Shown one piece after another: positions 1 through 49,713 of a DNA stretch of 49,713 nt (within the stretch, counting starts at the first letter, position 1; every line of letters begins with the position of its first letter). The DNA is from an uncultured Saprospiraceae bacterium (lineage in GTDB: Bacteria > Bacteroidota > Bacteroidia > Chitinophagales > Saprospiraceae). The stretch is from the NCBI GenBank assembly GCA_938015805.1, contig CALLXF010000030.1, positions 1 to 49,713 of the forward strand, given 5' to 3'. The position numbers and the translations under genes are program-made. Below the pieces are notes generated by a model. That model saw only the letters and a list, made by a program, of their open reading frames with translations. It made no database searches and was not told where the DNA came from.

Positions 1-3
1 TTA

Positions 4-576
4 TCAGAAGTCAAATATGCCATATACATTTATATTTTTAGATCTAATAGAAGAGTTATCATCGGTATTATTAAGATTGGTAAACCCTAGATTATAATTA
101 GCTCCTAAAGAAAAACGGTTAAACTTATATCCAGCTCCAGCAGCAAATCCTAGATTAGTAGAATTTATATTATCCCTAATATCTAGACCATCTTCATCTG
201 CTGATAACAATACCGCAAAAGATGGCCCAAAGGATACAAAAATAGTGTTAGCCGCAGCCGAAAAATTATAAATAAAACTTAAGGGTACTTCGAAGTAATT
301 AAAATTAGATTTAAACTCATCACTCCCTATTTTTGCCCTAAATCCCTGGGCAGAGAATAATGCACCCGTTCTAAATCTCAATGCGGTAGTTATCGGGGCT
401 GAATAAGACAGACCTATCTGATACCCCATCCGATTATTTATTTTATCAAAATTATAACCGTCAGAATCAATAGATACAGAAGATAAATTTACGCCACCTC
501 GGATTCCTAATTGTGCATGTAATGGCGAGATACTAAACAAAAATATGATGGTTAACGCACTGATAAATTTCTTCAT
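4..576 (-). CDS. Outer-membrane beta-barrel protein (PorT-like family)
   Basis: This is a secreted outer-membrane barrel of about 190 residues. It begins with a clean signal peptide (MKKFISALTIIFLFSISPLHAQ) followed by GIRGGVNLSS, the typical first strand of Bacteroidota PorT-family/outer membrane protein beta-barrel domains. It ends with an aromatic residue (NVYGIFDF), as barrel proteins do. The reading frame is open for 28 more codons upstream, but that part does not look like a signal peptide, so I place the start at 576. The stop lies four bases from the window edge. Substrate and role are unknown. It follows the isc genes on the same strand, 178 bases downstream, and is probably transcribed separately. 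Confidence 0.75.
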   Translation of the reverse strand: MKKFISALTIIFLFSISPLHAQLGIRGGVNLSSVSIDSDGYNFDKINNRMGYQIGLSYSAPITTALRFRTGALFSAQGFRAKIGSDEFKSNFNYFEVPLSFIYNFSAAANTIFVSFGPSFAVLLSADEDGLDIRDNINSTNLGFAAGAGYKFNRFSLGANYNLGFTNLNNTDDNSSIRSKNINVYGIFDF

Positions 577-754
577 AATTTTTAGTTTCTTTAATGTAAA
601 AAAATGACTTTTCCTAAATAGATTGATGACTATAAGGATAGACCTTCTATCCATATACATTAGGTAAAGACCATACTTCTTAAAAAATACTCTCGGAAAT
701 AAAATTTGTTCGATAAAGAAAATATCGACTCGACATCAAAAAGTAGATGGTATA

Positions 755-1081
755 TTATACCGCAAAACTTTCTCCGCAACCACAAGTACGAGCTGCATTA
801 GGATTATTAAAATAAAAGCCTTTGCCGTTAAGGCCACCAGAAAACTCCATAGTAGTATTACAGAGATAAAGGAAGCTCTTTAAATCCGTAACTACCTTTA
901 CACCATTATCTTCAAAGACTTGATCATTTTCTTTAACCTCGTTATCAAAATCCATTTTGTAGCTAAGTCCAGAGCACCCCCCGCTGGTCACTTCCACGCG
1001 GACAAAATAATCTCCTGTCAGACCTTGGCCTTCCATGAGTTCGGCTACTTTAGACTTAGCTGATTCTGCTACAAAAAGCAT
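755..1081 (-). CDS. iscA: Iron-sulfur cluster assembly protein IscA/HesB family
   Basis: This is an A-type iron-sulfur carrier of 108 residues, the normal family length. The three conserved cluster-binding cysteines are visible: Cys36 in SGGCSGLSY, and Cys100 and Cys102 in the C-terminal TCGCGESF motif. Members accept Fe-S clusters from the IscU scaffold and pass them to apoproteins in the cytoplasm. It is the last gene of iscS-iscU-iscA, only 15 bases after iscU, which supports co-transcription. IscA, ErpA and SufA cannot be told apart reliably by sequence alone. The name rests mainly on the isc neighbourhood. Confidence 0.9.
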   Translation of the reverse strand: MLFVAESAKSKVAELMEGQGLTGDYFVRVEVTSGGCSGLSYKMDFDNEVKENDQVFEDNGVKVVTDLKSFLYLCNTTMEFSGGLNGKGFYFNNPNAARTCGCGESFAV

Positions 1082-1096
1082 GATTTCGAATTTTTA

Positions 1097-1480
1097 TTAT
1101 TGATTCTTTCCTTTGTAATCTGCAATAGCAGATTTAATCGCATCTTCTGCTAATACAGAACAATGGATTTTTACAGGAGGTAAAGCTAATTCTTCGACGA
1201 TTGCCATGTTATCTATTTCTAGAGCATCATCGATAGACTTTCCTTTTAACCATTCTGTCGCTAAAGAAGAAGATGCAATTGCTGATCCACAACCAAAAGT
1301 CTTAAACTTAGCATCTTTAATAATATTAGTCTCCGAATCTACCTCTATTTGTAGTCTCATTACATCACCACATTCTGGTGCTCCTACTAAACCAGTACCC
1401 ACCGTATTTTTACTCTTATCGAGTGTCCCTACGTTTTTAGGATTTTTAAAATGGTCTAAAAGTTTTTCTGAATAAGCCAT
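1097..1480 (-). CDS. iscU: Iron-sulfur cluster scaffold protein IscU
   Basis: This is the Fe-S assembly scaffold, 127 residues, full length. Cys37 and Asp39 lie in GAPECGDVM, Cys64 in TFGCGSAIASS and Cys107 in IHCSVLAEDA, giving the canonical three-Cys plus Asp site. The LPPVK motif recognised by the HscA chaperone is at residues 100-104, which makes this ISC-type IscU rather than SufU. It receives sulfur from IscS, whose gene lies 56 bases upstream. No hscA, hscB or ferredoxin gene is found nearby, although the LPPVK motif implies that a chaperone partner exists elsewhere in the genome. Confidence 0.95.
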   Translation of the reverse strand: MAYSEKLLDHFKNPKNVGTLDKSKNTVGTGLVGAPECGDVMRLQIEVDSETNIIKDAKFKTFGCGSAIASSSLATEWLKGKSIDDALEIDNMAIVEELALPPVKIHCSVLAEDAIKSAIADYKGKNQ

Positions 1481-1536
1481 GTTATGATTTTTACTTTATT
1501 TTATAACGAATATTATTCGCAATTAGTTCTTTTTAA

Positions 1537-2760
1537 TTAGTGTTCCGCCCACTCTACTGCATCTAAATCTATGCCTTCTTTATACATTTCCCATATCGGA
1601 CTGAGGTCTCTCATATGCGTAACTCCTTTAGACACTGCTTCTAAGGCAAAATCGATATCTTCCTCCGTCGTGAATCTTCCTAAAGAAAAACGTATTGAAG
1701 AATGAGCAAGATCATCTCCTAATCCTAGAGCTTTAAGCACATAAGATGGTTCTAGAGATGCAGACGTACACGCAGATCCTGAGGATACTGCTATATTCTG
1801 ATTAAAAGTCATCATCAGACCCTCTCCCTCGACATGTTTGAAAGATATGTTAGTTACATGAGGCATTCTATGCTCCGTGTTACCGTTTACATAAACTTCT
1901 TCTAACTTTTCCTTAAATCCGGCTTCTAATTTATCTCTAAGGATACTAAGTCTTTTAAACTCTGCATCCATCTCATTTTTTGCAATCTCTGCAGCTTTAC
2001 CCATACCTACAATACCAGGAACATTTAATGTCCCAGATCTCATTCCTCTCTCGTGACCGCCTCCGTCTAACTGAGCAGTTACTTTTACTCTAGGGTTTTT
2101 TCTATTTACAAATAGAGCACCTACACCTTTAGGTCCATACATTTTATGACTTGTAAATGCCATCAGATGTATTCCTAACTCCTTAGGATTTACAGGAATC
2201 TTTCCTACGGCCTGAGTCGCATCACTCATAAATAGTACACCATGCTTTGCACAGATCTCTCCTATTTCCTTCATCGGCTGTATTACACCTGTTTCATTAT
2301 TAGCAAACATAATAGACACTAAAATGGTCTTATCCGTAATAGCTGCTTCTAATTGTTCTAGATCGATCAGTCCATCAGGCTTTACCTCTAAGTAAGTAAC
2401 CTCACCACCAGACTTTTCGATTTTTTTGCATGTATCTAACACCGCTTTGTGCTCAGTCGTGCAGGTGATAATATGATTACCTTTACGGCTATACATCTCA
2501 TACACTCCTTTTATAGCGAGATTATCGCCCTCTGTGGCTCCAGATGTAAAAATGATTTCTTTAGAATCTGCGTGAATGAGATTTGCGATTTGCTCTCTGG
2601 CGTAATCGACCGCTTCCTCTGCTTTCCACCCAAATGGATGATTTCTGCTGGCTGCATTTCCAGGAATCTCATGGAAAAAAGGCAACATTGTATCTACGAC
2701 ACGTGGATCGACAGGTGTGGTAGCGTTATTATCAAGATATATTAATCGGTCCTTACTCAT
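1537..2760 (-). CDS. iscS: Cysteine desulfurase IscS
   Basis: This is a PLP-dependent cysteine desulfurase of 407 residues that releases sulfur from L-cysteine for Fe-S assembly and tRNA thiolation. The PLP lysine is Lys206 in SHKMYGPKG. His104 (TTEHKAVL) stacks on the cofactor. The catalytic Cys331 sits in the long mobile loop [14 protein letters not shown], which is diagnostic of group I (IscS/NifS) rather than SufS enzymes. It is the first gene of iscS-iscU-iscA. No IscR-type regulator gene precedes it. A TAnnTTTG box lies 29-36 bases before the ATG, and a short dyad (TGGTTA-N7-TAACCA, 2883-2901) lies farther upstream. Confidence 0.95.
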
Positions 2761-2788
2761 TAAATTATAGATTTCCTTATTTAAGCTG

Positions 2789-2796
2789 CAAAGATA
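2789..2796 (-). promoter_or_regulatory. Candidate -7 promoter box for iscSUA
   Basis: On the minus strand this reads TATCTTTG, an exact match to the Bacteroidota -7 consensus TAnnTTTG. Transcription would begin about 22 bases before the iscS ATG. The -33 TTG element is not clear. Confidence 0.5.
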
Positions 2797-3013
2797 ACGC
2801 TATTGCCATGAAAATGTTCAGTACGGAGAGAAAATAAAATATCCGCAAAATGACTGAAATTAAAGGTTATATAGGCATATTCTGGTTATAGACTTTAACC
2901 AATATAAATAGAGACAAATCAAGCTATTATAAAGAATAAAAAAAGTCTAAATGATACTTATAAAAGATAAATAAATAGGACTATATAAAAACTTAATTAA
3001 TAGTTTTATATAA

Positions 3014-3460
3014 TTACTCCGGAGTAATTATGGCATCAATCAGCATATAGTTCATATGGTCGAGATTATCCCTATTAAGTTTAAGGACTCCTGTAAACTT
3101 CATTTTACCCTTGAGGTTTAGCTGACGATTCTTTATCTTCTTTATCGGTAATATATCGACGACTGTCTCAGGACCAGCCATTCCACAAAAAAAGCAGGTA
3201 GACTCGGGATATTTAGATAGAACAAGTAACTCATGATCATCTCCTACTTCTAGTGGAATAATATATCCCTCGATAGTTACCTTTTTCCCCGATAGTGCTT
3301 TTACTTTATCATTAAAAATCGGATAAGGTACATCAAAGCCATACTCCTCATTGTAGATTTCCTCAAATTCCATTTTGGACAATACTTTCCACGATAGGTC
3401 TGTCTGAGCAATACTATTTATCGTAAAAGAAAGGAAAAGAAGGATAAGAAAATTTTTCAA
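3014..3460 (-). CDS. DUF3299-like secreted protein
   Basis: This is a small secreted protein of 148 residues with a signal peptide (MKNFLILLFLSFTINSIAQ). The mature part resembles the OB-fold-like DUF3299 family: a strand pattern around KKVTIEGYIIPLE, then a cysteine pair in STCFFCGMAGPETVVDI, then GKMKFTGVLKLN, ending in MLIDAIITPE. The CxxC pair could bind a metal or be redox active in the periplasm. That is inference, as family members have no firm function. It stands alone and is divergent from meaB. A match to TAnnTTTG lies 18-25 bases before the start. Confidence 0.6.
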   Translation of the reverse strand: MKNFLILLFLSFTINSIAQTDLSWKVLSKMEFEEIYNEEYGFDVPYPIFNDKVKALSGKKVTIEGYIIPLEVGDDHELLVLSKYPESTCFFCGMAGPETVVDILPIKKIKNRQLNLKGKMKFTGVLKLNRDNLDHMNYMLIDAIITPE

Positions 3461-3477
3461 AAGTCTTTTTTGTGTTC

Positions 3478-3485
3478 CAAAATTA
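3478..3485 (-). promoter_or_regulatory. Candidate -7 promoter box for the DUF3299-like gene
   Basis: The minus strand reads TAATTTTG, matching TAnnTTTG. The predicted transcript start is about 11 bases before the ATG at 3460. No clear -33 element is present. Confidence 0.4.
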
Positions 3486-3817
3486 CTTTGTTTTCAATAA
3501 AATCCTAATTCCTCAGTTTTATATGTAAGCTTAAAATAAAAGAATGGATAGCATCGAAACAAAGAGAGTCTTATTAATTACGTTTAATTAAAATTAAATG
3601 TTTCATTGCCATCCACATTTATCAAAAGTAGTCTAGAAACAGGTTTAAAAATCGTCCTTAAAAAGATAGAGATCAGTCTTAGTACTAGTTTAACTAATTT
3701 TAAGTCAAATAAAAAAATTAACAAAAGAGATAAGAAACAGCATATTGATATTCAATGCTTTATATATTTCTTAATATTGCATTAATAAACTTTTAAGAAT
3801 TTTAAGACTCGTTAATC
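3486..3817. other. Divergent intergenic region, about 330 bases
   Basis: This is AT-rich DNA between the divergent DUF3299-like gene and meaB. I see no ORF, tRNA or strong hairpin. A seven-of-eight match to the -7 box (TAATATTG, about 3772-3779) lies 38 bases before the meaB TTG start and is the best promoter candidate for that operon. Confidence 0.4.
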
Positions 3818-4870
3818 TTGTCACAAAAAAATCAAAACAGCTCAGGAATTAATAAAAACTGGAAGCCTCCACAGGAAACAACTTCTGAGGATGCTGTAGA
3901 GTATTTTATAGAAGGGATAAAAAATAGTAATCGTACGATTTTATCAGAGGCTCTTACCCTTATCGAAAGTACTACAAAAGATCCTGCTTTTATTTTGCAG
4001 CTACTGGATGGTGTATATGTTACTTCCAAAAATACTTTACGCATCGGAATATCTGGAAGCCCAGGTGCTGGAAAAAGTACTTTTATAAATGCCCTCGGAG
4101 CTCATCTTGTGGAGCAAGGAAAAAAAGTGGCTGTCCTTACTGTCGATCCTTCTAGTGAGATTACTAAAGGGTCGATCTTAGGAGATAAAACGAGAATGTA
4201 TCAGTTGATACAGAATCCTCATGTTTACATCCGACCTACTCCATCGAGTAATTTTTTAGGAGGTGTGGCCTCCACTACTAAAGAGTCGATTCTTCTATGC
4301 GAGGCTGCTGGATACGATATAATTTTAATAGAGACCGTAGGTGTCGGGCAGTCAGAAACTCTTGTAAAAAATATGGTAGACCTTTTTTGTCTTATACTCT
4401 TACCTGGTGCTGGTGACGAGCTACAAGGAATAAAAAAAGGGATCGTAGAGATGAGTGATCTTTTTATTATCAACAAGGCAGATGGTGATCGAGAACTACT
4501 TGCAAAAGAGAGCAGGAAGTTTTACAGGAATGCCATTCATATTGGTGCGGCTTCCGCCAATGAAGACAAAGATGTTCTTATATGTTCCTCATTAGAACAA
4601 AAAGGAATAGCAGAAATATGGAATGCCATAACTAAGATTAGTCAAAATAAGAGAGCTAATAAAACATTCGATTACAATCGAGAAGAACAAAATCAAAACT
4701 GGTTACGTCAAAAGAAGGAAGCTATTACGGTACAACATCTCAAAGGATTATTAAAAGATAACATTACATCAAAAAAGCAAGAAAACGATGACATGTTCAA
4801 GGCATTGATAGATTTTAATACTGAGATAAAAGAGACGATTACAAAATTAAGAACTCAAATAAAAAACTAG
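3818..4870 (+). CDS. meaB: MeaB/ArgK-family GTPase, methylmalonyl-CoA mutase chaperone
   Basis: This is a G3E-family P-loop GTPase of 350 residues that protects and reloads B12-dependent methylmalonyl-CoA mutase. Walker A is GSPGAGKS at residues 80-87. The switch region IETVGVGQSE is at about 171-180, and the guanine-specificity motif NKAD is at 219-222. The only sensible start is TTG at 3818, because the first in-frame ATG lies far inside, beyond the P-loop. The mutase subunits are not in this window, so the partner is inferred from the family. It is followed after one base by the M23 peptidase gene, so the two are probably co-transcribed. Confidence 0.88.
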   Translation: MSQKNQNSSGINKNWKPPQETTSEDAVEYFIEGIKNSNRTILSEALTLIESTTKDPAFILQLLDGVYVTSKNTLRIGISGSPGAGKSTFINALGAHLVEQGKKVAVLTVDPSSEITKGSILGDKTRMYQLIQNPHVYIRPTPSSNFLGGVASTTKESILLCEAAGYDIILIETVGVGQSETLVKNMVDLFCLILLPGAGDELQGIKKGIVEMSDLFIINKADGDRELLAKESRKFYRNAIHIGAASANEDKDVLICSSLEQKGIAEIWNAITKISQNKRANKTFDYNREEQNQNWLRQKKEAITVQHLKGLLKDNITSKKQENDDMFKALIDFNTEIKETITKLRTQIKN

Positions 4871-4871
4871 C

Positions 4872-6521
4872 GTGAAGGTAAAGAGGTGTCTATTAGTTAT
4901 AGTGATATTATGTATGGTCGGTATTTTTTATGCTTATGCTCAAGATAAAGAAACCTTTTTCTCTGAGACTTTTATATCACCAGTTAAGCATAAGGTTAGA
5001 CTAACCGGATCTTTTGGAGAATTGCGGAAAAATCATTTCCATACTGGTATCGATATTAAAAAATACAATCCGGATGGAGATAGTTTATTCGCAGTTATGT
5101 CAGGCTATGTGTCTAGACTTCGCATGCAAAGTGGGAGCTATGGAAAATCTGTCTATATTACACATCCTAACGGTACGACCTCTGTTTATGCTCATCTGGA
5201 AGAATACGAAAAAAACATCCAGAAGAAAATTCAGGATAAACAAAGGCAATTAGAAACTTTTGAGATCGATTATTATCTTCCTTCTGATGCCATACCCGTA
5301 AATCAAGGAGACTACATCGGTATGCTCGGAAATACAGGAAGATCCTCGGGTCCTCATCTGCATTTTGAAATTAGAAACACAAAAACCGAACTGGCAATCA
5401 ATCCACAGTTATATGATTTTGGGGTAAAGGATAGTAAGGCTCCTGTCTTGGAAAAGTTTATCATACATGATTTGGATAGTAATTTTCAGATATTAGAAAA
5501 AGCGATCTTACCTCCTTCTACGAAGTCGCATACTACTAAGAGTAAGTATATCGGTATCGGTTTTAAAGGCTTTGATCAGATGGATGGTCTGAGTAATAAA
5601 AATGGAATCGCGGACATAAAAGTTTATGTAGATAATCGACTGAACTATTATGCAAGTTACGATACGATCAGTTTTTACGAAATGAAATATATCAATGCGA
5701 TCATCGATTACGAGGAAAAAATCGTAAATAATTCTACCTACTACATGTGCTATCAGTTACCGGAAAATAAATCCAGAAATATTAAGAAAGCTGTAGAGGG
5801 AGGACTTATTAATATAGATAAAGCAACAGATATCAGGATCGTTCTAAAGGATCTTTCTGGAAATAGAAATATTTATTCGCTTAAAATTGTTCCTGATAAC
5901 CCGTCACAAAACAGCTTGGTCTCTCGCAGATCTAAAGGGGATGAAAAAATTGGGCTCGACCCAAAAATAGCCCATACCCTCCGTTCAAAAAATGCTCAAG
6001 TTACTCTAAAACCGGGAACCATTTATAAGCGAGATCAAGTAGACTTAAAATACAATCCAGGAGCTAAATCCTTGCAAGTAAGTTCGCAAAGTACACCTTG
6101 TCAAAAATACTACGACCTACAGATTAGTGGTATAACAGATCCAAAGATGTGCCTGTATCATAAAGATATCTCTGGCAAAAGTTATAACGTAGGTGGCTCA
6201 GTGTCCTTAGATACTTTCCGATGTAATGTAAATCGGTTTGGTTCATTTTATCTAAAAGCAGATCGCACCCCACCGACTATCCGATTTGCAAACAAGACAG
6301 ATAAAAAGTTGAAATTCTGGATAAAAGATGATACTAATGTAGCGGGTAAAACTCCAGAAGTAAGAATAAAATGTACCACAAATGGAAAATGGATACCCTA
6401 TTATTATAAATCCATGACACATCTGATGGAGATTAATTTATCTGATCTAGAGGGCTCCGAACTCATGATCGAAGTGTCGGATTATAAGCAGAATAAAAAA
6501 ATATTAAAATATCCGCTGTAG
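4872..6521 (+). CDS. M23-family metallopeptidase, secreted
   Basis: This is a periplasmic peptidoglycan-hydrolase-like protein of 549 residues starting at GTG. An N-terminal hydrophobic segment (residues 5-24, ending AYAQ) serves as the signal. The LytM/M23 zinc site is complete: His57 and Asp61 in HFHTGID, His108 in VYAHLE, and His162/His164 in GPHLHFEIR. A charged insert of about 25 residues between them may be a short helix. About 380 further residues follow the peptidase domain, with beta-rich, immunoglobulin-like character but no motif I recognise. It cleaves peptide cross-links or acts as an amidase activator. The substrate is not determined. Confidence 0.85.
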   Translation: MKVKRCLLVIVILCMVGIFYAYAQDKETFFSETFISPVKHKVRLTGSFGELRKNHFHTGIDIKKYNPDGDSLFAVMSGYVSRLRMQSGSYGKSVYITHPNGTTSVYAHLEEYEKNIQKKIQDKQRQLETFEIDYYLPSDAIPVNQGDYIGMLGNTGRSSGPHLHFEIRNTKTELAINPQLYDFGVKDSKAPVLEKFIIHDLDSNFQILEKAILPPSTKSHTTKSKYIGIGFKGFDQMDGLSNKNGIADIKVYVDNRLNYYASYDTISFYEMKYINAIIDYEEKIVNNSTYYMCYQLPENKSRNIKKAVEGGLINIDKATDIRIVLKDLSGNRNIYSLKIVPDNPSQNSLVSRRSKGDEKIGLDPKIAHTLRSKNAQVTLKPGTIYKRDQVDLKYNPGAKSLQVSSQSTPCQKYYDLQISGITDPKMCLYHKDISGKSYNVGGSVSLDTFRCNVNRFGSFYLKADRTPPTIRFANKTDKKLKFWIKDDTNVAGKTPEVRIKCTTNGKWIPYYYKSMTHLMEINLSDLEGSELMIEVSDYKQNKKILKYPL

Positions 6522-6577
6522 GTAATAAACATTTAAACTAAAATCATGTTTGATTTCTTGAGAAACAACACACGACT

Positions 6578-7051
6578 ATGTCCATTACCCACCTTAAGGA
6601 AGGAGATCAGGCTCCCGTTTTCACCGGTATAGATCAGGATGAAAACACTATAAGTTTATCAGATTTTGCTGGCAAGAAACTAATACTTTTCTTTTATCCG
6701 AAAGATGATACACCAGGTTGTACAAAAGAGGCATGTAACCTTAGAGACAATTATAATTACTTCATAAAAAAGGGTTATGCGATACTAGGTGTTAGTCCGG
6801 ACAAAGCAAAAAAACATCGCAAATTTATCGACAAATATGAATTCCAATTTCCTCTCATTGCAGATACGGAAAAAGAAATCATTAACAATTATGGAATCTG
6901 GGGTCCCAAAAAATTTATGGGTAAAGAGATTATAGGTCTACATCGTACGACTTTTGTGATAGACGAAAATGGTGTGATAGAGCAAATCATAGCCAAAGTA
7001 AAAACAAAAGACCATGCGGATCAGATAAAAGAAGTGATGGGTCTTTCATAA
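6578..7051 (+). CDS. bcp: Thioredoxin-dependent thiol peroxidase Bcp/PrxQ
   Basis: This is a peroxiredoxin of 157 residues that reduces H2O2 and organic hydroperoxides using thioredoxin. The peroxidatic Cys48 lies in YPKDDTPGCTKEAC, and the resolving Cys53 is five residues later, the PrxQ arrangement with an intrahelical pair. The downstream conserved FPLIAD and RTTFVID stretches are also present. There is no signal peptide, so it is cytoplasmic. It lies 56 bases after the M23 gene on the same strand and may share its transcript. Confidence 0.92.
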   Translation: MSITHLKEGDQAPVFTGIDQDENTISLSDFAGKKLILFFYPKDDTPGCTKEACNLRDNYNYFIKKGYAILGVSPDKAKKHRKFIDKYEFQFPLIADTEKEIINNYGIWGPKKFMGKEIIGLHRTTFVIDENGVIEQIIAKVKTKDHADQIKEVMGLS

Positions 7052-7370
7052 TCAAAATCTCATCTACATATTAAGCAATATTATTAAATAATCTAATCTT
7101 TAAAAAGTTAGTAAGAGTTTAAGGAAGCACAGATAAACAGTCTTCCTATTTCTAAATTATATTTCCCTATCGGCATATTTTAAATCGCCATCCTAAATCT
7201 TATAAGTATTATTGACAAGATTTACCTAGCCTATTTCTAATTAATTTTTTTTTAATGTCACCTCGATTTAAGTCCCCAGGTTTCTACATCCGTAACGTAT
7301 TTTAAAAATGTATATATATTTGTTATTTTGCATTTAGAATTACTTCTTTTAAACCAAAAAAACTTTTACT
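7052..7370. other. Intergenic region, about 320 bases
   Basis: This region holds no ORF. A weak 6-bp hairpin (AGGAAG at 7122-7127 with CTTCCT at 7142-7147) could end the bcp transcript, but it lacks a good T tract. An exact TAnnTTTG match (TATATTTG, 7315-7322) lies 49-56 bases before the next gene and is its likely -7 box. Confidence 0.35.
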
Positions 7371-7871
7371 ATGAAAAAATTAACAAGCGGAATTTTGATT
7401 TTATTTATGCTTGGATTATGTCAGACGTCCTTTGCTCAAGGAAATTATAAAACAGCCATCGGTCTTAGATTAGGTAGTCCAGTAGCTTTAAGTTACAAGA
7501 CCTTTGTAAAAGAAGATATAGCAGCAGAAGGGTATCTTTCTTTTAGATCATTTAGTGGTTACAGTTTTACCTCTGTGGGAGTATCTGGTCAGAAGCATAC
7601 TCCTATACCGAGTGTAGAAAGATTATCTTGGTACTATGGAGCTGGACTAGGAGCCTTCTTTTATAGTTTTGATAATGATTTTATACGTGGTGATAGTGGA
7701 TCACTAGGTATCGGGATACAGGGTTACTTAGGATTAGATTATGCTTTAGCTGATACTCCATTAAATTTTAGTGTGGATTGGATACCGACATTTTTTGTTT
7801 CTGGTTTTGGCAGCGGGTTTGGGGCAGGATATGGTACTTTTGCAGTAAGATATATTTTAAATAGACAGTAA
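7371..7871 (+). CDS. Small outer-membrane beta-barrel-like protein
   Basis: This is a secreted protein of 166 residues with a signal peptide (MKKLTSGILILFMLGLCQTSFAQ). The mature sequence alternates polar and hydrophobic residues (AIGLRLGSPVALSYKTF, AEGYLSFRSF) and is rich in Gly, Tyr and Ser. It ends in FAVRYILNRQ, consistent with a small eight-stranded barrel. Similar small proteins are common in Bacteroidota, with no assigned function. It is monocistronic: its own candidate promoter precedes it and a strong terminator follows at 7892. Confidence 0.65.
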   Translation: MKKLTSGILILFMLGLCQTSFAQGNYKTAIGLRLGSPVALSYKTFVKEDIAAEGYLSFRSFSGYSFTSVGVSGQKHTPIPSVERLSWYYGAGLGAFFYSFDNDFIRGDSGSLGIGIQGYLGLDYALADTPLNFSVDWIPTFFVSGFGSGFGAGYGTFAVRYILNRQ

Positions 7872-7891
7872 TAAAATAAGTCCTAATTCTT

Positions 7892-7928
7892 AAATAGCGA
7901 AGAGGTGAAACTTCTTCGCTATTTTTTT
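7892..7928 (+). terminator. Rho-independent terminator
   Basis: A perfect 12-bp stem (AAATAGCGAAGA at 7892-7903 paired with TCTTCGCTATTT at 7912-7923) is closed by an eight-base loop and followed by a run of T. It ends transcription of the small barrel gene, whose stop is about 20 bases upstream. Confidence 0.88.
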
Positions 7929-8041
7929 CTTTTCTGTATTCCCAGAAACTCTTTATCTAAACATGCAAATCTTTAAAAGGAATAGACAGGAGTGTTTTTT
8001 GAGTTTTTAAAACTTGTATTTCCGTAGAATGAATAATTACA

Positions 8042-8593
8042 TCATCTACTTTTCAAAGAATTTATAATAGCAACAAAAACTATCGTCACTGCTAAGTCTA
8101 TAGTTCCACCCTCTATAAAATCTTGAACTATCCAATCTCTAGGGTCATCAATACGATCCATAAAAACATGAAATTCTTCTTGATCAGATTGCTTTATTAA
8201 CCAGTGATTAGGGTTTCCTCTATATTCTGTTTTGAGTCTGTAAGAGTTATCCCCGGCTTTTATTTCCCATTCTGAAAAATCATTTCGCCAGATTGTTTTC
8301 GCTGATATGCGATCGCCTAGTTCTGTAATAACAATCCAAGAATTCGGATTTTCTGACCACTCTCTTTTAATATCTCCAGACGTGATATCACCAATGGTAT
8401 ATTCCCAGGCAGTGATATCATTATCTAGTCTCCATTTAGGTTCTAGAGTACCTTCTACTTCCTCATCATCCGTGTAGATTGCCCACTCATCGAGTCTGTC
8501 ATCCCAGACGGTACTTATCTGTATAATTACCTGGGCATGTACGCCACAAGTGATTAAACAAAATACAAGCAGAAATTTAAAACGGTAAATCAT
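8042..8593 (-). CDS. Secreted protein with tryptophan-centred repeats, function unknown
   Basis: The protein has 183 residues from the start chosen at 8593, where a signal peptide begins (MIYRFKFLLVFCLITCGVHAQ). The mature part carries about five degenerate units of the form acidic or Asn residue, then x-W-x-I/V, such as LDEWAIY, TAWEYTI, NSWIVI, SEWEIK, NHWLIK and RDWIVQ. Each unit is about 20-28 residues long and predicted beta-rich. A hydrophobic C-terminal stretch (IDLAVTIVFVAIINSL) may be a membrane segment. I do not recognise a named domain. The start lies inside the last codons of the upstream DUF3127 gene (17-base overlap), suggesting translational coupling. Confidence 0.6.
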   Translation of the reverse strand: MIYRFKFLLVFCLITCGVHAQVIIQISTVWDDRLDEWAIYTDDEEVEGTLEPKWRLDNDITAWEYTIGDITSGDIKREWSENPNSWIVITELGDRISAKTIWRNDFSEWEIKAGDNSYRLKTEYRGNPNHWLIKQSDQEEFHVFMDRIDDPRDWIVQDFIEGGTIDLAVTIVFVAIINSLKSR

Positions 8594-8969
8594 CAAAATC
8601 CTCATTTCCTTGTGTAGAAGACGACTCTTTTGATGGCATGTTACTAGGATCTGGGAAAGAAGCATTTTCGGCTGGAGCCGAATTTACAGCAGTTGCCTCG
8701 GCAGTAGCATGTTTTTCTACTCTCCACGCATTTAGATTTGTAAAGTATTTTTCGTTCCATTCTCTTCCTCTAAGATCGAAGTGTACTTTTATCATATCTC
8801 CTTCGTTGTAAGAATCTATAACTTGACATCTATCTTGGGTCAACTGGAATTTTACAAACTGTGGATACTGTCCATCCGTTTTAATAACAAATTCTCTTGC
8901 TTGGAATGTATCAGTTTTATTTTCTGTATCAAATTTCTTATGTAATGCTCCTTCTATCTCAAATGACAT
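8577..8969 (-). CDS. DUF3127-family protein, SSB-like OB fold with acidic C-terminal tail
   Basis: This protein of 130 residues has a DUF3127 core (MSFEIEGALHKKFDTENKTD to about VEKH, residues 1-87) that resembles a single-stranded-DNA-binding OB fold. A low-complexity Ala/Ser/Pro linker follows, ending in the acidic tip EDFDDLPF. That tip closely resembles the DDxPF tail of bacterial SSB, which recruits repair proteins. The frame is open for 21 codons upstream, but the TACATTTG -7 box at 8990-8997 lies inside that extension, so I choose the ATG at 8969. A role in DNA or RNA binding is inference from fold and tail. Confidence 0.78.
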   Translation of the reverse strand: MSFEIEGALHKKFDTENKTDTFQAREFVIKTDGQYPQFVKFQLTQDRCQVIDSYNEGDMIKVHFDLRGREWNEKYFTNLNAWRVEKHATAEATAVNSAPAENASFPDPSNMPSKESSSTQGNEDFDDLPF

Positions 8970-8989
8970 AATGTTATATATATTTTTTG

Positions 8990-8997
8990 CAAATGTA
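8990..8997 (-). promoter_or_regulatory. Candidate -7 promoter box for the DUF3127 gene
   Basis: The minus strand reads TACATTTG, an exact TAnnTTTG match. The transcript would start about 14 bases before the ATG at 8969, which excludes the longer open frame as the coding start. Confidence 0.5.
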
Positions 8998-9032
8998 AAT
9001 AACTCTGATAAAAGATGCCTCGATATATACAA

Positions 9033-9067
9033 ATTAAAAAAGTAAACCTGCTATAACACGCTTACTT
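9033..9067 (-). terminator. Rho-independent terminator overlapping the lipoprotein stop codon
   Basis: On the minus strand an 8-bp stem (arms 9060-9067 and 9040-9047) is followed by a T-rich run. The first arm includes the TAA stop of the first lipoprotein gene. It should separate the lipoprotein cluster from the DUF3127 gene. Confidence 0.6.
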
Positions 9068-9520
9068 ACCGGCGATCATTAAAACATTACATTCTTCCTG
9101 TGTAGCCATCCAAGAAAAACTGGGGTCAGTAAAAGAAACAGAACCTGTATTACAGATATCCTCAATACAAATTGTTAATAGATTATCAACACTATCAGAA
9201 AATGAATATGTTCCTATCTCCACATCTGAGAAATCTAATACACCATCTTTCAGATAATTTATGGTTCTAGTAAAAATACCATTCTTAAACTCTGCAGTTC
9301 CATCTGTACAATGATTTATACCATTAATATCTACACAACTTATATTACCAAAGGATAGGTCAAAATTTTCCTCTATGTTAATACAATCTGATATTATTAG
9401 AGATTGTAAATTCCATAAGCCTAAAATCTTAGATGATGGACATGCATCAGTATCACACCCAGTGCCCAGAGTTAGACAGAGGAGTATTATAATAAGTGAA
9501 TGATAATTTAGATGTCTCAA
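9062..9520 (-). CDS. Cysteine-rich lipoprotein, lipocalin-like (paralogue 1 of 3)
   Basis: This protein of 152 residues starts at TTG (9518-9520), with no usable ATG near the signal sequence. The lipobox LTLGTGC indicates a lipidated Cys at residue 22. The mature part follows the pattern of its two downstream-numbered neighbours: ILGLWNLQSL, an acidic cysteine-containing segment, GTYSFSD, LLTICIEDIC, and a final EEC. Besides the lipid Cys, six cysteines occupy positions shared by all three paralogues, suggesting disulfide bonding outside the cytoplasm. The GxW start and beta-rich pattern resemble the lipocalin-like domain of Bacteroidota lipoproteins. The ligand is unknown. It is the most diverged of the three. 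Confidence 0.65.
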   Translation of the reverse strand: MRHLNYHSLIIILLCLTLGTGCDTDACPSSKILGLWNLQSLIISDCINIEENFDLSFGNISCVDINGINHCTDGTAEFKNGIFTRTINYLKDGVLDFSDVEIGTYSFSDSVDNLLTICIEDICNTGSVSFTDPSFSWMATQEECNVLMIAGK

Positions 9521-9531
9521 TGGAAAAGAAA

Positions 9532-9572
9532 AAGAATTCGATAGACATAAGAAACAAATCTATCGAATTCTT
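9532..9572 (-). terminator. Terminator between lipoprotein paralogues 2 and 1
   Basis: A perfect 14-bp inverted repeat (AAGAATTCGATAGA at 9532-9545 and its complement at 9559-9572) encloses a 13-base loop. On the minus strand it is followed by TTTTC and more T. On the plus strand it is followed by AA and nine T, so it could act in both directions. It separates paralogue 2 from paralogue 1, which therefore should have its own promoter or depend on read-through. Confidence 0.75.
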
Positions 9573-9588
9573 AATTTTTTTTTAAATC

Positions 9589-10050
9589 TTATTTCGATGC
9601 TCGTAAAGTAAATACGCAACCATCATCAGATCCTAGTAATGTCATACTAGATCCAGAAAAACTTACTATTCCTGTAACACAATCACCGAATTGGCAAATT
9701 GTAAGTTCGTTCTCATTAGTATCTGAAAAAGAGTAAGTTCCATTTCCAGTATCTGACTCTTCTACCTCACCATTTACTGTCTCAGTAAATACAGATACTA
9801 ATGTCCCTGGAGCCGTAAAACTTAGCGTAACATTTTGGCATTCTTCTTCTCCACCATTGTCTTCACAACTTGCATCTCCATAAATTTCTAGATCATTATT
9901 TATTTCGTCGTCACAATCGGAGTATTCTACTGAATCGATATTCCATGTTCCGATTACCTGATCCGCAGGTTTATCATCATCTCCACAAGATGTAAATAAA
10001 AATAATCCAAGAGCGAAAAATAATAAATTTGAAAATTTCATTGATTTCAT
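9589..10050 (-). CDS. Cysteine-rich lipoprotein, lipocalin-like (paralogue 2 of 3)
   Basis: This lipoprotein has 153 residues. The signal ends in the lipobox LFLFTSC, followed by an acidic GDDDKPAD. The lipocalin-like opening GTWNIDSVEYSDC, the central GTYSFSD and the ELTICQFGDC motif align well with paralogue 3. All six extra cysteines are present. Start choice is between codons 1 and 4 (10050 or 10041). It is flanked by the 14-bp terminator downstream and by a 27-base palindrome upstream (10120-10146), so it is likely an independent unit. Its role on the envelope is unknown. Confidence 0.72.
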   Translation of the reverse strand: MKSMKFSNLLFFALGLFLFTSCGDDDKPADQVIGTWNIDSVEYSDCDDEINNDLEIYGDASCEDNGGEEECQNVTLSFTAPGTLVSVFTETVNGEVEESDTGNGTYSFSDTNENELTICQFGDCVTGIVSFSGSSMTLLGSDDGCVFTLRASK

Positions 10051-10119
10051 TTTTAATGATTGATTTAAATTCTATTCTGATATTTTATACAACCTAATTA
10101 AACCGTTTTCCTAAACAAC

Positions 10120-10146
10120 TTTCATATTTTAAATTAAAATATGAAA
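10120..10146. repeat. 27-base AT-rich palindrome, candidate operator
   Basis: Arms at 10120-10132 and 10134-10146 are perfect complements around a single central base. There is no GC core and no adjacent T run, so an intrinsic terminator is unlikely. It sits about 70 bases before the paralogue 2 start and 37 bases after the paralogue 3 stop, which suits a dimeric regulator site or a cruciform. This is inference. Confidence 0.45.
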
Positions 10147-10182
10147 ATAATAGATGTTAGGCCTAAACAGAAAGTATACTTA

Positions 10183-10626
10183 TTACATGCCTCCAACAAT
10201 TGTAATGTTACAACCATCATTAGAATCTGTTATTGACCAGGTCATGGATTGCTCTGTTATAGATAACGAACCCTCTTCGCAGTCACCAAGAATGCAGATA
10301 GTTAAAAGGCCATTATCCGAAAAGCTATAGGTACCAGAATCTGATTCCGAACTAACAGTTTGTCCATCTTGAGTAATAAGCGTATTAAATACAGCGGTTG
10401 ATGGAGCTGTAAAAACTAAAGTCGCTGAACTACAAATAGTTGATTCAAAAATTGTATCACATTCAAAGTTTTGAATATCATTATCATCAGGATCATCACA
10501 ATTTGAGGCCGTAATGGAAGAAATATCCCATGTTCCTATAATCAATTCTTCAGATGTAGGATCATCGCCACATGAAGTAAACAGGAATAATCCAAAGACA
10601 AAAAGTAATAGTTTTGTTGGTTTCAT
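10183..10626 (-). CDS. Cysteine-rich lipoprotein, lipocalin-like (paralogue 3 of 3)
   Basis: This lipoprotein has 147 residues. The signal (MKPTKLLLFVFGLFLFTSC) is nearly identical to that of paralogue 2, including the LFLFTSC lipobox. The mature part shows IIGTWDISSITASNC, GTYSFSD, LLTICILGDC and DGC near the end, with the same cysteine pattern. The close match of signals and motifs points to tandem gene duplication. It is the first of the three in the direction of transcription. A 6-bp hairpin (10662-10676) lies 36 bases before its ATG. The ligand or partner is unknown. Confidence 0.72.
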   Translation of the reverse strand: MKPTKLLLFVFGLFLFTSCGDDPTSEELIIGTWDISSITASNCDDPDDNDIQNFECDTIFESTICSSATLVFTAPSTAVFNTLITQDGQTVSSESDSGTYSFSDNGLLTICILGDCEEGSLSITEQSMTWSITDSNDGCNITIVGGM

Positions 10627-10904
10627 TGATTTGATTTTATAGTAGTGAAAAATAGACTTATTAGAGGTAGCCTCTACAAAATAAACGCTTTAGTAAGAGA
10701 GCTTGCTGCCTATTGCCTATCCTTGGCTGGGCCAAACAAATCCATTACTCACAAACTAATTAGCAATATTAATATTACTAGTCTCTCGGACACATATATT
10801 ATAAGAAAAAAATTTAGTTATATTTTATGCGGTAGTGTAACATCATTTATTCATTGTACATTGACATGAAGTTAATCCATTACTACTTCTAACCGAACAC
10901 TAAT

Positions 10905-12227
10905 TTAACCACCAAAATCATCAAAGGCTACGTTTTCTTCTGGAATACCCCAGTCATCAGCCATCTTAAGAACACACTGATTCATAATCGGAGGTCCACA
11001 GAAGTACAGTTCTAAATCTTCAGGAGCTTCGTGCTTACTTAGATACTCATCGATTACGACCTGGTGTACATATCCTTTAAATCCATCACCTTCTGGATCG
11101 TCGATATCTTTTTTAAGTGTCCAATTATCTTCTGGAAGTGGATTATCTAAAGCTACTGCAAAACGGAAATTAGGAAACTGTTTTTCTATTTCTCTAAATT
11201 CTTCTACGTAGAATAGTTCTTGTTTTGTACGACCTCCATAAAAGAAGGTTACCTTACGCCCAGTTTTTAAGGTGTGAAATAAGTGGTATAAATGCGATCT
11301 CATTGGAGCCATTCCCGCTCCTCCTCCTACGTATAACATCTCTGCTTCTGTAGGTTTTATAAAAAATTCGCCGTAAGGCCCTGAAATCGTTACTTTATCT
11401 CCTGGCTTACATCCAAATACATAAGAAGAACATATACCTGGATTTACATCCATCCATCCTCCCTTTGCTCTATCAAAAGGAGGTGTCGCTATCCTAATCG
11501 TCAAAGAAACGATATTCCCTTCTGCAGGGTGATTACTCATAGAATAAGCTCTGAATATCTCCTCGTCATTAACCATTTTAAGATCCCATAATTTAAACTG
11601 ATCCCAGTCTTTTTGGAATTTATCTGGTGTATCATGATACTTAGGATGAGCGGTGATATCCATATCTTTATAGTCCACAGTAGTCTTAGGAACATCGATT
11701 TGTATATAACCTCCCGCTTGGAAATCTAGATTTTCTCCTTCTGGTAATTTTACAATAAACTCCTTTATAAAAGTAGCTACATTATAATTAGAGATCACCT
11801 CACACTCCCACTTCTTAATACCAAAAATCTCCTCTGGAATACGGATATCCATATCCTCTCTAACCTTTACCTGACAAGCAAGTCTTTTATTTTCCGCTGC
11901 TTCTTTTCTGGTCATATGATCCATTTCTGTAGGAAGTATGTCTCCTCCTCCTGAATCTACGTGACACTCACACATGGCACACGTTCCTCCTCCTCCACAT
12001 GCAGATGGTAGAAACACATCTTTACCAGAAAGAGCACTTAATAGCGTCTGCCCTGGCTGAACCATCATCGGATTTTCTTCATCACCGTTTACGATGATTT
12101 TTACTTTTCCTTGAGGAATTAATTGTTTTCTAGCATAAATTAATAACATAGATAGAAGCATGATTACAAGTGTAAACGCTATCCATGCAAAGGCTATCGG
12201 TAATGCATCAAATAAAACAAAGCTCAT
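10905..12227 (-). CDS. nqrF: Na+-translocating NADH:quinone reductase subunit F
   Basis: This is the NADH-oxidising entry subunit of Na+-NQR, 440 residues, normal length. An N-terminal membrane helix (about residues 6-30) is followed by a 2Fe-2S ferredoxin domain with its cysteines in LPSACGGGGTCAMCECHV and the later LACQVKV. Next comes an FAD-binding domain (RAYSMSNHP) and an NADH domain (YVGGGAGMAPMRSHL, YFCGPPIMN). It is the last gene of nqrABCDEF, 10 bases after nqrE. Electrons pass from NADH through FAD and 2Fe-2S towards NqrD/E. Confidence 0.96.
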   Translation of the reverse strand: MSFVLFDALPIAFAWIAFTLVIMLLSMLLIYARKQLIPQGKVKIIVNGDEENPMMVQPGQTLLSALSGKDVFLPSACGGGGTCAMCECHVDSGGGDILPTEMDHMTRKEAAENKRLACQVKVREDMDIRIPEEIFGIKKWECEVISNYNVATFIKEFIVKLPEGENLDFQAGGYIQIDVPKTTVDYKDMDITAHPKYHDTPDKFQKDWDQFKLWDLKMVNDEEIFRAYSMSNHPAEGNIVSLTIRIATPPFDRAKGGWMDVNPGICSSYVFGCKPGDKVTISGPYGEFFIKPTEAEMLYVGGGAGMAPMRSHLYHLFHTLKTGRKVTFFYGGRTKQELFYVEEFREIEKQFPNFRFAVALDNPLPEDNWTLKKDIDDPEGDGFKGYVHQVVIDEYLSKHEAPEDLELYFCGPPIMNQCVLKMADDWGIPEENVAFDDFGG

Positions 12228-12237
12228 TTTTCTCTAA

Positions 12238-12840
12238 TTAAAAATTAACAAAATCAATTCCCATCAATCCCATAAATGCCATTCCCATCATACCTGTAAG
12301 TAGAAATGCCATCCCTAATCCTCTCATTGCTGGAGGTACATTAGAGTATTTTATTTTTTCTCTGATCGCTGCAATAGCTACGATCGCTACAAACCATCCA
12401 AATCCTCCTCCTAATCCAAACGCTACAGACTCTCCAAAGTTGTATTCTTTAGAAACCATAAAAAGCGAACCTCCTAAGATGGCACAGTTTACTGTAATCA
12501 ATGGTAAAAATATCCCCAGTGAATTATATAAAGCTGGAGACATTTTCTCTACTACCATCTCTACCAATTGCACCATAGAGGCGATTACTGCTATGAAGAG
12601 TATAAATCTGAGAAAAGTTAAATCCGTACTGAATACACCGTTTTCGCTGAGCAGATAAGTTTCTATCATCCAGTTTATCGGCATCGTAATACCCAGTACA
12701 AAAATTACGGCTAGTCCTAATCCGAAAGCTGTTTTTACAGATTTAGATACCGCTAGAAAAGAACACATTCCTAGGAAGTAGGCTAACGCCAAATTTTCTA
12801 TGAATGCTGATTTTATAAATATGTTAGCTAATTCGCCCAT
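12238..12840 (-). CDS. nqrE: Na+-NQR subunit E, membrane
   Basis: This is an integral membrane subunit of 200 residues with six predicted helices and the RnfA/NqrE family signature around the first and fourth helices (LAYFLGMCSFLAVSKSV, NCAILGGSLFMV). Each stretch carries one of the two Cys that, with NqrD, hold an iron centre within the membrane (Cys26 in GMCSF and Cys119 in NCAI). It lies 19 bases downstream of nqrD and 10 bases before nqrF. Confidence 0.95.
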   Translation of the reverse strand: MGELANIFIKSAFIENLALAYFLGMCSFLAVSKSVKTAFGLGLAVIFVLGITMPINWMIETYLLSENGVFSTDLTFLRFILFIAVIASMVQLVEMVVEKMSPALYNSLGIFLPLITVNCAILGGSLFMVSKEYNFGESVAFGLGGGFGWFVAIVAIAAIREKIKYSNVPPAMRGLGMAFLLTGMMGMAFMGLMGIDFVNF

Positions 12841-12859
12841 TGTAATCTTTGTCTTTTAA

Positions 12860-13561
12860 TTAGGAAATGTCTACCAGTTTAGGATTCCAAGCTCTATGAG
12901 CCCATATCAAAACCGCGATCACAAACATCGCCGATGGAAACTGTACCATTAAACCATTACTTACATACCAACCAAAAATATCAGAGGTTTCTGTATTTAT
13001 TGCATAGATATCTCCTGCTCCGATCAGCTTCATCCCAAATAACTCTCCTTTACCCAGAAGTTCTCTAAAAAATGCTACGATTAGTAAAATGATCCCGTAT
13101 CCGATACCATTACCCAATCCATCTAAGGCTGACTCATAAGGTCGGTTTGCCATAGCAAAAGCTTCTAAACGGCCCATTACGATACAATTAGTAATAATCA
13201 AACCTATAAAGACAGACAGTTGCTTATAACTTTCGAAAGCATACGCCTTGAGCGTAAGCTCTACCACTGTAACTAATGTTGCAATAATCACCAGTTGCAC
13301 TATCATTCTCACTTGACTCGGTATCGCCTTACGCAGAGCTGATGTAATTACATTAGATCCTACACAAACAAAAACCACGGCGACTGCCATGACCGCTGCG
13401 TTTTTCATACCTGTAGTTACTGCTAGAGCAGAACATATACCCAGTACCTGAACAGTAATCGGATTATTATCATTTAAAGGATCGGTAATTAAAGCACGTT
13501 CCTTTTTTCCGAATGAAATGGGTGTTGCCACCTTTTTTTCTAAAACTTGTGTTTCTGCCAT
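12860..13561 (-). CDS. nqrD: Na+-NQR subunit D, membrane
   Basis: This is an integral membrane subunit of 233 residues, homologous to NqrE and RnfE, with about six helices. Conserved cysteines lie in QVLGICSALAV and LIITNCIVMGRLEAFAM, matching the intramembrane iron site shared with NqrE. It starts with a somewhat long polar N terminus (about 25 residues) before DPLNDNNPITVQVLG. It is the fourth gene of the operon, 20 bases after nqrC. Confidence 0.95.
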   Translation of the reverse strand: MAETQVLEKKVATPISFGKKERALITDPLNDNNPITVQVLGICSALAVTTGMKNAAVMAVAVVFVCVGSNVITSALRKAIPSQVRMIVQLVIIATLVTVVELTLKAYAFESYKQLSVFIGLIITNCIVMGRLEAFAMANRPYESALDGLGNGIGYGIILLIVAFFRELLGKGELFGMKLIGAGDIYAINTETSDIFGWYVSNGLMVQFPSAMFVIAVLIWAHRAWNPKLVDIS

Positions 13562-13581
13562 CTGTCAGAATTTATTTAGAC

Positions 13582-14322
13582 TTAAATAGATTTTAAGTAC
13601 GGTTCGTAATATTTTAATCCTCTCTTTAACATCTCACTTACTCCATTTGCTGTAATCGTTGCTCCAGAGATTCCATCAACCTCATAGTCAGGATCTTTTG
13701 CTCCACCTTTACGAACGTAAACGGAAGTATAGTTTCCTTGCTCATCGTATATTTTAGTACCTGTAAATTGCTTTACCCAGGTCTTATTATCTTTTATCTC
13801 CGCACCTAAACCAGGCGTCTCAGCTTTATGATCAAATGATACACCAGCTAGAGTTCTGAGATCAGACTCTACTGCTACACAACCCCATATAACATCCCAT
13901 AATCCCTTACCTGTAGCTGATAAAATATAAAATTTATCACCTGATTTTTTCTTATAAATAAAGAGTGGTAAAACTCTCTCAGACTCAGGTTTTTTCATTT
14001 CTTTGAGAATATCAACATTTTCTGCCTGACCCCCAGCATATCCAAGTGCCTCTACTTCCTCTTTTGTTAATTCGGTGCCGTCCATCCTTAATACTTTCTG
14101 CTCCACCTGGTTAGAAAAAATATCATCTACCTGATCATTATTTATAGAAGCATAATCCATATCTAAATGTTGAGAAACTGCTCCTAGTGTTGCTTTTTTG
14201 GCATAAAGCAAGGCATTATCTTTACTTCTCTGTGCCCATGCAGAAGACAAAAAAGCCAGTAGTAATGATACTACAGTGGTCATGATGAGGACAAATATTA
14301 CGATTGATCTTGTACTATGCAT
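13582..14322 (-). CDS. nqrC: Na+-NQR subunit C, covalent FMN
   Basis: This subunit of 246 residues has an N-terminal membrane anchor (about residues 7-28) and a periplasmic FMN-binding domain. The flavinylation motif SGATIT (in VDGISGATITANG) provides the Thr that carries covalent FMN, attached by ApbE. No apbE gene is in this window. Its start overlaps the end of nqrB by 8 bases, indicating translational coupling in the operon. Confidence 0.95.
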   Translation of the reverse strand: MHSTRSIVIFVLIMTTVVSLLLAFLSSAWAQRSKDNALLYAKKATLGAVSQHLDMDYASINNDQVDDIFSNQVEQKVLRMDGTELTKEEVEALGYAGGQAENVDILKEMKKPESERVLPLFIYKKKSGDKFYILSATGKGLWDVIWGCVAVESDLRTLAGVSFDHKAETPGLGAEIKDNKTWVKQFTGTKIYDEQGNYTSVYVRKGGAKDPDYEVDGISGATITANGVSEMLKRGLKYYEPYLKSI

Positions 14323-15565
14323 TGACTACTCTTTTTTTCATGTTAGCCTCTAAGACATAGTAGTCTATGAGGGGTACAAATGTATTCATGAATAATATCG
14401 CTAGCATCCATCCTTCTGGATAACCAGGATTAAATACTCTTATCAGTAAACCTATAATTCCTATGGCAAAACCATAGATGTATTTCCCGATATTGGTCGA
14501 TGATGCAGTTACTGGATCAGTAGCCATAAAAACCATCGCAAATAGGAAACTTCCTATATAAAAGTGGTAATACCATGGAACGGACATAAATGCATTGGCA
14601 TCCCAAGCATTAAACCCTAAACCCATAACCGCACATCCGATGATCATCCCGATCATTACTCTCCAACTCGCAATACCTGTAGCTAATAATATTAAACCAC
14701 CAAGTAGTATTAAAGGTTTAGAGGTTTCTCCTATAGAACCAGGGATTGTTCCCCAGAACATTTGAGCGACAGAAAACTGTTCGGTAACAGCGGTCCATCC
14801 TCCCTTAGTGGCTAGTCCCATCGGTGTTGCACCACTATAGGCATCTGCTACGACCGTTCCGACCTGGAACTTTGCGACATCCATCCACTCAAATACTGTA
14901 TTAAATAAACCTGTATGCCACCAGCTATAATCAACTGACATTCCAGGAGCTAATTTCTCATACCCTGATACCCATACTTCGTCACCAGATATTGTACCTG
15001 GATAAGCAAAGAATACAAATACTCTTGCAAGTAAAGCGATGTTCCAGATATTCATACCAGTACCACCAAAAGCTTCTTTACCTAGAATAACTGCGAAGGC
15101 TACTGATAACCCCAGTATCCATAAAGGAATATCAGGTGGCATGATCAATGGAATCAGTGCTCCAGAAACAAGGTATCCTTCTTCAACAGCGTGACCTTTC
15201 TTAGCAGCGAAAATAAACTCGATCCCTAAACCAACAACATTAGCAACTATAAAAATAGGTAGTAATTTTATCAGTCCGTGAGCTAGCTTTAGGTGAAAAC
15301 CCTCTAATATGCCAAGATATTGACCTGCAGCTACAAAATGCTGATGACCTATATTATAGGTACCAAACAAATAACAAAACTGCATGGCAATAACTACCAT
15401 CACCATTGTTCTTTTAAGATCCATACCATCTCTGATATGCACCCCACCTTTAGTCACTGAGTCTGGTGAAAACAGAAAAGTAAAAAAGGCATCGTATGTA
15501 GTATGTAGATAGGGACTTTTCTTTTTGTCCGGTTCTATCTTCTTAAAGAATTCTAATAATCCCAT
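14315..15565 (-). CDS. nqrB: Na+-NQR subunit B, membrane, covalent FMN and riboflavin
   Basis: This is a large membrane subunit of 416 residues with about ten helices, the main candidate for the Na+ path. Family hallmarks are LLEFFKKIEP at the N terminus, AKKGHAVEEGYLVSGALIPLIMP, and the covalent FMN site in DAYSGATPMGLA. The C-terminal half holds the quinone and riboflavin region. It lies 9 bases after nqrA and overlaps nqrC by 8 bases. Confidence 0.96.
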   Translation of the reverse strand: MGLLEFFKKIEPDKKKSPYLHTTYDAFFTFLFSPDSVTKGGVHIRDGMDLKRTMVMVVIAMQFCYLFGTYNIGHQHFVAAGQYLGILEGFHLKLAHGLIKLLPIFIVANVVGLGIEFIFAAKKGHAVEEGYLVSGALIPLIMPPDIPLWILGLSVAFAVILGKEAFGGTGMNIWNIALLARVFVFFAYPGTISGDEVWVSGYEKLAPGMSVDYSWWHTGLFNTVFEWMDVAKFQVGTVVADAYSGATPMGLATKGGWTAVTEQFSVAQMFWGTIPGSIGETSKPLILLGGLILLATGIASWRVMIGMIIGCAVMGLGFNAWDANAFMSVPWYYHFYIGSFLFAMVFMATDPVTASSTNIGKYIYGFAIGIIGLLIRVFNPGYPEGWMLAILFMNTFVPLIDYYVLEANMKKRVVNA

Positions 15566-15574
15566 TTGCTATTT

Positions 15575-17191
15575 TTAAGATTGTTCTCTCATCATATCCA
15601 GCCCTTTACGTAATATCGATTGTAAAGGTTGTTTAGATGTACAAACAAATTCGCAAAGAGCTACATCTTCTTCTGATAGCTCATTTATTCCTAATCCTTC
15701 CATTCTTTCGATATCATTTGCAAGAATGGCTTTCATTAAATGCTGAGGAAATACATCCATCGGCAAAACTTTTTCGTATTGTCCAGAAACTACAAAAGCA
15801 CGTTTTTCTCCGTGCGTATTAGTATCGGCTTCGTATTTAAAATCTGGCATTAAAAACCCCGGTAAGGTCTTAGATAAACTCGGTCGCGGAGATAATGGTA
15901 ATAACCACCCAAACATCTCATTATAATTTCCTTCTGCTAATGTCGTAATTTGATCATCCCCATAATTTAAGAAATCATCCATAGTAACTGCCTGGCCTGT
16001 AAGCACATCTCCAGCAACAATTCTCATATTAGGGTCACTCATGTTTGCTTTGAGCAAATCTCCTATATGAGCACCGACATGAGTTGCTACATATCTAGGT
16101 TCTGCTATTCCAGCCCCTGTTAAAGCTACTTTTCTGGATAAGTCCACTTTTCCATTTAGAAAGAAACCTCCTATAGTTGCTACTTCCTGAACACCTACTG
16201 TCCACACTGTTTCTTTTCTGATCGGTGACGTATGGTGTATCTGTACCCCTACATTACCCGCTGGATGCTTACCGCTAAAATAATTTATTTCTACACCGGT
16301 AGCATTTGCAAAAGCCGATGCAGGTTTATTATTACCGTCTAATCCTAAGAATACTTTTCCTACAGTAAGTTTGTTTAAAACATCTAATCCTTTTTGAAAA
16401 GCTTCCTCTTTTCCTTCTATTAATATATTATGATCAGGAGCTAGAGGTGCTGTATCGAAGGTGGAGATAAAAATATTAGCTGGAATATCATCGATACCTG
16501 GAATGATATCAAAAGGTCTTTGGTTTAGTAAAGTCCATAAACCCGAACCAATCATAGCGTCTCTAATATCATCTCGATTACAATTTTCTATCTTAGGAAA
16601 ATCATACACCTCGTAATCCATCATTTTATCAGCCAGGATAATCACCTCAGTTATTGCTCTTTTAGCTCCTCTTCTTACTTCTACAATTTCTCCACTTACT
16701 GGAGAAACATACTTAACATCTGGATTTTTCTTGTCAAAAAAGATAACCTCACCAGCCTTTACCTCATCTCCTTGTGCAACAATTACCTTAGGAATCGGAG
16801 AGTTTCCTCTAAAATTTGGTGGCTTGATAGCAAACCTAGTGACGCCTATATTGTGATCTACTGTATCGGATGCTTCTCCTTTTAATTTAATGTCAAAACC
16901 CTTCTTAAGTTTATGGAATTTACCTTTTACAAAAGATGGAGCTTTAGGGGCTGTGATACTTCCTAATTTTGGGAATATCCCGATATCACTTTTCTCAGTA
17001 TCAATTCCTGATTTTTCAGCTTCGATTTTAAGTAAATTATCTGATAAAGATGTTACTACCCAGAGTAATAAAAATAGACCTACTGCCATGAGGGCGTAGA
17101 GCGTTACATTACTAGCACCGGAAGACTGCGCAAAGGAAAATTGAGAGAGAAAAAGAAGTGAAAAAAGGATAGTTAACTTCTTTATTTTCAA
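15575..17191 (-). CDS. nqrA: Na+-NQR subunit A with N-terminal signal peptide and membrane anchor
   Basis: This is the quinone-binding subunit, 538 residues from the TTG chosen at 17191, about 90 longer than the usual 445. Residues 1-22 form a signal peptide (KIKKLTILFSLLFLSQFSFAQ after the start). Residues 30-48 are a membrane helix (LYALMAVGLFLLLWVVTS). A linker then leads to the classical NqrA start KLKKGFDIKLKG at about residue 94. From there the protein looks normal (Rnf barrel-sandwich and SLBB-like parts). A longer frame from GTG at 17257 is possible, but a TATCTTTG box at 17223-17230 lies inside it. Canonical NqrA is peripheral, so the anchor is unusual. It is the first gene of the operon. 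Confidence 0.9.
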   Translation of the reverse strand: MKIKKLTILFSLLFLSQFSFAQSSGASNVTLYALMAVGLFLLLWVVTSLSDNLLKIEAEKSGIDTEKSDIGIFPKLGSITAPKAPSFVKGKFHKLKKGFDIKLKGEASDTVDHNIGVTRFAIKPPNFRGNSPIPKVIVAQGDEVKAGEVIFFDKKNPDVKYVSPVSGEIVEVRRGAKRAITEVIILADKMMDYEVYDFPKIENCNRDDIRDAMIGSGLWTLLNQRPFDIIPGIDDIPANIFISTFDTAPLAPDHNILIEGKEEAFQKGLDVLNKLTVGKVFLGLDGNNKPASAFANATGVEINYFSGKHPAGNVGVQIHHTSPIRKETVWTVGVQEVATIGGFFLNGKVDLSRKVALTGAGIAEPRYVATHVGAHIGDLLKANMSDPNMRIVAGDVLTGQAVTMDDFLNYGDDQITTLAEGNYNEMFGWLLPLSPRPSLSKTLPGFLMPDFKYEADTNTHGEKRAFVVSGQYEKVLPMDVFPQHLMKAILANDIERMEGLGINELSEEDVALCEFVCTSKQPLQSILRKGLDMMREQS

Positions 17192-17222
17192 TTTGGTTCT
17201 TTTTAAATAATTAAAATAGCTA

Positions 17223-17230
17223 CAAAGATA
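17223..17230 (-). promoter_or_regulatory. Candidate -7 promoter box for the nqr operon
   Basis: The minus strand reads TATCTTTG, an exact TAnnTTTG match. The transcript would start near 17216, about 25 bases before the TTG start at 17191, and would exclude the GTG at 17257. The -33 region is poor. Confidence 0.5.
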
Positions 17231-17286
17231 AGAAGCTTTAAAAATTATGAAGCTCACTGCACGCTGATTTTGCCATTAAAATCTAT

Positions 17287-17883
17287 TTAGACTGATTCTA
17301 GATAAATCCTTTTCCAGTTAAACCAGCTCGGAATGGCAATCAAAATATAGATCATCATCATCATTACAAAAACATAAGCCCCTTGACTATAATAGATATA
17401 GATGTATAATAGGTCGGCTATAATAAAGATGATCCAGTTTTCGATCTTACGATAGACGAGTAAAAATGTTCCTATGACAGAATATACTGTGGTGAAAATA
17501 TCCAGAAAAGTACGGCTCGATTCTATAAATCTCTCAGCCCACAAATAAATCAAAAGAACGACAATAAATCCTCCAAATATCCAAATCAAATTTTGCTTTA
17601 AACTAAGGTAAGATATCGGTTTAGTGCTATTATTATTGCCTCCGTATTTCCAAATGTAGAGACCATAAAAGCTCATTAGACCATAAAAGACCTGTAGACT
17701 TCCGTCAAATTTTAAATTTAGTATCTGGTAGGAATAATACGCCCATAACACAGAACTCAATAATCCAAAAACGAAACAAAGAGGTAAGTTTTTATAAGCT
17801 AAATATATGTAGATCAGGGCAAATAAGGACGCCATCCATTCGAGGAGGCTGGTAGATTGCAGTTGAGTAATAAATTCGCTCAA
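17287..17883 (-). CDS. pnuC: Nicotinamide riboside/mononucleotide transporter PnuC family
   Basis: This is an inner-membrane transporter of 198 residues with about seven helices. PnuC hallmarks are WMASLFALIYIYLAYKN, then FGLLSSVLWAYYSYQ with the aromatic-rich substrate region, LQVFYGLMSFYGLYIWKYG, and the C-terminal IFIIADLLYIYIYYSQGAY. Family members import nicotinamide riboside by facilitated diffusion for NAD synthesis. Some relatives carry thiamine or riboflavin, so the substrate is inferred. It lies 5 bases after the DUF1573 gene and upstream of the NADH-using nqr operon, from which it is separated by a promoter. Confidence 0.85.
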   Translation of the reverse strand: MSEFITQLQSTSLLEWMASLFALIYIYLAYKNLPLCFVFGLLSSVLWAYYSYQILNLKFDGSLQVFYGLMSFYGLYIWKYGGNNNSTKPISYLSLKQNLIWIFGGFIVVLLIYLWAERFIESSRTFLDIFTTVYSVIGTFLLVYRKIENWIIFIIADLLYIYIYYSQGAYVFVMMMMIYILIAIPSWFNWKRIYLESV

Positions 17884-17888
17884 TAAAG

Positions 17889-18326
17889 TTAATTATCTCC
17901 TTTTAAAACTTGTGCTTTAAAAAACGCTTCTACTACAATAGGATCAGTATTAGCAATAATATCTACAGCTTTTTCTACTTCTCCCTCATAGCCAGTACTA
18001 TCAAAAAGAACATGTATCTCTCCTTCTTCTCCTGGTTTTATCTCACCATCTGTCCACTGTATATCCGAGCATTTACAAGCCGTAATATGTTCTATAAATA
18101 AGGATTCTGTCCCAGTATTTGTAAATCGAAATATCATAGGAACTTTTGTTCCTTCTTTCATATCGCCTAAATCAATATATTGATTTACAAAGGTCATCAC
18201 AGGATATTGCTCATCCGTTAATTCTGTTGCTGATGCGGATTCTATTATACCCGACTGAGACATTCCCGTAAGGGTGAAAAGCATTATGATGGATACAATC
18301 TTGGCAATAAGAAAATGAGACTTCAT
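17889..18326 (-). CDS. DUF1573-domain secreted protein
   Basis: This exported protein of 145 residues has a signal peptide (about residues 1-22). The DUF1573 domain runs from YIDLGDMKEGTKVPMIFRFTNTG through the conserved CKCSDIQW with its Cys pair to EIKPGEEGEIHVLFDSTGYEG. This is an immunoglobulin-like (ASH/MSP-like) fold common in Bacteroidota, found in secreted or surface proteins without a settled role. It precedes pnuC by 5 bases and follows the OmpA/PD40 gene by 66 bases on the same strand. Confidence 0.85.
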   Translation of the reverse strand: MKSHFLIAKIVSIIMLFTLTGMSQSGIIESASATELTDEQYPVMTFVNQYIDLGDMKEGTKVPMIFRFTNTGTESLFIEHITACKCSDIQWTDGEIKPGEEGEIHVLFDSTGYEGEVEKAVDIIANTDPIVVEAFFKAQVLKGDN

Positions 18327-18392
18327 TTTACAATTAATTTATAAACCTATGACGTAAATTTTATCAAAAGGTAAACCAAAACAGTCTGAATT

Positions 18393-20402
18393 TTAACCTC
18401 TGATAATTTCTATCGTTTCAGGACCAGAGATCATTTTAAATTCTGTACGTCTGTTTACTCGATGCTCATCATCCGAACATCTAACTCCATTAGTACAGTG
18501 ATTTAAAATTACTGACTCTCCATAACCTACTGGCTGGATACGAGCCCCATCTACTCCTTTATTTATTAACCAGTTCCTAGCGGACTCTGCACGACGCTGG
18601 GATAAATTCTGGTTATATGTAGAAACTCCTCGAGAATCTGTGTGTGACGATAATTCGATTACTAGATCTGGATATCTGTTCATTACCTCTAGGATAACGT
18701 TAAGATCGATCTCTGCATCACTTAAAATTTTATCATCATCGTAATCGTAATATATATTATTAAGCCTGATCGCTTCGTTTCTTTTAACCACTTCTACCAC
18801 TTCTTTAGGCTCTTCTTTAACTACAACAGGAATTGGTTTTAACTTGATCGTTTTATTAACCGTATAATCATCTATAATGCCTACTGTATTAAATTCTACA
18901 GAATCAGGATAATACCCCTCTCTAGTAATTACCGCTTTATAAGTATGCTCAGAATCTAATAAGAAATTAAAATCATTACTTGCTAGATTTATTTTAGAAG
19001 TTGTATCTCTATCCATTGTGATATCTATGAGATCCACATTAGCTTCAGTAAGTGGTTGATCGTTTTCATCATTTACTTTAGCTAGAAGATTTATTACAAT
19101 CTCTCTTATGCTAAATTCGTAAATATCATCACAACAGGTTTTACTCTTTAATCTCTTTTTGTCCTTATGGATTCTATTAGACACTATATAACCTCCTGTA
19201 CCGTCTTTATTTAATGTAAAATCGATATCGTCATATGACGAATTATATACAAATCCCATATTTACAGGAGCTGTCCAAGTAGAACCATTCCATGAGCTAT
19301 AGTTTATATCTTGACCTCCCATACTTGGATGACCATCTGATGAAAAATATAAAGTACCCTCATTATAATAAGGGGATACCTCATCTTCCATAGTATTAAT
19401 CACTGATCCTAAATTTACAGGACTAGAATATTGGCCACCACCCTCATGCGAAGCGTAATAGATATCAAAGCGACCTTCTCCACCTTCCATATCAGAAGAA
19501 AAGAAAAGTACCTCTGTACCAAATAGCTCCCCTACTGATGGGTGCTTTATCTGAAATTCTCCATTAATATTTAGTTCTTCTGCACCATCCCATCCATTAT
19601 CTGATTTACTAGACACATACACCTTAGATTCTATTACCTCATTACCTTCTAAGAGAGATCTGGTAAAATACATTCTATTACCATCGTTAGAAAAAGATGG
19701 ATTTGAAGTATGATAACCTTCTCTGTTAATCGTACTTTCTAGTGCTGTAGACTTTTCGTATTCTCCCTCGTCATTTTTAGAAACAGAAAATATTTTAGTA
19801 TAATAATCTCCTTCTGAGCCGTCTAAAACGATTGCTTTTTTCCTTGCAAAAGAAGCAAAGTAAAGTGATCCATCTGCATTCTTTTCAGGAGAGAAATCAG
19901 CGGAAGCACTATTTATTTCTTTAGGTAAAAAGTCTAATACGGTACTGATGTTTTCCTCTAAGTCAGATAGCATCATGATCCCTTTTACATCATTTTCTGC
20001 CACTGCTTTTAACTCATCATCATCAGTCTCAGCCATAAACAACTGATACTGCTCTAGAGATTCTTTATAAGCACCGATCGCTTTTAAAGACTTAGCAAAC
20101 ATGATACGATCTTCTTTATACTCGTTATTTTTATCTCTAGATAATATTCTGTTATAGCCTTTTGCTGCTTTTTCATAATCTCTTATCAAGAAGCTCAGCT
20201 GAGCTACGTTTAGAGCTAAATCTTTGTCTTTACTTTCTTTATAAGCTTTATCAAACCATTCTATGGCATTGACATAATCATTTGCGGCAAGAGATTCCTC
20301 CGCAACCTCTAACATCGTCTCATAACTAATACTACGAGTCGGCTGAGCTATGGATATAACGGCAAAAAATAAAACTATAGATAATGATAAGAATGATCTC
20401 AT
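18393..20402 (-). CDS. OmpA-family protein with TPR, PD40 and C-terminal peptidoglycan-binding domain
   Basis: This is a multidomain envelope protein of 669 residues. After the signal peptide (MRSFLSLSIVLFFAVISIAQ), residues about 25-150 are TPR-like helices. About 170-410 holds PD40/WD40-like beta-propeller repeats (SPSFSNDGNRMYFTRS, SPYYNEGTLYFSSDG). About 430-530 is a carboxypeptidase-regulatory-like beta domain. About 550-660 is an OmpA/Pal domain (IELSSHTDSRG, LSQRRAESARNWL, GYGES) that binds peptidoglycan. It follows the PorP/SprF gene by 32 bases. Such pairs are typical of type IX secretion and gliding loci (compare SprE/PorE-like proteins), so it likely links an outer-membrane complex to the wall. 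Confidence 0.87.
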   Translation of the reverse strand: MRSFLSLSIVLFFAVISIAQPTRSISYETMLEVAEESLAANDYVNAIEWFDKAYKESKDKDLALNVAQLSFLIRDYEKAAKGYNRILSRDKNNEYKEDRIMFAKSLKAIGAYKESLEQYQLFMAETDDDELKAVAENDVKGIMMLSDLEENISTVLDFLPKEINSASADFSPEKNADGSLYFASFARKKAIVLDGSEGDYYTKIFSVSKNDEGEYEKSTALESTINREGYHTSNPSFSNDGNRMYFTRSLLEGNEVIESKVYVSSKSDNGWDGAEELNINGEFQIKHPSVGELFGTEVLFFSSDMEGGEGRFDIYYASHEGGGQYSSPVNLGSVINTMEDEVSPYYNEGTLYFSSDGHPSMGGQDINYSSWNGSTWTAPVNMGFVYNSSYDDIDFTLNKDGTGGYIVSNRIHKDKKRLKSKTCCDDIYEFSIREIVINLLAKVNDENDQPLTEANVDLIDITMDRDTTSKINLASNDFNFLLDSEHTYKAVITREGYYPDSVEFNTVGIIDDYTVNKTIKLKPIPVVVKEEPKEVVEVVKRNEAIRLNNIYYDYDDDKILSDAEIDLNVILEVMNRYPDLVIELSSHTDSRGVSTYNQNLSQRRAESARNWLINKGVDGARIQPVGYGESVILNHCTNGVRCSDDEHRVNRRTEFKMISGPETIEIIRG

Positions 20403-20434
20403 TAGAATATTTCTTAAAATGGTTTTTTAAATGA

Positions 20435-21466
20435 TTACAGTCGTGGACAAATAATGATCGGATCTGGTTTTGGTTTTTTAGATAGCACGTGTATGTAATT
20501 TACTGCTAGTTCTAAACCTCCGTAAGTACCGGTCTGAGCTGTTGCTCCAAGATCAACATCGTATGCCAATCCAATTCTCCAGCTTTTATAATCTACTCCT
20601 AGATATATAGGAATATTAAAATCATTATTTAGTGTATTAATACCAGCTCCGTATTTAAAATCCCAATCTGGTTTAAACATATAACCAAATATGGCCTGAG
20701 TATATAATTTTTCATTTACGCCTTCTTTCAAAAACACTATTTGCGGCTCGAAAGAAGATTTTTTTCCAGTCTTGGTTTTAAACCTAAAAAAAGCTGTGGT
20801 TCTAGTATCCAGGTCATCTTGTCCTTGGACTCCAAAATTTTGAGTCCCAAATTGTCCCATAGATAAACCAAAGGCAATATCATTTTTCTTATTCATCTGT
20901 GCTTTATAAGCCACACCTACTGTCCAAGTCTTTGCATCTCCAGTAAGCTCCTTCATCATAGCATTAGTAAACAAGGCTGCCGTAGGAGTACCCTCAACTA
21001 TTTCTTCTTCGGACCGGGCACTAGATATATCGACAGTTTTACTCTTTAGACTATAACTTCCAGCTATGGTAAACGCACCTTTATATTTTTTCCCAAAACC
21101 TAAATGATAAGCTAAGTTAAGACCGGACACCCCTAGATTTACAGGAACATTTTCTACACTTCCTGAAGCATCTAGGTCATAAGAAATTCCTACTCCTATC
21201 CAGTCTTTTTTTCTAAACCCTCTAATAATTGGAGCATCTACAAAAACTTCTAAAGTATTCCATCCACTTCCTAATCCTCCAGTAGCTGCAGAGCCCCACT
21301 TTTCTTTTCCTATGGCACCTATCCTAAAAGTTCCATTATAGGCTCCCGTTAATGCAGGATTTAACATCGCCGGTGCATGTTGCCATTGGTTAAACTGCAG
21401 TAACTGTGCGTTACCAAATTTTGCAAATGCTAAGAGCAAAAAAACAACTGTTATTCGTCTGATCAT
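20435..21466 (-). CDS. PorP/SprF-family type IX secretion outer-membrane protein
   Basis: This is an outer-membrane barrel of 343 residues from the ATG at 21466 (signal MIRRITVVFLLLAFAKFGNAQ). Another ATG at 21484 would add six residues. The longer open frame upstream has no signal-like character and runs into the divergent gene. The hallmark opening is QFNQWQHAPAMLNPALTGAYNGTFRIG, followed by repeated barrel strands and an ending near LAVNYIHVLSKKPKPDPIIICP. Family members help present type IX substrates or adhesins. Bacteroidota genomes carry many copies, usually next to PD40/OmpA proteins as here. The specific cargo is unknown. Confidence 0.87.
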   Translation of the reverse strand: MIRRITVVFLLLAFAKFGNAQLLQFNQWQHAPAMLNPALTGAYNGTFRIGAIGKEKWGSAATGGLGSGWNTLEVFVDAPIIRGFRKKDWIGVGISYDLDASGSVENVPVNLGVSGLNLAYHLGFGKKYKGAFTIAGSYSLKSKTVDISSARSEEEIVEGTPTAALFTNAMMKELTGDAKTWTVGVAYKAQMNKKNDIAFGLSMGQFGTQNFGVQGQDDLDTRTTAFFRFKTKTGKKSSFEPQIVFLKEGVNEKLYTQAIFGYMFKPDWDFKYGAGINTLNNDFNIPIYLGVDYKSWRIGLAYDVDLGATAQTGTYGGLELAVNYIHVLSKKPKPDPIIICPRL

Positions 21467-21677
21467 AATATTCAGATTATTCATCATAATATAAGCGTGT
21501 AAGATAAAGTTATTTTTACAAATATGACCTTTTGGTAAGGTTAATAGAGTTCCATTTTTCTTAAATGTCTCGATCAGCAAGAAAAGATGGATATTTGTAG
21601 AAAAAATAGAGCTTAAACAGATCGATATTATCCATTTTAAACGTTTTTTAGACATCAATAGAATCCTATACATATTA

Positions 21678-22640
21678 ATGCTTGTTTTCACTTCGCTTTC
21701 CATTGGCGTAAGCCAAAGTAGTGAACAAAAACTTGCTCTTTTTGAACCTGCTGACACACTCCATCATACTCGATTTAAATGGGCATTAGGGGTTTCTGCG
21801 ACGACATACACTGCCTTTTCTATAGGTTTATATAATGCATGGTATAGTAAATTTGATCAAGAATCTTTTCATTTTTTTGATGACTGGAATGAGTGGGAAA
21901 ATATGGATAAATACGGGCATTTTTACACCAGTTATTTCCAAGCAGCCCTATGTTATAAGGGAGCAAAATGGACTGGCCTCAGCGAAAATAAATCTATAAC
22001 GACTGGCCTGATATGCGGAGCTTTATTCCAAACGACTATCGAAGTGATGGATGGATTCTCTGCCAAATGGGGATGGTCATGGAGTGATTTTGCTCTTAAT
22101 AACGGAGGTCTAGCAGCTTTCTATTTTCAACAAAAACATTGGGGCGAACAACGGATTACTTTTAAAGTGTCATCCTGGCCTCAATCTTATAGTACAGATC
22201 CTATAATTTCCGAATCAGGAAATGCGACTAGCTCTAGGGCCAGGCGTGCGGATAATCTATATGGAAAAAGCTGGGCAGAACGTTATCTTAAAGATTATAA
22301 TGCTCAGACCCACTGGGCATCAATAAATATCTCTTCTTTTGCTGGACCGAATACTAAAATCCCTAAATGGCTCAATCTGGCCATAGGCTATGGTGCAGAT
22401 AATATGTATGGTGGATTTGAGAATAGCTGGGTAGAAAATGGAGAAACCTTTACACTCGATTCTGAAAATGATCGATATCAACAATTCTACCTCGGCCTAG
22501 ATGTGGATCTTAATCGCATAAAGGTCAAAAATCACTTCTTAAAGTCGCTCTTTTCGACCCTTAATATTTTTAAAGCTCCACTTCCCGCAATAGAGATTAA
22601 TACCAAGGGTGAGGTTAGTTTTCACCTATTTGCTCGGTAG
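21678..22640 (+). CDS. DUF2279-family periplasmic or outer-membrane protein
   Basis: This protein of 320 residues has a short hydrophobic N terminus (MLVFTSLSIGVSQS) that is a weak signal peptide. The true start may lie a few codons upstream. The DUF2279 hallmarks are HHTRFKWALGVSATTYTAFSIGLYNAWYSKF, then MDKYGHFYTSYFQAALCYKGAKW, and IEVMDGFSAKWGWSWSDFALNNGGLAAF. This region resembles the YfiM lipoprotein family. The C-terminal half has barrel-like strands (INISSFAGP, LAIGYGADNMYGGF). No function is established. It is divergent from the PorP/SprF gene with a gap of about 210 bases. Confidence 0.75.
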   Translation: MLVFTSLSIGVSQSSEQKLALFEPADTLHHTRFKWALGVSATTYTAFSIGLYNAWYSKFDQESFHFFDDWNEWENMDKYGHFYTSYFQAALCYKGAKWTGLSENKSITTGLICGALFQTTIEVMDGFSAKWGWSWSDFALNNGGLAAFYFQQKHWGEQRITFKVSSWPQSYSTDPIISESGNATSSRARRADNLYGKSWAERYLKDYNAQTHWASINISSFAGPNTKIPKWLNLAIGYGADNMYGGFENSWVENGETFTLDSENDRYQQFYLGLDVDLNRIKVKNHFLKSLFSTLNIFKAPLPAIEINTKGEVSFHLFAR

Positions 22641-22745
22641 TTTCTTAGACAATAGTCTGACCGACTTTAGATGCAGGATGATAGACATGACTTTTAGAAA
22701 TTTAAACTTTGATTCCCTCGAACCGTTAAATCTATAATCGGTTAA

Positions 22746-23702
22746 TTACATTCCTTCTATTACCTTAATAATCGTATCAGAATCTCCCATCGTGTAATAA
22801 TGTAAAACGGGAACTCCTGCTTCTTTTAGTTCCTTAGATTGAGCACTACACCACTCTATGCCCACCTGTTTTATTTTTTTACGATCATCTCCACAACTCA
22901 TAATTTCCTTTACTAGATCGTCAGGCATGTTTAAATAGAATAATCTCGGAATGGAATTTATTTGATATTTTTTTGTCATTGGCTTTAAGCCTGGAATAAT
23001 GGGAACTGTAATACCTGCCGCTCTACAAGCCTTTACGTATTCAAAATATTTACTGTTATCAAAAAACATCTGCGTAACGATATAGTCTGCTCCCGCATCT
23101 ACTTTTGCTTTAGTGTATTCTAGATCGAGCTGAAAATTAGGAGACTCAAAATGCTTTTCCGGATATCCTGCTACACCGATACAAAAATCAGATTTTGCTC
23201 CTGCATCTATTTTCTGATCTATATACTTACCATGATTCATATCACTTACCTGCGTCACCAGTTCGTTCGCATATTTATTACCGTTGGGTTCTGGAGTAAA
23301 TTTATTTTCAAATTTTCTACGATCACCCTGTAAAGCTAGAACATTATTAATCCCGAGAAAATTTAGATCTATTAGTGCGTTTTCGGTATCGTCTTTAGTA
23401 AATCCTCCACAGATTAGGTGAGGCACTGCATCCACACCATAACGATGCATGATGGAAGCACATATACCTATGGTTCCAGGCCTTTTCCTAATAGCTACTT
23501 TTTCAAAGTACCCACTCTCTCTTTGACTGTAGTCAAAATCCTGACGATGATAAGTTACGTCCACAAAAGGTGGTTTAAATTCCATTAAAGGATCAAGGGT
23601 TATAAAAATATCTTCCATCTTCCCTCCTTTTAAAGGTGGTAAAACCTCAAAAGATATCAATGTCCTCCCTTCCGCATATTTAATATAATCTGTTACTTTC
23701 AT
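22746..23702 (-). CDS. metF: Methylenetetrahydrofolate reductase
   Basis: This is an FAD-containing TIM-barrel enzyme of 318 residues that reduces 5,10-methylene-THF to 5-methyl-THF for methionine synthesis. Family motifs include ISFEVLPPLKGGKMEDIF with the catalytic Glu, FVDVTYHRQ, GIVNVLALQGD-like NNVLALQGDRRK, CIGVAGYPEKHFESPN, DYIVTQMFFDN and VPIIPGLKPMT. All are present in order. It is convergent with the DUF2279 gene. A TATTTTTG -7-like box at 23787-23794 lies 85 bases upstream. Confidence 0.93.
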   Translation of the reverse strand: MKVTDYIKYAEGRTLISFEVLPPLKGGKMEDIFITLDPLMEFKPPFVDVTYHRQDFDYSQRESGYFEKVAIRKRPGTIGICASIMHRYGVDAVPHLICGGFTKDDTENALIDLNFLGINNVLALQGDRRKFENKFTPEPNGNKYANELVTQVSDMNHGKYIDQKIDAGAKSDFCIGVAGYPEKHFESPNFQLDLEYTKAKVDAGADYIVTQMFFDNSKYFEYVKACRAAGITVPIIPGLKPMTKKYQINSIPRLFYLNMPDDLVKEIMSCGDDRKKIKQVGIEWCSAQSKELKEAGVPVLHYYTMGDSDTIIKVIEGM

Positions 23703-23823
23703 AGTCTTATTACTTAAAGCAATAATTAAGCTTTAATGTTCTAAATTCAAGAATTAGAAACATATTAAAACTTGATTTACAAGTCGCAAAAATAACGTTT
23801 TAAGACTTTAAAATTTTATAACC

Positions 23824-24804
23824 ATGATCCGTAAATTTATTTCTAAGTATTCCGGTTTCTTGAGATCTCTTAAAATCGTTTATATCGTTAATAATTATCT
23901 AAATAAAAATAAACTAGTTCGTAATAAATCGATTTATGAAAAGTATGGTTTAGAGAAAAGTATTTTTTCGTCGATTGGTAAAAAAGATTTTGTTAGTACG
24001 TCTAGTGACATCCCTTGGCTAGATAAGGAAGATGGCTTTCGCCAATTAGCAGTCCATCCAGATTACAATGATTTATCACCAGAACTAAAGACTGCCATTA
24101 ATAATTTTATCGATAAGGGATTTATTATTCTTAAGGGCTTCTATTCGGATAAAGAAATAAATGCTCTCAATACTGAGGTAGAAAGATTAAAAAAATCTGG
24201 TACTGTAGATTTTAATTATACGGGTAAAAAAATCATGGAATCTTTTAAATATTCCGAAATGATCAATAAAGATTTTTTTAGAAATCCTAGATTACTTTCT
24301 CTTCTCAACTTTTTAATGGGTAAAAATATAGTCCCTTTCCATACAATCAATTTTATACAAGGAAGCGAGCAAAAAGCACATTCTGACTCTATCCATATGA
24401 CTACAGAGCCAGAAGGTTATCTGATCGCTGCATGGACGGCTCTAGAGGCTACGCATGATAACAATGGACCTCTATTTTATTATCCTGAAAGTCATAAATT
24501 ACCATATATCACATGTCAGGATTACGATAGTGGTAACAATAGATGGCTTATCGGAAATAATAGTTATAAAAAATATGAGGATAGAATAGAAGAACTGATT
24601 AAAGAAAAAAATCTAAAAAAAGAATACTTCTTTGCCGAGCCAGGAGATGTGTTTATCTGGCATGCAAATCTACTACATGGAGGCGATCCCATTAAAAAAG
24701 AAGGGCTAACTCGCAAGAGTATGGTTGCTCATTATTTTTGTGAAGATGTTATCTGCTATCACGAGATTTCTCAACGTCCTGCACTTATTCCGGATGTAGA
24801 ATAG
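23824..24804 (+). CDS. Phytanoyl-CoA dioxygenase (PhyH) family protein
   Basis: This Fe(II)/2-oxoglutarate oxygenase-like protein has 326 residues. The iron triad is complete: His186 and Asp188 in QKAHSDSIH and His285 in NLLHGGDP. Arg297 (TRKSMVAHYF) is placed to bind 2-oxoglutarate. The N-terminal 60 residues are basic and unlike the core. Bacterial PhyH proteins hydroxylate varied small molecules or lipids, so the substrate cannot be named. It is a single gene, divergent from metF, and its codon use looks like that of its neighbours. Confidence 0.82.
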   Translation: MIRKFISKYSGFLRSLKIVYIVNNYLNKNKLVRNKSIYEKYGLEKSIFSSIGKKDFVSTSSDIPWLDKEDGFRQLAVHPDYNDLSPELKTAINNFIDKGFIILKGFYSDKEINALNTEVERLKKSGTVDFNYTGKKIMESFKYSEMINKDFFRNPRLLSLLNFLMGKNIVPFHTINFIQGSEQKAHSDSIHMTTEPEGYLIAAWTALEATHDNNGPLFYYPESHKLPYITCQDYDSGNNRWLIGNNSYKKYEDRIEELIKEKNLKKEYFFAEPGDVFIWHANLLHGGDPIKKEGLTRKSMVAHYFCEDVICYHEISQRPALIPDVE

Positions 24805-24918
24805 ACTTAAATATTAAGAACCACTTACACATCCCGTCGGACCGATACCTTGAAAAATGATTGCTACAAAAAAGTGATTTTAAGCATCATAGAATGTTTT
24901 ACAAAGAAGGATAAAACC

Positions 24919-25578
24919 TTAATTTTCCTTTTTCTTTTTCTTTTTAAAATCTCCTCTACGCCAGGCCTCTATAAATTGTTTCCAGGCCACGGGATTAAAA
25001 ATATTCTGAGGTTTAAACTGACCAGAATATCTATAATTTTGTTGTTGCTGATCGAAAACTAAACTGTAAGTCTCACTGCCATCTACGGGTACAGTATATC
25101 TTAATTCCTCAAGCACCTGCTTAGCTAAGTTTTCTTCTGCCTTTTGTCTCAACTGATTAGAAATATCTATTGCTAAAAAATCAAATTTAAAATGTTCTCG
25201 ACTCGGCCATGGAACAATAACCGCTTCTGGTAAAAGATAATTACCTTGAGTCATAATCTGCTGCCAAGAATATCTATCTATAGTTAGACTATCGGGAATT
25301 CTTTTTTCCACCGTCTGATATCCAATACGAGAAAACACGACTGTATCACCGGCTAATGCAACAAAGGAAAAGAAGCCATAGATATCAGAAACGGTACCAC
25401 GAGAAGTTCCCTTTATCGCAATACTTGTATAGGGCAAAGGTTCCGGCTCTCCACTCTCTGCTTCTGTTACGGTTACCCCAGAAAACTGGATAGGTTTAAC
25501 TTCTTCCTGAGCCTGTAAAGCCCAGAAATTCAATATAGATATACCCAATATGATTATGACTCTCAATGACATTTTCAT
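24919..25578 (-). CDS. Secreted carboxypeptidase-regulatory-like domain protein
   Basis: This protein of 219 residues has a signal peptide (start at residue 1 or 3, ending WALQAQ). Residues about 30-110 form a CarboxypepD_reg-like beta-sandwich (FSGVTVTEAESGEPEPLPYTS, GTVSDIYGFFSF, VVFSRIGYQTVEKR), the module found at the start of TonB-dependent receptors and in surface proteins. The rest (about 110-219) has no recognised domain and ends in a run of lysines. There is no barrel, so it is not a receptor itself. It may be periplasmic. It is a single gene between PhyH and fdhD. Confidence 0.75.
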   Translation of the reverse strand: MKMSLRVIIILGISILNFWALQAQEEVKPIQFSGVTVTEAESGEPEPLPYTSIAIKGTSRGTVSDIYGFFSFVALAGDTVVFSRIGYQTVEKRIPDSLTIDRYSWQQIMTQGNYLLPEAVIVPWPSREHFKFDFLAIDISNQLRQKAEENLAKQVLEELRYTVPVDGSETYSLVFDQQQQNYRYSGQFKPQNIFNPVAWKQFIEAWRRGDFKKKKKKEN

Positions 25579-25757
25579 TCTATTATTAAAGTAACGCCTT
25601 TGTTAAAATCCTAAGATAGTAAACCTCTGTGTTTAACAAAGAATTAACCGTATATGTTCTATAGCTTACTTGTAAGGGTTTATATCTCGATAAATTATTA
25701 ATCTTGATAATCTAAGCATTCGGAATGGAAGAAGTGTAATATTTATATATTTAAACT

Positions 25758-26582
25758 ATGGAGAATCCCTCTTTGCATAAAGCTCAGATAAACAGATACG
25801 ACCTTGAAAAGGTAAAGGAGACTAGTGATTTTTTAGTCGTAGAGGAGCCCCTAGAAATCACCATCAGTGCATTAGAATCCAAACCGATCTTACATAAAAA
25901 ACCGATCTCTATTACTATGCGGACTCCCGCTCATGACCGAGAACTGGCATTAGGTTTTTTGTTTGGAGAAGGAATGATTACAAATAAGTCACAAATAAAA
26001 AATATCCGTCAAGAAGAAAATAAAATCGACATCGTATTACAAAAAGGTGTCACTATAGATATAAAAAAACTGGATCGCCATTTTTACACCACCAGTAGCT
26101 GTGGTGTTTGCGGAAAAGCGAGTATAAAATCCCTTGAATTAACCAAGCCTGTAACAGATCCCAAAAACGAGCTAAATATTAAAGCCTCCATAATCCTCAA
26201 CCTCCCTGATCTCCTCAGAAAAAACCAAACCCTCTTTATACAAACAGGTGGGATACATGCGGCAGGACTATTCTCTAAAGATGGTCATTTATTATGCTTA
26301 CGCGAAGATGTAGGTCGACATAATGCTATGGATAAACTGGTCGGTTATTATTTTTTAGAAACAACATTACCTCTGGACTATTCGATTTTAGTACTAAGTG
26401 GAAGAGCAAGTTTTGAGCTTTTACAAAAAGCGATCATGGCGGGAATACAAATCGTAGTTTCTATCGGAGCACCATCTAGTCTAGCATTGGCTTTAAGCCA
26501 AAAATATAACATCACCCTTATCGGGTTTATAAAAGGTAAAAGATTTAATATTTATCACGGCAAACAAAGAATAATACTTTAG
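25758..26582 (+). CDS. fdhD: Formate dehydrogenase accessory sulfurtransferase FdhD
   Basis: This is a cytoplasmic sulfur carrier of 274 residues that passes sulfur from a cysteine desulfurase to the molybdenum cofactor of FdhF-type enzymes. The catalytic pair is Cys115 and Cys118 in TTSSCGVCGKAS. The conserved TGGIHAAGL, REDVGRHNAMDKLVG and SGRASFELLQKA motifs are present. It sits 13 bases before the molybdopterin oxidoreductase gene, clearly an operon, and this is the likely client. Confidence 0.94.
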   Translation: MENPSLHKAQINRYDLEKVKETSDFLVVEEPLEITISALESKPILHKKPISITMRTPAHDRELALGFLFGEGMITNKSQIKNIRQEENKIDIVLQKGVTIDIKKLDRHFYTTSSCGVCGKASIKSLELTKPVTDPKNELNIKASIILNLPDLLRKNQTLFIQTGGIHAAGLFSKDGHLLCLREDVGRHNAMDKLVGYYFLETTLPLDYSILVLSGRASFELLQKAIMAGIQIVVSIGAPSSLALALSQKYNITLIGFIKGKRFNIYHGKQRIIL

Positions 26583-26595
26583 TATTTTTACGATA

Positions 26596-28914
26596 ATGGG
26601 CAACAAAAAAAACAAAGCAGATACCTCGGAAAAACTAACGGGAATAAAAACAAGCCAACCAAAAAAAGTAGCCGCTGGTGTAAAAGCTGTTATCTCTTCG
26701 GGGCAACATATTTTTAGTGAGACGGGCATAACACGAGGCGTAAAAGCTTTGCTAAATCTAAACCAAAAAAATGGTATCGACTGTCCAGGATGTGCATGGC
26801 CGGACCCAGATGATGACCGCAGCTCAATCGCAGAATATTGCGAGAACGGAGCAAAAGCCATAGCTGAAGAAGCAACCACTAAAAAGCTAACCCCTGAATT
26901 TTTTAATAATAACAGCATCGAATCTCTGGCAGCTTTATCAGATTACGAAATCGGTAAAAAAGGACGTATCGCACAGCCGATGTATCTCGCTAATGGAGCT
27001 ACCCATTACAAAGCAATATCATGGGAAGATGCATTTAAGAAAATCGGAGTACAACTTAATGAGCTAGCGTCTCCAGATGAAGCCATATTTTACACTTCAG
27101 GTCGTACTAGTAACGAAGCGGCATTTTTATACCAGCTGTTTGTCAGATCTTATGGGACTAACAACATGCCTGATTGCAGTAATATGTGTCATGAGAGCAG
27201 TGGTGTCGCACTATCAGAAACTGTAGGTATCGGTAAAGGTTCTGTCAAGCTAGAAGATTTTTACCAGGCGGAGGTAATCCTTATACTAGGTCAAAATCCA
27301 GGTACAAATCATCCTAGAATGCTGACCGCTTTAGAAAGAGCAAAGAAGAATGGAGCCATTATCATCAGCGTAAATCCTATCAAAGAAACGGGACTGATCA
27401 GTTTTTCTAATCCGCAGCATGTGTCGAGTGTTTTTGGATCTAAGACAGATCTTACGGATCATTATTTACAAATAAGAATTAATAGTGATCATGCGCTTTT
27501 ACAAGTGATTAATAGACTGCTCATCGATGCAGAAAATGCTAATCCGGGATACGTACTGGACCAAAATTTTATAAAAAATAAAACTTCAGGATTTACGGAT
27601 TATAAGTCTCACTTATCATCTATAGATATCGATGCTCTTATAACCGCTACTGGAATCTCTAGCGATAAAATAAAAACAGTCGCTTCTATTTTATCCTCAA
27701 AGAAAAAAATTATAGCCTGCTGGGCTATGGGTCTAACCCAACACAAAAATGCTGTTGATACTATAAAAGAAGTAGTTAACCTTTTACTCCTAAAAGGTAG
27801 TATCGGTAAACCTGGGGCTGGTACGTGTCCAGTAAGAGGGCATAGTAACGTACAAGGAGATCGTACGATGGGCATTTATGAAAAACCTCCCAAAGTTTTA
27901 CTCGATAATTTAGAAAAGAACTTTAATATCAAACCTCCTCGAGAGCACGGATACGACACCGTAAATTCCATAAAAGCAATGTATGAGGGAAAAGCTAAAG
28001 TGTTTTTTGGGATGGGAGGAAATTTTTTATCTGCCAGTCCAGATACTCATTATACGGCCCAGGCATTAGAGAACTGTGATCTTACTGTACATGTATCTAC
28101 TAAGCTTAATCGCAGTCACCTCGTACATGGAAAAGAAGCGATTATCCTGCCCTGTCTTGCTAGAACAGACAAGGATATGATCGGACAACAACTGCAACTC
28201 GTAAGCGTCGAAAACTCGATGGGCATCGTACATAGCAGTAAAGGCAGTTTACAACCGATATCAGACAATCTCCTAAGCGAACCCGCAATCGTTTGCGGCC
28301 TCGCAAAAGCGACACTAAAAAATAGTCCTATCAACTGGGACAAGTATTTAGAAGATTACGATCATATTAGAAATGATATAGAAAAGAATATCGCCGGATT
28401 TACAGACTATAATTCAAGAGTCAGAAAAGGATCAGGGTTTTATCTACCTAACGGAGCTCGTAATAATGAATACCATACCTCAACGAAAAAAGCAAATTTT
28501 TCCATCTCATCTTACGATGGCTTAGAACTATTAGAAGAAGAATATCTCATGATGACCATACGTAGTCATGATCAGTTTAACACGACGATCTATGGATTAG
28601 ATGATCGATACAGAGGTATTTATAACGAACGTAGAGTTATCATGATGAATCCAGATGATATTAAAAAAGCTGGATTACAAGAAGGAGATCTAGTAGACTT
28701 ATACAATCATTTTGAAAACATAGAACGTAAAGCTCCAAAATTTATCATCGTACCTTACGACATACCGTCTAAATGTGTTGCTACCTATTTCCCAGAAGCA
28801 AATGTCCTAGTCCCTATAAACAGCACAGCGAAGCGTAGTAACACTCCTAATTCAAAATCAGTAAAGGTTACGATAAAAAAGTTTAACGGTTTAAACAAAA
28901 ATCAGCTAAGCTGA
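26596..28914 (+). CDS. FdhF/YdeP-family molybdopterin oxidoreductase
   Basis: This is a molybdopterin-dinucleotide enzyme of 772 residues. It has the YdeP-type N terminus with GIDCPGCAWPD (Cys63, Cys66) in place of the four-cysteine 4Fe-4S motif of classical formate dehydrogenase. PDCSNMCHESSGVAL, ILILGQNPGTNHPRML and GKPGAGTCPVRGHSNVQGDRTMG are typical cofactor-binding stretches. The C-terminal MopB domain includes SHDQFNTTIYGLDDRYRG. The substrate of this family is uncertain; the E. coli relative YdeP is linked to acid resistance. There is no signal peptide, so it is cytoplasmic. It is paired with fdhD. Confidence 0.9.
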   Translation: MGNKKNKADTSEKLTGIKTSQPKKVAAGVKAVISSGQHIFSETGITRGVKALLNLNQKNGIDCPGCAWPDPDDDRSSIAEYCENGAKAIAEEATTKKLTPEFFNNNSIESLAALSDYEIGKKGRIAQPMYLANGATHYKAISWEDAFKKIGVQLNELASPDEAIFYTSGRTSNEAAFLYQLFVRSYGTNNMPDCSNMCHESSGVALSETVGIGKGSVKLEDFYQAEVILILGQNPGTNHPRMLTALERAKKNGAIIISVNPIKETGLISFSNPQHVSSVFGSKTDLTDHYLQIRINSDHALLQVINRLLIDAENANPGYVLDQNFIKNKTSGFTDYKSHLSSIDIDALITATGISSDKIKTVASILSSKKKIIACWAMGLTQHKNAVDTIKEVVNLLLLKGSIGKPGAGTCPVRGHSNVQGDRTMGIYEKPPKVLLDNLEKNFNIKPPREHGYDTVNSIKAMYEGKAKVFFGMGGNFLSASPDTHYTAQALENCDLTVHVSTKLNRSHLVHGKEAIILPCLARTDKDMIGQQLQLVSVENSMGIVHSSKGSLQPISDNLLSEPAIVCGLAKATLKNSPINWDKYLEDYDHIRNDIEKNIAGFTDYNSRVRKGSGFYLPNGARNNEYHTSTKKANFSISSYDGLELLEEEYLMMTIRSHDQFNTTIYGLDDRYRGIYNERRVIMMNPDDIKKAGLQEGDLVDLYNHFENIERKAPKFIIVPYDIPSKCVATYFPEANVLVPINSTAKRSNTPNSKSVKVTIKKFNGLNKNQLS

Positions 28915-28923
28915 TTTTTGTTT
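28893..28923. terminator. Bidirectional terminator between the YdeP-type gene and lon
   Basis: A perfect 14-bp inverted repeat (28893-28906 and 28910-28923) around a three-base loop, AT-rich at the ends so that each strand finishes in a T run. It overlaps the stop codon of the oxidoreductase and lies about 20 bases beyond the lon stop, serving both convergent genes. Confidence 0.85.
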
Positions 28924-28945
28924 TGTCCTAATAAATTTGATTGCC

Positions 28946-31345
28946 TTATAACGCATTTTTAATCACCTCTTCCATACGTTCCACATAAATAAATTCCATA
29001 CCCTTACGATATTCTTTATTTACCTCCTCGACATGTTTTTGGTTCTCTTTGCATAACATAACAGTGGACAATCCGGCTCTTTTTGCAGCTAGTATTTTTT
29101 CTTTGATTCCTCCTACTGGCAGCACTTTGCCCCTAAGGGTAATCTCACCAGTCATAGCTAACGGTTTAATCTTTTTTCCTTTAAAAGCAGAAACGATTGC
29201 TGATAGCATCGTAACTCCAGCACTCGGACCATCTTTAGGAATAGCACCCTCAGGAACATGTATATGTATATCTGTCTTATCAAAACGATCCTCATCTATC
29301 CCGAGATCATCAGCATTAGATTTTACAAAACTCAAAGCCGTAGTTGCTGATTCTTTCATCACGTCGCCTAGATTACCAGTTAGTATCAGCTTTCCTTTTC
29401 CTTTACTCAGACTTGCTTCGATAAAAAGGATGTCTCCACCTACCTGAGTCCATGCTAGGCCGACAGCAACACCAGGTGATTTTATGGTTGCATATTTATC
29501 ACCAGAAAAAATAGTAGGCCCTAGTAGATCATTAAGATGTTCTGATTTTATAGAAGCTTCATACTTCTCTTCCATTGCAACTCTCTTTGCAATTCCTCTC
29601 ATAAGAGATGCAATCTTACGATCTAAGCCTCTTACTCCAGATTCTCGAGTATACGATCTAATAATTTTTGTAAGCACCGGATTCCCTAGTTTTACATCAT
29701 TGGCCTTAAGCCCATGTTCTTTACGTTGCTTAGGAACTAGATGTTTTTTAGCAATCTCTACTTTCTCCTCTGTACTATATCCACTGAGTTGTATAATCTC
29801 CATCCGATCTCTTAAGGCCGGCTGAATTGTACTTAAAGAATTTGCGGTTGCAATAAATAACACCTTAGATAAATCATAATCATGCTCTAAATAATTATCA
29901 TGAAAGGTCTCATTCTGCTCTGGGTCTAACACCTCTAATAAAGCAGACGATGGGTCGCCTCTAAAATGTTTTCCGATTTTATCAATCTCATCCAGAATAA
30001 AAACAGGGTTAGAAGATTTGGCCTTTTTTATAGACTGTATGATCCTACCTGGCATCGCACCGATGTATGTTTTACGATGTCCTCTGATCTCACTCTCGTC
30101 ATGCAATCCACCGAGAGACATACGGATAAATTTACGTCCTAAGGAAGTGGCGATCGATTTTCCTAAACTCGTTTTCCCAACTCCTGGAGGACCTACTAGG
30201 CAGATAATAGGAGCCTTCATATCACCTTTTAATTTCAGGACAGCGAGATGCTCGAGTATTCTTTCTTTCACATCATCTAAGCCATGATGGTCTTTATCTA
30301 ATACTTTTTTTACAGCCTTAAGATCAAAATTATCCTCGGTATATTCCTCCCAAGGAAGGTCTAACATAAGCTCTAAATAATTTAGCGTTACACTGTACTC
30401 CGCTACTTGGGGATTCATCCTCTTTGCTCTAGCCAGCTCTTTTTCAAAAGCCTTAGCAATATCTTTATTCCATCTCTTTTTTCTGGCACGTGTAGCTAAT
30501 TTTGCAAGGTCTTCTTGCTGCGGGTTTTGTCCTAGTTCCTCTTGTATCGTTTTTAGTTGCTGGTTTAAGAAAAAGTCTCTTTGTTGTTTTTCTATATCAC
30601 CTCTTACCTTGGATTCGATCTGCGTTTTAAGTTCTAGCATCTGTAATTCTTTATCCATGCTAGATAGGATCGAGTTGGCTTTCGCCAATGTATCATTTTC
30701 CTCTAGAAGCTCTTGTTTCTTTGCAACTTTGATATTAAGATTAGATCCTATAAAATTTAAGAGAAAGTTTTTGTTCTTAATATTCTGGAGCATTACTACA
30801 GACTCAGATGGAATCTGCGGAGACATCTCGATAATCTTTTTTGCCATGTCTTTTACAGTGGAGACTGTAGCATCAAATTCCATATTTTTTGCGGGAATCA
30901 CCTCCTGAACCTTATCGATCTGTGCGATCATATATGGATCTTCCTGAGTCAGTCCTATTAATTCAAATCTAGCTCTACCTTGCAAAATAGCTGTAGTACT
31001 ACCATCCGGCATTTTTAGGATTTTTAGAATTCTCGCTACTGTTCCAACCCGATGTAATTCTTGAAGGGTGGGGTCCTCTGTATTAACTTCTTTTTGAGAA
31101 ATAACAGCTATAGTTTTATCATTTCCGTAAGCCTTTTTTACCGCTTTGATCGACTTATCTCTTCCCACAGTAATAGGTATAACGATCCCTGGAAACATCA
31201 CTGTATTCTTAAGTGCTAGTAATGGTAATTCGTTTTTAATATCGTCTGTATTTTGACTCGCTTCGCTATCATCATCGGCTACGGAAAACATTGGTAATCC
31301 CTCGTTCTCGTCATCTGGTCCTGCCATTATATAATTTTCAAACAT
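28946..31345 (-). CDS. lon: ATP-dependent protease Lon
   Basis: This is the AAA+ serine protease Lon, about 799 residues. The N-terminal substrate domain begins at ELPLLALKNTVMFPGIVIPI. Walker A is GPPGVGKTSLG and Walker B is VFILDEID. The protease domain holds the catalytic Ser in PKDGPSAGVTM and the Lys in GGIKEKILAAKRAG. Possible starts are 31372, 31345 and 31327. I prefer 31345 because the first ATG is buried in a perfect hairpin (31358-31372). It degrades misfolded and regulatory proteins in the cytoplasm. It is a single gene, convergent with the fdhD operon. Confidence 0.95.
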   Translation of the reverse strand: MFENYIMAGPDDENEGLPMFSVADDDSEASQNTDDIKNELPLLALKNTVMFPGIVIPITVGRDKSIKAVKKAYGNDKTIAVISQKEVNTEDPTLQELHRVGTVARILKILKMPDGSTTAILQGRARFELIGLTQEDPYMIAQIDKVQEVIPAKNMEFDATVSTVKDMAKKIIEMSPQIPSESVVMLQNIKNKNFLLNFIGSNLNIKVAKKQELLEENDTLAKANSILSSMDKELQMLELKTQIESKVRGDIEKQQRDFFLNQQLKTIQEELGQNPQQEDLAKLATRARKKRWNKDIAKAFEKELARAKRMNPQVAEYSVTLNYLELMLDLPWEEYTEDNFDLKAVKKVLDKDHHGLDDVKERILEHLAVLKLKGDMKAPIICLVGPPGVGKTSLGKSIATSLGRKFIRMSLGGLHDESEIRGHRKTYIGAMPGRIIQSIKKAKSSNPVFILDEIDKIGKHFRGDPSSALLEVLDPEQNETFHDNYLEHDYDLSKVLFIATANSLSTIQPALRDRMEIIQLSGYSTEEKVEIAKKHLVPKQRKEHGLKANDVKLGNPVLTKIIRSYTRESGVRGLDRKIASLMRGIAKRVAMEEKYEASIKSEHLNDLLGPTIFSGDKYATIKSPGVAVGLAWTQVGGDILFIEASLSKGKGKLILTGNLGDVMKESATTALSFVKSNADDLGIDEDRFDKTDIHIHVPEGAIPKDGPSAGVTMLSAIVSAFKGKKIKPLAMTGEITLRGKVLPVGGIKEKILAAKRAGLSTVMLCKENQKHVEEVNKEYRKGMEFIYVERMEEVIKNAL

Positions 31346-31357
31346 ATATTTTTGTTT

Positions 31358-31372
31358 ATGCCAGTATGGCAT
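31358..31372 (-). promoter_or_regulatory. Perfect hairpin immediately upstream of lon
   Basis: ATGCCA and TGGCAT pair around a three-base loop, 12 bases before the preferred lon start. It is too short and lacks a T run, so it is not a terminator. It could be an operator dyad or a leader hairpin affecting lon translation. It does not match the CIRCE heat-shock operator. Confidence 0.35.
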
Positions 31373-31542
31373 TATTTATTGATCTTAATATTATGTTGTG
31401 TATAGGACAAGGATCAGACCATCGAGAAAATCAGGGTGTACTTGGGTTATAAAGTCATGAATCTGGAAAAAAGGATGTCATTATGGCGTAAATTCAAGAA
31501 TCCTGTTTATGACCTAGTATAAATTCTTTCAAGGAGTAATTT

Positions 31543-32316
31543 TTAGCTTCCTCGATTTTGTTTGTGTAAGAGCCAACTACAACCTACGGATAAATAATTC
31601 ATTTTTTGATTTATACCAGTCCCAAAAGAAAAATCAAATTGTAAATCTTTATTAGCTAAATAGGTAAATCCCGCATCAAAATTAGAGACATAATCATTCA
31701 TATCTTCTAATTGGCCGTAAGGCTCTATATATACTCCTACTTTATCGTTTACGCTAATCCCTAATGCAACAGAATAAGTCAGATTACCATTACCTTGATC
31801 AAAATTATCGTAACCTAGATTATAACCGATGCCGATGTTCTCAGTAATGCTATGGGAAATAGAAATTTTATTAATTATCCCATAGGAATCTGCTGATAAT
31901 TCCTGAGTTCCTGTAGGCAAAATTAAATGAGAAAGAAAAGCTATTTCTGTATTCCTATTATTACCCGAGAGCAGCTGTATTTTAGTGCCTATTTGTAAAT
32001 CGCTAATCCCTTGTAGAGATTTATCAGCAATTTTTTGAGTCTCATACTGACTTAATAATCGCAGCTCTATATTATTTGTAATCCCATATCTAAATAGATT
32101 AGTGGGCAAAAGCATTTGTCTGGATGAAATCTCCTTATCTCCCTCAAAGCCGATTAGTAAGCCTGATTCTATCTGTAAATTTCCTAAACCTACGACCCTA
32201 GAGCTTTCTGTCTGATCGGGTCTATCCGTAATAATCTGTGCATTACTTTGAGCTATTACAAATAAGCCTAGAATGATTGATATTATTTTGCCTTTCACTT
32301 TACTTTCTTTATCCAT
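31543..32316 (-). CDS. Outer-membrane transporter-like beta-barrel (phenol-degradation MetA family type)
   Basis: This barrel of 257 residues has a signal peptide ending IAQSNAQ at about residue 27. The mature N terminus IITDRPDQTESSRVVGLGNLQIESGLLIGFEGD is the recognisable opening of the transporter family related to meta-pathway phenol degradation proteins. Alternating strands follow, ending in MNYLSVGCSWLLHKQ. The family name does not imply phenol use here, and the substrate is unknown. It lies 55 bases after parE on the same strand. Confidence 0.75.
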   Translation of the reverse strand: MDKESKVKGKIISIILGLFVIAQSNAQIITDRPDQTESSRVVGLGNLQIESGLLIGFEGDKEISSRQMLLPTNLFRYGITNNIELRLLSQYETQKIADKSLQGISDLQIGTKIQLLSGNNRNTEIAFLSHLILPTGTQELSADSYGIINKISISHSITENIGIGYNLGYDNFDQGNGNLTYSVALGISVNDKVGVYIEPYGQLEDMNDYVSNFDAGFTYLANKDLQFDFSFGTGINQKMNYLSVGCSWLLHKQNRGS

Positions 32317-32371
32317 ATCGATGATCTTCTTTATGTTTAACCGGTGGTCATTCTAAATAAACATATATTTT

Positions 32372-34291
32372 TTATACTCCTTCCTGTTTCTCCACCTTAT
32401 CCTCTATTGCCTCTTCTAGATCAATGACAGATTTATTTAAATCCTCTATTTCATCTACTTCTACTTTAAGATTATCTATTATAAATACCTGACGATCAGG
32501 AGTATTTTTTCCCATGTAGTAAGTGAGTAATTCTTCTATCTGTGTTTTATCGCCTAGTACGACTGGATCTAATTTTATATTTTCCCCTATAAAGTCCTCA
32601 AATTCATTAGGAGAAATTTCTCCTAGTCCTTTAAATCGAGTAATCTCCGGTTTTCCTCTCAAAGCCTGAATGGCATCTTGTTTTTCGCTTTCACTGTAGC
32701 AATAAAAAGTTTTACTTTTATCTCGCACCCTAAAAAGTGGAGTATCTAATATATACAGATGTCCTTGTCTAACTAGATCTGGAAAAAACTGTAAAAAGAA
32801 TGTAAGTAATAAGAGTCGTATATGCATACCGTCGACATCGGCATCTGTAGCTATAACCACATTATTAAATCTTAAATTCTCTATCCCGTCTTCTATATCC
32901 AGAGCATGCTGGAGTAGATTTAATTCTTCGTTTTGGTAGACAATTTTTTTAGTCATCCCAAAACAGTTAAGCGGTTTTCCACGTAAACTAAAAACAGCCT
33001 GTGTTCTTACATTACGTGCTTTGGTAATAGAACCGCTGGCAGAATCTCCCTCTGTTATAAAAATAGACGAACGGATTTTTTCCTCATTATTTCCTCGTTT
33101 ATCTGTCAGATGGACTCTACAGTCTCTTAGCTTCTTGTTATGTAGGTTTGCTTTTTTTGCTCTCTCATTTGCCAGTTTTTTTATACCTGCTATATCTTTT
33201 CTTTCCCGCTCTGACTGTTGTATTCTTTTTAAAATAGCCTCTGCTACTTCTTTATTCTGATGTAAAAAATTATCCAGTCGATTTTTCAAAAAGTCCATTA
33301 TGAAAGTTCGGACAGTTGGCTGTTCTGGTCCCATATTTATAGAACCTAGCTTAGTCTTAGTTTGCGACTCAAAAACGGGCTCCTCTACTCGGACACTAAT
33401 AGCCCCTATGATAGAAGTCTGGATATCACGAGTATCATAATTTTTACCAAAATGATCCCTCACCGTTTTTACGATTGCTTCTCTAAACGCCTGGAGATGT
33501 GTCCCACCCATCGTAGTATTCTGACCATTTACAAAAGAGTAATACTCCTCTCCATATTGCTCTCCATGAGTTAATGCCACTTCTATGTCATCACCTTTAA
33601 GATGTATGATCGGATATCTTAGTTTATCTGGATTAGTCTTACGCTCTAAAAGATCGAGTAGCCCATTTTTAGAATAGATAGACTTCCCATTAAAATTCAG
33701 ACGTAATCCCGCATTTAAATAGGCGTAATTCCAAAGTCTATTTTCGACAAAGTCTTTTCTAAACTTATATTTTTTAAAGATGGTGTTATCAGGTTTAAAC
33801 TCTATAAGTGTACCATTTAAATCTTTAGTCTTCGTCTGATTACCGTTTTTAGTAATTTCTCCTTTGGCAAACTCTGCAGCTTTAGACTTTCCATCTCTAA
33901 ATGCCTCTACTCTAAAATATTCTGAAAGAGCGTTTACCGCTTTAGTACCGACTCCATTAAGTCCTACGGATTTTTTAAAAGCTTTAGAATCATATTTACC
34001 TCCTGTATTTATTTTAGAAACACAGTCTACTACTTTTCCTAATGGAATCCCTCGACCATAGTCTCTTATGGAAACCATACCGTCCTCTATTGCGATCTCT
34101 ACTTTTTTACCATGACCCATGACATACTCATCGATGGAGTTATCGATCACCTCTTTTATTAGGATATAAATCCCATCGTCCTCTGAAGAACCATCTCCTA
34201 ACTTACCGATATACATACCTGGTCGCATACGGATATGCTCTTTCCAGTCTAATGATCTAATATTATCTTCGGTATATTTTACTTCGCTCAT
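32372..34291 (-). CDS. parE: DNA topoisomerase IV subunit B
   Basis: This type IIA topoisomerase ATPase subunit has 639 residues. The GHKL ATPase is shown by [32 protein letters not shown] and [14 protein letters not shown]. The TOPRIM domain has the catalytic Glu in [11 protein letters not shown] and [10 protein letters not shown]. The opening [24 protein letters not shown] is the form seen in Bacteroidota ParE rather than GyrB. An acidic C-terminal tail extends past the usual end. The ParC partner gene, often adjacent in this phylum, is not in this window. A TAATTTTG -7 box lies at 34311-34318. Confidence 0.92.
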
Positions 34292-34310
34292 CTGATGCTT
34301 ATTTCTATTC

Positions 34311-34318
34311 CAAAATTA
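34311..34318 (-). promoter_or_regulatory. Candidate -7 promoter box for parE
   Basis: The minus strand reads TAATTTTG, an exact TAnnTTTG match, giving a leader of about 13 bases. A TTT trio 19 bases upstream may be a weak -33 element. Confidence 0.45.
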
Positions 34319-34376
34319 GCAAAAAACATATTATAATAAATGATAAACTGTTATTACTCTAGAACGAGTGCTTAAC

Positions 34377-35396
34377 TTATAAAGGGATCCTTACAAAAAA
34401 TCCATCCTGACCACCGGCATAAATAAAACCTCTATGATAATGGACCATATTTATATCACTCTCCGTATTTAACTTTCTGGCTACCCAGCTATCTCCTCCG
34501 TTATCTGACATTAGGAGTAAGCCAGACTTACCACCTATCCATATTTGACCTGTGGAAGTGGAGGTTAATGCTCTGAGTCGATCTGCAGAATCTGCATCTC
34601 CACTAGTTCTCAAGCTGGACCATGTCAGTCCTGAATCCATAGATTTTAGAATAAGACCATCATACCCAATTACAAAACCCACTTCCTCATCTATAAACAA
34701 AACATCTTTAAAAAAATCACCATCTTGGTTTACGACAGTCCAAGATTCTCCGCTATCGATACTTCTTAAAATCGTTCCATACCCCACTGCTATAAAAGTA
34801 TTATCATCCACCTGATCGATAGCACTGAGTTCTGGGTTATCCTCTATCTCCGTCCATACAGATCTTCCCGAAGTAGCATCAGTAAACTTTACGATTCTCC
34901 CAAATCTATAAGCAAGTCCACCTACAGCCAGAAAAGTAGAATCATCGATCATTTCTATATCTCTAATAAAATCTTTTCTATCTATATTTTGCTTACGCCA
35001 ATTTTCAATCTCACTATTACGATAAACTAATCCCTCAAAACCAGCTGCGATAGCATTATTTGACTCTACATCTAGACACATCATCATCTTAGGCGACAAA
35101 GAATCGTAAGTAAATGTAGCTCCTCCATTTATAGTTGTACCTATAAATCCAGAATGCCAGGTATCACCTCCTGTTACATATCCGATACTATCGTTTATAA
35201 ATCCGAGGCTATGAATATGGCCAGGTAAATCCACGTTGATAAGGGAATATTCTTGCTGAAGCTCATCCGGCGAACAAGCAAAAAAAAGGAAACTTAAAAA
35301 AAAACTTAGTGTTATAAAATTATTTCTCTTGAGCTGGAACGATCTTAGAAAATGTAGGGAAAGAGGCACTACCATAAAATGAGAAACATTCTTCAT
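34377..35396 (-). CDS. Ycf48/BNR-repeat beta-propeller lipoprotein
   Basis: This lipoprotein of about 339 residues has its lipobox in LSFLFFAC (Cys41 from the longest start). The mature protein is a seven-bladed-propeller type with repeats such as INDSIGYVTGG, INGGATFTYDSL, GTILRSIDSGESWTVV, GLILKSMDSGLTWSSL and GLLLMSDNGGDSWVARK. These are the Asp-box/BNR pattern also seen in Ycf48-related proteins. The start is uncertain: ATGs at 35396 and 35375 both lie inside the upstream gene (77- or 56-base overlap), and the signal hydrophobic core begins only at about residue 27. It is envelope-attached with unknown partner. Confidence 0.7.
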   Translation of the reverse strand: MKNVSHFMVVPLSLHFLRSFQLKRNNFITLSFFLSFLFFACSPDELQQEYSLINVDLPGHIHSLGFINDSIGYVTGGDTWHSGFIGTTINGGATFTYDSLSPKMMMCLDVESNNAIAAGFEGLVYRNSEIENWRKQNIDRKDFIRDIEMIDDSTFLAVGGLAYRFGRIVKFTDATSGRSVWTEIEDNPELSAIDQVDDNTFIAVGYGTILRSIDSGESWTVVNQDGDFFKDVLFIDEEVGFVIGYDGLILKSMDSGLTWSSLRTSGDADSADRLRALTSTSTGQIWIGGKSGLLLMSDNGGDSWVARKLNTESDINMVHYHRGFIYAGGQDGFFVRIPL

Positions 35397-35802
35397 TCGT
35401 TTGATCTAATTGGTAATCAGATAAAAACCCATAAAAAAACGAGGTTAACTCTTCAAAATTCATATTTCTAGAATTAGGCTTAGGATAGTACACGATATTT
35501 TGTACGGATCCGTCTTTATTCCAGAATACATTAATCCATATTTTAATTCCTCTTAAGTCAAATTCTGATTTAACAGAATAAGACTCCATGTCACCTAACA
35601 TACCCATCCATTTAGTGTATGCTTCTTCCATAGAATTATCACAAACGGATAATAATTTATCTCCACAGGAAACAACTAATCCCTCGTACTCATCCTCATA
35701 CTCCCCTATCATAAATACCTTAGGTAAATCCGCTGTTTGAGCATTAGATATATTGCACATCGCAAAGCATAGGAACGCTAATATGGTTAGGATTTTATTC
35801 AA
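35320..35802 (-). CDS. Small secreted protein of unknown function
   Basis: The protein has 160 residues from a TTG at 35802 that gives a textbook signal peptide (NKILTILAFLCFAMCNISNAQ after the start). The frame is open for 20 more codons to an ATG at 35862, but those residues are not signal-like. The mature part has three Cys (VSCGDKLLSVCDN, NEECFSF) and a mixed alpha/beta pattern. I recognise no domain. Its 3' end overlaps the start of the Ycf48-like lipoprotein gene, suggesting coupled translation. Confidence 0.55.
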   Translation of the reverse strand: MNKILTILAFLCFAMCNISNAQTADLPKVFMIGEYEDEYEGLVVSCGDKLLSVCDNSMEEAYTKWMGMLGDMESYSVKSEFDLRGIKIWINVFWNKDGSVQNIVYYPKPNSRNMNFEELTSFFYGFLSDYQLDQTNEECFSFYGSASFPTFSKIVPAQEK

Positions 35803-35983
35803 GTTAGTTTGAATTAGTTTGTAAGTTATAATAATTATTTCAAAATTGTTGCCATTAATCAAATTCTAAGGTTAAAACTCTATAAATAGATCACTATTTA
35901 CAATTATTGGAAAAATTAATTAATCTTTAACTTTTATTTAGAATATTTTGTACTATTCTCACTGTTTCAAATAGTATCTCCCT

Positions 35984-36538
35984 ATGATTATAGATATAAT
36001 ACTAGCTCTCGTAGTTACTTATGGTTTTTATACTGGTTTTGAAAGAGGTCTGATAGATACCTTTTTTGATACTGTTTCCATCATTATAGGAATATTAGTA
36101 GCCATAAAATTATCTTTTATTACGATCAACTTCCTCGGTAGTATATTACCTAATATAAGCCCGCAGATAGTTTATATCATAGGACTGGTACTTACTTTCT
36201 TACTGGTCATGATTATCATCCGTTTTATCGGAAATAAGGTAGAAGGCATCTTTAAATTTGCCAAAGTAAATATTCTCAATAAAATTGCAGGTGGTGCCTT
36301 AAAGGCTTTTCTATTTGCGACCCTATTTAGTTTTGTGATTTTACTTATCGGAAAAGTAGGTGCTTTAAACCAGGATACCGTAGACAAAAGTAGAACCTAT
36401 CGCTTTATAGAGCCTTTCCCAGATTATGCAAAAGCCGGTTTTGAAAAAGTAAAACCCTTCTTCCAAGAATTTTGGGAAAAGACAATAGAAGTAGTGGACA
36501 AGGCAAAGGAACTGGAACAAGAAAGAACCGATAATTAA
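35984..36538 (+). CDS. cvpA: CvpA-family membrane protein
   Basis: This membrane protein of 184 residues has four predicted helices and the CvpA signature IIDIILALVVTYGFYTGFERGLIDT at the N terminus, then a conserved VNILNKIAGGALKAFLFATLFSF segment. The C-terminal 50 residues are charged and probably helical in the cytoplasm. CvpA is linked to colicin V production and, in several bacteria, to envelope homeostasis and bile resistance. The mechanism is not settled. The stop overlaps the next start by one base (TAATG). Confidence 0.85.
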   Translation: MIIDIILALVVTYGFYTGFERGLIDTFFDTVSIIIGILVAIKLSFITINFLGSILPNISPQIVYIIGLVLTFLLVMIIIRFIGNKVEGIFKFAKVNILNKIAGGALKAFLFATLFSFVILLIGKVGALNQDTVDKSRTYRFIEPFPDYAKAGFEKVKPFFQEFWEKTIEVVDKAKELEQERTDN

Positions 36539-37128
36539 TGTCTTGGTTCAAAAAAATCTTTGGCTCCCAAGCCAAAAAAAATCCTCAACATACTGTTCCT
36601 TTTTTGCACGAACTGTACCGTTTTGAATCGGAACAAGAAGGTTATATCCTTTGGAAAAACCAAGAGGAACATAGAGCTCTCAATGATCTAATATTCTACT
36701 CATTTGCTAAATACAGTAATGAAAATATTACTCATAGTGGAATGCACTTTATGAGCGATCATAAGGTAAAGGCTATTGCAATCGACTGCAACCACTTTGA
36801 GTTCAGCAGGAAAGATTACCTATATTTTATTACCTATATTATAGAAGAATTAAAAAAACAAGGCTACATTTTAAATCTGTCAGATGTGCGATCTCAGACT
36901 ATCCGATCTAAATTAACGAAGACTATAAGGGCGTACCTAAAACCCTCGAGAAAACTGACTAAAGGAACTAAAGCTTTACAGCTGTATGGAAATATAAATA
37001 TGGAGTTACAATCTGTCGATGACTCTGTTTATCAGTTTAAATTAATTAATACGGTCTATAGTGATCAGCATTTCCATGATCCAAGTGACTTTAGATTATT
37101 AATCAACCAAATCTTTAAAAATGAATGA
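36538..37128 (+). CDS. Conserved-looking protein of unknown function
   Basis: This protein of 196 residues has no signal peptide or membrane segment. It starts MSWFKKIFGSQAKKNPQ, a basic amphipathic N terminus that might associate with the membrane. The rest is mixed alpha/beta with several aromatic residues and a strand-rich end (LQLYGNINMELQSVDDSVYQFKLIN). I recognise no motif. It is held in an operon by one-base and eight-base overlaps with cvpA and the VOC gene, so a cytoplasmic role linked to those genes is possible, though that is inference. Confidence 0.6.
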   Translation: MSWFKKIFGSQAKKNPQHTVPFLHELYRFESEQEGYILWKNQEEHRALNDLIFYSFAKYSNENITHSGMHFMSDHKVKAIAIDCNHFEFSRKDYLYFITYIIEELKKQGYILNLSDVRSQTIRSKLTKTIRAYLKPSRKLTKGTKALQLYGNINMELQSVDDSVYQFKLINTVYSDQHFHDPSDFRLLINQIFKNE

Positions 37129-37543
37129 TCATACTCCCAAGGTAACCGGAGTCGGAGGTGTATTTTTTAAATGTAAAGATGTTGCCAGGATAAAAGAATG
37201 GTACAAAGAGCATCTGGGATTTCCGATCGATGATTACGGTGCCGCTTTTAGATTTAAGAAAATGGAAGATCCTAGTAAAACGGGTTATCTACAATGGTCT
37301 CCGTTTAAAGAAAATACTGATTATTTTAATCCATCAGAGAAGTCTTTTATGATGAACTATCGAGTACAGAATCTCGATAAACTCGTCGAAAATCTTAAAT
37401 CTGCTGGCGTAACGATTCTCGACGAAATCCAGAAATTTGATTATGGGAGATTTGTACATATCCTCGATATCGAAGGGAACAAAATAGAATTATGGGAACC
37501 TGTAGATGAGGTGTTCGATGATTTTTATAAAGACAAAACTTAG
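37121..37543 (+). CDS. VOC-superfamily (glyoxalase/bleomycin-resistance-like) protein
   Basis: This small metal-dependent-fold protein of 140 residues has the paired beta-alpha-beta-beta-beta modules of the VOC superfamily: GGVFFKCKDVARIKEWYKEHLGFPID in the first half and MMNYRVQNLDKLVENLKSAGV with VHILDIEGNKIELWEPVDE in the second. The C-terminal Glu of KIELWEP is the usual metal ligand position. The reaction is not predictable from sequence. It overlaps the previous gene by 8 bases and is the last of the cvpA operon. Confidence 0.82.
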   Translation: MNDHTPKVTGVGGVFFKCKDVARIKEWYKEHLGFPIDDYGAAFRFKKMEDPSKTGYLQWSPFKENTDYFNPSEKSFMMNYRVQNLDKLVENLKSAGVTILDEIQKFDYGRFVHILDIEGNKIELWEPVDEVFDDFYKDKT

Positions 37544-37573
37544 TCTAATAAAGTACATTAAAACGAACCGATC

Positions 37574-38563
37574 CTAGTTCATCATTTTCCAAAGTAAGTC
37601 TTTTAATTCGACGATACCTGTCTGAGTCGCTGATGAAAAAAATATATGAGGACAATCCACATCTATTTCCTCTTGTATCATTTCTTGCAATTCGGTATCG
37701 ATGAGATCCGACTTAGATATAGCTAGTAATCTAGGCTTATCCATCAGTTCCGGATTAAATTTTTGTAACTCTGATAACAGTATTTTATAACGCTTAGAAA
37801 TATTATCACTATCTGCAGCTACCAGAAACAGAAGAACAGAATTACGTTCGATATGTCTTAAAAATCGCAATCCTAATCCTTTACCCTCATGGGCTTTTTC
37901 TATGATCCCAGGGATATCAGCCATTATAAAGGAATGGGTTTTCCTATAATCGACGATTCCTAGATTAGGAACAAGTGTTGTAAATTCATAATTAGCGATC
38001 TTAGGTGTTGCTGCTGACACTATGGATAGTAAAGTAGATTTTCCGGCATTGGGGAAACCCACTAGACCTACATCAGCCAATACCTTAAGTTCTAAAATTT
38101 TCCACTCTATCTTACCTTCTAATCCAGGTTGAGCATACTTAGGAGACTGATTAGTTGCTGATTTAAAATGACTATTACCTAGGCCACCTTTACCTCCCGC
38201 TACTAAGATAACTTCCTGTCCATCTTCTGTGATCTCACAATCTATCTTACCAGTCTCTACATCTTTAGCGATGGTTCCTAAAGGTACTTCCAGAATGATA
38301 TCTTCTCCGTAGGCTCCGGAGCGATGGGATCCCGCTCCTACACCACCACCTCCCGCGATGACATGCTTTCTATACTTTAAAGGTAAGAGTGTCCAAAGTT
38401 GTTTATTCCCTCTTAATATAATGTGTCCTCCACGTCCTCCATCACCTCCATCAGGACCTCCTTTAGGATCTATTCTCGATCTCATAAAGTGAGCTGAGCC
38501 TGCTCCACCGGCACCCGATCTACAGCAGATTTTTACATAATCTACAAAGTTTTGACCTGCCAT
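37574..38563 (-). CDS. obg: GTPase Obg/CgtA
   Basis: This ribosome-associated GTPase of 329 residues acts in 50S assembly and stress control. The glycine-rich Obg domain is clear ([32 protein letters not shown]). The G domain has G1 [12 protein letters not shown], the threonine-containing switch [12 protein letters not shown]3 DIPG and the specificity motif KSD in AISKSDLID. It lacks the extra C-terminal domain found in some lineages. It starts 3 bases after the adk stop, so adk-obg are co-transcribed. It is convergent with the VOC gene. Confidence 0.95.
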
Positions 38564-38566
38564 AAA

Positions 38567-39148
38567 TTATATAGAGTCTATAGCTTGAGAAAGTCTATTA
38601 AAAATTTCATCAATAGTTCCTATTCCCTTAATGGATTTAGAGAGATCCTTCTTTGCATAATGATCAAAAACGATAGCAGTTTCTGCTTTGTAGACTGCAA
38701 TTCTATTTTTTATCACGCTAGCGTCTTGATCATCAGCTCTGCCAGAGGTTTCCCCTCTTTTTAATAATCTGGTCACGATCTCCGACTCATCCACATCGAG
38801 AGCGATCAGTTTAGAAACGGATTCACCTTGAGATGCTAGATACTCATCTAGAGCAGCGGCTTGAGCAATGGTCCGTGGAAAGCCATCAAAGATAAAACCC
38901 TTTACATCAGGGTTTGCATCGACTTTATTTTTAAGCATCCCTATAGTAACCGTATCGGGCACGAGTTGTCCCTTAGATATGTATTCCTTTGCTTTTAATC
39001 CCAGTGGTGTTTTATTTCCGATCTCATGTCTAAATAAATCTCCGGTAGAAATATGTAACAGATCATATTGCTCCACTAATTTAGCCGCTTGTGTTCCTTT
39101 CCCCGATCCTGGAGGCCCAAATAAAATTATATTGATCTTTTTTTCCAT
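38567..39148 (-). CDS. adk: Adenylate kinase, short form
   Basis: This enzyme of 193 residues converts AMP and ATP to two ADP. The P-loop is FGPPGSGKGTQAAKL near residue 10, the AMP-binding DGFPRTIAQA is present, and the lid is short (no zinc-finger lid, and GRADDQDASVIKNRI follows directly). The frame is open 36 codons upstream, but that segment overlaps the NlpC/P60 gene and does not resemble adk, so I place the start at 39148. This avoids any overlap. It lies 22 bases after the NlpC/P60 gene and 3 before obg. Confidence 0.95.
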   Translation of the reverse strand: MEKKINIILFGPPGSGKGTQAAKLVEQYDLLHISTGDLFRHEIGNKTPLGLKAKEYISKGQLVPDTVTIGMLKNKVDANPDVKGFIFDGFPRTIAQAAALDEYLASQGESVSKLIALDVDESEIVTRLLKRGETSGRADDQDASVIKNRIAVYKAETAIVFDHYAKKDLSKSIKGIGTIDEIFNRLSQAIDSI

Positions 39149-39170
39149 ATTACTTATACCTAATATTTTC

Positions 39171-39770
39171 TTAATCCACGCCAGTATACCCATCTCGATA
39201 ATTAGTAATGACATCTTTACCGAATAAATACTTATTTTTCCAATAATTGGAAGCATTTACATCAGAGATTATAACACCTTTAGAACTGGTACTATGTATA
39301 ACTTTTAATTGGTTTTGACTATTAGATACTACAATACCAACGTGAGTTACTTTACCATCAGTTCCAAAAAATGCCAAATCTCCAGCATTTAGGTTTTTTT
39401 TCTTAACATAATTCCCTAATAAAGAAAGTTGCGAAGACGAACCTGATATCTTAATTCCACTCTTTTGTAGCACAAATGTAGAAAATCCAGAACAGTCAAA
39501 TCCAGATTGCGGCTTTTTGCCTCCATATTTGTACTGAATTCCTCGATATTTTTTGCTTTCTGCTACTACCGTTGAGCGAACCGCAACATTTTTTACATTT
39601 TTTCTATCTTTTTTTATCTTTTTCGGACTGCTTCTAGAACCGGCGGAGACCCTTTCAGTGCGGGACTTTCGAGACTTTTCATAGCTAAAAGACGGGCCTG
39701 TGGACTTACAACTGATAAAAAAAATGATGAGTGCGAGCAACGAATATCGAATTAGTGGAATCTTCATCAT
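39171..39770 (-). CDS. NlpC/P60-family cell-wall peptidase lipoprotein
   Basis: This lipoprotein of 199 residues has a lipobox at IIFFISC (Cys21) and a very basic linker (residues 30-65). The NlpC/P60 domain follows, with the catalytic Cys93 in FDCSGFSTF, His143 in VTHVGIV and a third polar residue near His159 (VIHSTS). The enzyme cleaves peptidoglycan stem peptides at gamma-D-Glu-diaminopimelate bonds in family members. It lies upstream of adk on the same strand. It is preceded by a long region without genes. Confidence 0.87.
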   Translation of the reverse strand: MMKIPLIRYSLLALIIFFISCKSTGPSFSYEKSRKSRTERVSAGSRSSPKKIKKDRKNVKNVAVRSTVVAESKKYRGIQYKYGGKKPQSGFDCSGFSTFVLQKSGIKISGSSSQLSLLGNYVKKKNLNAGDLAFFGTDGKVTHVGIVVSNSQNQLKVIHSTSSKGVIISDVNASNYWKNKYLFGKDVITNYRDGYTGVD

Positions 39771-39842
39771 TGAGAGAGTTTATTTTATTCTTTAGCACTA
39801 ATTCTCTTCAAAAAGTTAGTTATAAGCTAAATTAATTGCAAG

Positions 39843-39872
39843 ACCCCGTGGATATTAGTCTACGGGGTTTTT
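39843..39872 (+). terminator. Terminator-like hairpin with plus-strand T run
   Basis: A 10-bp stem with one G-T pair (ACCCCGTGGA with TCTACGGGGT, 39843-39868) is followed by five T on the plus strand. No plus-strand gene lies upstream. The minus-strand side ends in TCTTGC, so it is a poor terminator in that direction. Its presence suggests an unannotated plus-strand transcript or an insulator between rplY and the NlpC/P60 gene. Confidence 0.6.
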
Positions 39873-40216
39873 ATATTACGATTATTTATAATACGACAAC
39901 AACTATACCAAGAATATATTTAGTTTTTTAAAAAATGTTTTACCACAGTAATCTAGTAAGTCTAGAAGAGGTGGCTTACGCCGAATAAGGAGCTCGCTTC
40001 GTAAAAGTCTTTTACATAGTTCCGCATTTATTATTAGTAAGAATTAATATTTTAAAAGAAGAGCTTCTTCTTCATAAAGATAAAAGTATCGGACTATCCA
40101 ATCTAAAGTCCGAGTTTATCACACGATAGAATAAAATCAATCTAAAAAAACCTTTAAAAGAAATTCCAAATGGTACGAAATGATAAACTCTTAGTTATCA
40201 CTGTACCTCGAGGTAG
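39873..40216. other. Gene-free region between NlpC/P60 and rplY, about 340 bases
   Basis: I see no convincing ORF. It contains a 7-bp hairpin (TCGGACT at 40089-40095 with AGTCCGA at 40107-40113), a 12-base palindrome (40205-40216) and a copy of the 10-mer GGCTTACGCC (39973-39982). A small RNA is possible but unsupported by a promoter. Confidence 0.35.
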
Positions 40217-40250
40217 AAAAAAAGAGGGAATTGTATTTTACAATTCCCTC
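40217..40250 (-). terminator. Rho-independent terminator of rplY
   Basis: A perfect 12-bp inverted repeat (GAGGGAATTGTA at 40224-40235 with its complement at 40239-40250) around three bases. On the minus strand it is followed by seven T (40217-40223). It lies 29 bases after the rplY stop. Confidence 0.9.
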
Positions 40251-40278
40251 GTATATAACTTTAATTTTTTCAGCTTTA

Positions 40279-40902
40279 TTATTCAGCAGCTTCGGCAGCT
40301 GGTTCTGCTTCTGCAGTTTCTTCTGCTGCATCTTCTGCTGCAGCGGCTGATTTAAGAGCTCTAGGCACTTCTATAGTTGCAACCGGCGTGGCACCTGGGT
40401 TCATCACCTGAATACCATCGATCACATCTATGTCCCTAACTCTTACTGCCTGTCCTAATTCTAAGCTCTCGATATTTACTGTAAGCTTATTTACTAAGTT
40501 CTCAGGCGTGGTTTTTATTTTAATTCTTCTTAAATTCTGTTGTAATTTACCACCTTCTTTTTGGCCCACGGATACACCTGTACATATTACAGGAACTTGT
40601 GCTTTTAGAGGTTTCTTATCTACTAATTGTAGCAAATCGATATGCATAATCTCATCCGTCACTGGGTGGAACTGTATATCTTTTATTAGACATTTATGTT
40701 TTGAACCATCTAAATCAACTTCTGCTAATTTAAACTCAGGTGTATAGATTAAAGATTTAATGTCATTCTTTTTAACTCCACAATGTACATTGTCCTTACC
40801 ACCATATATTACAACAGGGATCACTCCAGTTTTTCTAAACCTTTTGGTTTCTGCTTTTCCTAATCCTGTTCTTTTTACTGCAGGTACTTTAACTATATCC
40901 AT
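40279..40902 (-). CDS. rplY: Ribosomal protein bL25, Ctc form
   Basis: This 5S-rRNA-binding large-subunit protein has 207 residues. It is the long TL5/Ctc form with an N-terminal L25 domain (GLGKAETKRFRKTGVIPVVIYGG, IDLLQLV) and a C-terminal beta domain (VPVICTGVSVGQKEGGKLQQNLRRIKI). An Ala/Glu-rich tail ends in PAAEAAE. The tail is common in this phylum. A good promoter with TTG-N19-TAnnTTTG precedes it, and a strong terminator follows, so it is transcribed separately from prs. Confidence 0.93.
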   Translation of the reverse strand: MDIVKVPAVKRTGLGKAETKRFRKTGVIPVVIYGGKDNVHCGVKKNDIKSLIYTPEFKLAEVDLDGSKHKCLIKDIQFHPVTDEIMHIDLLQLVDKKPLKAQVPVICTGVSVGQKEGGKLQQNLRRIKIKTTPENLVNKLTVNIESLELGQAVRVRDIDVIDGIQVMNPGATPVATIEVPRALKSAAAAEDAAEETAEAEPAAEAAE

Positions 40903-40934
40903 AATAAATTCTATTACTTTTTCTAAAAGGACTG

Positions 40935-40964
40935 CAAAGATAGACGTTTTTCTATGTATTTCAA
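40935..40964 (-). promoter_or_regulatory. Promoter of rplY with both -33 and -7 elements
   Basis: On the minus strand TTG (40962-40964) and TATCTTTG (40935-40942) are separated by 19 bases, a near-ideal match to the Bacteroidota promoter consensus. The transcript would begin about 26 bases before the ATG. Confidence 0.7.
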
Positions 40965-41085
40965 TAAAAAATCGTCTAAAAGAAGTGCGTCTCTTTTTAA
41001 ATCTTTTCTCCGTTGTTTATATCTCGTCAGTTAGATGTTACTCACCTCATATAAGAAGATGGATTATGAACGGCGATCTGTGGTT

Positions 41086-42015
41086 TTAATCTACAAATAA
41101 TGCGGCTATCGATTTATACTCATGAGTATTCCTGATCGCTCTTGCAAATAACTTATCACATGATAAAACCGTTATCTTGTCTGACTTTCCTCTTAGAGGA
41201 ATCGTATCAGTGACTACTAATTCATCCAGTTGAGAACCATTAATATTATCATATGCATTTCCAGATAGAACAGCATGCGTACATAGAGCTCTAACGGACT
41301 TTGCTCCTTTTTCTATTAATGCTTCTGCTGCGGCACATAATGTTCCTGCAGTATCTACAATATCATCGATCAAAATTACATCACTACCTTCTACCTCCCC
41401 TATTACGGTAATCTTCTTTACCTCGTTTGCCCTTCTTCTTTCTTTATCACAGATTACCAGATCTTTTTCAAAATACTTAGCATATGTACGTGCTCTTTTA
41501 ACTCCTCCTACATCAGGCGAAGCAAAAATGGCATTTTCTAAATTTATGCTCTGAAGATATTTTACGTAGATCGCCTCGCTTTTAAGATGGTCCACTGGTA
41601 TATTAAAGAAACCTTGTATCTGATCTGCATGGAAATCCATAACCATTACCCTATCTGCACCTGCGGACTCTAATAAGCCTGCAATCATACGAGCTGAGAT
41701 TGGAACTCTAGGCTTATCTTTACGATCCTGTCGTGCATATCCAAAATATGGAATCACTGCCGTAATGTATCCTGCTGATGCTCTTTTTGCAGAATCTATA
41801 CATAAAAGTAGTTCTAGCAAATTATCAGCTGGAGAAAATGTAGATTGTACAAAGAACACATGAGCTCCTCGAACGGATTCGTTTATAACTGGCTGCATCT
41901 CGCCATCTCTAAACTTGTTTATAGATAGATCTCCCAGAGCTTGTCCATAATAATCAGAAATACGTTCTGCGAGAACTTTAGATTCGCTTCCTGCGAAAAG
42001 TTTTACGTGTGCCAT
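41086..42015 (-). CDS. prs: Ribose-phosphate pyrophosphokinase
   Basis: This PRPP synthetase of 309 residues makes 5-phosphoribosyl diphosphate for purine, pyrimidine, His and NAD synthesis. Family motifs are LFAGSESKVLAERISDYYG, YFGYARQDRKDKPRVPISA, VMDFHADQIQGFFNIPVDHL, ASPDVGGVKRARTYAK and the PRPP loop VILIDDIVDTAGTL. It is cytoplasmic and full length. A TATTTTTG box at 42036-42043 precedes it by 21-28 bases. It lies 183 bases upstream of rplY, which has its own promoter. Confidence 0.96.
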   Translation of the reverse strand: MAHVKLFAGSESKVLAERISDYYGQALGDLSINKFRDGEMQPVINESVRGAHVFFVQSTFSPADNLLELLLCIDSAKRASAGYITAVIPYFGYARQDRKDKPRVPISARMIAGLLESAGADRVMVMDFHADQIQGFFNIPVDHLKSEAIYVKYLQSINLENAIFASPDVGGVKRARTYAKYFEKDLVICDKERRRANEVKKITVIGEVEGSDVILIDDIVDTAGTLCAAAEALIEKGAKSVRALCTHAVLSGNAYDNINGSQLDELVVTDTIPLRGKSDKITVLSCDKLFARAIRNTHEYKSIAALFVD

Positions 42016-42035
42016 TGTCAGTGTTGATTAAAGTC

Positions 42036-42043
42036 CAAAAATA
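42036..42043 (-). promoter_or_regulatory. Candidate -7 promoter box for prs
   Basis: The minus strand reads TATTTTTG, matching TAnnTTTG. The predicted leader is about 14 bases. No clear -33 element. Confidence 0.4.
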
Positions 42044-42185
42044 AAATTTTATCATCGAGCGGACTCATTTAAAATTTAAAAGTTTTGGAGACACCATAAT
42101 AATTCATATCATCCCTTAGTTATTAGGTTATTCACCTCTATTTTTGCGATTACACAAGTCATATTATTTATTTTATTAATATGTT

Positions 42186-42193
42186 TAATTTTG
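42186..42193 (+). promoter_or_regulatory. Candidate -7 promoter box for ddl
   Basis: TAATTTTG matches TAnnTTTG and lies 30-37 bases before the ddl ATG. The -33 region is AT-rich without a TTG. Confidence 0.4.
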
Positions 42194-42222
42194 CATAATT
42201 AAATACTAGATAATTACTTACC

Positions 42223-43320
42223 ATGAATCGTAAGCTAAACGTGGGAATTCTCTGTGGAGGCAAATCTTCCGAACATAGAATATCATTAATATCCGCACAA
42301 AATGTGATCCAGTCATTAGATCTAAATCGCTTTAATCCAATCATCATCGGGATAGATACTGGCGGACAATGGTTTTATTATCCTGATGGACTTTTATTAA
42401 AGCATGCAGAAAGTCCATCGGATATTTCTTTAATCAGATCATCGCATAAAGTACTCCTCTCCCAAAATGCAGAAGAAGGAACTATTTATTCAATGACTGA
42501 CTTTAAAATAATCACAACTCTAGATGTTATTTTCCCTATAATTCATGGGACATATGGAGAGGACGGTTCTATACAAGGGTTAGCAAAAATAGCGGGAATC
42601 GCTTGCGTAGGTTGTGGCATACTAGGAGCAGCTGTAGGAATGGATAAAGATGTAATGAAAAAAATCCTCCGTGATGCAAATATACCTGTAGCTCCCTCTG
42701 TTACGATAAAAAACCGCACAAGAGATGATCATCCTTATGAGAAGGTTTCTGCAAAATTGGGTCAGACATTATATATCAAACCTGCAAATCTGGGCTCTTC
42801 CATTGGCGTAAGCCGTATAAATAATGAAGCCTCTTATATAAAAGCTATCAAACTCGGACTGTCTTATGATGATAAAGTCTTAGTGGAACAGACCATTACG
42901 GGAAGAGAAATAGAATGTGCAGTGATCGGAAATGATACACCTCAAGCCAGTACCATTGGAGAGATTATTCCTCAAAATGATTTTTACACTTTTGAGAACA
43001 AATATGTAAATAGTGATGGAGCTTTACTTTCGATTCCTGCTAATTTGCCTCAGGACATTTTAAAGAAAGCACAATCTATGGCATGCCAGGCCTATCGAGC
43101 TTTAGACTGTAAAGGAATGACGAGAGTGGATATGTTTTATACTGATGAACGCACGTTATTAATAAACGAGGTAAATACTATTCCAGGGTTTACAAAGATC
43201 AGTATGTATCCTAAATTATGGGAACATGAAGGTGTATCTCAAATGGAACTAATCACTCGTTTAATAGATTTAGCTATCGAGCAGTATCAAAAAGAAAGTG
43301 CTTACAAGCATATCAGTTGA
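42223..43320 (+). CDS. ddl: D-alanine--D-alanine ligase
   Basis: This ATP-grasp ligase of 365 residues makes D-Ala-D-Ala for peptidoglycan. Motifs include GILCGGKSSEHRISLISA, FPIIHGTYGEDGSIQGLAKIAGI, KPANLGSSIGVSRI and RVDMFYTDERTLLINEVNTIPGFTKISMYPKLWEHEGVS with the metal and nucleotide residues. It is cytoplasmic and belongs to the VanA-like long Ddl group by length and the GIACVGCG insertion. It begins a plus-strand run with the PASTA and rhodanese genes and is divergent from prs. Confidence 0.96.
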   Translation: MNRKLNVGILCGGKSSEHRISLISAQNVIQSLDLNRFNPIIIGIDTGGQWFYYPDGLLLKHAESPSDISLIRSSHKVLLSQNAEEGTIYSMTDFKIITTLDVIFPIIHGTYGEDGSIQGLAKIAGIACVGCGILGAAVGMDKDVMKKILRDANIPVAPSVTIKNRTRDDHPYEKVSAKLGQTLYIKPANLGSSIGVSRINNEASYIKAIKLGLSYDDKVLVEQTITGREIECAVIGNDTPQASTIGEIIPQNDFYTFENKYVNSDGALLSIPANLPQDILKKAQSMACQAYRALDCKGMTRVDMFYTDERTLLINEVNTIPGFTKISMYPKLWEHEGVSQMELITRLIDLAIEQYQKESAYKHIS

Positions 43321-43360
43321 TTTATTATTAAATATCTTTAATCTATAAAGTTTTGCCGCA

Positions 43361-44149
43361 TTGACACTTAAAAAATTCTTATTCCAACTTGCTATACTAG
43401 TCGCGTTTATACTCGTGGTTATTTTTTTAGTCCTTTTCTGGTTACGTATATATACTAATCATGGACAAGAGCTTACGCTTCCAGGCTATCTCGGAGAGCA
43501 ATATGAAGAAGCCGCAAAGGATGCTGAGGAAAAATCATTTGAGATTATTGTAAATGATTCTATACACCAAGTCAATAAACCTGGAGGATTAATCGTCGAA
43601 CAAAATCCTAAGGCTGGAGCCAAAGTAAAGGAAAATCGCAAAATCTATGTTACTACCACAAAATATCTAGCGGATAAAAAATCACTAGAATCTTTACCTC
43701 AGTTATTTGGAAGGAATTATGAAAGAAAGAAAAAAGAACTTTCTTACATGAATATCTATACAAAAATCAAAGGCTATAAACAAGATGCCTCGGAACCTGA
43801 TCATGTTCTAGAAGTATGGTATAAAAACAAAAAGGTGATCGATGCTGCCTCAAAACGAAAAAATGTAGAGCTAGAAGTGGGAGATACCTTGGAGTTTGTA
43901 CTTAGTAAACGTAGTGGAGCCCAATTACCAATACCTGATCTCATATGTAAAGGAGTAAGTGAGGTTAAATTTTTACTCAGTAGCAGCCAACTCATGCTAG
44001 GCGATGTCACTACGGAAGGAGATATCAAGGAAATAGAATCTGCTAAAATAGTGAGCCAACATCCAAGCCCTATAGCAGGTTATACAATTCTCTCAGGGGA
44101 GCCCATCCATGTCACCATTACTCAAGTGGGGGCAAATTGCGATAATTAA
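43361..44149 (+). CDS. PASTA-domain membrane protein
   Basis: This bitopic protein of 262 residues starts at TTG (43361), with no ATG before the membrane helix (residues about 5-28, FLFQLAILVAFILVVIFLVLFWL). Outside the membrane lie three PASTA-like units: LTLPGYLGEQYEEAAKDAEEKSFEI to IYVTT (about 37-96), SLPQLFGRNYERKKKELSYM (about 105-170) and PIPDLICKGVSEVKFLLSS (about 183-258). PASTA domains bind peptidoglycan fragments or lipid II. There is no kinase or transpeptidase domain, so it is a stand-alone sensor or adaptor. It follows ddl by 40 bases, which fits a cell-wall role. Confidence 0.85.
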   Translation: MTLKKFLFQLAILVAFILVVIFLVLFWLRIYTNHGQELTLPGYLGEQYEEAAKDAEEKSFEIIVNDSIHQVNKPGGLIVEQNPKAGAKVKENRKIYVTTTKYLADKKSLESLPQLFGRNYERKKKELSYMNIYTKIKGYKQDASEPDHVLEVWYKNKKVIDAASKRKNVELEVGDTLEFVLSKRSGAQLPIPDLICKGVSEVKFLLSSSQLMLGDVTTEGDIKEIESAKIVSQHPSPIAGYTILSGEPIHVTITQVGANCDN

Positions 44150-44156
44150 ATACACT

Positions 44157-44462
44157 ATGAAAGATATAACGGTACAGGAACTACAACAGAAAATAGATAA
44201 CAAGGAAGACTTCTTTTTATTAGATGTTAGAGAGCAAATGGAGTACAATCGATTTAATCTCAATGCAAAATTAATTCCGCTAGGTGAACTATCGAACCAT
44301 ATGGATGAATTAGCTGTGTATAAGGATAAAGAAGTTATTGTACACTGTCACTCTGGAAAAAGGAGTGCTGTAGCTAAAGAACTTATGATGAGGCAAGGAT
44401 TTGTAAATGTTAAAAATTTACTGGGAGGTGTATTAGCTTGGATCGATATGAAAAATCCTTAG
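44157..44462 (+). CDS. Rhodanese-like domain protein
   Basis: This single-domain rhodanese has 101 residues from the ATG at 44157. An upstream ATG at 44109 lies inside the PASTA gene and is less likely. The domain runs from ITVQELQQKIDNKEDFFLLDVREQMEY to GGVLAWID. The active-site Cys64 is in VIVHCHSGKRSA, whose six-residue loop is typical of single-domain sulfurtransferases. It can carry persulfide sulfur in the cytoplasm. The physiological acceptor is unknown. It follows the PASTA gene after 7 bases. Confidence 0.87.
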   Translation: MKDITVQELQQKIDNKEDFFLLDVREQMEYNRFNLNAKLIPLGELSNHMDELAVYKDKEVIVHCHSGKRSAVAKELMMRQGFVNVKNLLGGVLAWIDMKNP

Positions 44463-44693
44463 AAACCCCATTCTTTAGGGCTAAGTTAAAAACTTAAAAT
44501 TTTAACTATTCTCGGTTATAATTATTCCCTCTGTTTTCAATAACCGATCTTATTACCCGAACAACTGATAACACCTTATCATACATTTGTTAAAAAAACT
44601 TTAAAATATACTGTGACTTCTTAATTACTAGAAGTCCTAATTACACATTATTGACAATTCTTTTTATTTCAAATAAAACTTAACATTAACAAC

Positions 44694-45356
44694 ATGGAAA
44701 TATTAGAGACTATTAAAGCCTCATTAACTGGTACTTTTGACTCGATTGCAACATTTATCCCTGTACTAATAGGAGCATTAATCATCTTACTAATTGGATG
44801 GATCATTGCAAAAATTATTAAAGGAGTGTTAAGCCGCGTGCTTAAAGCAGTAAAATTTGATGATCTTGCTGACAAAGTGGGAATTAACGGATTTTTAGCC
44901 AAGGGAGGAATGAAGCATAGAGCCTCTTCTCTAGTAGCAACACTTTTTTATTGGATAGTGATGTTTACTACTTTAGTAATGTTTTTCAATGCATTAGGAT
45001 TAGAAGTAGTATCAGATTTACTTTCTGACGTTATCAAATATATTCCAAACATCATCGTAGGATGTATCTTACTAGTTGTAGGAATGTATCTAGCGGAATT
45101 TGTAAGTGGCCTAGTTGTAGGAGCTTTAAAAGGTGGCGGTTCTGGACACAATGCAGAATTTATCGGTAGACTTTCTTACGGAGCTGTAATGTTCTTTGCG
45201 ATCACTATTGTTTTAGAGCAATTAGGAATCGGAGGAAATATCATCAATACAGTAGTAACTGTGGTTATGAGCGGAGCAGGTTTAGCATTAGCACTTGCAT
45301 TTGGACTAGGAGGAAGAGAGTGGGCATCTGGAATTATCCAGAAATACCTAAAATAA
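44694..45356 (+). CDS. TM-helix-repeat membrane protein, mechanosensitive-channel-like
   Basis: This membrane protein of 220 residues has five predicted helices and the conserved TM-helix (Pfam05552-type) motif twice: IPVLIGALIILLIGWIIAKIIKGVLSRVL and IPNIIVGCILLVVGMYLAEFVSGLV. The end ALALAFGLGGREWASGIIQKYL resembles the pore helix of MscS proteins, but the large MscS cytoplasmic domain is missing. Such proteins (CmpX-like) are linked to membrane stress. Direct channel activity is inference. It stands alone, with a terminator at 45386. Confidence 0.78.
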   Translation: MEILETIKASLTGTFDSIATFIPVLIGALIILLIGWIIAKIIKGVLSRVLKAVKFDDLADKVGINGFLAKGGMKHRASSLVATLFYWIVMFTTLVMFFNALGLEVVSDLLSDVIKYIPNIIVGCILLVVGMYLAEFVSGLVVGALKGGGSGHNAEFIGRLSYGAVMFFAITIVLEQLGIGGNIINTVVTVVMSGAGLALALAFGLGGREWASGIIQKYLK

Positions 45357-45385
45357 TAAGTTTAATATTATACCCTTAATATATT

Positions 45386-45418
45386 AAAGCTCCTGGGAAT
45401 TTCCTTGGAGCTTTTTTT
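45386..45418 (+). terminator. Rho-independent terminator
   Basis: An 8-bp stem (AAAGCTCC at 45386-45393 with GGAGCTTT at 45407-45414) is followed by a seven-T run. It ends the TM-helix protein transcript about 30 bases after its stop. Confidence 0.87.
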
Positions 45419-45490
45419 ATGTTTGAGTTTAAGGTATTTATTTATTCCAACGGATCTTCAAGAAATTCCAGTGGCTCTTTGAGGTTTAGA

Positions 45491-46027
45491 CTAAAATGAG
45501 TTTTTCCACATCATTGATTCGACAGGGATGGTAGTACGCTCTGTATACTTTGCGTTCTGCTTCTTGTTATAATAATTTTCTATGTCACCTTCTACTGCAA
45601 AATAAATCAGCTGCCCGATAGGCATTCCTTTATACACTCTTACAGGATGGACGCATGATATCTCTAATGTCCAAGTATTACAAAAACCCACGTCTCCTTT
45701 TCCAGCAGTAGCATGGATATCAATTCCTAAACGGCCTACACTGGACTTCCCTTCTAGAAACGGAACGGAGTTATGTGTCTCTGTATATTCTTCGGTGACA
45801 CCTAGATAAAGCACACCAGGCATAATAACAAAGCCGTCCTCTGGGATCTCAAAAGTATCAATGGTATTGTGTTTTTTAGCATCTAAGACCTCATCTTTAT
45901 AAGTTGCTAAGGTCTTTCCTAAATGGACATCGTATGAATTAGTCCCTAAACAAGATGGATCAAATGGTTCGATCACAATCTCTTTATTCTTTATAGATTC
46001 GAGAATTTTCCGGTCGGATAATATCAT
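45491..46027 (-). CDS. dcd: dCTP deaminase
   Basis: This nucleotide enzyme of 178 residues deaminates dCTP to dUTP for thymidylate synthesis. It starts at MILSDRKILESIKNKEIVIEPFDP (ATG at 46027). An 11-codon extension upstream is not family-like. Key stretches are LGTNSYDVHLG, LEGKSSVGRLGIDIHATAGKGDVGFCNTW and MPIGQLIYF with the trimer-interface and catalytic residues. It is cytoplasmic, a single gene divergent from the phosphopantetheinyl transferase and convergent with the TM-helix gene. Confidence 0.93.
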   Translation of the reverse strand: MILSDRKILESIKNKEIVIEPFDPSCLGTNSYDVHLGKTLATYKDEVLDAKKHNTIDTFEIPEDGFVIMPGVLYLGVTEEYTETHNSVPFLEGKSSVGRLGIDIHATAGKGDVGFCNTWTLEISCVHPVRVYKGMPIGQLIYFAVEGDIENYYNKKQNAKYTERTTIPVESMMWKNSF

Positions 46028-46092
46028 GTCTGGATAGCTTAGGTTATTATTGCGTTGCAAAGAAATGTAAATTAGTACTAATAGGAAGTTTT

Positions 46093-46722
46093 ATGCCACT
46101 TGTTTTTAAAGAAAAAGTTCTGGAGCATTCGATTATAGCCGTTTGGAAGGTTGCGGAGTCAGAGTCTTTTTTTTTAAAAGAAAAAAACCTAGGATGGGAT
46201 TTTGCTGAATTAGATAAGCTAAAAGGAGGTCGCCGTATGGAGTGGATTGCCAGTCGATATCTGATACAAAAAATTACATCAAAAATTTATAGTATTACAA
46301 AAGACAAGTATGGAAAACCTCAAATTATGCCTCAAGATTATCAGATATCGATAAGTCACTCAGATGGTTATGTAGCTGCTATTACGTCTAGCAAAGATGT
46401 CGGTATAGATATCCAAAAAAAGGTTCATAAAATCACAAGAATCGCTCATAAATACGTTAATAGTTCAGAGGATGAATATGTGAATAATAGATTTTATTTA
46501 TCAAATTTGCATTTAATCTGGGGTGCCAAAGAATCTCTTTTCAAAGCGTACGGCCGTAAAGAAGTAGATTATAAAAAGGACCTAAACATTTTACCTTTTA
46601 CATACAGAAAAAATGGTCGTTTTAAAGGAACGATAAGTAAAATGGGCTATAATCATACATTCCAATTTGAAAACAAATTTTTTAATAATTTCTATTTAGT
46701 TTATGGAGAAAAAATGGATTAA
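46093..46722 (+). CDS. 4'-phosphopantetheinyl transferase superfamily protein
   Basis: This Sfp/EntD-type enzyme of 209 residues attaches phosphopantetheine from CoA to carrier proteins. Motifs are ISHSDGYVAA at 88-96, VGIDIQ at 103-108 and LIWGAKESLFKAYGR at 141-155, with the catalytic Glu147 and Lys151. The metal motif normally reads GIDxE; here position 108 is Gln, not Glu. Either the metal site is rearranged or activity is altered. The next gene overlaps its 3' end by 20 bases. The target carrier protein is not in the window. Confidence 0.85.
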   Translation: MPLVFKEKVLEHSIIAVWKVAESESFFLKEKNLGWDFAELDKLKGGRRMEWIASRYLIQKITSKIYSITKDKYGKPQIMPQDYQISISHSDGYVAAITSSKDVGIDIQKKVHKITRIAHKYVNSSEDEYVNNRFYLSNLHLIWGAKESLFKAYGRKEVDYKKDLNILPFTYRKNGRFKGTISKMGYNHTFQFENKFFNNFYLVYGEKMD

Positions 46723-47167
46723 CTACCTATTTGTTTTTGTGCTTACATGTACTGTGTTTTTAATAGTAAAATGTAAATCACAATCAGGTATGGAAATGTC
46801 CGCACCTGAAAAGGCCGTTATAACTGATCAGCTTCCTTCTGATTTTATAGATTTTTATGAGCGATTCCATAATGAAGAGGATTATCAGATGGACCATATC
46901 GTTTTTCCACTAAAAGGACATGAACAGGATACCGCTACGATGCAACTCATTACAGTAACATGGAAAAAAGATAACTGGGTAGCACATAAGCCCTTTAATA
47001 GTTACGGCGGCACATTTAAAAGAGAATATTCCAATATGGATGGGATCATTTTTGAAAAAATATATGATACCTCAGAGACCTTTACAATGCAAAGAAGATA
47101 TGCGGAAATAGCAGGAGAATGGAACTTGATTTACTACTCTACCTTCCAGATGAAAATGGAAGAATAA
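46703..47167 (+). CDS. Small exported or membrane-anchored protein, DUF4348-like
   Basis: This protein of 154 residues has an N-terminal hydrophobic segment (residues 7-23). Cys24 follows it, but Lys23 spoils the lipobox, so the protein may be anchored by the helix. The rest (SDFIDFYERFHNEEDYQMDHIVFPLKGH, TMQRRYAEIAGEWNLIYYSTF) recalls the NTF2-like DUF4348 lipoproteins of this phylum. That match is tentative. It overlaps the phosphopantetheinyl transferase by 20 bases, implying co-transcription, though a shared role is not evident. Confidence 0.6.
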   Translation: MEKKWINYLFVFVLTCTVFLIVKCKSQSGMEMSAPEKAVITDQLPSDFIDFYERFHNEEDYQMDHIVFPLKGHEQDTATMQLITVTWKKDNWVAHKPFNSYGGTFKREYSNMDGIIFEKIYDTSETFTMQRRYAEIAGEWNLIYYSTFQMKMEE

Positions 47168-47206
47168 GTTGCAAGGATTGAATAGTAATAATATGGAATA
47201 CTCTAT

Positions 47207-47497
47207 TTACTCCAAATATTCCCAGGTGGATTTACCTAACCTTCCATTTATTTGCAAGATGGCATATAAAATCAATACACCCAAAAAACCCATTAGAGAA
47301 GTCATCATATCTTGCCCCATAAAGACATTTAATATAAACGTTATAACCGACATCATCGCAAAACCGTAAAAGCCGATTTTTTTCCATTGCAGTATGAGCA
47401 CAGCAAATCCTATATTAACCATACCTATAAATGTCATTGCATAAAGTGCCCATTTAGGTATAGGCTCTGGTGAGCTTTCCTGAATCAGATCTCCCAT
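47207..47497 (-). CDS. Small membrane protein directly downstream of the group II intron
   Basis: This membrane protein has 96 residues from the ATG at 47497, with three helices (about WALYAMTFIGMVNIGFAVLI, IGFYGFAMMSVITFILNVF, SLMGFLGVLILYAILQ). The motif KKIGFYGFA resembles small Bacteroidota membrane proteins of unknown function. The frame stays open upstream to 47509, where the intron ends. If the intron ends at 47510, this frame would join exactly to an ORF in the 5' exon that starts at 49638 (MSLSPTKEDMLWYLMLVSV), giving a 119-residue protein with an extra helix. Otherwise the intron sits in the leader, 12 bases before the ATG. Confidence 0.55.
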   Translation of the reverse strand: MGDLIQESSPEPIPKWALYAMTFIGMVNIGFAVLILQWKKIGFYGFAMMSVITFILNVFMGQDMMTSLMGFLGVLILYAILQINGRLGKSTWEYLE

Positions 47498-47550
47498 AAA
47501 CAAATACAATCGAGTAGGTAAAGGGGACTCTCACCCCTAAACCTCTCACA

Positions 47551-47584
47551 GAACCGTGCTTGAACCTCTCAGCTCACACGGCTC
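47551..47584 (-). ncRNA. Group II intron domain V
   Basis: A 34-base hairpin: GAGCCGTG pairs with CACGGTTC, with a two-base AG bulge, an upper stem and a GAGA tetraloop. The AGC catalytic triad is in the first strand. This is the most conserved part of group II ribozymes and sits 14 bases after the maturase stop. Confidence 0.92.
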
Positions 47585-47598
47585 TTCATAGTCAGACC

Positions 47599-48861
47599 TC
47601 AATGAGTAAAGCCGTGTTGCCAGTGGGGAAAGATGTAGCTGAAGTCAGCTGCCGTTTCTCTCATCCATTTTCTGGCATACCACAAGACTTTTCTCTTCTT
47701 GAAACGCTTGTACTTATTAAATACCCATTTGGAAAGTCTCCAGTTCAGAATCTTGAAGACTTTGACCAAGCTTGATTTGTTGAACCGTCCATAGTAATAA
47801 ATCCAGCCTCTGATTTTAGGGGCTAGAATCTTTGACAGTTGATGGATGCCCATATGAGTCCACCTATGAATCTTTAAGCGAAAACATTCATTCGCTATCT
47901 TCATCATAGACTTCTTGCTGATTGCAGGACTGAATCCCTTAATCAACTTTCCATCCTTTGTCTGGACTGATCGGGTGCGGAACGTGTAGCCAAGAAAGTC
48001 AAACTCTTTGTGCTTCACTTTTCGCTTCTTGTTCCTACCCTTCCTGTCACAGTATACGAGTTTCGTTTTCTTGGGATGCAGTTCTAACTTACATTCCTCG
48101 AATCTTGCTCGTATCCGTCGCAAGGCTAATCTCGCGTACTTCTCATTCCCCACATGCACGATGATGTCATCTGCGTACCTCTCGAATGGAAGATCAGGAA
48201 ATTCCTTCTCCATCCATTTGTCAAATACAACGTGTAGAATTAAGTTTGCCAGCAATGGACTGATTACTCCTCCTTGAGGTGTACCTCTCTCATCATTTTT
48301 GAGTAAAGTGCCATCCTCTAATAGGATTGGTGCTTTCAGCCATCTCTTTACATAAGTGATGATATGTTTACGATCTGTGTAATGTCGCAGACTGCGTATC
48401 ATTAATCCATGATCGATGTTATCAAAGAAACCTTTGATATCCATATCTATAACCCATGCATACTTCCAGCAATTTGTACGGGCTTGTTCGATGGCTTGAT
48501 GAGCATTCTTGTTCGGGCGGTATCCAAATGAATTGTTTGAAAATTCTGGTTCCAGAATCGCTTCCAGCTCCTTTGTCAACACCATCTGAGCCACTCGGTC
48601 TTTTACCGTCGGTATGCCCAAACTTCGAAAGCTGCCATCCCCCTTGGGAATCTGCACTCGCTTTACAGCGGGTGGAAAATAACTACCACTTGACAGTCGA
48701 TTCCACACTGGGTATAAGTGCTTCTCTGGTGCCTTCACCACTTCCTTGATGGTTAATCCATCAACTCCTGCTGAACCGCCTTTCGACTTTACAAGTTTAA
48801 ACGCCTCCCATACCTGTTCTTTGGTAATGGGATAAGGTCTTGATTTCTCCTCTAAATTCAT
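47599..48861 (-). CDS. ltrA: Group II intron reverse transcriptase/maturase
   Basis: This intron-encoded protein has 420 residues from the ATG at 48861. A TTG at 48906 would add 15. RT blocks are IPKGDGSFRSLGIPTVKDRV, NNSFGYRPNKNAHQAI, DIKGFFDNID (first catalytic Asp at about 141), GTPQGGVISPLLANL and ERYADDIIVHV (YADD at 229-232). The maturase (X) domain covers about 300-400 (FRLKIHRWTHMGIHQLSKILAPKIRGWIYYYG). The C-terminal KVLWYARKWMRETAADFSYIFPHW replaces the HNH endonuclease, so target priming would rely on other primers. It binds the intron RNA, helps splicing and copies it into DNA. The ORF is intact. Confidence 0.95.
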   Translation of the reverse strand: MNLEEKSRPYPITKEQVWEAFKLVKSKGGSAGVDGLTIKEVVKAPEKHLYPVWNRLSSGSYFPPAVKRVQIPKGDGSFRSLGIPTVKDRVAQMVLTKELEAILEPEFSNNSFGYRPNKNAHQAIEQARTNCWKYAWVIDMDIKGFFDNIDHGLMIRSLRHYTDRKHIITYVKRWLKAPILLEDGTLLKNDERGTPQGGVISPLLANLILHVVFDKWMEKEFPDLPFERYADDIIVHVGNEKYARLALRRIRARFEECKLELHPKKTKLVYCDRKGRNKKRKVKHKEFDFLGYTFRTRSVQTKDGKLIKGFSPAISKKSMMKIANECFRLKIHRWTHMGIHQLSKILAPKIRGWIYYYGRFNKSSLVKVFKILNWRLSKWVFNKYKRFKKRKVLWYARKWMRETAADFSYIFPHWQHGFTH

Positions 48862-49581
48862 CCTTGATAATCGATTGATTAAAAGTTGTTTTAAAATAAA
48901 ATCCAACTATGTCAACCCCTTCGCTCCACTCTCATTACAAGAACTTCAACACTAATACGAGTTGATCTGCCACTCATCGAGTACTGGAGTAATCACTTTA
49001 CCGCCGAAGAATATTTCCTTCAACTCTATGGCTTATGGTTTTCCCCTCTTTTCCTCGACAAGCTTCCCCTGTTCCGTATTTGAGCCCACTCTAGATTCAT
49101 GCCACCTTTACACCGGTTGTCCGCCTACCCTTAGCCATAATAGGACTTGCTCGTATAGACTCGTCTCCTTGGGCCGCCGATCCCTACGGATTTTGGACAA
49201 CAATATATGTTACTCACGATGCCTCAACAGTGGTTCATTTGCATTCATCTCCCTAGATAATACCTGATGACATCCGTCGTAAGAATCCTTACAACGTCGA
49301 CACCTTTTCCACAACGCTTAGTACCAACCCTTGAAAGGCAAGCACCTTGTGGTGGTTTGACAGGTGTGCCTAATCACTCCCTGCCGAGAGGCCTTTATCT
49401 TACTTCAATCTAATCATTGCCTTGCGTGAGTCTTCAATCATACAGGTCTAGTGTTGATTGCTCGTTTCCAGTTCAGTTCAGACTTTCATAAGTTCTCTCA
49501 TCTCAAATACAGCATTGTTTACTTATTATTGGCTCAAAATCTTTATCTTGAGACTGTACCCAGTAAACATTCAGGGCACAC
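48862..49581 (-). ncRNA. Group II intron ribozyme domains I to IV (5' part)
   Basis: About 720 bases without a protein gene. It holds the conserved 5' end, a TGTTTACT/AGTAAACA stem enclosing a smaller hairpin, EBS2 and EBS1 in domain I, and stretches near 49000-49060 and 48962-49000 that recall domain III and late domain II/III sequences of LtrB-type introns (GGAACAGGGGAAGC, GTACTCGATGAGTGGCAG). Plus-strand frames here are artefacts of structured RNA. Confidence 0.85.
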
Positions 49582-49713
49582 AACGGATACTAACATTAGA
49601 TACCACAGCATATCCTCCTTCGTCGGAGACAGCGACATATCATTATCCGTTACAGGTCATTCCCCAGCCTCCCCCGACTGCCGAAACTCAAAGAATTAAA
49701 TCAGACAAAAATG
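49582..49713 (-). other. 5' exon flank of the intron, GC-richer hairpin sequence
   Basis: On the minus strand this flank contains CTCC-GACGAA-GGAG, a small hairpin, and GC-rich stretches unlike the AT-rich neighbourhood. It recalls palindromic intergenic repeats (TCCGACGAAGGAGGA-type) that I remember from Bacteroidota genomes. A short ORF of 19 codons (49582-49638) could also be the first exon of the small membrane-protein gene. I cannot decide between the two. Confidence 0.4.

Follow-up and report, generated by a model that had tools for sequence, protein, structure and literature searches.

In V. cholerae, the accessible sections of two papers describe NqrA as having no transmembrane helix (PMC9325719, PMC10643135), and a third, in the part available, describes it as cytosolic and without transmembrane segments (PMC4014512). 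According to the available text of PMC9325719, NqrA residues 330–379 intertwine with NqrB residues 34–53, while a basic patch of R40, K61, K62, K84, and R85 binds NqrF. Among the best-ranked matches of the literature searched, which include few subscription papers, nothing on an NqrA with an anchor or a signal peptide was found. The NqrA described here appears to be such a protein and, judging from its sequence, a new form of a known enzyme subunit.

I analysed a 49,713-nucleotide stretch of DNA from an uncultured Saprospiraceae bacterium, hereafter called the window. Its nqrA gene lies on the minus strand (15575–17191) as a single open frame of 538 residues, from a TTG start codon (17191–17189) to the stop codon (15577–15575), an assignment based on relatives and on a tree. 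It is the first gene in the order nqrABCDEF, by gene order alone a putative operon, and is followed on the same strand by nqrB (14315–15565), whose product keeps its N-terminal arm, nqrC (13582–14322), nqrD (12860–13561), nqrE (12238–12840), and nqrF (10905–12227), all assigned by sequence models. A gene for a PnuC-type nicotinamide riboside transporter (17287–17883, minus strand) is located directly upstream. Downstream of nqrF, three small, similarly built ORFs lie in tandem (9062–10626, minus strand). Two or three of them have lipoprotein-like starts; in a search against Pfam, one passes the Lipocalin_4 cut-off, another falls slightly short of it, and the third has no match.

Residues 94–538 of the protein (15578–16912, minus strand) form the NqrA core, as judged by Pfam, sequence models, alignment, and Foldseek. 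The models TIGR01936 (435.6 bits against a cut-off of 321.05; residues 94–535) and NF003761 (502.3 bits against 450; residues 94–536) match above their curated cut-offs, and the Pfam domains NQRA_N (94–187), NQRA_2nd (205–349), and NQRA_SLBB (355–402) are all present in this order. Since these models match from about residue 94 and residue 4 of V. cholerae NqrA (7xk3_A) aligns with residue 95, about 93 residues lie ahead of the canonical start. An earlier reading made by a model from the letters and their open reading frames (hereafter, the sequence-only reading) had proposed about 90, and had put the core start at a KKGLDI motif; the position holds, while the exact letters are LKKGFDI. The AlphaFold2 model, built for NqrA alone as a single chain, has a mean pLDDT of 91.3 (77 sequences), and its best solved matches in Foldseek are the V. 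cholerae NqrA structures 8a1y_A and 7xk3_A (TM-score 0.93 by target, 35–36% identity). By this model and its match to 8a1y_A, the protein has the NqrA fold. It differs from the description of V. cholerae NqrA as a protein without a transmembrane segment by a predicted helix at residues 29–49. The sequence models for NqrA do not demand that a helix be absent, and the helix is the difference claimed here.

Read from the TTG codon along the minus strand, the extension begins with a signal peptide (residues 1–21, 17129–17191) that ends in FA before Q22 and is assigned from relatives, the conservation of Q22, and the codon pattern. It is followed by a short uncharged tail, QSSGASN (residues 22–28, 17108–17128), expected to be periplasmic, and by a transmembrane helix (residues 29–49, 17045–17107), identified by hydropathy and AlphaFold2 and expected to run N-out/C-in. 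A juxtamembrane motif, DNLLxIEAxxxGxD (residues 51–64, 17000–17041; its conservation assessed over 51 sequences), and a linker with P74 and P85 (residues 65–93, 16913–16999; defined by conservation and spacing) lead to the core.

The extension is coding and conserved. Its pN/pS is 0.18–0.54 in all of 12 pairs, several of which have a member in common; the core gives 0.07–0.31 in the same pairs, and the extension value is the higher one in 11 of the 12. In 10 pairs, the differences at the first, second, and third codon positions are 0.30/0.15/0.37 for the signal peptide, 0.26/0.17/0.58 for the helix and linker, and 0.20/0.12/0.53 for the core; in the 60 nucleotides upstream of the start, they are 0.29/0.27/0.29 (nine of the same pairs; a contig end truncates the tenth). 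The sequence-only reading had raised the possibility of a frame error that close relatives would reveal. In the relatives, the extension is present, conserved, and evolves as coding sequence, and a frame error is ruled out by the helix in relatives, the purifying pN/pS, and the codon-position pattern. Chance open frames ahead of the core were also considered and rejected: the 711-residue frame of G874, from another phylum, has no signal peptide or anchor helix near the core when inspected by eye, and the 82 residues upstream of the core in L109 contain no helix. Nor does the extension appear to be a module reused in the genome. A profile of the helix and linker (A3, 20 rows) matched only NqrA in its own genome at E values up to 10.

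Is the extension translated in the window organism? Translation might begin downstream, at Met35 or near residue 94, so that the extension would not be made there. Met35 is in frame, and TTG is generally a weaker start codon. However, the codon-position pattern of the relatives begins at the assigned start, the purifying selection on the extension includes the comparison of the window gene with that of L024 from the same genus, and L024 likewise carries a TTG at the corresponding position. A promoter-like box also stands just upstream of the TTG, and a downstream start is hardly credible. The box, TATCTTTG (17223–17230, minus strand), has its first base 39 nucleotides before the TTG, and I take it to be the Bacteroidota-type −7 promoter box TAnnTTTG. 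Of 51 extended genes, 39 have this motif no more than 90 nucleotides from the assigned start, while 500 base shuffles gave a mean of 3.15 and a maximum of 8. A scan for sigma-70-type promoters found sites no commoner than in its shuffles. Both codon statistics and conservation in relatives thus support the start at 17191 proposed by the sequence-only reading, and the box that it had located at 17223–17230 is confirmed. Of 52 extended nqrA genes, 14 have TTG as the assigned start, as against none of 45 unextended ones; these starts were hand-chosen, with ATG preferred in the unextended genes. The starts of extended relatives were hand-picked among candidates, and for the other genes a script took the nearest-fitting ATG first.

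According to the available part of PMC5837995, a Gln at the mature end is expected of signal peptidase I substrates in Bacteroidota (the Q-rule). In the window NqrA, Gln directly follows the small-residue site (FA^Q), and 94% of 49 aligned sequences have Gln in the column of Q22. With scoring that prefers Gln, 46 of 47 extended sequences offer a site in which Gln follows a small residue; without this preference, 31 of 47 have Gln at +1, compared with a background Gln content of 3.1%. Cleavage is thus predicted before Gln22, and the mature end of NqrA may carry pyroglutamate. The signal peptide of the sequence-only reading is borne out by its retention in relatives and by codon statistics, whereas its end, given there as FAQ, has to be shifted; the predicted cut A21^Q22 makes Gln the first mature residue and not the last residue of the signal peptide. 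The helix of that reading is likewise supported, with a span other than the 30–48 stated. AlphaFold2 places helices at residues 3–22 and 29–60 (pLDDT block means of 85–90 for residues 31–60), and the hydrophobic part of the latter is about 29–49. The Kyte-Doolittle mean of the window helix is 2.31 over 19 residues, and helix hydropathy is 1.9–3.5 in 52 of 52 extended sequences.

These two predicted helices, with a tail of just seven residues between them, would also suit an uncut signal peptide whose hydrophobic part pairs with residues 29–49 as a two-helix hairpin, leaving both ends in the cytoplasm. The Gln at +1 after a small residue, as found at Q22, fits a signal peptidase I site instead, and the second helix persists in several lineages that lack the first, so that the hairpin is distinctly unlikely. 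For the cleaved protein, the predicted topology is N-out/C-in with a cytoplasmic core. The residues that follow the helix, SDNLLKIEAEKSGIDTEKSD, carry no clear positive charge, and thus the main ground for this topology is the signal peptide, and less so the positive-inside rule.

Which part of the extension is the most constant? The letters of the helix are poorly conserved across the aligned extensions. After the helix, D51 (80%), E57 (76%), A58 (86%), and G62 (90%) are conserved among 51 sequences, and P74 (96%) and P85 (72%) among 50. The spacing from the 19-residue helix core to the NqrA core is 42–48 residues in 48 of 52 relatives. A signal peptide is absent in 14 of the 57 helix-bearing genomes of the window's family, f1 (L017, L030, L066, L067, L117, L118, L120–L125, L138, and L147). 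L017, L030, L066, L067, and L085 represent four separate places in the tree where the helix is kept without a signal peptide, and inspection by eye of their other upstream frames found no signal peptide. L116, L119, and L139 have a signal peptide and a helix with a short linker, while L017, L120, and L125 have the helix with no post-helix motif. The helix is therefore the most constant element of the extension, being kept where the signal peptide, the full linker, or the motif is missing.

Of the 65 f1 genomes read, 57 have a helix ahead of NqrA. The first sample consisted of 37 genomes with NqrA, of which G015 (masked) and G016 (contig end) were unreadable; the helix was found in all 35 genomes with a readable 5′ end. 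In the second sample of 30, of which 25 were picked for relatively short frames or partial genes and five had long frames, 22 have the helix and eight (L108–L115) have none. Absence in eight of 65 genomes indicates that the anchor is dispensable. When the first residues of these eight NqrAs were compared with five queries, the best match was a query from another family of the order for L108–L112 and the window for L113–L115. Some of the helix-less genes may be replacements and others losses. At E values up to 0.01, profile A3 matched 111 of 150 f1 genomes, 110 of them directly upstream of NqrA (contig and position compared by eye); G456 has its match, a weak one, elsewhere (G456:C146), and G450 has a second, also weak (G450:C24). 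A search of 395 genomes of the phylum with the profile gave five f1 members and a weak match in G135 (E = 0.0037). The profile undercounts, since it missed G219, a helix carrier when read.

In other families of the order, a helix before NqrA was found in f5 (L018, L135), f10 (L065), f13 (L005), f21 (L133, L134), f70 (L128–L131), and f18 (L136, a partial gene). No helix was found in the NqrAs read from f2, f6, f9, f11, f12, f14, and f17 or in one from f70 (L132); further f12 genes were judged by their short frames alone. Outside the order, 48 NqrAs of the phylum exceeded the cut-off. The 34 loci read among them (L031–L060, L077–L080) have no helix, and the other 14 are frames of 451–476 residues, too short for the extension. 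Among 240 genomes of another phylum, that of G700, the 36 NqrAs over the cut-off show no sign of the extension, 35 being frames of 438–496 residues and G874 being the one long frame. Among 26 named loci, 16 have the extension; the title is Saprospiraceae for 15 of these and 'Bacteroidetes bacterium' for the remaining one. Some named loci are apparently the same genomes as others (L088/L030, L093/L067, L096/L002, L085/L118, and L081/L144). The NqrA tree (95 rows, quick method) needs three label changes, and its well-supported branches force only one, so the anchor may have a single origin. The protein set omits L041, L057, L059, L076, L088, L093, L096, L100, and L103 (near-copies, masked sequences, or no clear start), and the tree omits the partial genes L074 and L075.

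Does the anchor change docking on NqrB, as the sequence-only reading had supposed? The NqrB-docking stretch aligns with that of V. cholerae without gaps, although it is not identical. Four of the five residues of the NqrF-binding patch are kept in the alignment (K61, K62, K84, and R85 correspond to K154, K155, K177, and R178), R40 being the one not kept. In the anchored rows in which DLKR was found, the NqrB arm retains its length of 48–50 residues before DLKR, except in L101 (37 residues). These results do not bear out the supposed change and suit an added tether better, and a shorter NqrB arm as compensation was not seen. With the docking regions largely kept, the most likely role of the anchor is that of an additional type I tether and not of a substitute for docking. 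At an identity of 0.6–0.7 in the next part of NqrB, residues 1–30 of NqrB (14315–15565, minus strand) have an identity of 0.59 in the anchored group and 0.39 in the others. This is only a hint of slower evolution in the anchored group, and it is confounded by the kinship of the groups. In V. cholerae, the available text of PMC9325719 reports inhibitors bound at the N-terminal arm of NqrB and a quinone head group labelled on NqrA near that arm. It is conceivable, though quite doubtful, that the anchor forms an additional, integral helix of the pump, with its conserved juxtamembrane segment packed on the NqrB arm, and helps to shape or gate the quinone site in this family.

Alternatively, the anchor could be nearly neutral, an addition fixed in an ancestor that does nothing beyond canonical docking. 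The eight helix-less f1 genomes, the poorly conserved helix letters, and the retention of most docking residues examined are in line with it, while retention across most of a diverse family, the conservation of D51, E57, A58, G62, and P74 after the helix, and the persistence of the helix in the 14 genomes without a signal peptide are not. A neutral anchor is possible but rather improbable. A functional tether is probable: NqrA would be a signal-peptide-led type I membrane protein with a cytoplasmic core that docks normally, and the anchor would aid assembly or retention. The signal peptide would insert via Sec and be cut by signal peptidase I before Gln22, and the following helix would act as a stop-transfer segment, so that the core would remain cytoplasmic, tethered by about 43 residues. 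The core would then dock on NqrB and NqrF as usual, while the added helix would hold it at the membrane and help the NADH-oxidising arm to assemble and to stay in place. A gain in assembly or stability is presumed from the anchor, and for the conserved juxtamembrane segment, specific binding to the complex or to the membrane surface is probable.

NqrA is elsewhere described as a hydrophilic, helix-less subunit held through NqrB contacts, and the anchor would fix it at the membrane next to the other subunits of the sodium pump. An apparently exported and anchored NqrA thus offers a natural test of what the NqrB contacts must do, for which relatives without the signal peptide, with a short linker, or without any anchor are available. 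The window NqrA shares with canonical V. cholerae NqrA (7xk3, 8a1y) the core fold and sequence, the nqrA-first gene order, and largely kept docking regions; in contrast to that protein, helix-less in the available descriptions, it adds a signal peptide, a helix, and a linker. RnfC of the Rnf complex, a distant NqrA homologue, supplies the next-best Foldseek chains after NqrA. In the available text of PMC10643135, NqrF and NqrC are hydrophilic subunits held by a single helix, as the anchored NqrA would be, and the NqrF domain is cytoplasmic, as expected for the window NqrA core. Unlike in NqrF and NqrC, the orientation of the window NqrA is apparently set by a cleavable signal peptide.
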